Source: an uncultured Collinsella sp.
GTDB taxonomy: Bacteria > Actinomycetota > Coriobacteriia > Coriobacteriales > Coriobacteriaceae
Length of the DNA stretch: 33,792 nt
Assembly: GCA_949287065.1 (NCBI GenBank)
Contig: CASEEV010000020.1
Span: 1 to 33,792 of the forward strand
Direction: 5' to 3'
Each line of letters begins with the position of its first letter. The stretch's first letter is position 1. The position numbers and the translations under genes were made by a program. The notes under the pieces were generated by a model, which did not search any database, was not told the DNA's origin, and worked only from the letters and a program-made list of their open reading frames with translations. Positions 1-33,792 of the stretch are shown piece by piece.

Positions 1-26
1 CCAAAAAGCCATGGGGCCTGCCTCGG

Positions 27-1310
27 TTAGAAGTCGCTGTCGTCGTCATCCGGGACGGTGAGGCGCTCCACATGGGCGCCGATCCCACGCAGCTTCCCTA
101 CGAAGTTCTCGTAGCCGCGGTCGATATGGTGAATCGCCGAAACGTCGGTCACGCCGTCTGCAACCAGACCGGCGAGGACCAGGGCCGCGCCGCCGCGCAG
201 GTCGGGCGAAGCCACCTGGGCGCCCGAGAAGCCGTCGACGCCGCGCACGAGCGCGTGGTGCCCCTCAATGCGAATGTCAGCGCCCATGCGCATGAGCTCG
301 CTTGCCAGCATGAAGCGGTTCTCGAAGATGTTCTCGGTGATGACCGAGGAACCCTGGGCGAGAGCCGCCAGCGTGAGGACCTGCGCCTGCATGTCGGTCG
401 GGAAGCCCGGGAACGGCAGCGTCTGGATATCGGTCGGCAGGATCTTGCCCGTACGACGCACGATCGCTCCGGTCGCGGTCTGCTCGATCTGAACGCCCAT
501 GAGCTCGAGCTTCTTGAGCACCATGGCGAGATGAATCGGAGCAAAGCCGGTCACCTCGAGCTCGTCGCCCGTCAACGCGCCGGCAACGAGGAAGGTGCCC
601 GCCTCGATGCGGTCGCCCACAACGCGATGCTGCACCGGATGGAGCTCCTCGACGCCCTCGATCTCAATGACCGGGGTGCCGCCGCCCGTGATGCGGGCGC
701 CCATCTCGTTGAGCATGCGCACCAAGTCGACGATCTCGGGCTCGCGCGCGGCGTTGTCGATGACCGTGGTGCCGTGCGCGCGGACCGCCGCCATGATGAG
801 GTTCTCGGTTGCGCCGACGCTCGGGAACGCGAGCGAGACCGTCGTGCCCTTGAGCCCCTCGGGTGCCTCGGCGTGCAGATAGCCGTGGTCGTTCACAAAC
901 TGAACGCCCAGCGCCTCAAGACCGAGGATGTGAAGGTCCATCTTGCGGGCGCCGATGTTACAACCGCCGGGCATGGCGATAACCGCCTTGCCAAAACGGC
1001 CGATCAAGGGACCCATGACCGCCGTCGACGCGCGCATCTTTGCCACGAGCTCGTAAGGAGCCTCCCACGTGGAGACGTTCGAGGTGTCGATGACCAGCGT
1101 ATGCTCGTCGACAACCTCAATGGTGGAGCCCAGGTGCTTGAGCACCTTGCCCATGATATGAACGTCCGAGATATTGGGGACGTTCGTCAGCGTCGTGACG
1201 CCCGGCGCGAGCAAGGTGGCTGCCATCAGCTTGAGCGCTGAGTTCTTGGCACCGGCAACCTCGACCGTACCGCCGAGGGCATGGCCGCCTTCGACTCGGA
1301 TAATCTCCAT
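27..1310 (-). CDS. murA: UDP-N-acetylglucosamine 1-carboxyvinyltransferase (MurA)
   Basis: MurA transfers enolpyruvate from PEP to UDP-GlcNAc, the first committed step of peptidoglycan precursor synthesis in the cytoplasm. The 427-residue product has the usual length for the family (about 420). It opens with the typical substrate-binding stretch (GGTVEVAGAKNSALKL, residues about 13-28) and holds the catalytic-loop cysteine in PGGCNIGARKMD (about 115-126). The ATG at 1310 sits behind GGAG with a 6-nt spacer. The gene lies 77 bp downstream of atpC on the same strand. The atp-to-murA order is known from other Actinobacteria such as mycobacteria, which supports the lineage call. A palindromic hairpin separates murA from atpC, so murA may be read partly independently. 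The C-terminus ends in an acidic tail (DDDDSDF). Confidence 0.97.
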   Translation of the reverse strand: MEIIRVEGGHALGGTVEVAGAKNSALKLMAATLLAPGVTTLTNVPNISDVHIMGKVLKHLGSTIEVVDEHTLVIDTSNVSTWEAPYELVAKMRASTAVMGPLIGRFGKAVIAMPGGCNIGARKMDLHILGLEALGVQFVNDHGYLHAEAPEGLKGTTVSLAFPSVGATENLIMAAVRAHGTTVIDNAAREPEIVDLVRMLNEMGARITGGGTPVIEIEGVEELHPVQHRVVGDRIEAGTFLVAGALTGDELEVTGFAPIHLAMVLKKLELMGVQIEQTATGAIVRRTGKILPTDIQTLPFPGFPTDMQAQVLTLAALAQGSSVITENIFENRFMLASELMRMGADIRIEGHHALVRGVDGFSGAQVASPDLRGGAALVLAGLVADGVTDVSAIHHIDRGYENFVGKLRGIGAHVERLTVPDDDDSDF

Positions 1311-1331
1311 AGGGATCTCCTATAAACCGAA

Positions 1332-1361
1332 CGTGCCCGGAGAAGCGCTTCTCCGGGCACG
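1332..1361 (-). terminator. 30-bp perfect palindrome between atpC and murA, terminator-like
   Basis: Positions 1332-1346 (CGTGCCCGGAGAAGC) are exactly complementary to 1347-1361, giving a 15-bp stem with no unpaired loop when fully extended. On the minus strand it is followed by TTCGGTTTATA, a weak T-rich tail. It lies just past the atpC stop, so it probably ends or attenuates atp transcription. The murA ribosome binding site starts only about 10 nt further on, so read-through into murA is possible. Confidence 0.6.
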
Positions 1362-1387
1362 AATATCAAAGCGAATATGTTCTTCGC

Positions 1388-1786
1388 CTACCCTTTGTAC
1401 GCGAGCAAGAGTTTACACCATGCGATCTCGCTCAGCAGGTACGCGCGGCGGGCATCATCGGGTGCACACGCCTCAAGCCGGTTTTGAAGGCCGCTCAACC
1501 GGTCATTGACCTCGGCGCGGTCCACGTGCGCCATGTCCTGAGCGCGCTCGGTGAGGATGATGACGCGGTCGGCCGTGATCTCGGCATAGCCCTCGTCAAC
1601 GGCGATCACGCGGTCTGTCGTACCCATGCGCTGCTCGGAGATGCGCACGTAACCGGGCCGGAGCGTGCAGATCTCGCTCGCATGGCGCGGCAAAACGCCC
1701 ATCTCGCCCGTTGTCGCAGGAAGGGCGACGTAGGCGGCATGGCCGTCAAACTCGCTGCTCTCGGGGCATACGACCTGCAGGTCCAT
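1388..1786 (-). CDS. atpC: ATP synthase epsilon subunit
   Basis: This is the epsilon subunit of the F1 central stalk; it couples rotor and catalytic head and often inhibits ATP hydrolysis. The product is 132 residues, close to the usual 130-140. It has the N-terminal beta-sandwich pattern (LQVVCPESSEFDG, then GEMGVLPRHASE) that aligns with the family's G-x-G-x-L-P-x-H region, followed by a helical C-terminal part. The start ATG at 1786 was chosen over an upstream in-frame codon because that would overlap atpD deeply and the extension is a low-complexity Arg/Ser shadow. Only 4 bp separate it from the atpD stop, so translation is probably coupled. It is the last gene of the atp operon. Confidence 0.95.
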   Translation of the reverse strand: MDLQVVCPESSEFDGHAAYVALPATTGEMGVLPRHASEICTLRPGYVRISEQRMGTTDRVIAVDEGYAEITADRVIILTERAQDMAHVDRAEVNDRLSGLQNRLEACAPDDARRAYLLSEIAWCKLLLAYKG

Positions 1787-1790
1787 AGGC

Positions 1791-4158
<2,368 letters not shown>

Positions 4159-4163
4159 AGAGC

Positions 4164-5777
4164 CTAGTTCTCCTCGTCTTCCCCGGTCGCCTGCGGCGCC
4201 TTGGCGCCGGCATGCGTCTCGAGGTAACGCTGCTTGTACGCGTCGACCGCGGCGCCGAGCTTCTCGTCGAGGTCGCCCTCGATCTTCTCGGTATTCAGGC
4301 GCTGCATAACGGCGGGAACCGACGAATGCAGGTACTCGATGAGCCCGGTACGGAAGTCGAGGACCTCCGAGAGCTCGAGGTCGTCGAGCACGCCGCGGTT
4401 GCCGGCGTAGAGAGCCGCGATCTGATCGACCACGTCGAAGGGCATGAAGCGGCGCTGCTTGAGCAGCTCGGTCATGCGAGAGCCGTGGGTGAGCTGCTTC
4501 TGAGTGGCAGCGTCGAGATCGGAGCCGAACTGTGCGAAGCCCGCGAGCTCCTGGTAGGAAGCGAGGTCGAGGCGCAGGTTGCCGGCCACCTGCTTCATGG
4601 CCTTAACCTGGGCGGCGCCGCCCACGCGGCTCACCGAGATGCCTACGTCAACAGCCGGGCGCTGGCCCTGGAAGAACAGGTCCGACTGCAGGTAGATCTG
4701 ACCGTCGGTGATGGAGATCACGTTGGTGGGGATGTAGGCCGAAACGTCGCCGTCCTGGGTCTCGATGAGCGGAAGCGCCGTCATGGAGCCGGAGCCGAGG
4801 TCCTCGGAGAGCTTGCAGGCGCGCTCGAGCAGGCGCGAATGCAGATAGAAGATGTCGCCCGGGTACGCCTCGCGTCCCGGCGGACGATGCAGCGTCAGCG
4901 ACATCTGGCGGTACGCGACGGCGTGCTTGGACAGATCGTCATAAACGACGAGGACGTGCTTGCCCTCGTTGCCCTTGTGCGCCAGGTGACCGTCTTTGCC
5001 GCGCGTCATGAAGTACTCGCCGATGGCGGCGCCCGCCATGGGCGCGATGTACTGGAGCGGCGCCGACGTGGCGGCGGACGCGGAGACGATCACGGTGTAG
5101 TCGAGCGCATGGTGCTTGGACAGCGTCTCGCGGATCGCTGCGACCGTGGAGGCCTTCTGGCCGATCGCGACGTAGATGCAGATCATGTCCTTGCCGCGCT
5201 GGTTGATGATGGCGTCGACGGCGATGGCGGTCTTGCCCGTCTTGCGGTCGCCGATGATGAGCTCGCGCTGGCCGCGGCCGATCGGGATCATGGAGTCGAT
5301 GGCGAGAAGACCCGTCTGAACGGGCTCGCACACCGGCGTGCGCTCGATGATGCCGGGAGCCTTGAACTCGATGGGACGACGATGGGTCGTATGGATGTCG
5401 CCGAGACCGTCGATCGGCTGACCGAGCGGGTTGACGACGCGGCCGAGCATAGCGCTGCCGACAGGGATGTCCATGATGCGGCCGGTCGTGCGGCACTCGT
5501 CGCCCTCTTTGATGGCTTCGACGTCGCCGAAAAGAACCGCGCCGACCTCGTCTGCCTCAAGGTTCTGCACGAGGCCGTACACCGTGGCGCCCGTGGTCGA
5601 GCTCTTGAGCTCGAGAAGCTCGCCGGCCATGGCGCTCTTCAGGCCCGAGATGCGGGCGATACCGTCGCCCACCTCGGAAACCGTCGAAAGCTCCTGGGTG
5701 TTAACCGTCGCCGCGAGACCGTCGAGGCGCTTCTCGAGCGCCCGCGCGATGTTCTCGGCGTTCAGTTTTTCTGCCAT
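4164..5777 (-). CDS. atpA: ATP synthase alpha subunit
   Basis: This is the regulatory, non-catalytic nucleotide-binding subunit of F1. The 537-residue product carries the P-loop [15 protein letters not shown] (about residue 176), the [18 protein letters not shown] Walker B region, the [10 protein letters not shown] motif, and the signature [17 protein letters not shown]. It is about 25-30 residues longer than the common 500-513. The extra length is mostly a C-terminal tail rich in Ala, Gly and Glu. The start ATG at 5777 directly abuts the atpH stop (no spacer), which indicates translational coupling. Confidence 0.98.
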
Positions 5778-6257
5778 TTACGCAGCACCCCCCTCATGTT
5801 CGTCAAGCGGCTGGGCCAGCACGTCGCGCGCAGCGGCAAGCTGCGTGCGCACCGAGACGTCGCGGCGCTTGCCGCGGGCCTCGAGCACGATGCCGCCGAT
5901 GATCTGCGGATCGACGTGCTCGATCAAAAAGACTTCCCTGCCGCCAAAATCGTTCTCGCACTTCTTGGTGATGACGGAACGCAGGTGGTCATCGAGCGGG
6001 ACCGCGGTGGTCACCTCAACGCCCACGACGTCGTCGTCCGTCTCCACGAGCTCGCGGAAGCGCTCGCAAACCTTCTTGATCAGCGCGGAGTCGCCGCGGC
6101 GATCGATCGTCTCGACCGTCGCCATGACCTCGGGGCTCGCGTTGGCGATGACCTCGAGGTCGCGCAGGTTCTCAAACAGGCGCCCCTCGGTCTTTGAGGC
6201 CTCGAGCAGCGTGCGCGCATAGGTCTCGAGCAAGCGGTCTTCCGCGCGGCTAGCCAT
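5778..6257 (-). CDS. atpH: ATP synthase delta subunit
   Basis: This peripheral-stalk subunit ties the b subunits to the top of F1. The 159-residue product starts MASRAEDRLLETYARTLLEAS, matching the family's YA-x-AL-x-E-x-A pattern, and ends with the C-terminal region VDPQIIGGIVLEARGKRRDVSVRTQL, the typical I-G-G-x-x-x-x delta signature. It is slightly shorter than the usual 175-185. The gene overlaps atpF by 8 bp and abuts atpA. The identity is secure from both sequence and operon position. Confidence 0.93.
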   Translation of the reverse strand: MASRAEDRLLETYARTLLEASKTEGRLFENLRDLEVIANASPEVMATVETIDRRGDSALIKKVCERFRELVETDDDVVGVEVTTAVPLDDHLRSVITKKCENDFGGREVFLIEHVDPQIIGGIVLEARGKRRDVSVRTQLAAARDVLAQPLDEHEGGAA

Positions 6258-6846
6258 TGAGGCTCCCGACCTGCTCGGTGTACTTCTCGATCAGCTTGCG
6301 CTGCTCCGCCTCGTCGAGGCGCTCGTTCAGGATGCGGCCGGCAACCTCGACGGCGAGGTTGGCAACGGTCTCCGCGGAGCTCGCGTACACGGCGCGACGC
6401 TCGTCCTCGATGTTCTCGTGAGCGCGGGCGATGAGGGCGGTTGCCTCGTCGTGCGCGTTGCCGATGATGCGGGCGCGCTCCGACTCGGCGTCGCGGCGGG
6501 CCTCGAGCACGATGTCAGCAGCCTCGCGGCGCGCGTCGGCCACGATCTGGTCGGCCTCGCGGCGCTTGGCAGCTGCGGCCTGCTTTGCCGCCTCGGCGTC
6601 GGCGAGGCTCTCCTCGATGCGCTTGCTGCGCTCGTCCATCATCGAGAGCACCGACGGCCAAGCGAGCTTGGCGAGCGCCACGAGGATGATGAGGAACGCG
6701 ATAAGCGCCGGGATGAACTCCGCCATGTTGGGGATGAGGATGGACGCCCCGCCCGCCGACTCCTCGGCAAAGACGGGAACCGGGGCCAGAAGGCCCGCCG
6801 CCCCGACGAGGGCGGCCGCCCGTCCCGCACGGTTGATAAGCTTCAT
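6250..6846 (-). CDS. atpF: ATP synthase b subunit with signal-peptide-like leader
   Basis: This is the membrane-anchored peripheral stalk of the F0 sector. The 198-residue product has one clear membrane helix (residues about 44-62, FIPALIAFLIILVALAKLAW) followed by a long charged coiled coil rich in Ala, Glu and Arg. Unusually, about 30 residues come before the membrane helix and look like a cleavable signal peptide: basic start (MKLINRAGR), hydrophobic AAALVGAAGLLAP, then a VFA-EE signal peptidase I site. If cleaved, the mature N-terminus would face the outside. AAGGAGCAGACT precedes the ATG at 6846. It overlaps atpH by 8 bp. Confidence 0.94.
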   Translation of the reverse strand: MKLINRAGRAAALVGAAGLLAPVPVFAEESAGGASILIPNMAEFIPALIAFLIILVALAKLAWPSVLSMMDERSKRIEESLADAEAAKQAAAAKRREADQIVADARREAADIVLEARRDAESERARIIGNAHDEATALIARAHENIEDERRAVYASSAETVANLAVEVAGRILNERLDEAEQRKLIEKYTEQVGSLNG

Positions 6847-6882
6847 AGTCTGCTCCTTCTGGGATACGATGCGAAGACTTCC

Positions 6883-7074
6883 CTAGGAGATCAGCGTGAC
6901 GACGAAGCCGATGAGGCCGAGCGCCTCGGTGAAGGCGGACGCCAGGATGAAGACAGTGAAGGCGCGACCCTGGATCTCAGGCTGGCGCGCCATAGCGCTC
7001 GTAGCGCCAAAAGCAGCGAGGCCGATGGCCAGACCAGCGCCGATAACACCGAGACCGTAACCGATAACTCCCAC
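6883..7074 (-). CDS. atpE: ATP synthase c subunit (proton-type ring), GTG start
   Basis: This is the proteolipid of the rotor ring. Two membrane helices (GVIGAGLAIGLAAFG and FILASAFTEALGLIGFVV) flank the polar loop ARQPE that contacts the F1 foot. The ion-binding carboxylate is Glu in FTEALGL. Aligned on ARQPE, the position of the Na+-ligand Gln is Ile, and the residue after Glu is Ala instead of Ser/Thr, so the ring should carry protons. The start is taken as GTG at 7074 because AAAGGAGG lies 4-5 nt before it; this gives 63 residues, short for the family. An in-frame TTG at 7107 would add 11 residues but would read through the ribosome binding site and has none of its own. Confidence 0.9.
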   Translation of the reverse strand: MGVIGYGLGVIGAGLAIGLAAFGATSAMARQPEIQGRAFTVFILASAFTEALGLIGFVVTLIS

Positions 7075-7165
7075 AATTCCTCCTTTAACGAGCGCCGTCT
7101 GGCGCAAGATACCAAAGCTATGACAAGGGCCGAAGAGCCCGTATCACCTGATGCGCGTGGCGAGG

Positions 7166-7963
7166 CTAGTGCCCCTCGGCCTCCGCGATCTGAATATAGA
7201 CCGCCGCGAGGACCGTGAACACGTAGGCCTGCACGAATCCGACGATGAGCTCGACTGCGTAGATGATGAGCAGGATCGCGAGCCAGGCCAAGCTCGGGAG
7301 CGCGCCCACTGCGCTCATAGCGCTGAAGTGCTCGAGCACAGGCTCGGCGAAGATGGCGGCCATGATGGAGAACGACCCCATGACGATGTGCCCCGCGAAC
7401 ATGTTGCAGAACAGACGGATGGCGAGCGTGATGGGGCGCAGCAGCAGCGAGAAGACCTCGATAACCCACACGAACACATTCATGGGAAAAGCGACGCCGG
7501 CGGGAGCGAGGCTCTTGAGATACCCGATGACGCCGTGCTTCTTGCAGCCGAAGTACACGAAGTACACGAAGGTCACGAGCGCGAGCGCCGCCGTGCAGCC
7601 GATAGCGCCCGTGCCCGGCTTGCAGCCCGGGATAAGGCCGATGAAGTTGTTGATCAGGATGAAGAGGAAGATGGTGGCCAAGAACGGGAAGTGACGGCGC
7701 CAACCGGTGCCGACCACGCCTTTGGCGACGTCGTTCTGAACGTACTCGATCAGGTACTCCACGCCGTTGACGAACACGCCGTGAGGCACCAGCGTCTGCT
7801 TCTTCACGAACACGGCCATCACGACCGCGAACACAACGGCCGCAACAAGCAGCCAGAACGAGTACTGCGTGAGCCCGACGGTCAGATCACCGGCAACGGG
7901 CGCCGAAGAGAACTCGGCAACCAGATGGTTGATCTCCTCGGGGAGCGCGGCAAAAGCATCCAC
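7166..7963 (-). CDS. atpB: ATP synthase a subunit, GTG start
   Basis: This stator subunit of F0 provides the two proton half-channels. The 265-residue product is polytopic with five to six hydrophobic segments. It has the conserved helix with the essential arginine (LLRPITLAIRLFCNMFAGHI, Arg in AIRLFCN) and the final helix ELIVGFVQAYVFTVLAAVYI. The N-terminus lacks the usual long amphipathic start but has the expected first helix near residue 30. The start is GTG at 7963, with AGGAGGT 8 nt upstream; the nearby ATG is out of frame. It is the first structural gene of the atp operon, 97 bp after the AtpI-position gene, with a promoter candidate in that gap. Confidence 0.96.
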   Translation of the reverse strand: MDAFAALPEEINHLVAEFSSAPVAGDLTVGLTQYSFWLLVAAVVFAVVMAVFVKKQTLVPHGVFVNGVEYLIEYVQNDVAKGVVGTGWRRHFPFLATIFLFILINNFIGLIPGCKPGTGAIGCTAALALVTFVYFVYFGCKKHGVIGYLKSLAPAGVAFPMNVFVWVIEVFSLLLRPITLAIRLFCNMFAGHIVMGSFSIMAAIFAEPVLEHFSAMSAVGALPSLAWLAILLIIYAVELIVGFVQAYVFTVLAAVYIQIAEAEGH

Positions 7964-7999
7964 GGACCAATACCTCCTAGCTCGGATACGACGCGGGCT

Positions 8000-8029
8000 A
8001 TTCTATACCAAGAGCCCCGCGCCTTCACA
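8000..8029 (-). promoter_or_regulatory. Candidate promoter before atpB
   Basis: On the minus strand TAGAAT (8005-8000) is a 5/6 match to the -10 consensus. It overlaps TATAGA, which is preceded by TG one base upstream as in extended -10 promoters. A weak -35 (TGTGAA, 8029-8024) lies 18 bp further upstream. Initiation would fall about 30 bp before the atpB GTG. It would let the structural atp genes be transcribed without the upstream deaminase gene. Confidence 0.45.
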
Positions 8030-8060
8030 GAAGCAGCGCATTGCGCAGCTCACTGCTGGG

Positions 8061-8354
8061 TTAAGGTAGCATGATAACGCGAATTGCCACGGCGAGCCAT
8101 ACGACAACGAAGCCCGCCACAAGCCCCGCCGCAAACGCAACAGCGTCGTAACCAAACAGCACGTAAACGACGAGAAACGACGCGAGCAGCACAGCGAACG
8201 AGACCGCGAGAGCAAGCCCGCCCTTGCCGAAGCTGGCTTCGCGCCGGCCGCGAAGCACCGGCTCGAGCACGAGCACGAGCGGCAAGGAGGCGAGCGCCCC
8301 GACAAGCGCCCCCGCCCCGACCAAGGGCAGGTGACGGAGGCCGAACTCAAGCAT
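8061..8354 (-). CDS. Small membrane protein in the AtpI position
   Basis: This 97-residue protein has three to four hydrophobic segments (about 9-30, 47-66 and 72-93) joined by a basic loop ([13 protein letters not shown]). Its place directly before atpB is that of atpI/uncI, whose products help assemble the c-ring or import magnesium in other bacteria. The sequence is too short and too generic for a firm family call. It overlaps the dCMP deaminase gene by 8 bp, so the two are co-translated. The AtpI role is inferred from position and topology only. Confidence 0.75.
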
Positions 8355-8934
8355 CGGTCGTAGGGACGGCAGGTCCGCCCGGATCGTCCTCGAAGTGGCA
8401 GAGCTCTACGCCCGCCTCCTTGAGCAGAGCCGCCGAGAGCTCGTCGGGGTAGGAGTCGCGGTAGACGATGCGCTTCACGCCGGCGTTGATGAGCATCTTC
8501 GTGCACTGGGCGCACGGATGCGCGGTGCAGTACACGGTCGACCCGTCGGTGGCAATGCCTCCGTGGCGCGCCGCCTGGATGAGCGTGTTCTGCTCGGCGT
8601 GCAGACCACGGCACAGCTCGTGGCGCTCCCCCGAGGGGATGCCCAGCCGCTCGCGCAGGCAGCCCACCTTCGAGCAATGGGCGATGCCCGCCGGAACGCC
8701 GTTGTACCCCGTTGCCAAGATGCGCTTGTCGGCAACGAGAACGGCGCCCACATGGCGGCGCAGGCACGTGGAGCGCGTGGCCACCGCGTCGGCGATCTGC
8801 ATGAAGTAGTTGTCCCACGAGGGGCGCACGTAATTGCGGTACGGCACGGACGACGCGGCATCCGCCTCGCTGCCGCAGCAGCCGCATGCGGGAACCCCTC
8901 GCAGCAGCGCGTCTTTCTCCTCAGCTTGCGCCAT
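8347..8934 (-). CDS. Deoxycytidylate (dCMP) deaminase family protein
   Basis: This zinc enzyme converts dCMP to dUMP and so feeds dTMP synthesis. The 195-residue product has the cytidine deaminase-fold zinc motif: HAE at residues 112-114 (His ligand and catalytic Glu) and PCAQC at 140-144 (two Cys ligands). Between them and the start are the family features [18 protein letters not shown] and [18 protein letters not shown] Cys-rich N-terminal stretch (Cys 17, 19, 20) is extra to the core domain and could bind another metal. The ATG at 8934 was chosen because GAGGAGGTAAG precedes it. It overlaps the AtpI-position gene and seems to lead the atp operon, although it has no functional link to ATP synthase. 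ComEB-type competence proteins share the domain. Confidence 0.88.
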
Positions 8935-8954
8935 GGCGCTTACCTCCTCAATAC

Positions 8955-8982
8955 GAAAAGCGCCCGCAGAGGCCTGCGGGCG
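8955..8982 (-). terminator. Rho-independent terminator after glpK
   Basis: CGCCCGCAG (8961-8969) pairs perfectly with CTGCGGGCG (8974-8982) around an AGGC loop. On the minus strand the stem is followed by CTTTTC (8960-8955). It lies between the glpK stop and the deaminase ribosome binding site. Confidence 0.8.
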
Positions 8983-8995
8983 TTCGTTGTGCATG

Positions 8996-10549
8996 CTACT
9001 TTACCGCCTGGGTGCGCGCTCGCGCAACCGCCTCGCGCCAACCGCGAAGCGCCCGGGCGCGCGCGTCGAGGGCCGTTCCCGGCCAGTAGGAGCAGATCTC
9101 CTCGCGGTTCTGAATAAGCTCCTCGCGGCTCTCCCAGTATCCCACGGCCAAACCTGCCAGGTACGCCACGCCGAGCGCCGTGGTCTCGACCTCGGCGGCG
9201 CGCTCGATGGGGATCTGGAGAAGATCCGCCTGGAACTGCATGATGAAGTCGTTGCGCGAGGCGGAACCGTCGACCGACAGGCTCCCGAGCCGCATGCCCG
9301 AGTCGGCCTCCATGGCTTCGAGCACGTCGTACACCTGGTAGGCGAGTGACTCGCAAGCCGCGCGGACGATCGTCGCCCGGTTGGAGGCGCGGGCAAGCCC
9401 GCAGATGAGCCCGCGCGCCGAGGAGTCCCACCACGGGGCGCCGAGCCCGGTGAACGCGGGCACCAGGTAGCAGTCGCCGTTGTCGTGAAGAGACGCAGCG
9501 ATGGCCGACGTCTCGGCCGGATCGTCGATGATTCCGAGTCCGTCGCGCAGCCAGTCGATGACCGACCCCGCCTGGAAGATCGAGCCCTCGAGGGCATAGG
9601 AGATCTTCTCGTCCGCGGCGATGCCGATCGTCGACACCAGGCCGCGGCGCGATCGCACCACGCGGTCGCCGGTGTTCATGAGCACGAAGGCGCCGGTGCC
9701 GTAGGTGGTCTTTGCCGTGCCCTCGTCAAAGCAGCAGTGCCCGAACAGCGAGGCCTGCTGGTCGCCGGCAACACCCGCAATGGGCGGCATGTGCGTCATG
9801 ACCTCGCTCGAAACATGACCGAAGTCGCCGGAGCTCCAACGCACCTCGGGCAGCAGCGAGCGCGGGATGTCGAGCATCTTGAGCAGATCGTCGTCCCAGT
9901 CGAGCGTGTGGATGTTGAAGAGCATCGTACGGCTCGCGTTGGTGTAGTCGGTGGCGTGAACGGTGCCGCCCGTCAGGTTGAAGATCAGCCACGTGTCGAT
10001 GGTGCCGAACATGAGGCGGCCCTCGTCGGCCATCTCGCGCGCGCCCGCCACGTTCTCCAAGATCCACTTGAGCTTGGTGGCCGAGAAGTACGCGTCGGGA
10101 ATGAGGCCGGTCTTCTCGACGATCATGTCGGAAAGGCCGTCAGCCACGAGCGCGTCGGCGATGGGCGCCGTGCGGCGGCACTGCCACACGATGGCGTTGG
10201 TAATGGGCTGGCCGGTGTCGCGATCCCACACGACGCAGGTCTCGCGCTGGTTGGTAATGCCGACGGCGGCGATGTTGGCGGAATGGATGCCGCTTTTGAA
10301 CTGCACCTCGATCATCGTCGCGATCTGACCGGCGAGAATCTCCGTGGGGTCCTGCTCGACCCAGCCGGGCTGCGGGTAGATGGTGTGAACAGGGCGGCGC
10401 GCGCTTGCCACAACGCAGCCGTACTCGTCGATGAGCAGGGCGCGCACCGACGTGGTGCCGCTGTCGAGAGCCATGATGTAGGAGTTGCGAGGCTCAAGAT
10501 CCGAACCGATGCCGGCAAGGGCCCCAAGATCGGGCAATGTGATGGGCAT
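8996..10549 (-). CDS. glpK: Glycerol kinase
   Basis: GlpK phosphorylates glycerol to sn-glycerol 3-phosphate. The 517-residue product is a FGGY/ASKHA-fold kinase: the phosphate-1 loop is [14 protein letters not shown] (DSGTTS where many have DQGTTS), and it holds [15 protein letters not shown], the substrate segment [17 protein letters not shown], and the C-terminal [19 protein letters not shown]. The start ATG at 10549 has AAAGGATC just upstream and lies 16 bp after the tsaC stop, implying co-transcription. It adds about 20 residues before the first beta strand compared with most family members; an internal in-frame ATG at the MALDSG segment is an alternative. No glycerol facilitator or regulator gene is visible nearby. 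Confidence 0.95.
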
Positions 10550-10565
10550 GATGATCCTTTGCGCG

Positions 10566-11234
10566 TTAATCGACGATGGACACTGGCTTACCGAGCACGC
10601 GCATGATCTCGGATGCAGGCAACGCCCCTTCGCGCAGTATCTGCACCTCTCCGTCCAAGCACGAGACGATGGTCGAGGCTTCGGCGCACATGGTGGCGCC
10701 GCTGTCGATAGCAACGTCGACCCCCTCGAGAATGCAGGGCTCGACCTCCTCGAACGAAACAGGGGCAGGTCTGCCGTGCGTGTTGGCGCTCGTCGTGGCA
10801 AGCGGGCAGCGGCAGGCGCGCACGAGGGCGGCAACCACCGGCGAGCGCGAAACGCGCAGCGCAACGGTGCCGTCGGCCTCCTGCATGATGCGGGGGACGG
10901 CACTCGACGCGCGCACGATGAGCGTCAGCGCGCCCGGCCAAAACTTCTCGGCAAGGCGGCGCGTGTCGTCGTTGATGCCGAGCCCGTAAGTCTCGAGCGC
11001 CGAAACGCTGCCCACCAGCCAGGGAACGGTCTGCGAGGCGTCTCTTTGCTTGACGGAGAAGATGCGCGGGTACGCAGGCGAGATACCCCCGCCTGCCGTG
11101 CGGACCGCGACGCCGATTCCGTAAACGGTCTCAGTCGGGTACAGCGCCAAGCCGCCGTTGAGAAGCACCTCGGCAACCTCATCGATCGCTAGCGGGTGGG
11201 GCGTCTTTTCGCTCGTTATGTAAGTGCGGCCCAT
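10566..11234 (-). CDS. tsaC: Threonylcarbamoyl-AMP synthase (TsaC/Sua5/YrdC family)
   Basis: This family makes threonylcarbamoyl-AMP from threonine, bicarbonate and ATP, the first step towards the t6A37 modification of ANN-decoding tRNAs. The 222-residue product has the YrdC core: GGLALYPTETVYGIG (about 27-41), the basic SVKQRDASQ segment, WPGALTLIV (about 99-107), the R-x-S segment LRVSRSP, and PLATTSANTHGRPAP. It is the short TsaC type without the Sua5 C-terminal domain. The start at 11234 is ATG. The gene sits 16 bp upstream of glpK. In many Actinobacteria sua5 lies right after prmC, and here prmC is the next upstream gene, so the order is conserved although 186 bp separate them. Confidence 0.92.
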   Translation of the reverse strand: MGRTYITSEKTPHPLAIDEVAEVLLNGGLALYPTETVYGIGVAVRTAGGGISPAYPRIFSVKQRDASQTVPWLVGSVSALETYGLGINDDTRRLAEKFWPGALTLIVRASSAVPRIMQEADGTVALRVSRSPVVAALVRACRCPLATTSANTHGRPAPVSFEEVEPCILEGVDVAIDSGATMCAEASTIVSCLDGEVQILREGALPASEIMRVLGKPVSIVD

Positions 11235-11383
11235 CCCGCCACGTCCCTTCTTACGGCCGGATTCCGATCCGGCGCCTCCGTTTCCGATGTGTGCCCCAAA
11301 TCATTTTCGCACCATTCTCCCCTGTAAACGGGAGGAGGGCAGTTTAGGTCGCAAACGGCGCAACGAACTCGGTGAAGGGGAAA

Positions 11384-11411
11384 TTATTAGACAATTGAAG
11401 TTTTTTGTCCC
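11384..11411 (-). promoter_or_regulatory. Candidate promoter for tsaC-glpK in an AT-rich patch
   Basis: The 186-bp gap between prmC and tsaC holds an AT-rich island unusual for this region. On the minus strand TAATAAT (from 11389) resembles a -10 box, with GGGACA (11411-11406) 16 bp upstream as a weak -35. It would initiate about 140 bp before tsaC. The rest of the gap shows only a weak 5-bp hairpin near 11316-11335. Confidence 0.3.
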
Positions 11412-11420
11412 GTTCGCCCC

Positions 11421-12587
11421 TTACAACCGACCGTTCACGCCCTCGGACGTTCGCGCCAAAACAAAGCGCGGCCTATTGGTAAGGTCCCGTGCGATCCTGA
11501 CCTGCGCAAACCCCGCCTCCCGCGCGAGAAGAGCGGCGTCATCGAGCGTCGTCTCGTGCAGCTCGCAGGCAAACAGCCCGCCCGGCTTGAGAATGCGCGC
11601 GGCGCCCCCGAGCAGCCGACGGTACACGTCGAGCCCATCGGGGCCTCCATCGAGCGCAGGCGACGGTTCAAAGTCGGCGACCTCGCGCGGAAGCTTTGCG
11701 AGCACGTCTTGGGGAATATAGGGCGGGTTCGACACAAGCACGTCGAAAGTCCCCTCCTCCGCAGGGCGCACCGGGTCGAGCAGGTCGCCCTGACGAATGG
11801 CAACGGAGCCCGCAAGCGAGAGCGCGTCGCGGTTTTTCTTTGTCAGCGCGCACGCCTCGGGCGCGATGTCTACGGCGAGCACCGCAACGCGCCCCGGGCG
11901 CTCCGCAGCAAGCGAGAGCCCGATGCACCCCGTGCCGCACCCTACGTCGAGCACGCGCGCGCGAACGGGATCCGCGGATGCGTCGTCGCCTCGCGCCTCG
12001 GGCTCGGCGCGCTGCTCGGGCGCTTCGTGGGCGTCAGGCGGCTCGGAGAGTGCTCCATCCCCGTCTTCCTGCGTGCCCGAGGCCCCGTACACCTCGGCCT
12101 CGGAGTAGCGGGGCTCAGGGGCGGTGGGCTCGGAGGCCGCCTGCTCCCGCGCACGCAGCTCCTCGATGCGCTTCTCCTCCACCTCGTCGTTCCAGGGAAT
12201 CACCGTGCGCTCGCGCGGCGGATCCTCGCGGCCGAGTACCTCCTCGTCCAAGAACGCGAGCACCTCCTCAACGAGAAGCTCGGTCTCGGGCCGCGGGATG
12301 AGCACCCCCGGTGCGCACGCCACGTCGATCTGACGAAACGACGTCTCGCCGGTCACGTACTGCAACGGTTCGCCGGCGGCGCGGCGCTCGATCATGGCGT
12401 GGAGTTTCTCGAGTTCGGCAGGCGCGAGCGGCCGATCGAAGCTCATGTAAAGCTCGATGCGCGAAAGGCCGGTCGCCGCGGTGAGCAGCCACTCCGCGGC
12501 AAGGCGGGCCTTGTCGTCGCCTTTGCGCTCGAGGTAGCCGCGCGTCCAGTCAAGGCAGCGCTTGATCGTCCATGTTTCGCCTGCCAT
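11421..12587 (-). CDS. prmC: Release factor glutamine methyltransferase (PrmC/HemK) with acidic insertion
   Basis: PrmC methylates the Gln of the GGQ motif in class I release factors. The 388-residue product has the N-terminal release-factor-binding helical domain (about 1-105, including GEPLQYVTGETSF and LIPRPETELLV), the SAM-binding motif VLDVGCGTGCIGLSLA (about 212-227) and the catalytic SNPPYIP (NPPY at 287-290). The family is usually 280-290 residues. The excess is one block of about 90 residues (about 117-208) between the two domains, rich in Glu, Pro and Ala and predicted disordered. The ATG at 12587 follows AAGGGGGACGGC. It lies downstream of prfA, its substrate gene, but a strong hairpin separates the two. 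Confidence 0.94.
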   Translation of the reverse strand: MAGETWTIKRCLDWTRGYLERKGDDKARLAAEWLLTAATGLSRIELYMSFDRPLAPAELEKLHAMIERRAAGEPLQYVTGETSFRQIDVACAPGVLIPRPETELLVEEVLAFLDEEVLGREDPPRERTVIPWNDEVEEKRIEELRAREQAASEPTAPEPRYSEAEVYGASGTQEDGDGALSEPPDAHEAPEQRAEPEARGDDASADPVRARVLDVGCGTGCIGLSLAAERPGRVAVLAVDIAPEACALTKKNRDALSLAGSVAIRQGDLLDPVRPAEEGTFDVLVSNPPYIPQDVLAKLPREVADFEPSPALDGGPDGLDVYRRLLGGAARILKPGGLFACELHETTLDDAALLAREAGFAQVRIARDLTNRPRFVLARTSEGVNGRL

Positions 12588-12602
12588 GCCGTCCCCCTTC
12601 GA

Positions 12603-12644
12603 GAAAGAAGCGCCCCGCTCCCTCCAGCCGAGGGGGCGGGGCGC
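12603..12644 (-). terminator. Hairpin between prfA and prmC, terminator or attenuator
   Basis: Positions 12610-12623 pair with 12631-12644 (14 bp, one G-T pair) around a 7-nt loop. On the minus strand the stem is followed by TTCTTTCTC. It lies after the prfA stop and ends only about 10 nt before the prmC ribosome binding site, so it may lower prmC relative to prfA instead of ending the transcript fully. Confidence 0.65.
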
Positions 12645-12664
12645 GTGAGAGCCTATACGAGCCG

Positions 12665-13732
12665 TTAGACCGTCTGCGCGAGCTTCTCGGCGCGGTCGGC
12701 GGCGGCGAGCGCCTCGATAACGCTGCCGAGCGCGTCGCCCGTGAGCACGCCGTTGTAGGTGGAGTTGAACCCGATGCGGTGGTCGGTCACGCGGTCCTGC
12801 GGCTGGTTGTAGGTGCGGATCTTCTCGGAGCGCGCGCCGTGGCCGATCTGGCTCGCGCGCTCGGCGCCGAGCTCGGCCTGCTGCTTCTCGAGCTCCATCT
12901 CGTAGAGGCGGGCGCGCAGCATCTGCATGCAGACCTCGCGGTTCTGGATCTGGGAGCGCTGCTCCTGCGACTGCACCACGGTGTTGGTGGGCAGGTGCGT
13001 GATGCGCACCGCCGAGTACGTGGTGTTGACGCACTGGCCGCCCGGGCCAGAAGCGCAGTAGGTGTCGACGCGCAGGTCGGAGGGGTCAATCTGGATGTCG
13101 ATCTCGTCGGCCTCGGGAAGCACCGCCACCGTGGCCGTGGAAGTCTGGATGCGGCCCTGGCTCTCGGTCTTGGGAACGCGCTGCACGCGGTGCACGCCGC
13201 TCTCGAACTTCATGACCGAGTAAACCTTGTCGCCCGTGACCTTGAACTCAATGGTCTTGAAGCCGCCGACCTCGTTGGGGCTGGCGTCGAGAACCTCGAT
13301 CTTCCACTTGCGGGCCTCGCAGAAGCGCTGGTACATCTTGTAGAGATCGCCCGCGAAAATGGCGGCTTCGTCGCCGCCCACGCCGGCGCGGATCTCGACG
13401 ATGGTGTTCTTTTCGTCGTTCGGATCGCCGGGGATGAGCATGATCTTGATCTCGTCCTCGAGCCCGGGAAGCTTTGCCTCGTTGTCGGCGATGTCGGCCT
13501 GAAGCATGGCCTTGGCCTCGGGGTCTGACTCCTCGCCGAGCATCTCCTTGGCTACGTCGATGTCGTCGAGGGCGGAGAGGTACTCCTTGGCCTTGGCTAC
13601 GAGCTCCGCCTGGTTGGCGTGCTCCTTGGCAAGGCGGGTGTACTCCTTTTGATTGGAGACTACCGAGGGGTCCGAGAGCTTCTTCTCGAGCTCCTGATAG
13701 GCGGTGATGAGCTGTTCAAGCTTGTCGCGCAT
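12665..13732 (-). CDS. prfA: Peptide chain release factor 1
   Basis: RF1 reads UAA and UAG stop codons and triggers peptidyl-tRNA hydrolysis. The 355-residue product has the GGQ motif in [12 protein letters not shown], and the RF1-type codon-recognition tripeptide P-x-T as PKT in [13 protein letters not shown]2 would have SPF. The N-terminal coiled-coil domain ([21 protein letters not shown]) and C-terminal helices match the family length of about 355-360. The ATG at 13732 follows GAAGGGAAGACCC. prmC, which methylates the GGQ glutamine, is the next gene on the strand. Confidence 0.97.
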
Positions 13733-14045
13733 GGGTCTTCCCTTCGTTCGATAACGATCGGCACGGGCACGTGCCGCCTGACGTACGGTCGTGGCGAACC
13801 CAGCTAGAGCTTATCGAGCGAGAAACACATGCTTGGCAAAGCCTCCTCTACCGCATACATCGCCGCACAGCCGCAAGGCACGCGGCCAGCTGCGGCGCAA
13901 AAACGTACCGCGCCTCGTTTGAGACTGTTGCATTATGGTACCACGCGCGCACGGAAGCTACGCACGCACCAAAATCCCACGTCACGCGGGCGCATGTTAC
14001 CATGGCTCTCGATCACGCATATAGAACGGCCTCCGAGGAGAAGCT
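13733..14045. other. Intergenic region between divergent prfA and a membrane-protein gene
   Basis: This 313-bp gap separates two divergent genes. It contains a small inverted repeat at 13759-13776 (CGGCAC, 6-nt spacer, GTGCCG), and on the minus strand a CATAAT box near 13934 that could serve prfA with a long leader, but no convincing -35. No open frame with coding character and no RNA gene were recognised. Confidence 0.5.
13997..14025 (+). promoter_or_regulatory. Candidate promoter for the 250-aa membrane protein gene
   Basis: TTACCA (13997-14002) and TATAGA (14020-14025) are spaced by exactly 17 bp, each matching consensus at 4 of 6 positions. Initiation would fall about 14 bp before the ATG at 14046, giving a very short leader that still includes the GAGGAG site. 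Confidence 0.35.
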
Positions 14046-14798
14046 ATGTCCAAGCGCAGGAAAAGGAACCGGGCAGCCGCCGCAGCCGCCCGCAAGCCCA
14101 AGCCCGACGTAGACGAGCGCGCCCTCGCCCGTGCCCGAGAAGGGCTCGGCACCGGGCCGCGCCCCGCGCTCGACCGTCGGAGCGTGCCGTTCGGGCTCGG
14201 CAGCGCCCTTGCCGCTACGGGCATCGCATGGAACGCCGGCGCGTTCAGCGCCGTTCCGTGCGCTATCTCGGCAGTAGTGAGCATGGCCGCCTGGGTCGCC
14301 GGCGCCTACCTTAACGCGCACCTTGTGCGCGGCGGCGTGCGTCCCGCCGCGCGCTACGCGGCAGCAGCATTGCTCGGCGGCATCCTGCCGACGGTCGCCG
14401 GCACCGCCGCCTACCTTGGCACGTTCGACGCGCCCTCGCTCCTACCCGCCGTCGCGCTCGGCCTGCTCGCCGCAGCCCTGCGCATGCTCGAGGACCTTGC
14501 GGACGGGGCTGTTTTGCCCAGCGCCCCCACTCGCGCGCGCTGGGGGTTCGCCGCCCTGATAAACCTGCCGTTCATGCTGCTTGCGGCGCACCTGTTCGTC
14601 GTCGGTAAGCTCACGCTCGTCTCGGCGTTTGTGCTTCTCGCCATGTTTGCCCAGCTCTTCATCGTCGAGAAAGACGTGGTCACGGGCATGGGCGCCCACG
14701 ACAACCCGATGCTCTTCGAGCGCCACCGCGCCCCGCTCTGCGGCGGAGCGTTCGTCGTGGCACTCATCTACATGGCGCTGCTGATGACTGAGCTCTAG
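14046..14798 (+). CDS. Polytopic membrane protein of unknown function
   Basis: I do not recognise this 250-residue protein. A basic, Ala-rich cytoplasmic head (MSKRRKRNRAAAAAARKPK, residues 1-45) is followed by about seven hydrophobic segments at roughly 50-64, 70-88, 101-122, 130-146, 165-183, 187-204 and 230-247. A charged loop with EKDVVTGMGAHDNPMLFERHRAP lies before the last helix. The ATG at 14046 follows GAGGAGAAGCT. It stands alone, divergent from prfA, and is followed by a long inverted repeat that could end its transcript. The even base composition and clear ribosome binding site argue that it is a real gene. Confidence 0.85.
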   Translation: MSKRRKRNRAAAAAARKPKPDVDERALARAREGLGTGPRPALDRRSVPFGLGSALAATGIAWNAGAFSAVPCAISAVVSMAAWVAGAYLNAHLVRGGVRPAARYAAAALLGGILPTVAGTAAYLGTFDAPSLLPAVALGLLAAALRMLEDLADGAVLPSAPTRARWGFAALINLPFMLLAAHLFVVGKLTLVSAFVLLAMFAQLFIVEKDVVTGMGAHDNPMLFERHRAPLCGGAFVVALIYMALLMTEL

Positions 14799-14888
14799 GC
14801 GCCCTTCTGGGCTAACGTACCCCCGCTTGCCCAGGTCCGCCCTTCCGGCGCCCGCCGCGCTCGCCTCACGACTCCCAACACGAGCCAC

Positions 14889-14956
14889 AAGAATACGCAG
14901 CAGACCGCACGTGCGAGGCCTATTGGGCCCATTTGTGCGGTTGGCTGCGTATTCTT
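14889..14956. repeat. Long imperfect inverted repeat, possible bidirectional terminator
   Basis: The 22-nt arm at 14889-14910 (AAGAATACGCAGC, AG, ACCGCAC) pairs with 14935-14956 with only two adjacent mismatches, around a 24-nt loop. The + strand continues TTTTGC across the arm end, and the minus strand ends in TTCTTGTGG. It lies between the convergent ends of the 14046 gene and the EIIB gene, which fits a bidirectional terminator. The arm length is unusual for that role, so it may also be a dispersed palindromic repeat. Confidence 0.7.
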
Positions 14957-15032
14957 TTGCTTGATACGTTTGCCTGCGGAATCTCTGGGATGCCCAAAAA
15001 CGCCCGGGATCGTGCCTGCTTAAGCTTGCCTG

Positions 15033-15341
15033 CTATGAGAGGCTCAGCATCTCCATCGCGTGGTCAATGATGCCTTTTGCGTTGAGGTGGCCGTAGTCGC
15101 GCATGCTGATCACGTCGACCGGAATCTGACCGTGCACCGAGCGCTCCATCTCGCCGAGCGCGTACCCGATCTGCGGGCCGAGAAGCACGGCGTCTGCGGA
15201 CGGCGCGCGGTCAAGGGCCTCGGACAGCGGCAAAGCCTCGAGCTCAATAGGGAGGGCGCGGTCAGAGACTTCCTTGCGAAGGCGCTGAATCAGCAAACGC
15301 GTAGACATACCTGCGGTGCACGCAAGCAACAGCTTCTTCAT
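15033..15341 (-). CDS. Lone PTS EIIB component, lactose/cellobiose type
   Basis: EIIB proteins pass phosphate from EIIA to the sugar carried by EIIC. The 102-residue product begins KKLLLACTAGMSTRLLIQRL: the Cys at residue 8 followed by a loop with Gly, Met and Ser is the phosphocysteine site of the lactose/cellobiose/chitobiose EIIB family. Family-typical later segments are DAVLLGPQIGYAL and PVDVISMRDYGHLNAKGIIDHAMEML. The ATG at 15341 was chosen because GGGGAGGG lies about 9 nt upstream. No EIIA or EIIC gene lies nearby, so it must work with partners encoded elsewhere or have a regulatory role. Confidence 0.88.
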   Translation of the reverse strand: MKKLLLACTAGMSTRLLIQRLRKEVSDRALPIELEALPLSEALDRAPSADAVLLGPQIGYALGEMERSVHGQIPVDVISMRDYGHLNAKGIIDHAMEMLSLS

Positions 15342-15529
15342 TACGAGGACCCTCCCCTGACCCGGCGCTGAACAGATTATTGAGGCTACAGTAAGCAGCA
15401 TTATCCGTCTTCTTCCTGGCTCACGCAGCGGCGTAACGGCGAACGGCAAAAATTAACGTGCGGAGAACCTTGTTCGATGCCCCCGTTTACCTGCGGCCTT
15501 CTTAATTCCCACATATTTGAAAACACCAC

Positions 15530-15561
15530 TTGACACCACCCCGACCCAGTGCGATTATATT
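15530..15561 (+). promoter_or_regulatory. Promoter of tRNA-Arg(ACG)
   Basis: A perfect -35 TTGACA (15530-15535) is followed 18-20 bp later by an AT-rich -10 region (ATTATATT, 15554-15561). The mature tRNA starts 12 bp further on. The rest of the 15342-15572 gap shows nothing else definite. Confidence 0.7.
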
Positions 15562-15572
15562 CACCGCGAGTT

Positions 15573-15649
15573 GCGCCGTTACCTCAGCTGGATAGAGGGA
15601 CTGACTACGAATCAGTACGTCACAGGTTCGAATCCTGTACGGCGCACCA
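15573..15649 (+). tRNA. tRNA-Arg (anticodon ACG)
   Basis: A full cloverleaf of 77 nt with encoded CCA: acceptor stem GCGCCGT/ACGGCGC (7 bp), D arm CCTC...GAGG, anticodon stem ACTGA/TCAGT with loop CTACGAA (ACG at 15607-15609, read as ICG for CGN codons), and T arm ACAGG-TTCGAAT-CCTGT. A promoter precedes it and a terminator follows. A second, partial copy of its 3' end lies 200 bp downstream, beyond a structured repeat element. Confidence 0.97.
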
Positions 15650-15661
15650 GCTAAAAGTGCA

Positions 15662-15692
15662 AGCCCGGATCTCTCAGAGATTCGGGCTTTTT
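15662..15692 (+). terminator. Terminator of tRNA-Arg(ACG)
   Basis: AGCCCGGATCT (15662-15672) pairs with AGATTCGGGCT (15678-15688, one G-T pair), followed by TTTT. A diverged second copy occurs at 15860-15891. Confidence 0.85.
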
Positions 15693-15710
15693 GCTGCTAT
15701 AAGCTCACGA

Positions 15711-15840
15711 GTACAGGATTCGAACCTTACTGGAGGCGCGGAGCTGAGGAAACGCGCGAGCGTTTTCCAGCGCAGCGCGCAAGGGGCCGGAGGCCCCGCA
15801 GCGAAGGCGGATGGCGCCAGCCATGCGCCGAATCCTGTAC
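15711..15840 (+). repeat. tRNA-associated structured element, copy 1 (behind tRNA-Arg)
   Basis: The element starts with an inverted copy of the tRNA-Arg T arm (GTACAGGATTCGAACC, 15711-15726) and ends by joining the direct T-arm 3' half (CGAATCCTGTAC, 15829-15840), so its ends form a perfect 12-bp closing stem. Between them lies a core shared with 21731-21850: AGGCGCGGAGCTGAG, hairpin 1 with an 11-bp stem, one bulged A and a GCGA loop (about 15742-15769), AGCGCAGCGCGCAAGG, hairpin 2 (GGGGCC/GGCCCC), GCAGCG, and hairpin 3 (ATGGC/GCCAT capped by GCCA, with a G-G mismatch below). Stems co-vary between the two copies. It has no coding capacity that I can support. A structured RNA, a non-autonomous mobile element, or both are possible. 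Confidence 0.85.
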
Positions 15841-15846
15841 GGCGCA
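15830..15846 (+). pseudogene. Partial copy of tRNA-Arg 3' end
   Basis: GAATCCTGTACGGCGCA repeats 15630-15646 exactly: the 3' half of the T arm and the 3' strand of the acceptor stem. The following CCA is lost (GGCC). The similarity continues through AAAAGTGC and the terminator to about 15900, so the repeated unit is about 70 bp at an offset of about 200 bp. It cannot form a tRNA alone because the 5' part is missing. Confidence 0.85.
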
Positions 15847-15859
15847 GGCCAAAAGTGCG

Positions 15860-15891
15860 AGCCCGGATCTCTTGGAGGTCCGGGCTTTTTG
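15860..15891 (+). terminator. Second copy of the tRNA-Arg terminator
   Basis: AGCCCGGATCT (15860-15870) pairs with AGGTCCGGGCT (15876-15886, one G-T pair) and is followed by TTTTT. It is a diverged duplicate of the terminator at 15662 and would end any transcript through the structured element. Confidence 0.8.
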
Positions 15892-15936
15892 CTGTTGTGA
15901 GCACATTCTCCCAAACACCTTCCCCCCAGGCTACGG

Positions 15937-16287
15937 TCAACGCGCTGGTGCTGCCTCGAGGACGGTGTAGGGCAGGCACAGGCGGCGCAGAAGATCCCTG
16001 ATGCGCTGCAAGGCATCTGCCTCGCCGTACTCGAGTGCAAAGAATCGTGGGAGCAGGGCCTCGTCGCTCAGCTCGAGATAGGCAAGCAACGCAGGCAGAA
16101 CCGCTTCGGGCACGCGCAGCTCTACCACGTGCGGGCTCTCCTCAAAGCACCACCGAGCAAGAGAACCTTCCAGACGCTCCACAACACTCAGCCCGCTGCC
16201 TTCTTCGTACGCGCACCACACATCAACGCGTTCCTCCCCTTCGCGTGACGAGAACAGCACAAAGCTCTGCAAGCCGTCGTTCCTCAT
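15937..16287 (-). CDS. Unknown soluble protein, 116 aa
   Basis: I do not recognise this protein. It is acidic and Leu-rich, has no membrane segment or signal peptide, and its composition (alternating charged and hydrophobic residues, e.g. ALLPRFFALEYGEADALQRIRDLLRRL) is that of a folded alpha/beta protein, not of a random frame. The ATG at 16287 has only a weak G-rich site upstream (GGGGGCGCTTGGT). It is divergent from the M19 dipeptidase gene, and the two share an intergenic region holding a LexA-type palindrome. A role in a DNA-damage response is possible but rests only on that box. Confidence 0.7.
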   Translation of the reverse strand: MRNDGLQSFVLFSSREGEERVDVWCAYEEGSGLSVVERLEGSLARWCFEESPHVVELRVPEAVLPALLAYLELSDEALLPRFFALEYGEADALQRIRDLLRRLCLPYTVLEAAPAR

Positions 16288-16350
16288 ACCAAGCGCCCCC
16301 TTACGTCGAGCTCCTCCTTGCCCATCAGGCTAGCACGAAAAAGGGGCAAA

Positions 16351-16371
16351 GTACGAACATATGTTCTGTAC
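16351..16371. promoter_or_regulatory. LexA-type (SOS box) palindrome
   Basis: GAACATATGTTC (16355-16366) is a perfect 12-bp palindrome matching the GAAC-N4-GTTC core bound by LexA in Gram-positive bacteria, including Actinobacteria. It is flanked by GTAC on both sides (16351-16354 and 16368-16371). It lies between two divergent genes, just upstream of a -10-like TACAAT. Regulation by LexA is inferred from the motif alone. Confidence 0.55.
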
Positions 16372-16374
16372 GTT

Positions 16375-16405
16375 TTGCGTAGGTGTCCTCGCCGGAGGCT
16401 ACAAT
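16375..16405 (+). promoter_or_regulatory. Candidate promoter for the M19 dipeptidase gene
   Basis: TACAAT (16400-16405) matches the -10 consensus at 5 of 6 positions; TTGCGT (16375-16380) lies 19 bp upstream as a poor -35. The LexA-type palindrome ends 4 bp before this -35, close enough for a bound repressor to interfere. Initiation would be about 70 bp before the ATG. Confidence 0.35.
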
Positions 16406-16482
16406 ACTTGCAGCAGGTCGTGCCACGGCGCGAGGCACGACCGTGCCGTCTCTGCCCCATCCATCCGGCGGAAGGAGCCGCT

Positions 16483-17493
16483 ATGACCTATCCTGTCTTT
16501 GATCTCCATGCAGACACTGCGGACCGCCTCGCCTGGCAAACGCTCCCTGCCGACCTTAAAGCTATGACCGGCATCGACGCCTACGGTCCCGGCGATGCCG
16601 AGAACCCCGCCGCCATCCGCAGCATCGCACGCAATCGCGGGCACATCTCGCTCGAGAAGATCGGCGGCACTCCGTGGGCGCAGTGCTTTGCCTGCTACAT
16701 CCCCGACCAACTCACGCCCGAGCGCGCGCAGGGGTTCTACCGCCATGTTATGGACGACCTTGCCGCCCAAGCAGCCGCCAACTCTTCGCGCCTCCGTTTG
16801 GTGGATCATGCGGCAGATATCAGACCCACGCTCGAACAGGGGCTCGTCGCAGGCGTCCGCACCATAGAGAACGCCCGGATGCTCGGCTTTGACCCATCGC
16901 TCGCCCGCATCCTCGCCAGCGACGGCATCCTCATGGCCTCGCTTTCGTGGAACGCCCGTGGTCCGCTCGCCAGCGGCCATAACACCTCTGAGCACATGAG
17001 CCACACCGGTATTCGCGTCATCTCGGAGCTCGAGAGGGCAGGCATCATCCTCGATGTCTCGCACCTCAACGACGAGTGCTTCTCGGACGTGGTCGCCCAT
17101 GCAGAGAGACCGTTTGTGGCGAGCCACTCCAACAGCCGCGCCGTCTGCAGCGCGCCGCGCAACCTTACCGACAGCCAGTTTGCCGAGATCCGCGACCGCG
17201 GAGGCCTCGTAGGCCTCAACTTTGCCGACATCTTCCTGGCAAACGGCGCGCCTACGGTGCGTCCGACTTTCGACGACGTCTCGCGTCACATTGATCACTG
17301 GCTCGAGCTCGACGGCGAGAACATCATCGCCCTGGGCAGCGACTTCGACGGCTGCGACACGCCCGACGTCGTAGCCGACGCCGCACGCATCCCCGCGTTC
17401 CAGGAGCTTCTCGCACAGCGCTTCGGTGAAGACCTTACGCGCAAGCTCTGCGCCGAGAACGCCCTCGCCTTCTTTGAGCGGTGGGGCAATTAG
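16483..17493 (+). CDS. Membrane dipeptidase-type metallopeptidase (peptidase family M19)
   Basis: M19 enzymes cleave dipeptides, often with a D- or dehydro-residue, using a binuclear zinc site. The 336-residue product has the expected ligands in order: H-x-D in FDLHADT (residues 8-10 area), the bridging Glu in GVRTIENARML (about 128-138), His in ILDVSHLND and in FVASHSNSRA, and the Asp in ALGSDFDGCDTP. There is no signal peptide, so it should act in the cytoplasm, perhaps on imported or recycled peptides. The ATG at 16483 follows GAAGGAGCCGCT; the upstream in-frame extension has no ribosome binding site and covers the promoter region. It is a single gene, convergent with serS. Confidence 0.93.
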   Translation: MTYPVFDLHADTADRLAWQTLPADLKAMTGIDAYGPGDAENPAAIRSIARNRGHISLEKIGGTPWAQCFACYIPDQLTPERAQGFYRHVMDDLAAQAAANSSRLRLVDHAADIRPTLEQGLVAGVRTIENARMLGFDPSLARILASDGILMASLSWNARGPLASGHNTSEHMSHTGIRVISELERAGIILDVSHLNDECFSDVVAHAERPFVASHSNSRAVCSAPRNLTDSQFAEIRDRGGLVGLNFADIFLANGAPTVRPTFDDVSRHIDHWLELDGENIIALGSDFDGCDTPDVVADAARIPAFQELLAQRFGEDLTRKLCAENALAFFERWGN

Positions 17494-17521
17494 GCGGCGG
17501 TCACGCACCTGCCGGCGGCAT

Positions 17522-17549
17522 AAAAAGCCCGGGGCACAAAGCCCCGGGC
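17522..17549 (-). terminator. Terminator of serS
   Basis: GCCCGGGGC (17527-17535) pairs perfectly with GCCCCGGGC (17541-17549) around ACAAA. On the minus strand the stem is followed by TTTTT (17526-17522). On the + strand there is no T run, so it serves serS, not the dipeptidase gene. Confidence 0.85.
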
Positions 17550-17581
17550 CAGCGCAGGTCTGTTGTTCGGAAACCGAACGC

Positions 17582-18868
17582 TTACGCGCCGATGACCTCC
17601 ATGCCGCCCATGTAGGGACGCAGCACCTCGGGCACCGTGATGGTGCCGTCGGGGTTCTGATAGTTCTCCATGATGGCAGCCATGGTGCGGCCGGTGGGGA
17701 GACCCGAGCCGTTGAGGGTGTGCACAAAGCGGGAGCCCTTGAAGTGCTCGGGGTCGCGGTACTTGATCTGAGCGCGGCGCGCCTGGAAGTCGCCGCAGTT
17801 GGAGCAGCTCGAGATCTCCTTGTACGCGTTGTAGCTCGGCAGCCAAACCTCGATATCGTAGGTCTGACGCGCCGAGAAGCCCAGGTCGCCGGTGCACAGG
17901 CTGATCACACGATACGGCAAGCCAAGCTGCTGCAGGATAAACTCCGCCTCGGCAACCATGCTCTCGAGCTCGTCGTCGGACTCCTCGGGCTTGGCGAACT
18001 TGACCATCTCGACCTTGGTGAACTGATGCTGGCGAATGATGCCGCGCGTATCGCGGCCGGCGCTGCCCGCCTCCTCGCGGAAGCACGGCGTGCCCGCGGT
18101 GTAGCGCAGCGGGAGCTCCTTGGCGTCGAGGACCTCTCCGGCATGCAGGTTGGTGAGCGCGACCTCCGCTGTAGGAATGAGGAACTGATCCTCGCCCGTA
18201 TGGTACGCATCGTCCTCGAACTTGGGCAGCTGACCCGTGCCGTACATGATCTCGCGATTGACGATTACCGGCGGGATGAACTCCTTGAAGCCGCGCGCGA
18301 TATGCGTGTTGAGGAAGAAGTTCTCGAGAGCGCGGTCGAGCAGCGCACCGGCGCCGGCAAGCACCGTAAAGCGCGCGCCCGCCAGCTTGGAGCCGCGGTC
18401 AAAATCGAGAATGCCGAGGTCGGTGCCCAGATCCCAATGCGCCTTGGGCTCAAAGCCCTCGGCGGCAAAGTCGCGCGGAGCGCCCCAGCGGCGACGCTCG
18501 GGGTTCTCGGTCTCGTCCTTGCCCACGGGCGTGGCCTCGCACGGAATATTGGGCAGATGCGCCATAAAGTCGTTGAGCTGGGTTTCGAGCTCGGCGCGGC
18601 GCGCGTTGAGCCCCTGCACGCGATCGTTGATCTCGCGCACGCTCGCCTTGGCCGCTTCGGCGGCGCTCTTGTCGCCCGCCTTCATGAGCTGGCCGATCTC
18701 CTTAGACGCGGCGTTGCGCTTAGCCTGAAGCTCCTCGACCTCTACAATGACGCCGCGGCGCTCCGCGTCGAGCGCAAAGAACGCATCGCGATCCCACGAG
18801 GTCTGGCGATTGGCCATTGCCTCGTCGACCGCATCGGGGTTCTCGCGCACAAATTTGATGTCGAGCAT
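17582..18868 (-). CDS. serS: Seryl-tRNA synthetase
   Basis: SerRS charges tRNA-Ser and tRNA-Sec. The 428-residue product starts [18 protein letters not shown], the family-typical N-terminus, followed by the long antiparallel coiled-coil arm that grips the tRNA variable arm (about 25-105). Class II motifs follow: motif 2 [24 protein letters not shown], the SxxGDLGFSA segment, and motif 3 [20 protein letters not shown]. The ATG at 18868 has GGAGAAGATC upstream and was chosen over an in-frame ATG 57 bp earlier that gives an atypical N-terminus. No T-box leader is visible in the short upstream gap. Confidence 0.97.
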
Positions 18869-18943
18869 GATCTTCTCCGTTCGCAAAACTTCCCCGCACG
18901 CCAGATAAACGCAGGGAAGTTTCATCGCTCTTCAAACCTCACG

Positions 18944-18957
18944 CCAGTATATACTGG
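18944..18957. promoter_or_regulatory. 14-bp perfect palindrome with overlapping divergent -10 boxes
   Basis: CCAGTATATACTGG is perfectly symmetrical and is flanked by CTCA...TGAG. It contains TATACT on both strands (18950-18955 on +), so it could be the -10 of both serS and the divergent small membrane protein gene, or an operator controlling them. -35 boxes on either side are poor. Confidence 0.45.
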
Positions 18958-18989
18958 TGAGAATCTGCCCACACGTGAGAAGGTAGTGA

Positions 18990-19172
18990 ATGGACGCTTT
19001 TTTTAACTTTCTCTTCGGGACCCGCGCCGGGGTCGCGATCCTCATCGTAGGCGGCATCATCCTGTTCATGCTCATCGCGTTCATCACCGAGCGCAAGACG
19101 CACAAGCTCTATGTTGACCGCGGTCCCAAGACCGACGATGACGACGACGGCTGGAGCGGCCTCTTTGGGTAA
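18990..19172 (+). CDS. Small single-pass membrane protein, 60 aa
   Basis: This 60-residue protein has one membrane helix (residues about 14-32, GVAILIVGGIILFMLIAFI), a short charged linker (TERKTHKLYVDRG) and a strongly acidic tail ending DDDDDGWSGLFG. I do not recognise the family. The ATG at 18990 has AGAAGG 7 nt upstream, and the hydrophobic/charged pattern is that of a genuine small protein. It is divergent from serS across a palindromic promoter region. It is not followed by an obvious + strand terminator. Confidence 0.75.
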   Translation: MDAFFNFLFGTRAGVAILIVGGIILFMLIAFITERKTHKLYVDRGPKTDDDDDGWSGLFG

Positions 19173-19240
19173 TCTCCCGTTCATGCGCCTCTCGTCCGCA
19201 CGGCGCGAGGTCGGCTCAGGAGCACCCCTACATGCGCAGC

Positions 19241-19288
19241 AAAACAATGGCGCCCGCAGCGACTCATGCAAGTTCGCTGCGGGCGCCA
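19241..19288 (-). terminator. Terminator of proC
   Basis: TGGCGCCCGCAGCG (19248-19261) pairs perfectly with CGCTGCGGGCGCCA (19275-19288) around a 13-nt loop. On the minus strand the stem is followed by TTGTTTT. It lies 39 bp past the proC stop. Confidence 0.8.
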
Positions 19289-19326
19289 CGCATTAACACG
19301 CGCTCGTAAGAACGCGCTCGCCTGCG

Positions 19327-20145
19327 TTACTTCCCCTCGATGGCGTCGATCGCCTGGATAAACGCGGAGCGCAGACCCGCCTGCTCGAGTGCGGCAACAC
19401 CCTTGATGGTGGTGCCGCCCGGCGAGCACACGGCGTCCTTCATGGCGCCCGGATGCTGACCGGTCGAAAGCTGCAGCTTGGCCGTGCCGGCAACCGTCTG
19501 GCTCACCAGCGTGTAGGCAAGGTTGCGCGGGATGCCGTGCTTGACCGCCGCATCGGCGAGAGCCTCGATAACCATGGCGACAAACGCCGGCGAGCACCCC
19601 GTCACGGTGCCGGCAGCCGACATCATACTCGCGTCAACGTCAACGAGCGTGCCGAGGTACCCGAGGATGGAACGGACGAGATCGACCTGGCGCTCGGTGA
19701 GCGTGTGGTCCTTCTCGCAGATAATGACGCCCTCGTTTACCGCAACGGGCGTGTTGGGCATGGTCGAAAGATGGTGAGACCCCGGCAGGACGGACTCGTA
19801 GTCGTCGGACGACCAGCCGGCCGCGACCGAGACGATGGGCTTGTCGCCGATAAGGTCGGCGACCGGCTCGAGCACGCGCTCCACCATGTAGGGCTTCACC
19901 GCAACGATAAGCACATCGACCGAGGTCACCAGGTTGGCAGCGTCTTTACGCGCACGGACGCCCAGGGCATCGGCGCGGGGAATAAGGCGCTGGAAGTCGC
20001 CGGCGCAGCAATAGATGCGGCTCGGCGCGACCTTGCCCGAGGCGATAAGCCCCTGCGCCATGGCCGTGGCCATGTTGCCAAAGCCGATGAAGCCGATGCG
20101 CGCGCTGTCTGCCCTCAAGGTCGTACCCGTCTTGGTAATCGTCAT
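19327..20145 (-). CDS. proC: Pyrroline-5-carboxylate reductase
   Basis: ProC reduces 1-pyrroline-5-carboxylate to proline with NAD(P)H. The 272-residue product has the Rossmann nucleotide loop IGFIGFGNMATAMAQGL (about 17-33), the VDVLIVAVKPYMVERVL segment, PNTPVAVNEG, and the C-terminal dimerisation signature LVSQTVAGTAKLQLSTGQHPGAMKD with CSPGGTTIKGVAALE, all typical. The ATG at 20145 is preceded by AAGGGAAG. It is followed by its own terminator; glyA lies upstream on the same strand with a 148-bp gap in which I see no definite signal. Confidence 0.96.
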   Translation of the reverse strand: MTITKTGTTLRADSARIGFIGFGNMATAMAQGLIASGKVAPSRIYCCAGDFQRLIPRADALGVRARKDAANLVTSVDVLIVAVKPYMVERVLEPVADLIGDKPIVSVAAGWSSDDYESVLPGSHHLSTMPNTPVAVNEGVIICEKDHTLTERQVDLVRSILGYLGTLVDVDASMMSAAGTVTGCSPAFVAMVIEALADAAVKHGIPRNLAYTLVSQTVAGTAKLQLSTGQHPGAMKDAVCSPGGTTIKGVAALEQAGLRSAFIQAIDAIEGK

Positions 20146-20293
20146 ATTCTTCCCTTCGTCAAAGCGCACTCAAAGCGCGGACCCTACGATGCAAGCTATT
20201 CCCCATCCTACCCGCAGAGCGCCTTCCGTAGGCACCGCGCCGCATGCGTCAACCGCTCGGCGCACAGGGCAGCACGGCCAGCGAAGAGCGCCC

Positions 20294-21538
20294 TTACAGC
20301 TCTGGGTACAGCGGGTGCCTGGCGAGAAGCTCCTCGACCTCGGTGCGCACGCGCCTATGGTCCGCCGGGGCATCGTGGGCAAACAGGACCTCGGCGATAA
20401 GCTCGCCTACGCGCCTGAGCTCACAGGCGCTGAAGCCGCGCGTGACGGCGGCCGCAGAGCCCACGCGGATTCCGCTCGTGACCTGGGGCGACCGCGGCTC
20501 GTTGGGAATGGAGTTCTTATTTACCGTTATGCCCACGCCCTCGAGCATGCGCTCCGCGTCTTTGCCGGTCACGCCCGTTGCCGTAAGGTCAACGAGCGCC
20601 AAATGATTGTCGGTTCCGCCCGACACGAGCCTGAGGCCGCCGGCAACGAGTCCGTCGGCAAGCGCCGCCGTGCCCCCGAGCACCTGCTCCATATAGGTAT
20701 GGAACTCGGGCTGCATGGCCTCGCCAAACGCAACTGCCTTGCCGGCGATAACATGCATGAGCGGGCCTCCCTGCGTACCCGGAAACACCGCGGCGTCGAC
20801 GCGCTTGGCGATCTCGGGATCGTTGGAGAGGATGAAGCCGCCGCGCGGGCCGCGCAAGGTCTTGTGGCTCGTCGAGGTAACCACGTCGGCGCACGGCACG
20901 GGGCTCGGGTGCAGCCCGGCTGCCACCAAGCCGGCGATATGCGCCATATCGACCATGAGGCGCGCACCGACACCGTGGGCAATCGCTGCGAGACGCTCGA
21001 AGTCGATGGCGCGCGGGTAGGCGGACGCACCGCCCACGATGAGCTGAGGACGCTCGCGCTCGGCAAGGCGCTCGAGCCCGTCGTAGTCAATGGTTTCGGT
21101 GGCAGGGTCAACGCCGTACGGCACAAAGCGGTACAGGCGCCCCGAGAAGTTCACCGGCGATCCGTGCGTCAGATGGCCGCCATGGTCAAGGCTCATGCCC
21201 AGCACCGTGTCACCGGGTTTGAGAAGCGCCGTGTACGCAGCCATGTTGGCGTTTGCGCCGCAGTGAGGCTGTACGTTGGCAAAACCGCAGCCGAACAGGG
21301 CGCACGCGCGCTCGCGCGCGAGGTTCTCGACCACGTCGACCTTCTCGCATCCGCCGTAGTACCTGCGGCCGGGATAACCCTCGGCGTACTTATTGGTGAG
21401 GACGCTGCCCACGGCCTCCATAACCGCCGGAGAGACGAAGTTCTCGGACGCAATAAGCTCGATCGTCGACCGCTGACGCCCAAGTTCGGCGCCAATTGCC
21501 GCTGCGATTTCTGGATCACGCTCCGCCAATACCGACAT
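20294..21538 (-). CDS. glyA: Serine hydroxymethyltransferase
   Basis: GlyA interconverts serine and glycine with tetrahydrofolate and feeds one-carbon metabolism. The 414-residue product is a fold-type I PLP enzyme: [35 protein letters not shown], the PLP-lysine segment [16 protein letters not shown] and the [10 protein letters not shown] loop are all diagnostic. The ATG at 21538 sits 4-5 nt after GGGAGG; an in-frame GTG four codons earlier is part of that ribosome binding site. No glycine riboswitch is visible upstream. The next upstream feature is the tRNA-Leu locus with its repeat. Confidence 0.97.
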
Positions 21539-21682
21539 AGCGCCTCCCACCGTACGTTGCGAACAGGATATCCATCATCGCACGAACGCCAGGCGCCCGC
21601 CGCTCACGATGCGCTACCGCAAACAAGCGGAAACCTAGGGAAGCCGCCAGCGCGTCGGGCGCATGCACGGGGCCCTGACATG

Positions 21683-21706
21683 AAAAAAGCCCCATCGTTG
21701 GGGCTT
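21683..21706 (-). terminator. Second copy of the tRNA-Leu terminator
   Basis: On the minus strand AAGCCCC, ATCGTT-type loop and GGGGCTT form a 7-bp stem followed by TTTTT. It is a duplicate of 21870-21893, at an offset of exactly 187 bp, differing only in the loop. Confidence 0.8.
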
Positions 21707-21716
21707 AGGCTCAAAA

Positions 21717-21736
21717 TGGTGCGGGCGAAAGGACTT
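21717..21736 (-). pseudogene. Partial copy of tRNA-Leu 3' end, CCA retained
   Basis: On the minus strand AAGTCCTTTCGCCCGCACCA repeats the last 20 nt of tRNA-Leu(CAG) exactly: T-arm 3' half, acceptor 3' strand and CCA. It is joined on its 5' side to the structured element and on its 3' side to a duplicated terminator. The direct repeat unit spans 21669-21736 and 21856-21923 (offset 187 bp, about three differences in 68). Confidence 0.88.
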
Positions 21737-21850
21737 GGCGCCTGCCTTCGGCAGCCGCTCCCGCTGCGGGCCCTGCGGGCCCTTGCGCGCTGCGCTGGCG
21801 AACGCTCCCGCGTTCGCTCAGCTCCGCGCCTTCACCAAGGTTCAAGTCCC
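21731..21850 (-). repeat. tRNA-associated structured element, copy 2 (behind tRNA-Leu)
   Basis: Reading the minus strand, the element starts with an inverted copy of the tRNA-Leu T arm (GGGACTTGAACCTT) and ends in CAAGTCC, giving a 7-bp closing stem. The core matches copy 1: AGGCGCGGAGCTGAG, hairpin 1 (11-bp stem with the same bulged A and a GGGA loop), CCAGCGCAGCGCGCAAGG, hairpin 2 (GGGCCC/GGGCCC, loop GCA), GCAGCG, and hairpin 3 (CTGCC/GGCAG, loop GAA, with the same G-G mismatch below). Like copy 1 it lies downstream of a tRNA and its terminator, in the tRNA's orientation, and upstream of a partial second tRNA 3' end. Confidence 0.85.
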
Positions 21851-21869
21851 CGCGCGGGGCCCTGACATG

Positions 21870-21893
21870 AAAAAAGCCCCATCCCTGGGGCTT
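21870..21893 (-). terminator. Terminator of tRNA-Leu(CAG)
   Basis: AAGCCCC (21874-21880) pairs with GGGGCTT (21887-21893) around a 6-nt loop; on the minus strand it is followed by a TTTTTT run (21875-21870). It lies about 11 bp past the tRNA CCA end. Confidence 0.85.
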
Positions 21894-21903
21894 AGGCTCA
21901 AAA

Positions 21904-21991
21904 TGGTGCGGGCGAAAGGACTTGAACCTTCATGAGCGTAAAGCTCACATGGACCTGAACCATGCGCGTCTGCCAATTCCGCCACGCCCGC
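21904..21991 (-). tRNA. tRNA-Leu (anticodon CAG)
   Basis: A class II tRNA of 88 nt with encoded CCA: acceptor stem GCGGGCG/CGCCCGC, anticodon stem CATGG/CCATG with loop TTCAGGT (CAG, positions 21957-21955), a long variable arm TGAGC-TTTAC-GCTCA, and T arm with TTCAAGT loop. A promoter lies just upstream and a terminator just downstream. Its 3' end is duplicated 187 bp downstream, beyond a structured repeat. Confidence 0.97.
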
Positions 21992-22002
21992 ATGTGAAGA
22001 GG

Positions 22003-22032
22003 ATTGTACACCAGGGCCCGGGGGTGCGGCAA
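22003..22032 (-). promoter_or_regulatory. Promoter of tRNA-Leu(CAG)
   Basis: On the minus strand TTGCCG (22032-22027) and TACAAT (22008-22003) are spaced by 18 bp. The tRNA 5' end follows 11 bp after the -10. Confidence 0.6.
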
Positions 22033-22100
22033 CATCAATTTCGAGAAAATCTCGGAGCGCTCCTATGGAAACCGCGTGATGGCACCGCTGGAATGTGCCG

Positions 22101-22115
22101 ATACGGGTACCGTAT
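22101..22115. promoter_or_regulatory. Operator-like inverted repeat before the zinc-ribbon gene
   Basis: ATACGG-GTA-CCGTAT is a perfect 6+6 inverted repeat 55 bp upstream of the ATG at 22171. A related CGTACCGGACCG segment follows at about 22141. It could bind a dimeric regulator; no clear -10/-35 pair was found beside it. Confidence 0.3.
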
Positions 22116-22170
22116 TTCAGAACTGCGACACGTACCGGACCGTGCGTCCGAAAGCACTGAGGAGAAGCAC

Positions 22171-22626
22171 ATGGCACGAAGCAACCGCTCCAGCGAAGAG
22201 AAGCGCCGCGAGAAGGAGCAGCGGCGCGCAGAGGCCCAGCGCCAGGCATACGCCTTCATGCAAGGGCGCAACGGCACCGACGAGCTCTCAACCGCGGCGA
22301 TGTGGGCCGCGCTCGTCGTAGCGGTCGTCGACTTCTTCGCGCACACGGGCGTCCTCGCCCTTGTCGCCCTCGCGCTGATGGCATGGTCGGTCTACCGGTC
22401 GTTCTCGCGCAACATCGCCGCACGCGCTCGCGAGCGCCAGGTGTTTCTCAGCGTCACGCGTATGCCGCGCCAGGCCATCAAGCTGGCGCGCCTCTCTGCC
22501 CAGAACCGCGAGAAGCGCTACTTTCTCTGCAAGCAGTGCGGAACCATCCTCTCGGTGCCGCGCGGCAAGGGAAAGATCCGCGTGACGTGCCCTCATTGCC
22601 ACACGAAGGCAGTCAAGAAGTCGTAA
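22171..22626 (+). CDS. Membrane protein with C-terminal zinc ribbon, unknown function
   Basis: This 151-residue protein has a highly charged N-terminal segment (residues 1-30, rich in Arg, Lys and Glu), two hydrophobic helices (about 42-58 and 61-76), a basic linker, and a C-terminal zinc ribbon with two Cys pairs, CKQC and CPHC, separated by 19 residues. The ribbon resembles nucleic-acid or protein-binding ribbons, but the family is not one I can name. The ATG at 22171 follows GAGGAGAAGCAC. It lies 88 bp before the kinase gene and could be co-transcribed with that cluster, though a promoter candidate sits between them. Confidence 0.82.
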   Translation: MARSNRSSEEKRREKEQRRAEAQRQAYAFMQGRNGTDELSTAAMWAALVVAVVDFFAHTGVLALVALALMAWSVYRSFSRNIAARARERQVFLSVTRMPRQAIKLARLSAQNREKRYFLCKQCGTILSVPRGKGKIRVTCPHCHTKAVKKS

Positions 22627-22638
22627 TGACATCCGGCA

Positions 22639-22647
22639 TGCTACAAT
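22639..22647 (+). promoter_or_regulatory. Extended -10 promoter candidate for the kinase-FHA-PBP cluster
   Basis: TGCTACAAT has TG one base before a TACAAT -10, the extended -10 form that tolerates a poor -35. No good -35 occurs at 17 bp. It lies just after the zinc-ribbon gene stop and about 68 bp before the kinase GTG, so it may drive the six-gene cluster. Confidence 0.4.
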
Positions 22648-22714
22648 AGCGGCGCAACCGCGAACAATTATCCACGGCGAACACGCAGCTCTAAACGAAG
22701 AAAGGTGCCGTGAC

Positions 22715-24931
22715 GTGCAGCCCTTTAGGCGCAGACAATCTGGTTCCGGTCAGACGGCGTCCCCTCGCTGGGACGTTGTCTCATCGATTGTGCGTGCCCC
22801 GCGCCGCCCGGCTGCTGCGCAAAACCAAGCCGCCGCAGCGCGCCAATCCTCCCCTCAAAGCGAGCAGCCGGCAAGCCGCCAAGCGACCCGCGTGATAACC
22901 GAAGACGAGAAGCGCGCCCTTTTGCGCCGCGCGAGGTCGGCAAGCCCTGCAGCGCCTGCGCCGCAACCGGAGCGCCCCGAGCGCCCGATGGCTCAGCAAA
23001 ACGGCGCGTCACCGCAGCCGGCAAGCGCCGCCGTGCCCGATGCGCAGGGCACGTTGTTTGAAGATGCCCCCGAGGCCGCGCAAGAGCCTCGCCCGGCAAG
23101 CTCGCCCGCAAGCCAAAGCGTCCCCGCCGGCCCAGGAGCCGCAGCGCAAACTCCCACAGGCGAGCGCCCCTCGCCCGCCGGTACGACTATCCTCGAGCGC
23201 TATCGCCCGCTGCAGACCATCGGCAAGGGCGCCTTTGGCAGCGTAGAACTCTGCCTGGACCCGCGCCTGCGCCGCCGCGTTGCGGTCAAGCGCATCCCGC
23301 TCCGCTCGGACGCCGACCTCGAGACCGCACGGGCCGAGGCGCGCGCCGCGGGCTACCTGGAGAACCCCCATATCGTGAGCCTGCACGACTTCAAATACGA
23401 CGACGCCTACGCCTACATCGTCATGGAGTACGTCGACGGCATGAGCCTCGCGAGCTTCCTCGCCGAGGTCGAGGGAAACTCGCTCACCTACGACGAGCTC
23501 GCCGCCGTGGCCGAGGGCATCGGAAGCGCGCTGGCGTACGCCCACGAGAACCAGACCTTTCACCTCGACATCAAGCCCGCCAACATCCTCATCGACCGCA
23601 AGGGCCACGTAAAGATCACCGACTTCGGCATGGCGCGGCTCGGCGGCACCTCGGGCGCGGCGGCAAACGGCGGCACCATCGGCTACATGCCCCCCGAGCA
23701 AATGACCACCGGCCACGTCGATCAACGCTGCGACCTCTTCGCATTCGCCGCGGTGCTCTACGAGGCGCTCTGCGCGTACGCCCCGTTTCGCGCAGAGACC
23801 CCCGAGCAGTCCATCAGGCTCATCGAGAAGGGGCCCAAGCCGCCCTCGGAGTTTCTCCCTGATATTCCGCAAAACACCGAGCTCGCCCTCATGCAGGCGC
23901 TCGACCCCGAACCCGAGAAGCGCCAGGCGTCGGTAGCTGCCTTTACCGACGCCCTGCTCGAGGGGTTGGGCAACCCGCGCGAGGGCAAAATGAGCCTGGC
24001 GCGCATCATTGCCAAGCTCACCGACGACGAGCGCACCGAAGAAGACGCCGCCCCCGAAGAGGAGCGCCCCGCATGGCGCTTTACCCCCGAGGAGGGGTTG
24101 CTCGGAGGACGCGCTCCGGCTGCGAGGCGCATCGCCACGGGCATAGCCGCCGGCGTCTCGTGCGCCTGGCTCATAGGCGCGCTGCTTCCGGCGTTCGGCA
24201 TCGGCGGCCTCGCGCTCGCCGCGATTGCCGTGAGCGTGGGCGCCGCCGCCGGCCTCGCCCCGCAGCTGGGCTCGGCCGTTGTGTTCACGGGCTTTGCGCT
24301 CGCCCTGGTCGGAGGTCCGCACCTGGTGTTCGCGCTCCCCTGCGCCGTGCTTCTGTTCGTCGCCACGGCCACCTGGTGGCTCGTCTGGGGGCGCACCCGC
24401 GGCGCTGCGTCGGCGGTGCTTCTCGCCGGGTCGGCGCTTGCGGCAGCCACCGGGCAGGGGGCGCTCGCTGCAGGAGCCTGCGCCATGGCCGCGGCCTATA
24501 CGCTCGACGCGGGCTGTGCGGCGGCAACGACCGCGTTTGCCCTGCTGTTTGCGCGCTTCTTTGAGCACGCCTGCGCCGCGCAGTTCACGCTCAGCCTGAC
24601 CGAGGCGCTGTACGCCCATGCTGACCTCGGGTTTTGGTTTGTTGCCGCAGGATGTGCGGGCATGGCGGCCTTTGGCGCCGCGGCGTTTGCCCGAGCGCGC
24701 GAGCGCTGGGAAGAGCGCGGCGGCATGGGGCTCTACGCCCTCGTTATCGTTCTTTTTGGGTTTGTGGTGGTTTTGCTCGCCGCTCTTGCAAACCCTATGG
24801 AAAATATCCCGCTCTCACTTACCGCCCTTGCGGCGGCTGTCGGGTGCGGAGGGCTATCCTCTATAATCGGTGGGATATTGCTGTATCTATTCGGACTGCC
24901 GCGCAGCGGTACGGAGAGTGAGCGATCGTGA
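22715..24931 (+). CDS. Polytopic Ser/Thr protein kinase, non-RD type, GTG start
   Basis: This is a Hanks-type kinase of 738 residues. A Pro/Ala/Gln-rich disordered head (1-155) precedes the kinase domain (about 162-420): GKGAFGSV glycine loop (170-177), Lys192 in VAVKRI, catalytic loop HLDIKPANIL (283-292), DFG at 303-305 and a MPPEQM motif. The catalytic loop has HLD where most have HRD, so activation-loop control probably differs. The C-terminal third (about 470-730) contains about eight to ten membrane helices instead of the single helix plus sensor of PknB-type kinases. The GTG at 22715 has AAAGG 9 nt upstream. Its stop overlaps the FHA gene start (GTGA), so the two are translationally coupled. 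Ligand and targets are unknown. Confidence 0.92.
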   Translation: MQPFRRRQSGSGQTASPRWDVVSSIVRAPRRPAAAQNQAAAARQSSPQSEQPASRQATRVITEDEKRALLRRARSASPAAPAPQPERPERPMAQQNGASPQPASAAVPDAQGTLFEDAPEAAQEPRPASSPASQSVPAGPGAAAQTPTGERPSPAGTTILERYRPLQTIGKGAFGSVELCLDPRLRRRVAVKRIPLRSDADLETARAEARAAGYLENPHIVSLHDFKYDDAYAYIVMEYVDGMSLASFLAEVEGNSLTYDELAAVAEGIGSALAYAHENQTFHLDIKPANILIDRKGHVKITDFGMARLGGTSGAAANGGTIGYMPPEQMTTGHVDQRCDLFAFAAVLYEALCAYAPFRAETPEQSIRLIEKGPKPPSEFLPDIPQNTELALMQALDPEPEKRQASVAAFTDALLEGLGNPREGKMSLARIIAKLTDDERTEEDAAPEEERPAWRFTPEEGLLGGRAPAARRIATGIAAGVSCAWLIGALLPAFGIGGLALAAIAVSVGAAAGLAPQLGSAVVFTGFALALVGGPHLVFALPCAVLLFVATATWWLVWGRTRGAASAVLLAGSALAAATGQGALAAGACAMAAAYTLDAGCAAATTAFALLFARFFEHACAAQFTLSLTEALYAHADLGFWFVAAGCAGMAAFGAAAFARARERWEERGGMGLYALVIVLFGFVVVLLAALANPMENIPLSLTALAAAVGCGGLSSIIGGILLYLFGLPRSGTESERS

Positions 24932-25851
24932 ACTTTATGAAGATTTTCGAGGACCGCGTGTCGGGCGTGTTCGGAGCCGCCCGCGCGCCGTTCTCGTTCA
25001 AAAAACTTGCCAAGCAGGCCGCGCACGAGATGGAGGACCAGACGCTCGTCGTCAACGGGGTCGACACCGCCCCGGCGCTCTATACCATCCTGATCTCGAG
25101 CGCGGACGACGCGATGCTCGCCCAGTACTACCCGCAGCTCACCGCCGAGGTCTCCGAGTTCATCAAAGCCCAGGCCGAGAAGCGCCACTACCTGTTTGTC
25201 GGCGAGCCGCTCGTGCGCTTTATGGTTGACCCGGCGCTCAAGCCCGGCAAGTTCTCGGTCTTTGCCGAGAACGTCGACGCCCCGACCCTGGGTCGCCTCT
25301 ACGAAGAGGAGCGCGCCTACCTCTCGGGGTCCGCGCGCGGTTACAGCGCCGGCCAGGGCGCGGCCATGGCGCCCGCGGCCCCCGAGCCCGTCATGCCCGG
25401 CCGCGACAGCCTCTCGCCCTTCCCTTCCCAGCGCCCCGACGCGCCTGAGCCGGATCCCTTTGCCGACAGCCTGCCCCCCACCGTTGGCCGCGACGCGCTC
25501 GCGGGCATGGGTGGCGCCGCGGCCGTTGGCGGCATCGCTCAGAACTTGGTCGGCGGCGCCGGCCAAGAGCCCCGCGCCGAGCTCGTCGACGTAGTGTCGG
25601 GCGACCACTTTGCCCTTATCGCCCCGCGCTGCGTTGTGGGCCGTGAGCGCGCGAGCGCCGATATCGTGCTGCGCGATCCCAACGTGAGCCGCCGCCACGC
25701 CGAGCTCACGCTCAACGGAACCAGCTGGACGATCGAGGACCTCAACTCCACCAACGGCATCTCGGTCAACAACCGGCGCGTGACGCGCTGGCCGCTGCAC
25801 AACGGCGATCTCGTCACCTTTGGCCTGACCACCCTCGAATTTAGGGGATAA
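24928..25851 (+). CDS. FhaA-like protein: DUF3662 domain plus FHA domain
   Basis: This 307-residue protein has the arrangement of actinobacterial FhaA. An N-terminal FhaA/DUF3662-type domain (about 1-120, MKIFEDRVSGVFGAARAPFSFKKL at the start) is followed by a Pro/Ala-rich linker (about 140-215) and a C-terminal FHA domain (about 230-307) with the phosphothreonine-binding GRERASADIVLRD, SRRHAEL and NSTNGI motifs. In mycobacteria FhaA is phosphorylated by PknB and binds peptidoglycan flippase MurJ; this role is carried over by homology. The GTG at 24928 overlaps the kinase TGA by 4 nt; an ATG nine bases on is an alternative start. Confidence 0.93.
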   Translation: MNFMKIFEDRVSGVFGAARAPFSFKKLAKQAAHEMEDQTLVVNGVDTAPALYTILISSADDAMLAQYYPQLTAEVSEFIKAQAEKRHYLFVGEPLVRFMVDPALKPGKFSVFAENVDAPTLGRLYEEERAYLSGSARGYSAGQGAAMAPAAPEPVMPGRDSLSPFPSQRPDAPEPDPFADSLPPTVGRDALAGMGGAAAVGGIAQNLVGGAGQEPRAELVDVVSGDHFALIAPRCVVGRERASADIVLRDPNVSRRHAELTLNGTSWTIEDLNSTNGISVNNRRVTRWPLHNGDLVTFGLTTLEFRG

Positions 25852-25854
25852 CCC

Positions 25855-26268
25855 ATGATCGATCTCGTTCTTTTCGCCGGCAGGATCGTGCTCATCGTCC
25901 TGCTCTACATCTTCCTGTTCGCCGTCATGAAGACCGGCGTCGGCCTCGTGCGCGGCCAGCGGCGCGATTCGGCGATCTGGACGATCGACGTCGACAAGGG
26001 CCCGCGCGGCATTCGCGGCATCCACGTCGACATGCTCGGCCCCATCATCGTGGGCCGTTCCCCCAGCTCCGACATCTGCATCAGCGAGCCGTTTGTCTCG
26101 GCTTCGCACGCGCGCTTCTCGCTGCAGGGCCCTGCGCTCGTGGTGGAGGACCTCAACTCGCTCAACGGCACGCTCGTGAACGGCCGTCAGCTCGTTGAGC
26201 CCGCTACGCTGCGCGAGGGCGACGAGGTGCAGATCGGAGACGTCGTCATGAAGGTGAATCGCCGATGA
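25855..26268 (+). CDS. FhaB-like membrane-anchored FHA protein
   Basis: This 137-residue protein has an N-terminal membrane helix (residues about 4-24, LVLFAGRIVLIVLLYIFLFAV), a basic linker, and an FHA domain (about 60-137) with IIVGRSPSSDICIS, SASHARFSL and NSLNGTLVNG, the conserved Arg, Ser, His and Asn residues that bind phosphothreonine. This is the FhaB layout seen next to pstP in Actinobacteria. It starts 3 bp after the fhaA stop and ends with ATGA overlapping the phosphatase start, so the three genes form one translation-coupled unit. Confidence 0.93.
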   Translation: MIDLVLFAGRIVLIVLLYIFLFAVMKTGVGLVRGQRRDSAIWTIDVDKGPRGIRGIHVDMLGPIIVGRSPSSDICISEPFVSASHARFSLQGPALVVEDLNSLNGTLVNGRQLVEPATLREGDEVQIGDVVMKVNRR

Positions 26269-28478
26269 GTTTTGCCGGCGAAGAACAGTACCCGGGCCAG
26301 GAGCAGCCCTTGACCGAAGGCAGCGCCCAGCAGCCGATCGGCCAGCACGCCCCTGTCGCAACGGCGGAGGCGCCTGCCGAGGAGCCCGCGTCCGAGCCGC
26401 TCGGCCAGCACAGCGTCGGCGCGGAGCCGGACCCCAGCACCGCCTGGATTCCTGTTCCCGTTGAGCCCTCTGCGGCAGAGGCGGCCCCGCAGCACCTTGC
26501 CGCAGACGACGAGCCCGCTGTTGCGGCTGACGCCCCGCAGCACTTTGCCGCGGACCCTGCTCCTGCGGCCGATCTCGCCACGGGAGCTGCCCCTGCACCC
26601 GCAGCACCCCTCGAGAACAACATCCCGGCTGCCGAGCCCCTCGGCCAGCACGGGAGCCCCGCTCCGGCGAGCGCCCTTGATGCGACGCCGGGCGCGATCC
26701 CCGACTTTTTGATGGCGACGAGCGCCGAGGCCCCCGCGGCGGCACCGCTTGCAGACGACGCCCCGGCGCGCCTTACCGAGCCGGCGGCCAGCGAGCCCGC
26801 CCCCGCCCCCGAGATCCCTGCCGCAGCGTCGGCAGCCGTTGGCACCCCCGCTGACGCCGTCAGCGCCGTTGCCCCGGAGCCCCGTCCTGCGGCAGACGCC
26901 CCTGAGCCCGCGCACTTTGCCCCTGCCGACGGCGCAGGCGCCGAAGCTGTGCCGGCCGACCTGACCGCCGCGCCGGCGCCTACGGGCACCCCTGGCGACG
27001 ACGTGTTTGTCGCCCCACAGGGCATGCCCGCCGACGTGACCATCGTCGCCCCCATGCACGCCCCCGGCACGGGCGAGACCACCGAGGACCTCGGCGACAC
27101 CGCCGACCTCGCCGAGGGGGCAACCTCCCCCGAGGACACCGCGGAGATCGACGTCGAGGCCATTGAGGTCAAGCTCAACGATCCGGGCACCACGATGAGC
27201 TTTGAGGGAATCCCCGAGGAGCGCATCGACGCCAACTCGACCTACGACGCGGGCGCCACGACCACGCTCGCCTGGGGCGCGCGCACCGACGTGGGCTGCG
27301 TGCGCGCCCACAACGAAGACTCCTACCTCGTGCAGTCGCCGCTGTTCTGCGTGTGCGACGGCATGGGAGGACACGCCGCCGGCGAGGTGGCCTCGTCGAT
27401 CGCGGTCGAGACTATCGCCCGCATGGCGCCGCACACGGCAGACGCCGCCATGCTCGCCTCCGCAGTGGAGGCAGCAAACGCCGCCGTCATCGAGGCAGCC
27501 GCGCACGGGCGCGGCAAGCCCGGCATGGGCTGCACCGCCACCACCGCCTACATCGACGGGCATTCGCTCGCCATCGCGCACGTGGGCGACTCGCGCGCGT
27601 ACCTGCTGCACGAGGGCACGCTCATCCGCGTGACGCACGACCACTCCTTCGTCGAGGAGCTCGTGGACGCCGGCGAGATCACTGCCGACGAGGCGCGCGT
27701 CCACCCCAACCGCTCGGTCATCACCCGCGCGCTGGGATCCGACCCCGCCATGTACGCGGACCACTTCATGCTCAACATCGACCAGGGCGACCGCCTCGTC
27801 CTGTGCTCAGACGGCCTGTCGGGCATGGTGCCCGACCGCGAGATCGAGCGCGTGGCCACCGAGTCCGAGACCCCGCAGCTCGCCGCCGACAACCTCGTCG
27901 ACGCCGCGCTCGCCGCGGGAGGCGCCGACAACGTGACGGTCGTCGTGGTCGACGTGGTCGACGACGGGCGCATGAAGGAGATCCGCCGCAAGCGCCGCCG
28001 CAACATCGCCGTCGCGGCGGGCGCCATCGCAGCGCTCTTCCTCGCCGTGGCCGTGGGCTTCTTCTGCATGGTCAGCAGCTCGGTGTACCTCGGCGTGAAA
28101 GACGGCGCCGTTGCCATCTACACCGGCATCCCCTCCGCCCCGCTCGGCCTCACACTGCACTGGCTCGAAGACGAGACCTCGGTGCAGATCAAGGACCTGC
28201 CCGAGGACACGCAGAACCGCCTTGCCGAGGGCATCAGCCAACCGAGCCTCGACGAGGCGGCGCGCACCGTGGAGCGCTACCGCGAGCAGATCGAGGAGCA
28301 GGTCGCCAAAGAGCAGGCCACGGCCCAGCGCCTCCAAGAACAAAAGGAGGCAACCGAGAAGGCCGAGGCCGAGAAGGAATCCGAGAAGCCCGACAAGTCG
28401 GGCAAGGCCGCGTCGGACAACGCCAAAGACGATAAGACCGAACAGTCGAGCAACAAGAACGCAGGAGGTGCAGCCTGA
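26265..28478 (+). CDS. PP2C-type Ser/Thr phosphatase (PstP-like) with long N-terminal extension
   Basis: This protein dephosphorylates targets of the neighbouring kinases. The PP2C domain spans about 330-570: [13 protein letters not shown] and [11 protein letters not shown] (metal-binding Asp residues), [17 protein letters not shown] and [12 protein letters not shown] membrane helix follows (about 580-603) and then a Lys/Glu-rich external tail to residue 737. PstP proteins are usually about 500 residues with the phosphatase domain at the N-terminus. Here about 330 extra residues rich in Ala, Pro, Asp and Glu come first, with degenerate repeats of GQH and APQH types, and an acidic Thr-rich stretch ([22 protein letters not shown]) that could be phosphorylated and bound by the FHA proteins. 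ATG overlaps the fhaB stop. Confidence 0.94.
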
Positions 28479-31372
28479 TGGGCAGCAGACGCAACACGGA
28501 ACTCTTCCTCCTGATCGCCGCAGCGTTCCCCGTGACGCTGCTGTACGCCCTGTACGTGGTGAACTCAGGCACGCAGCTCTCGTTTGAGACCCTCGCGGTC
28601 CCGCTCGGGCTCTTCGCCGCCTTCGCCGCAGCGCACATCGCCACGCGCATCTTCGCGCCAGGCGCCGACCCCGCGATCCTGCCGATCGTCTTTGCCCTCT
28701 CGGGCATCGGCGTCACCTTCGTCACGCGCCTCGACCCCGACGGGGCCGTGGGCCAGATCATGTACCTCTTCCTCTCCATCCTGTGCATGGTCCTCGTGCT
28801 GGCGCTCGTGCGCAACCTCGACGTGGTGCGCAAGTACAAGTACACCTTCGGTGTCGTCGGCATCATCCTGCTCGTCCTGCCCATGTTCGTCGGCACCGAG
28901 CAGTACGGATCCAAGCTGTGGATCTACATCGGCTCGTTCTCCTTCCAGCCCGGAGAGCTCGCCAAGGTGCTCATCGTGTTCTTCCTCGCGGGCTACCTCG
29001 CCGAGAACCGCGAGCTCCTGAGCGTTGCCAACCGCAGCATCCTCGGGTTCCAGGTCCCCCGCCTGCGCCTGCTCGCGCCGCTGTTCGTGGTGTGGGGCAT
29101 CTCGCTGGCGGTCGTGGTCTTCGAGCGCGACCTCGGCTCGGCGCTCATCTTCTACACGATCTTCCTCATCATGCTGTACGTAGCCACCGGCCGCTTCAGC
29201 TACGTGGTGATCGGCTTTGCCCTCGGCGCCATCGGCGTCTTCGGCGCGTACAACCTCTTTGACCACGTCAAGATCCGCTTCGACACCTGGATCGACCCGT
29301 GGTCCGACGCCCAGAACACGGGCCTCCAGCTCGTGCAGTCGCTCTACTCGCTTGCCGACGGCGGCCTCGCGGGCGTGGGCATCGGGCGCGGCATGTGCAC
29401 CCTCATCCCGGTCGTTGCCTCCGACTTCATCTTCTCGGCCATCGGCGAGGAGATGGGCTTGCTCGGCTCCTCCGGCGTGATCCTGCTCTTCATGCTCTTC
29501 GCCGTGCGCGGCCTCACCACGGCGGCGCGCGCCAAGTCCGACCACACCGCCTTTGTCTGCGTCGGCCTCACGGCGGCCATCTCGTTCCAGGCCTTCATCA
29601 TCATCGGCGGCGTTACCAAGCTCATCCCGCTGACCGGCGTCACCCTGCCCTTCATGAGCCAGGGCGGCACCTCGCTGCTCGCGAGCTTCATCATCGTGGC
29701 GCTGCTCATGCGCGCCGGCGACGAGGCCACGGGCCGCGAGACCGAGCTCGCCGGCACCGGCGTGGTCCAGCTCGTGAACACCGACCAGAAGCGCCGCCCG
29801 CGCATCGCGCTCGCCTACAGCAAGCGCGGCTACAGCTCCGCGCTCGAGCAGACCGGCTCGCAGCCCAAGCTGGGCAGCCGCCTGCACCGCCGCGTGCTCG
29901 AGACGCCCGAGTCGGGCGTTCTCGGCCGCGTGGCGCTCGCCAAGCGCCTCACCCGCGCCGTGGTCGCCTTCACGGCGCTCTTCGCCGTCCTTATCGGCAA
30001 CCTGACCTACGTGCAGGTGGTCCAGGCGCGCGACCTGCAGAACAACCCGGGCAACAACCACACCATCGCCAAGGCGGCCTACGTGCAGCGCGGCTCCATC
30101 ATCACCGCCGACAACGTGACGCTCGCCCAGTCGGTCCAGCTGGAGGACGGCACCTATGCGCGCGAGTACCCGCAGGGCTCGCTCGCCGCGCACACCATCG
30201 GCTACTACTCGCAGCAGTTCGGCGCCACCGGTGTCGAGAGCGCCATGAACGAGACCCTCACGGGCTCGCAGGACTACTCCACGTGGGAGTCGGCGCTCAA
30301 CTCGCTCGCCGGTGCCGTGCAGCCCGGCAACTCGGTCGTGCTCACCATCGACTCCCGCATCCAGCAGGTCTGCGAGCAGGCGCTCCAGGGCTTCAAGGGC
30401 GGCATCGTGGTGCTCGACCCGTCCACCGGAGCGGTGCTTGCCAAGGCGAGCTCGCCGACCTACGACGCCTCCGAGGCCGAGGCGATCCTCTCCGGCCAGA
30501 GCGACGTGGCCGACGACGCCCTGTACGACCGCACGACCCAGGCGCTCTACACCCCGGGCTCCACGTTCAAGACCGTCACGCTCGCCGCGGCGCTCGAGAC
30601 CGGCTCGGCAAGCCTCAACAGTTACTACGACGCACCGTCCGATCTCGAGATCGGCGGCGGCAAGGTCACCAACGTCGATGACTCCGACTTCGGCACCGTG
30701 TCGCTCCAAGAGGCGTTCGCCGTATCGGCCAACACCGCCTTCAGCCAGGTGGCCACCGAGATCGGCGCCGACACGCTCGTGAGCTACGCTGACGCCTTCG
30801 GCTACGGCCAGGCCATTGGCCAGGACTTCTCGACCGTGCCCTCGGTCATCCCCGACGCGGGCGAGATGACCGAGTGGGAGCTCGCATGGGCGGGCGACGG
30901 CCAGCCTGTCGGCGACGCCAACGACCACACCCCTGGCCCGCAGACCACGATCATGCAGAACGCCGTGATCGCGGCCGCCATCGCCAACGGCGGCGTGGCC
31001 ATGAACCCCTACATCGTTGACCACACCCTCTCCTATACGGGTGTCACCGGAACCTCCACGCAGCCGCGCTCGCTCGGCCAGGCCGTCAGCGCAAGCACCG
31101 CCGAGCAGGTCAAAGAGGCCATGCTCGCGGTCGTCGAAGACGGCACCGGCTACGAGGCGCAGGTCGACGGCGTGCAGGTTGCCGGCAAGACCGGTACGGC
31201 CGAGACCTCCTCGACCAACCAGAACTCAACGTTCATCGGCTTTGCGCCGTACGACAAGCCCACCGTCGCGATCTCGGTCGTTCTCGAAGACTACGACCAG
31301 CACGATGTTACGGCGGCCAGGGTCGCGGGCCAGGTGCTCGCCTCCGTGCTCGCCATTCAGGGCGCTGAGTAA
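28478..31372 (+). CDS. SEDS glycosyltransferase (RodA/FtsW) fused to class B penicillin-binding protein
   Basis: One 964-residue polypeptide holds both halves of a peptidoglycan synthase. Residues about 1-425 are a ten-helix SEDS protein with [21 protein letters not shown], the catalytic Asp273 in [14 protein letters not shown], and [12 protein letters not shown] basic linker (about 430-480) leads to another membrane helix (about 490-510) and a transpeptidase domain with the catalytic set STFK (Ser695, Lys698), SAN (750-752) and KTG (904-906). In most Actinobacteria rodA and pbpA are separate adjacent genes; here no stop, start or ribosome binding site lies between them. The start ATG overlaps the phosphatase stop (TGATG). 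Polymerisation and cross-linking would be physically coupled. Confidence 0.95.
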
Positions 31373-31381
31373 GGCGGTGCG

Positions 31382-31525
31382 ATGAACGAGACCCGTACGC
31401 AGCGCCACGGCTTGTGCGCCCCCTTCCCTCCCCGGGCCCGGGGACGCACAAGCCGCAACGTGGCCCCTCATGAAGTAAACACGCGGACGACCGCTCTTCT
31501 CCGGTTCGCTCGTATAGGTGGTTAG
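31382..31525 (+). CDS. Possible 47-codon small ORF before pknB
   Basis: An ATG at 31382, with AAGG 7 nt upstream, opens a 47-codon frame that runs through the hairpin at 31405-31463 and stops at TAG (31523-31525), which is part of the pknB ribosome binding site (TAGGAG). The layout would couple its termination to pknB initiation. The Arg-rich sequence (e.g. RARGRTSRN) looks like an ordinary GC-rich frame, so it may be chance. Confidence 0.25.
   Translation: MNETRTQRHGLCAPFPPRARGRTSRNVAPHEVNTRTTALLRFARIGG
31405..31463 (+). promoter_or_regulatory. Stable hairpin in the gap between the SEDS-PBP gene and pknB
   Basis: CGGCTTGTGCG (31408-31418) pairs perfectly with CGCACAAGCCG (31445-31455). An outer CCACG/CGTGG pairing (31405-31409 and 31459-31463) is possible with an asymmetric bulge. 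The loop holds a pyrimidine run and CCCGGGCCCGGG. There is no T run, so it is not a standard terminator. RNA processing, stability or attenuation within the operon are possible roles. Confidence 0.5.
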
Positions 31526-31536
31526 GAGCAGCAAGG

Positions 31537-33600
31537 ATGTCGCAAGCCAAGGTACTCGGTGGAAGGTATCTCCTTCAGGACAAAATAGGCGCGGGCGGTA
31601 TGGCGACCGTCTACCGCGCGCACGACCAGGTGCTCGACCGCACCGTTGCCATCAAGATCATGCTGCCGCAGTACGCGAACGACCCCACGTTTGCGGCGCG
31701 CTTTAAGCAGGAGGCCCAGGCGGCCGCCGCGCTCTCGAGCCCCTACATCGTGAGCGTGTACGACTGGGGCAAGGACGACGACACGTACTTCATTGCCATG
31801 GAGTACCTGCGCGGCACCGACCTCAAGACGGGCATCCGCAGCCACGGCGCGCTCGACCCCAAGAAGGTCGCGCAGATCGCCTCGCAGATCTGCGGCGCGC
31901 TCTCGGTTGCCCACAAGCACGAGATCATCCACCGCGACATCAAGCCGCAGAACATCATGGTGCTCGCCGACGGCAGCATCAAGGTCATGGACTTCGGCAT
32001 CGCGCGCGCCAAGAACAGCCACCTCACGCAAGACAACAATGTGCTCGGCACGGCGCACTACGTATCGCCCGAGCAGACCCGCGGCCAAGAGCTCGGCCCC
32101 ACCTCGGACCTGTACTCCCTCGGCGTCGTTATGTACGAGTGCGCCACGGGCAAGGTTCCCTTTGACGGCGACGACGCCATCTCGGTTGCCCTCAAGCAGG
32201 TCAACGAACTGCCGGTGCCTCCGAGCCAGCTGAACCCCGCCGTCGACGCCACCCTCGAGCGCATCATCCTGAAGCTCATGGAGAAGGACCCGGCCAAGCG
32301 CTTCCAGACCGCCGACGAGCTGCGCCAGGTGCTCAACAGCTACGTTGCCGGCCGCACGGTTGCCATCGCCGAGCCCACCACGGTGCTCGCCGCCGGCGCG
32401 GGCGCCACTTCTGCCACCACCAGCAAGCTCAAGCCCGGCTCCACCGCCTCCATAGCGCGCCCCAACGCGCAGACGATGCCCGCGGCCGCCCAGACCATGA
32501 GCGCGACGAACAGCTACACCCCCGAGAAGAAGGGCGGCAAGGGCAAGGTCGTCGCCATCGTCGCTGCCATTCTCATCATCGTTGCTGCCGCCGCTTTTGC
32601 AGCCACCTCTATGCTCGGCGGGGAGCAGGGCGCCACGGTACCGAGCGTGCTCGGCATGACCGAGGAGAAGGCCCGCGAGACGCTCGAGGAAGCGGGCTAC
32701 GAGCTCGGCGAAGTGGGCCAGGATTACAGCAACGAGTACGGCGAGGGCCAGGTCTGCGACCAGAGCCCCGACGAGGGCCGCGCGCTCGCCGAGGGCGGCA
32801 CGGTCGACATTTGGATCTCGCAGGGCGAGGACCCCGCCGCCGACGACGTTGAGGTTCCGAGTGGTCTTGTGGGCAAGTCCGAGAGCGAGGTGCAGGAGGC
32901 CCTCATGGCCGCCGGCCTGGAGCCCAAGAAGGGCGGCGAGGAGGCCAGCGACGACGTTGACAAGGGCGACGTGGTGAGCGTCGACCCCGGCGAAGGCGAA
33001 ACCGTCAACGAGGGCGACACGGTGACCTACATCGTTTCTTCGGGTGCAGAAGAGGTCTCTGTCCCCGATGTGAGCACCGCTCACTGGGACGTCTCTTCTG
33101 CGATCGACATGCTAGAGTCTGCCGGCTTCAAGGTCAAAACTATCGAAGAAGCCTCCTCCGAGTACAGTGCCGGAACTGTAATAAGCCAAAGTCCCAGCGG
33201 TTCTGCACCTAAAGGCTCCACGATTACTCTCGTAGTTGCCAAAACACCAGATAACGACAGCGATGACGAGCCTAGTTCCGACAACAATCATGGTGGCAAC
33301 AACGACGCCGACGACGAGCCTAGTTCCGACAACAATCATGGTGGCAACAACGACGCCGACGACGAGCCCAGCTCGGACAACAATCACGGCGGCAACAACG
33401 ACGCCGACTTTGACCCGAGCTCGCTCGACGGCGTGTGGGAGACCGAGATCTCCGGCCTCGTACCCAACGACTACGACGTGAACGTCTCCTACGTTGAGGA
33501 CGATTCGGTGCCCGTGGGCCAGGTCATCAGCGCCTCGCTCAGCGGCGCCACCGTCAACGTTGTGGTGTCCGGCACGGGCACATCCGACAGCTCCGAGTAG
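31537..33600 (+). CDS. pknB: PASTA-domain Ser/Thr protein kinase (PknB type)
   Basis: This is the envelope-sensing kinase of 687 residues. The cytoplasmic kinase domain (about 10-270) has GAGGMATV (18-25), Lys40 in VAIK, HRDIKPQNI (132-140), DFG (152-154) and the activation segment GTAHYVSPEQ. After a Thr-rich juxtamembrane part comes one membrane helix (about 338-357), then PASTA domains at about 367-430, 433-500 and 505-572, a linker of three 16-residue Asp/Asn/Gly-rich repeats, and a C-terminal PASTA-like half. PASTA domains bind muropeptides or lipid II. ATG 31537 follows TAGGAG. The third PASTA domain and the first two repeats use codons unlike the rest of the gene. Two terminators follow. 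Confidence 0.96.
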   Translation: MSQAKVLGGRYLLQDKIGAGGMATVYRAHDQVLDRTVAIKIMLPQYANDPTFAARFKQEAQAAAALSSPYIVSVYDWGKDDDTYFIAMEYLRGTDLKTGIRSHGALDPKKVAQIASQICGALSVAHKHEIIHRDIKPQNIMVLADGSIKVMDFGIARAKNSHLTQDNNVLGTAHYVSPEQTRGQELGPTSDLYSLGVVMYECATGKVPFDGDDAISVALKQVNELPVPPSQLNPAVDATLERIILKLMEKDPAKRFQTADELRQVLNSYVAGRTVAIAEPTTVLAAGAGATSATTSKLKPGSTASIARPNAQTMPAAAQTMSATNSYTPEKKGGKGKVVAIVAAILIIVAAAAFAATSMLGGEQGATVPSVLGMTEEKARETLEEAGYELGEVGQDYSNEYGEGQVCDQSPDEGRALAEGGTVDIWISQGEDPAADDVEVPSGLVGKSESEVQEALMAAGLEPKKGGEEASDDVDKGDVVSVDPGEGETVNEGDTVTYIVSSGAEEVSVPDVSTAHWDVSSAIDMLESAGFKVKTIEEASSEYSAGTVISQSPSGSAPKGSTITLVVAKTPDNDSDDEPSSDNNHGGNNDADDEPSSDNNHGGNNDADDEPSSDNNHGGNNDADFDPSSLDGVWETEISGLVPNDYDVNVSYVEDDSVPVGQVISASLSGATVNVVVSGTGTSDSSE
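33265..33408 (+). repeat. 48-bp tandem repeat, three units, inside pknB
   Basis: Units are 33265-33312, 33313-33360 and 33361-33408, each encoding DDEPSSDNNHGGNNDA-type residues (phase may be shifted by one). Units 1 and 2 are identical in all 48 bases. Unit 3 differs by five changes, all synonymous (CCT to CCC, AGT to AGC, TCC to TCG, CAT to CAC, GGT to GGC). The repeat forms a flexible extracellular spacer and could change copy number by slippage without breaking frame. Confidence 0.95.
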
Positions 33601-33625
33601 CTGTCTTTACGCAAGCTTCTCTGCA

Positions 33626-33657
33626 ACGGGACCGGCCATGCGCTGGTCCCGTTTTTG
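33626..33657 (+). terminator. Terminator of pknB
   Basis: ACGGGACC (33626-33633) pairs perfectly with GGTCCCGT (33645-33652) around an 11-nt loop and is followed by TTTT. It lies 25 bp after the pknB stop. Confidence 0.85.
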
Positions 33658-33685
33658 TGTCGCACGTCACAGGCCTGCGAGCCAT

Positions 33686-33721
33686 AGAAAAAGGCCGGAG
33701 CCCGTTGGGCTCCGGCCTTTT
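33686..33721. terminator. Bidirectional terminator between pknB and tRNA-Arg(CCT)
   Basis: AAGGCCGGAGCCC (33691-33703) pairs perfectly with GGGCTCCGGCCTT (33707-33719) around GTT. A T run follows on the + strand (TTTT) and on the minus strand (TTTTTC), so it can end the tRNA transcript and back up the pknB terminator. Confidence 0.85.
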
Positions 33722-33730
33722 GCATACGAA

Positions 33731-33792
33731 TGGTGCCCCCGGCTGGATTCGAACCAGCGACACCCGCTTTAGGAGAGCGGTGCTCTATCCCC
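33731..33792 (-). tRNA. tRNA-Arg (anticodon CCT), 5' end cut off by the window
   Basis: On the minus strand the visible 62 nt cover the end of the D arm, the anticodon arm CCGCT-CTCCTAA-AGCGG (anticodon CCT at 33773-33771, for AGG codons), the T arm CTGG-TTCGAAT-CCAG, the acceptor 3' strand and an encoded CCA (33733-33731). The 5' acceptor strand lies beyond 33792. Unlike the other two tRNAs here it has no structured repeat behind it. Confidence 0.93.

Follow-up and report, generated by a model that had tools for sequence, protein, structure and literature searches.

The window, that is, the whole stretch of 33,792 nucleotides analysed here, is the entire contig C20 of its own genome (G000; 2.08 Mb, 97 contigs, 45 tRNA genes), which belongs to an uncultured Collinsella sp. 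It contains two copies of the same structured core, one behind tRNA-Arg(ACG) and the other behind tRNA-Leu(CAG), each in the orientation of its tRNA, as a sequence-only reading of this DNA had described. The order of parts given in that reading (tRNA, terminator, inverted T arm, core, direct copy of the tRNA 3' end, second terminator) was recovered in both copies, whose features are the following:

15573..15649, plus strand: tRNA-Arg(ACG), host gene of copy 1 (ARAGORN, Rfam RF00005)
about 15661..15692, plus strand: first (proximal) terminator of tRNA-Arg, read from the sequence and also present in the related genome G001
15711..15727, plus strand: inverted T arm (invT) of tRNA-Arg, GTACAGGATTCGAACCT, a 17-nt exact reverse complement
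15735-15829, plus strand: whole core of the Arg copy
15735..15803, plus strand: type A core of the Arg copy, hairpins P1 and P2 (match to covariance model R1, 93.2 bits)
15808..15825, plus strand: variable hairpin P3 of the Arg copy (ATGGC-GCCA-GCCAT)
15830..15846, plus strand: direct copy of the tRNA-Arg 3' end, GAATCCTGTACGGCGCA, from T-loop position 57 (GAATCC...)
about 15860..15891, plus strand: second (distal) terminator of the Arg locus, a duplicate of the first
21904..21991, minus strand: tRNA-Leu(CAG), host gene of copy 2 (ARAGORN, Rfam RF00005)
about 21870..21893, minus strand: first terminator of tRNA-Leu
21837..21849, minus strand: inverted T arm of tRNA-Leu, GGACTTGAACCTT, 13 nt exact
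21830-21737, minus strand: whole core of the Leu copy
21762..21830, minus strand: type A core of the Leu copy, hairpins P1 and P2 (R1 match, 87.6 bits)
21737..21761, minus strand: variable hairpin P3 of the Leu copy (CTGCC-GAA-GGCAG)
21718..21736, minus strand: direct copy of the tRNA-Leu 3' end, from T-loop position 57 to CCA
about 21683..21706, minus strand: second (distal) terminator of the Leu locus

The flanks had also been called tRNA-specific. This holds for both copies, with the refinement that the Leu match is limited to 13 nt, corresponding to the T loop and part of the stem, so that it is chiefly the T loop and the inner stem that are specific to the tRNA. Folded as DNA, the Arg and Leu copies have z-scores of -5.5 and -4.5, respectively; the minimum-energy fold includes a long outer stem in the Arg copy but not in the Leu copy. 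The search for such inverted matches, carried out upstream of the 45 tRNA genes of the genome, retrieved no comparable repeats, the longest inverted match being 8 nt. Considering the recurrence of the core, the inverted matches of 17 and 13 nt compared with 8 nt or less upstream, and the folding z-scores, the arrangement is not a product of chance. At the end of the window (33734-33792, minus strand), a tRNA-Arg gene is cut by the contig end. Contig C80 (L243) starts with a matching terminator and a complete tRNA-Arg(CCT), and the two contigs are therefore probably adjacent.

Across G000, blastn retrieved the core about a dozen times, and each copy read has its own tRNA ahead of it and its own matching flanks. 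The covariance model R1, built from 36 copies and with places kept at E-values up to 1, detected 22 places in this genome. The best 20 are located behind tRNA genes or in arrays continuing from them, and the worst two (E about 0.5, noise level) are not behind a tRNA and lack the anatomy of the element. This search also revealed a second core type, type B (GGCGCGAGCGTCAAGC...). The tRNA genes followed by a full element number at least 17 out of 45 (Arg-ACG, Leu-CAG, Leu-TAA, Leu-CAA, Val-TAC, Thr-TGT, Gln-TTG, Glu-TTC, Ser-TGA, Ser-CGA, Ser-GCT, Lys-TTT, Lys-CTT, Phe, Ala-TGC, Gly-CCC and Gly-TCC), and the copy set of G000 is one of the larger ones. At Arg-CCG, the inverted T arm is present and the core is absent. 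Tandem arrays at tRNA-Thr(TGT) (contigs C26 and C48; L009, L010) and at tRNA-Ala(TGC) (contigs C54 and C92; L215, L209) run off the contig ends. This indicates that the elements break the assembly and that true copy numbers exceed the count.

The element is not limited to this genome. By blastn, it was detected in 17 of 40 relatives, while the R1 model detected it in 48 of the 61 sampled Coriobacteriaceae genomes (Collinsella, Enorma and others), with up to 15 copies per genome. Named carriers among the matches listed are Collinsella aerofaciens, C. tanakaei, C. ihumii, C. massiliensis, C. phocaeensis, Collinsella sp. and Enorma massiliensis. In 150 genomes of the order, scores were confined to Coriobacteriaceae and to a single genome of another family (G110), where the full anatomy, with a third core type, is present at two tRNAs (Glu-TTC and Arg-CCG) and no further tRNA 3'-end duplications were found. 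Duplicated tRNA 3' ends were found at none of the 45 tRNAs examined in G006, a member of the family without any model match. Since G006 has none and G110 has exactly the two copies found by the model, architecture and core go together. The matches listed for an 18-base core pattern were mostly chance ones outside Coriobacteriaceae, and the four examined there had neither tRNA nor core architecture. The core search proposed in the sequence-only reading was thus positive, in G000 as well as in its relatives, with many copies behind tRNA genes with matching T-arm flanks. Local gene conversion between the two copies of the window, which that reading had named as a contrary outcome, is rejected, given the presence of the element at 17 or more tRNAs of G000 and in several genera.

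We parsed 85 distinct copies for their anatomy. An intact tRNA is located upstream of 74 of them and, in first units, the distance between the tRNA end and the core start is 65-91 nt, with three outliers (143, 248 and 249 nt). The other 11 correspond to contig edges (some unresolved), tRNA-Sec-like genes, a split tRNA or tRNA remnant, a prophage boundary and a displacement by IS110. With copies at tRNA loci and exceptions of these kinds, a core residing mainly away from tRNA genes, the second contrary outcome, is likewise rejected. The elements in L029, L194 and L311 lie behind tRNA-Sec-looking genes that ARAGORN, with the settings used, did not report, and the one in L088 lies behind a tRNA remnant. 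In C. phocaeensis (L121:1417-2520), an IS110-family transposase gene (Pfam Transposase_20, DEDD_Tnp_IS110) is found between tRNA-Ser(GCT) and its element.

The orientation of the element is that of the tRNA in every case. The inverted T arm, with a length of 10 to 21 nt, shares 13.9 of 17 positions with its own tRNA, compared with 12.1 in permuted pairs (maximum 12.4, 300 shuffles), and it tracks T-loop variants such as TTCAAGT, TTCGAGT, TTCGACT and TTCGATT. The direct copy is present in 70 of the 74 copies and starts at R57 in nearly all, which means that the core takes the place of all sequence 5' of the C56^R57 step. The junction had correctly been placed in the T loop, and it can now be sharpened to this step. 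In the arrays measured, 72-78 nt separate R57 from the inverted T arm, and the array unit, of about 175 nt, has room only for the tRNA end, the terminator and the core. Some arrays contain identical units, and some have shortened last units. Composite cores, in which type B-like P1 and P2 are followed by a second P1-like hairpin, were found in L012:1737-1990, in the second unit of L387 and in L309; they look as if one core had joined another. Beyond the arrays in L013, L207 and L387 there are other short repeats, for example GCGCAAAAACG...GATACGGG and GCGCAACGTCTCGGCTTGGGAGA-like sequences, and short repeats are likewise found just past the arrays at L208/L209, L216 and L388.

The distribution of core types bears on whether the element moves. 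Cores at different tRNAs of one genome have a similarity of 0.843 (0 of 1000 permutations as high), compared with 0.799 when the tRNA is the same but the genera differ (577 of 1000 permutations as high) and 0.801 for unrelated pairs, so that cores follow the genome and not the tRNA. For type B, G000 and G001 give 13-14 matches and the other relatives 0-1; this core type has spread to about ten tRNAs. Even within one genus, the tRNAs occupied and the core types vary between genomes. The orthologous Arg-ACG site has an element in G000, G001 and G010 but none in G002, G003 and others; at Gly-GCC, G000 lacks an element that G001 has; and at Gly-CCC the core is of type A in G000 and of type B in G001. 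In the mixed array L394, the tRNA-derived segments are 93 and 87% identical and the cores 69%, and in the mixed array L387 the corresponding values are 75% and 49%. Concerted evolution could raise within-genome similarity too. Nevertheless, the empty orthologues, the replacement of cores and the mixed arrays indicate that concerted evolution alone is not sufficient. Gain and loss, core swaps and the spread of type B support a mobile DNA element tethered to tRNA genes. This was one of the two readings offered from the sequence; the other, a regulatory RNA co-transcribed with tRNAs, is disfavoured on evidence given below.

At Arg-ACG of G010, the inverted T arm has only the general T-arm consensus, without Arg-specific flanks, suggesting that it may arrive with the core and be corrected locally later. 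An inverted T arm of this general kind is also what would be expected before correction if the host itself copied the element with no dedicated enzyme, through template switching at quasi-palindromes, gene conversion and unequal crossing over, with templated repair keeping the inverted T arm complementary to the T arm. Host-driven copying agrees with the variable length of the inverted T arm and with the failure to find a dedicated enzyme in G000, and the identical units and shortened last units of the arrays resemble the outcome of unequal crossing over and deletion. However, it explains neither the right junction at R57 nor the 72-78 nt length of the tRNA-derived segment, and it accounts neither for the absence of copies elsewhere in the genome nor for how a new tRNA is reached with little shared sequence beyond the T arm. 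We consider this explanation unlikely.

Among the genes of G000 searched, no recombinase was linked to the element. The recombinases of this genome are limited to two full-length Xer-type tyrosine recombinases and one degraded integrase, and no Y1 transposase was detected in it. The degraded integrase, of phage type, lies just upstream of tRNA-Gly(CCC) (G000:C27:4717-5512; L284, L014), where a second, partial tRNA-Gly(CCC) then carries the element; another, unrelated integrative element seems to have used this tRNA too. Movement of the core by an HUH (Y1) transposase of the IS200/IS605 or RAYT kind, with the inverted T arm as guide, paired to the T loop of the target, would suit the one-strand hairpin design and the guide-like complementarity of the inverted T arm to the T arm. 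Of 14 element-bearing family genomes examined, 12 have Y1 genes, and neither G006 nor G016, both without the element, has any. Yet the two exceptions, G000 and G001, are both copy-rich, Y1 genes occur without the element in G011, G015, G018 and G026, and, to our knowledge, insertion of the IS200 type gives no duplication of 72-78 nt. In 19 Y1 loci of relatives (mostly RAYT-like), neither cores beyond chance nor T-arm hairpins were found flanking the gene, and the sole real core in this set is the known Arg-ACG copy in L419. Several divergent RAYT-like Y1 genes per genome, with no flanking cores, are found in G010, G012, G005 and G008 (L404-L423). Y1/RAYT was rejected as the linked enzyme, being common in relatives but without flanking cores and absent from G000, and we regard movement by such a transposase as distinctly improbable.

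Hairpins P1 and P2 covary strongly, with 13 pairs changed on both sides (82 cells) and a covariation of 0.255, compared with 0.085 in shuffles (0 of 500 as high). The inverted T arm pairs with the direct copy at 5.47 of 6 pairs, compared with 4.49 when permuted. With its other half it pairs to a short 5' T-stem copy located ahead of the core, and the resulting Pa stem changes with the T stem of the tRNA (CCTT/AAGG at Leu-CAG, CCGC/GCGG at Thr-CGT and ACTC/GAGT at Leu-CAA). From this pairing, we infer that in the folded sense strand the inverted T arm can act as a splint across the split T arm, forming a duplex from which the core protrudes at C56^R57. Loops of the GNA or GNNA type are present in 60 of 79 P2 and 52 of 75 P3 hairpins (112 of 154 together), compared with 3 of 24 tRNA terminators of G000. 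The GNYA class, which is not typical of RNA, is common in P3. In DNA, GNA and GNNA loops form exceptionally stable mini-hairpins (PMC4686876). P1 loops are mostly GNRA, fitting RNA as well as DNA, and the wobble cells (13 G-T compared with 5 A-C) constitute weak strand evidence. Covariation together with DNA-type loops suggests that the element functions as a single strand of DNA in folded form. This strand may also rebuild the T-arm duplex, in analogy to integron attC sites and phage CTX.

The same data bear on the alternative of a structured regulatory RNA or a tRNA 3'-end maturation element, read through from the tRNA. Constant tRNA orientation, helices covarying on that strand, GNRA loops in P1 and a second terminator downstream would all be consistent with it. 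On the other hand, a strong terminator separates the tRNA from the element, orthologous tRNAs often lack the element and whole genomes are without it, cores are interchangeable between tRNAs, and the loops of P2 and P3 are mostly GNA and GNYA rather than GNRA. No Rfam family was found at the gathering score; only the tRNAs were retrieved in the window, and the best sub-threshold match reached 25.7 bits, with 40 needed. An RNA role of this kind is very unlikely.

Comparison of the unit with phages and plasmids by blastn retrieved no match and no larger autonomous relative. A scan of IMG/VR gave nine matches, of which four were examined and one was real, namely a prophage end adjoining tRNA-Lys. 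In this record (L054:6900-7200; IMG/VR UViG_2921084881_000004), a Collinsella-type prophage ends in the tRNA-Lys 3' end and the element lies directly downstream, from which it follows that the phage inserted between the tRNA and a pre-existing element. It is hardly credible that the copies are remnants (attR) of deleted prophages or integrative elements once inserted in tRNA genes: although a T-loop junction with duplicated tRNA 3' ends is typical of tRNA-gene integration, and both the prophage at tRNA-Lys (L054) and the integrase remnant at Gly-CCC (L284) adjoin copies, the same structured core, conserved in several genera, sits at about 20 different tRNAs and comes without phage genes, tandem units have no cargo, the L054 prophage sits between tRNA and existing element, and no phage or plasmid record matches.

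Recognition of attC as a folded single strand has been described for integrons (PMC4792948). The element resembles integron cassettes in its tandem units, each with a one-strand folding site conserved in structure over sequence, and in that new units would join at a fixed platform (attI there, the tRNA T arm here). Unlike integrons, it has no intI gene in G000 and no attC R box with an AAC/GTT crossover, the junction being C56^R57 of the T loop; moreover, the unit has no ORF, and its platform is any tRNA gene rather than one attI. Phage CTX, an Xer-dependent element, has no integrase of its own, and its single-stranded form is integrated by the host XerC/XerD (PMC4792948). The intact tyrosine recombinases of G000 are both Xer-type, but the target here is the T arm and not dif.

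REPs are scattered and are not known to be tied to tRNA genes. They are short, non-coding repeated palindromes, perhaps mobilised by a single-strand transposase (PMC8266576), and to that extent the element is similar, being also short, repeated, palindromic and non-coding. In contrast to REP/RAYT systems, its copies are found at tRNA loci and not dispersed in intergenic regions, there is no RAYT in G000, and the Y1 genes of relatives have no flanking core. A guide that base-pairs at the cleavage site directs target choice in IS200/IS605. Elements of this family have subterminal secondary structures, and their intermediates are single-stranded (PMC6006769), features similar to those seen or proposed here. 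The element differs from this family in having no transposase gene, a duplication of 72-78 nt and tRNA-only targets. Phages, ICEs and IMEs at tRNA genes cross over in the T loop and restore the tRNA 3' end. Both features are shared by the element; however, it has no integrase and no cargo (the units are short and constant, with no room for genes), and it combines the same core at many different tRNAs with an inverted T arm. It also differs from a MITE of a DDE transposon, since its ends are T-arm sequences that change with the tRNA, with no transposon terminal inverted repeats, and its duplication spans about 72-78 nt with a left end fixed at R57, as opposed to a short constant target duplication.

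Both short palindromic repeats and elements that target tRNA genes are known, each on its own, but we know of no kind with a shared core 3' of many tRNAs, tRNA-matched ends and a fixed T-loop junction. The sequence-only reading had recognised no described family with such a layout, and none was found in Rfam or in the open-access literature searched (tRNA-linked palindromes, Collinsella repeats and integron/tRNA combinations). Compared with this literature, the element looks new by its layout, the mechanism being a proposal.

We judge the chances to be about even that the copies constitute a family of short (about 100 nt), gene-free mobile DNA that lives only behind tRNA genes. Tethering to tRNAs, the R57 junction, tRNA-specific pairing, and the spread and exchange of cores are the steps observed. 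The active form would be the tRNA-sense strand as folded single-stranded DNA, in which the inverted T arm would pair with both split halves of the T arm, so that a T-arm duplex would form and the core would loop out at C56^R57. A trans-acting recombinase or transposase may recognise the T-arm duplex both in the element and in the tRNA gene, and would then join the two at C56^R57. Each insertion would keep the tRNA whole and duplicate 72-78 nt comprising its 3' end and terminator, while tandem arrays would grow, exchange cores and shrink by recombination between the tRNA-derived repeats. More tentatively, and with some doubt, we propose a new class of non-autonomous elements. The T arm would be their landing platform, the folded strand would mimic the T-arm duplex, a trans-acting enzyme (perhaps Xer) would carry out the joining at C56^R57, and the ends would be rewritten at each tRNA, so that the tRNA set might act as a distributed integron.

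The tRNA genes are classic docking sites of phages and genomic islands. Known small repeats scatter or use one fixed site, whereas here a shared core carries tRNA-matched ends and occupies up to a third or more of the tRNA genes of a genome. Its arrays break assemblies and may pass for CRISPR-like or tandem tRNA repeats. The hosts are common human and animal gut bacteria, which makes experiments in cultured Collinsella feasible. If the proposed mechanism is true, these bacteria would harbour a system of single-strand recombination based on the T arm of tRNA genes, and the element would provide a testable model of how target specificity changes at each insertion.
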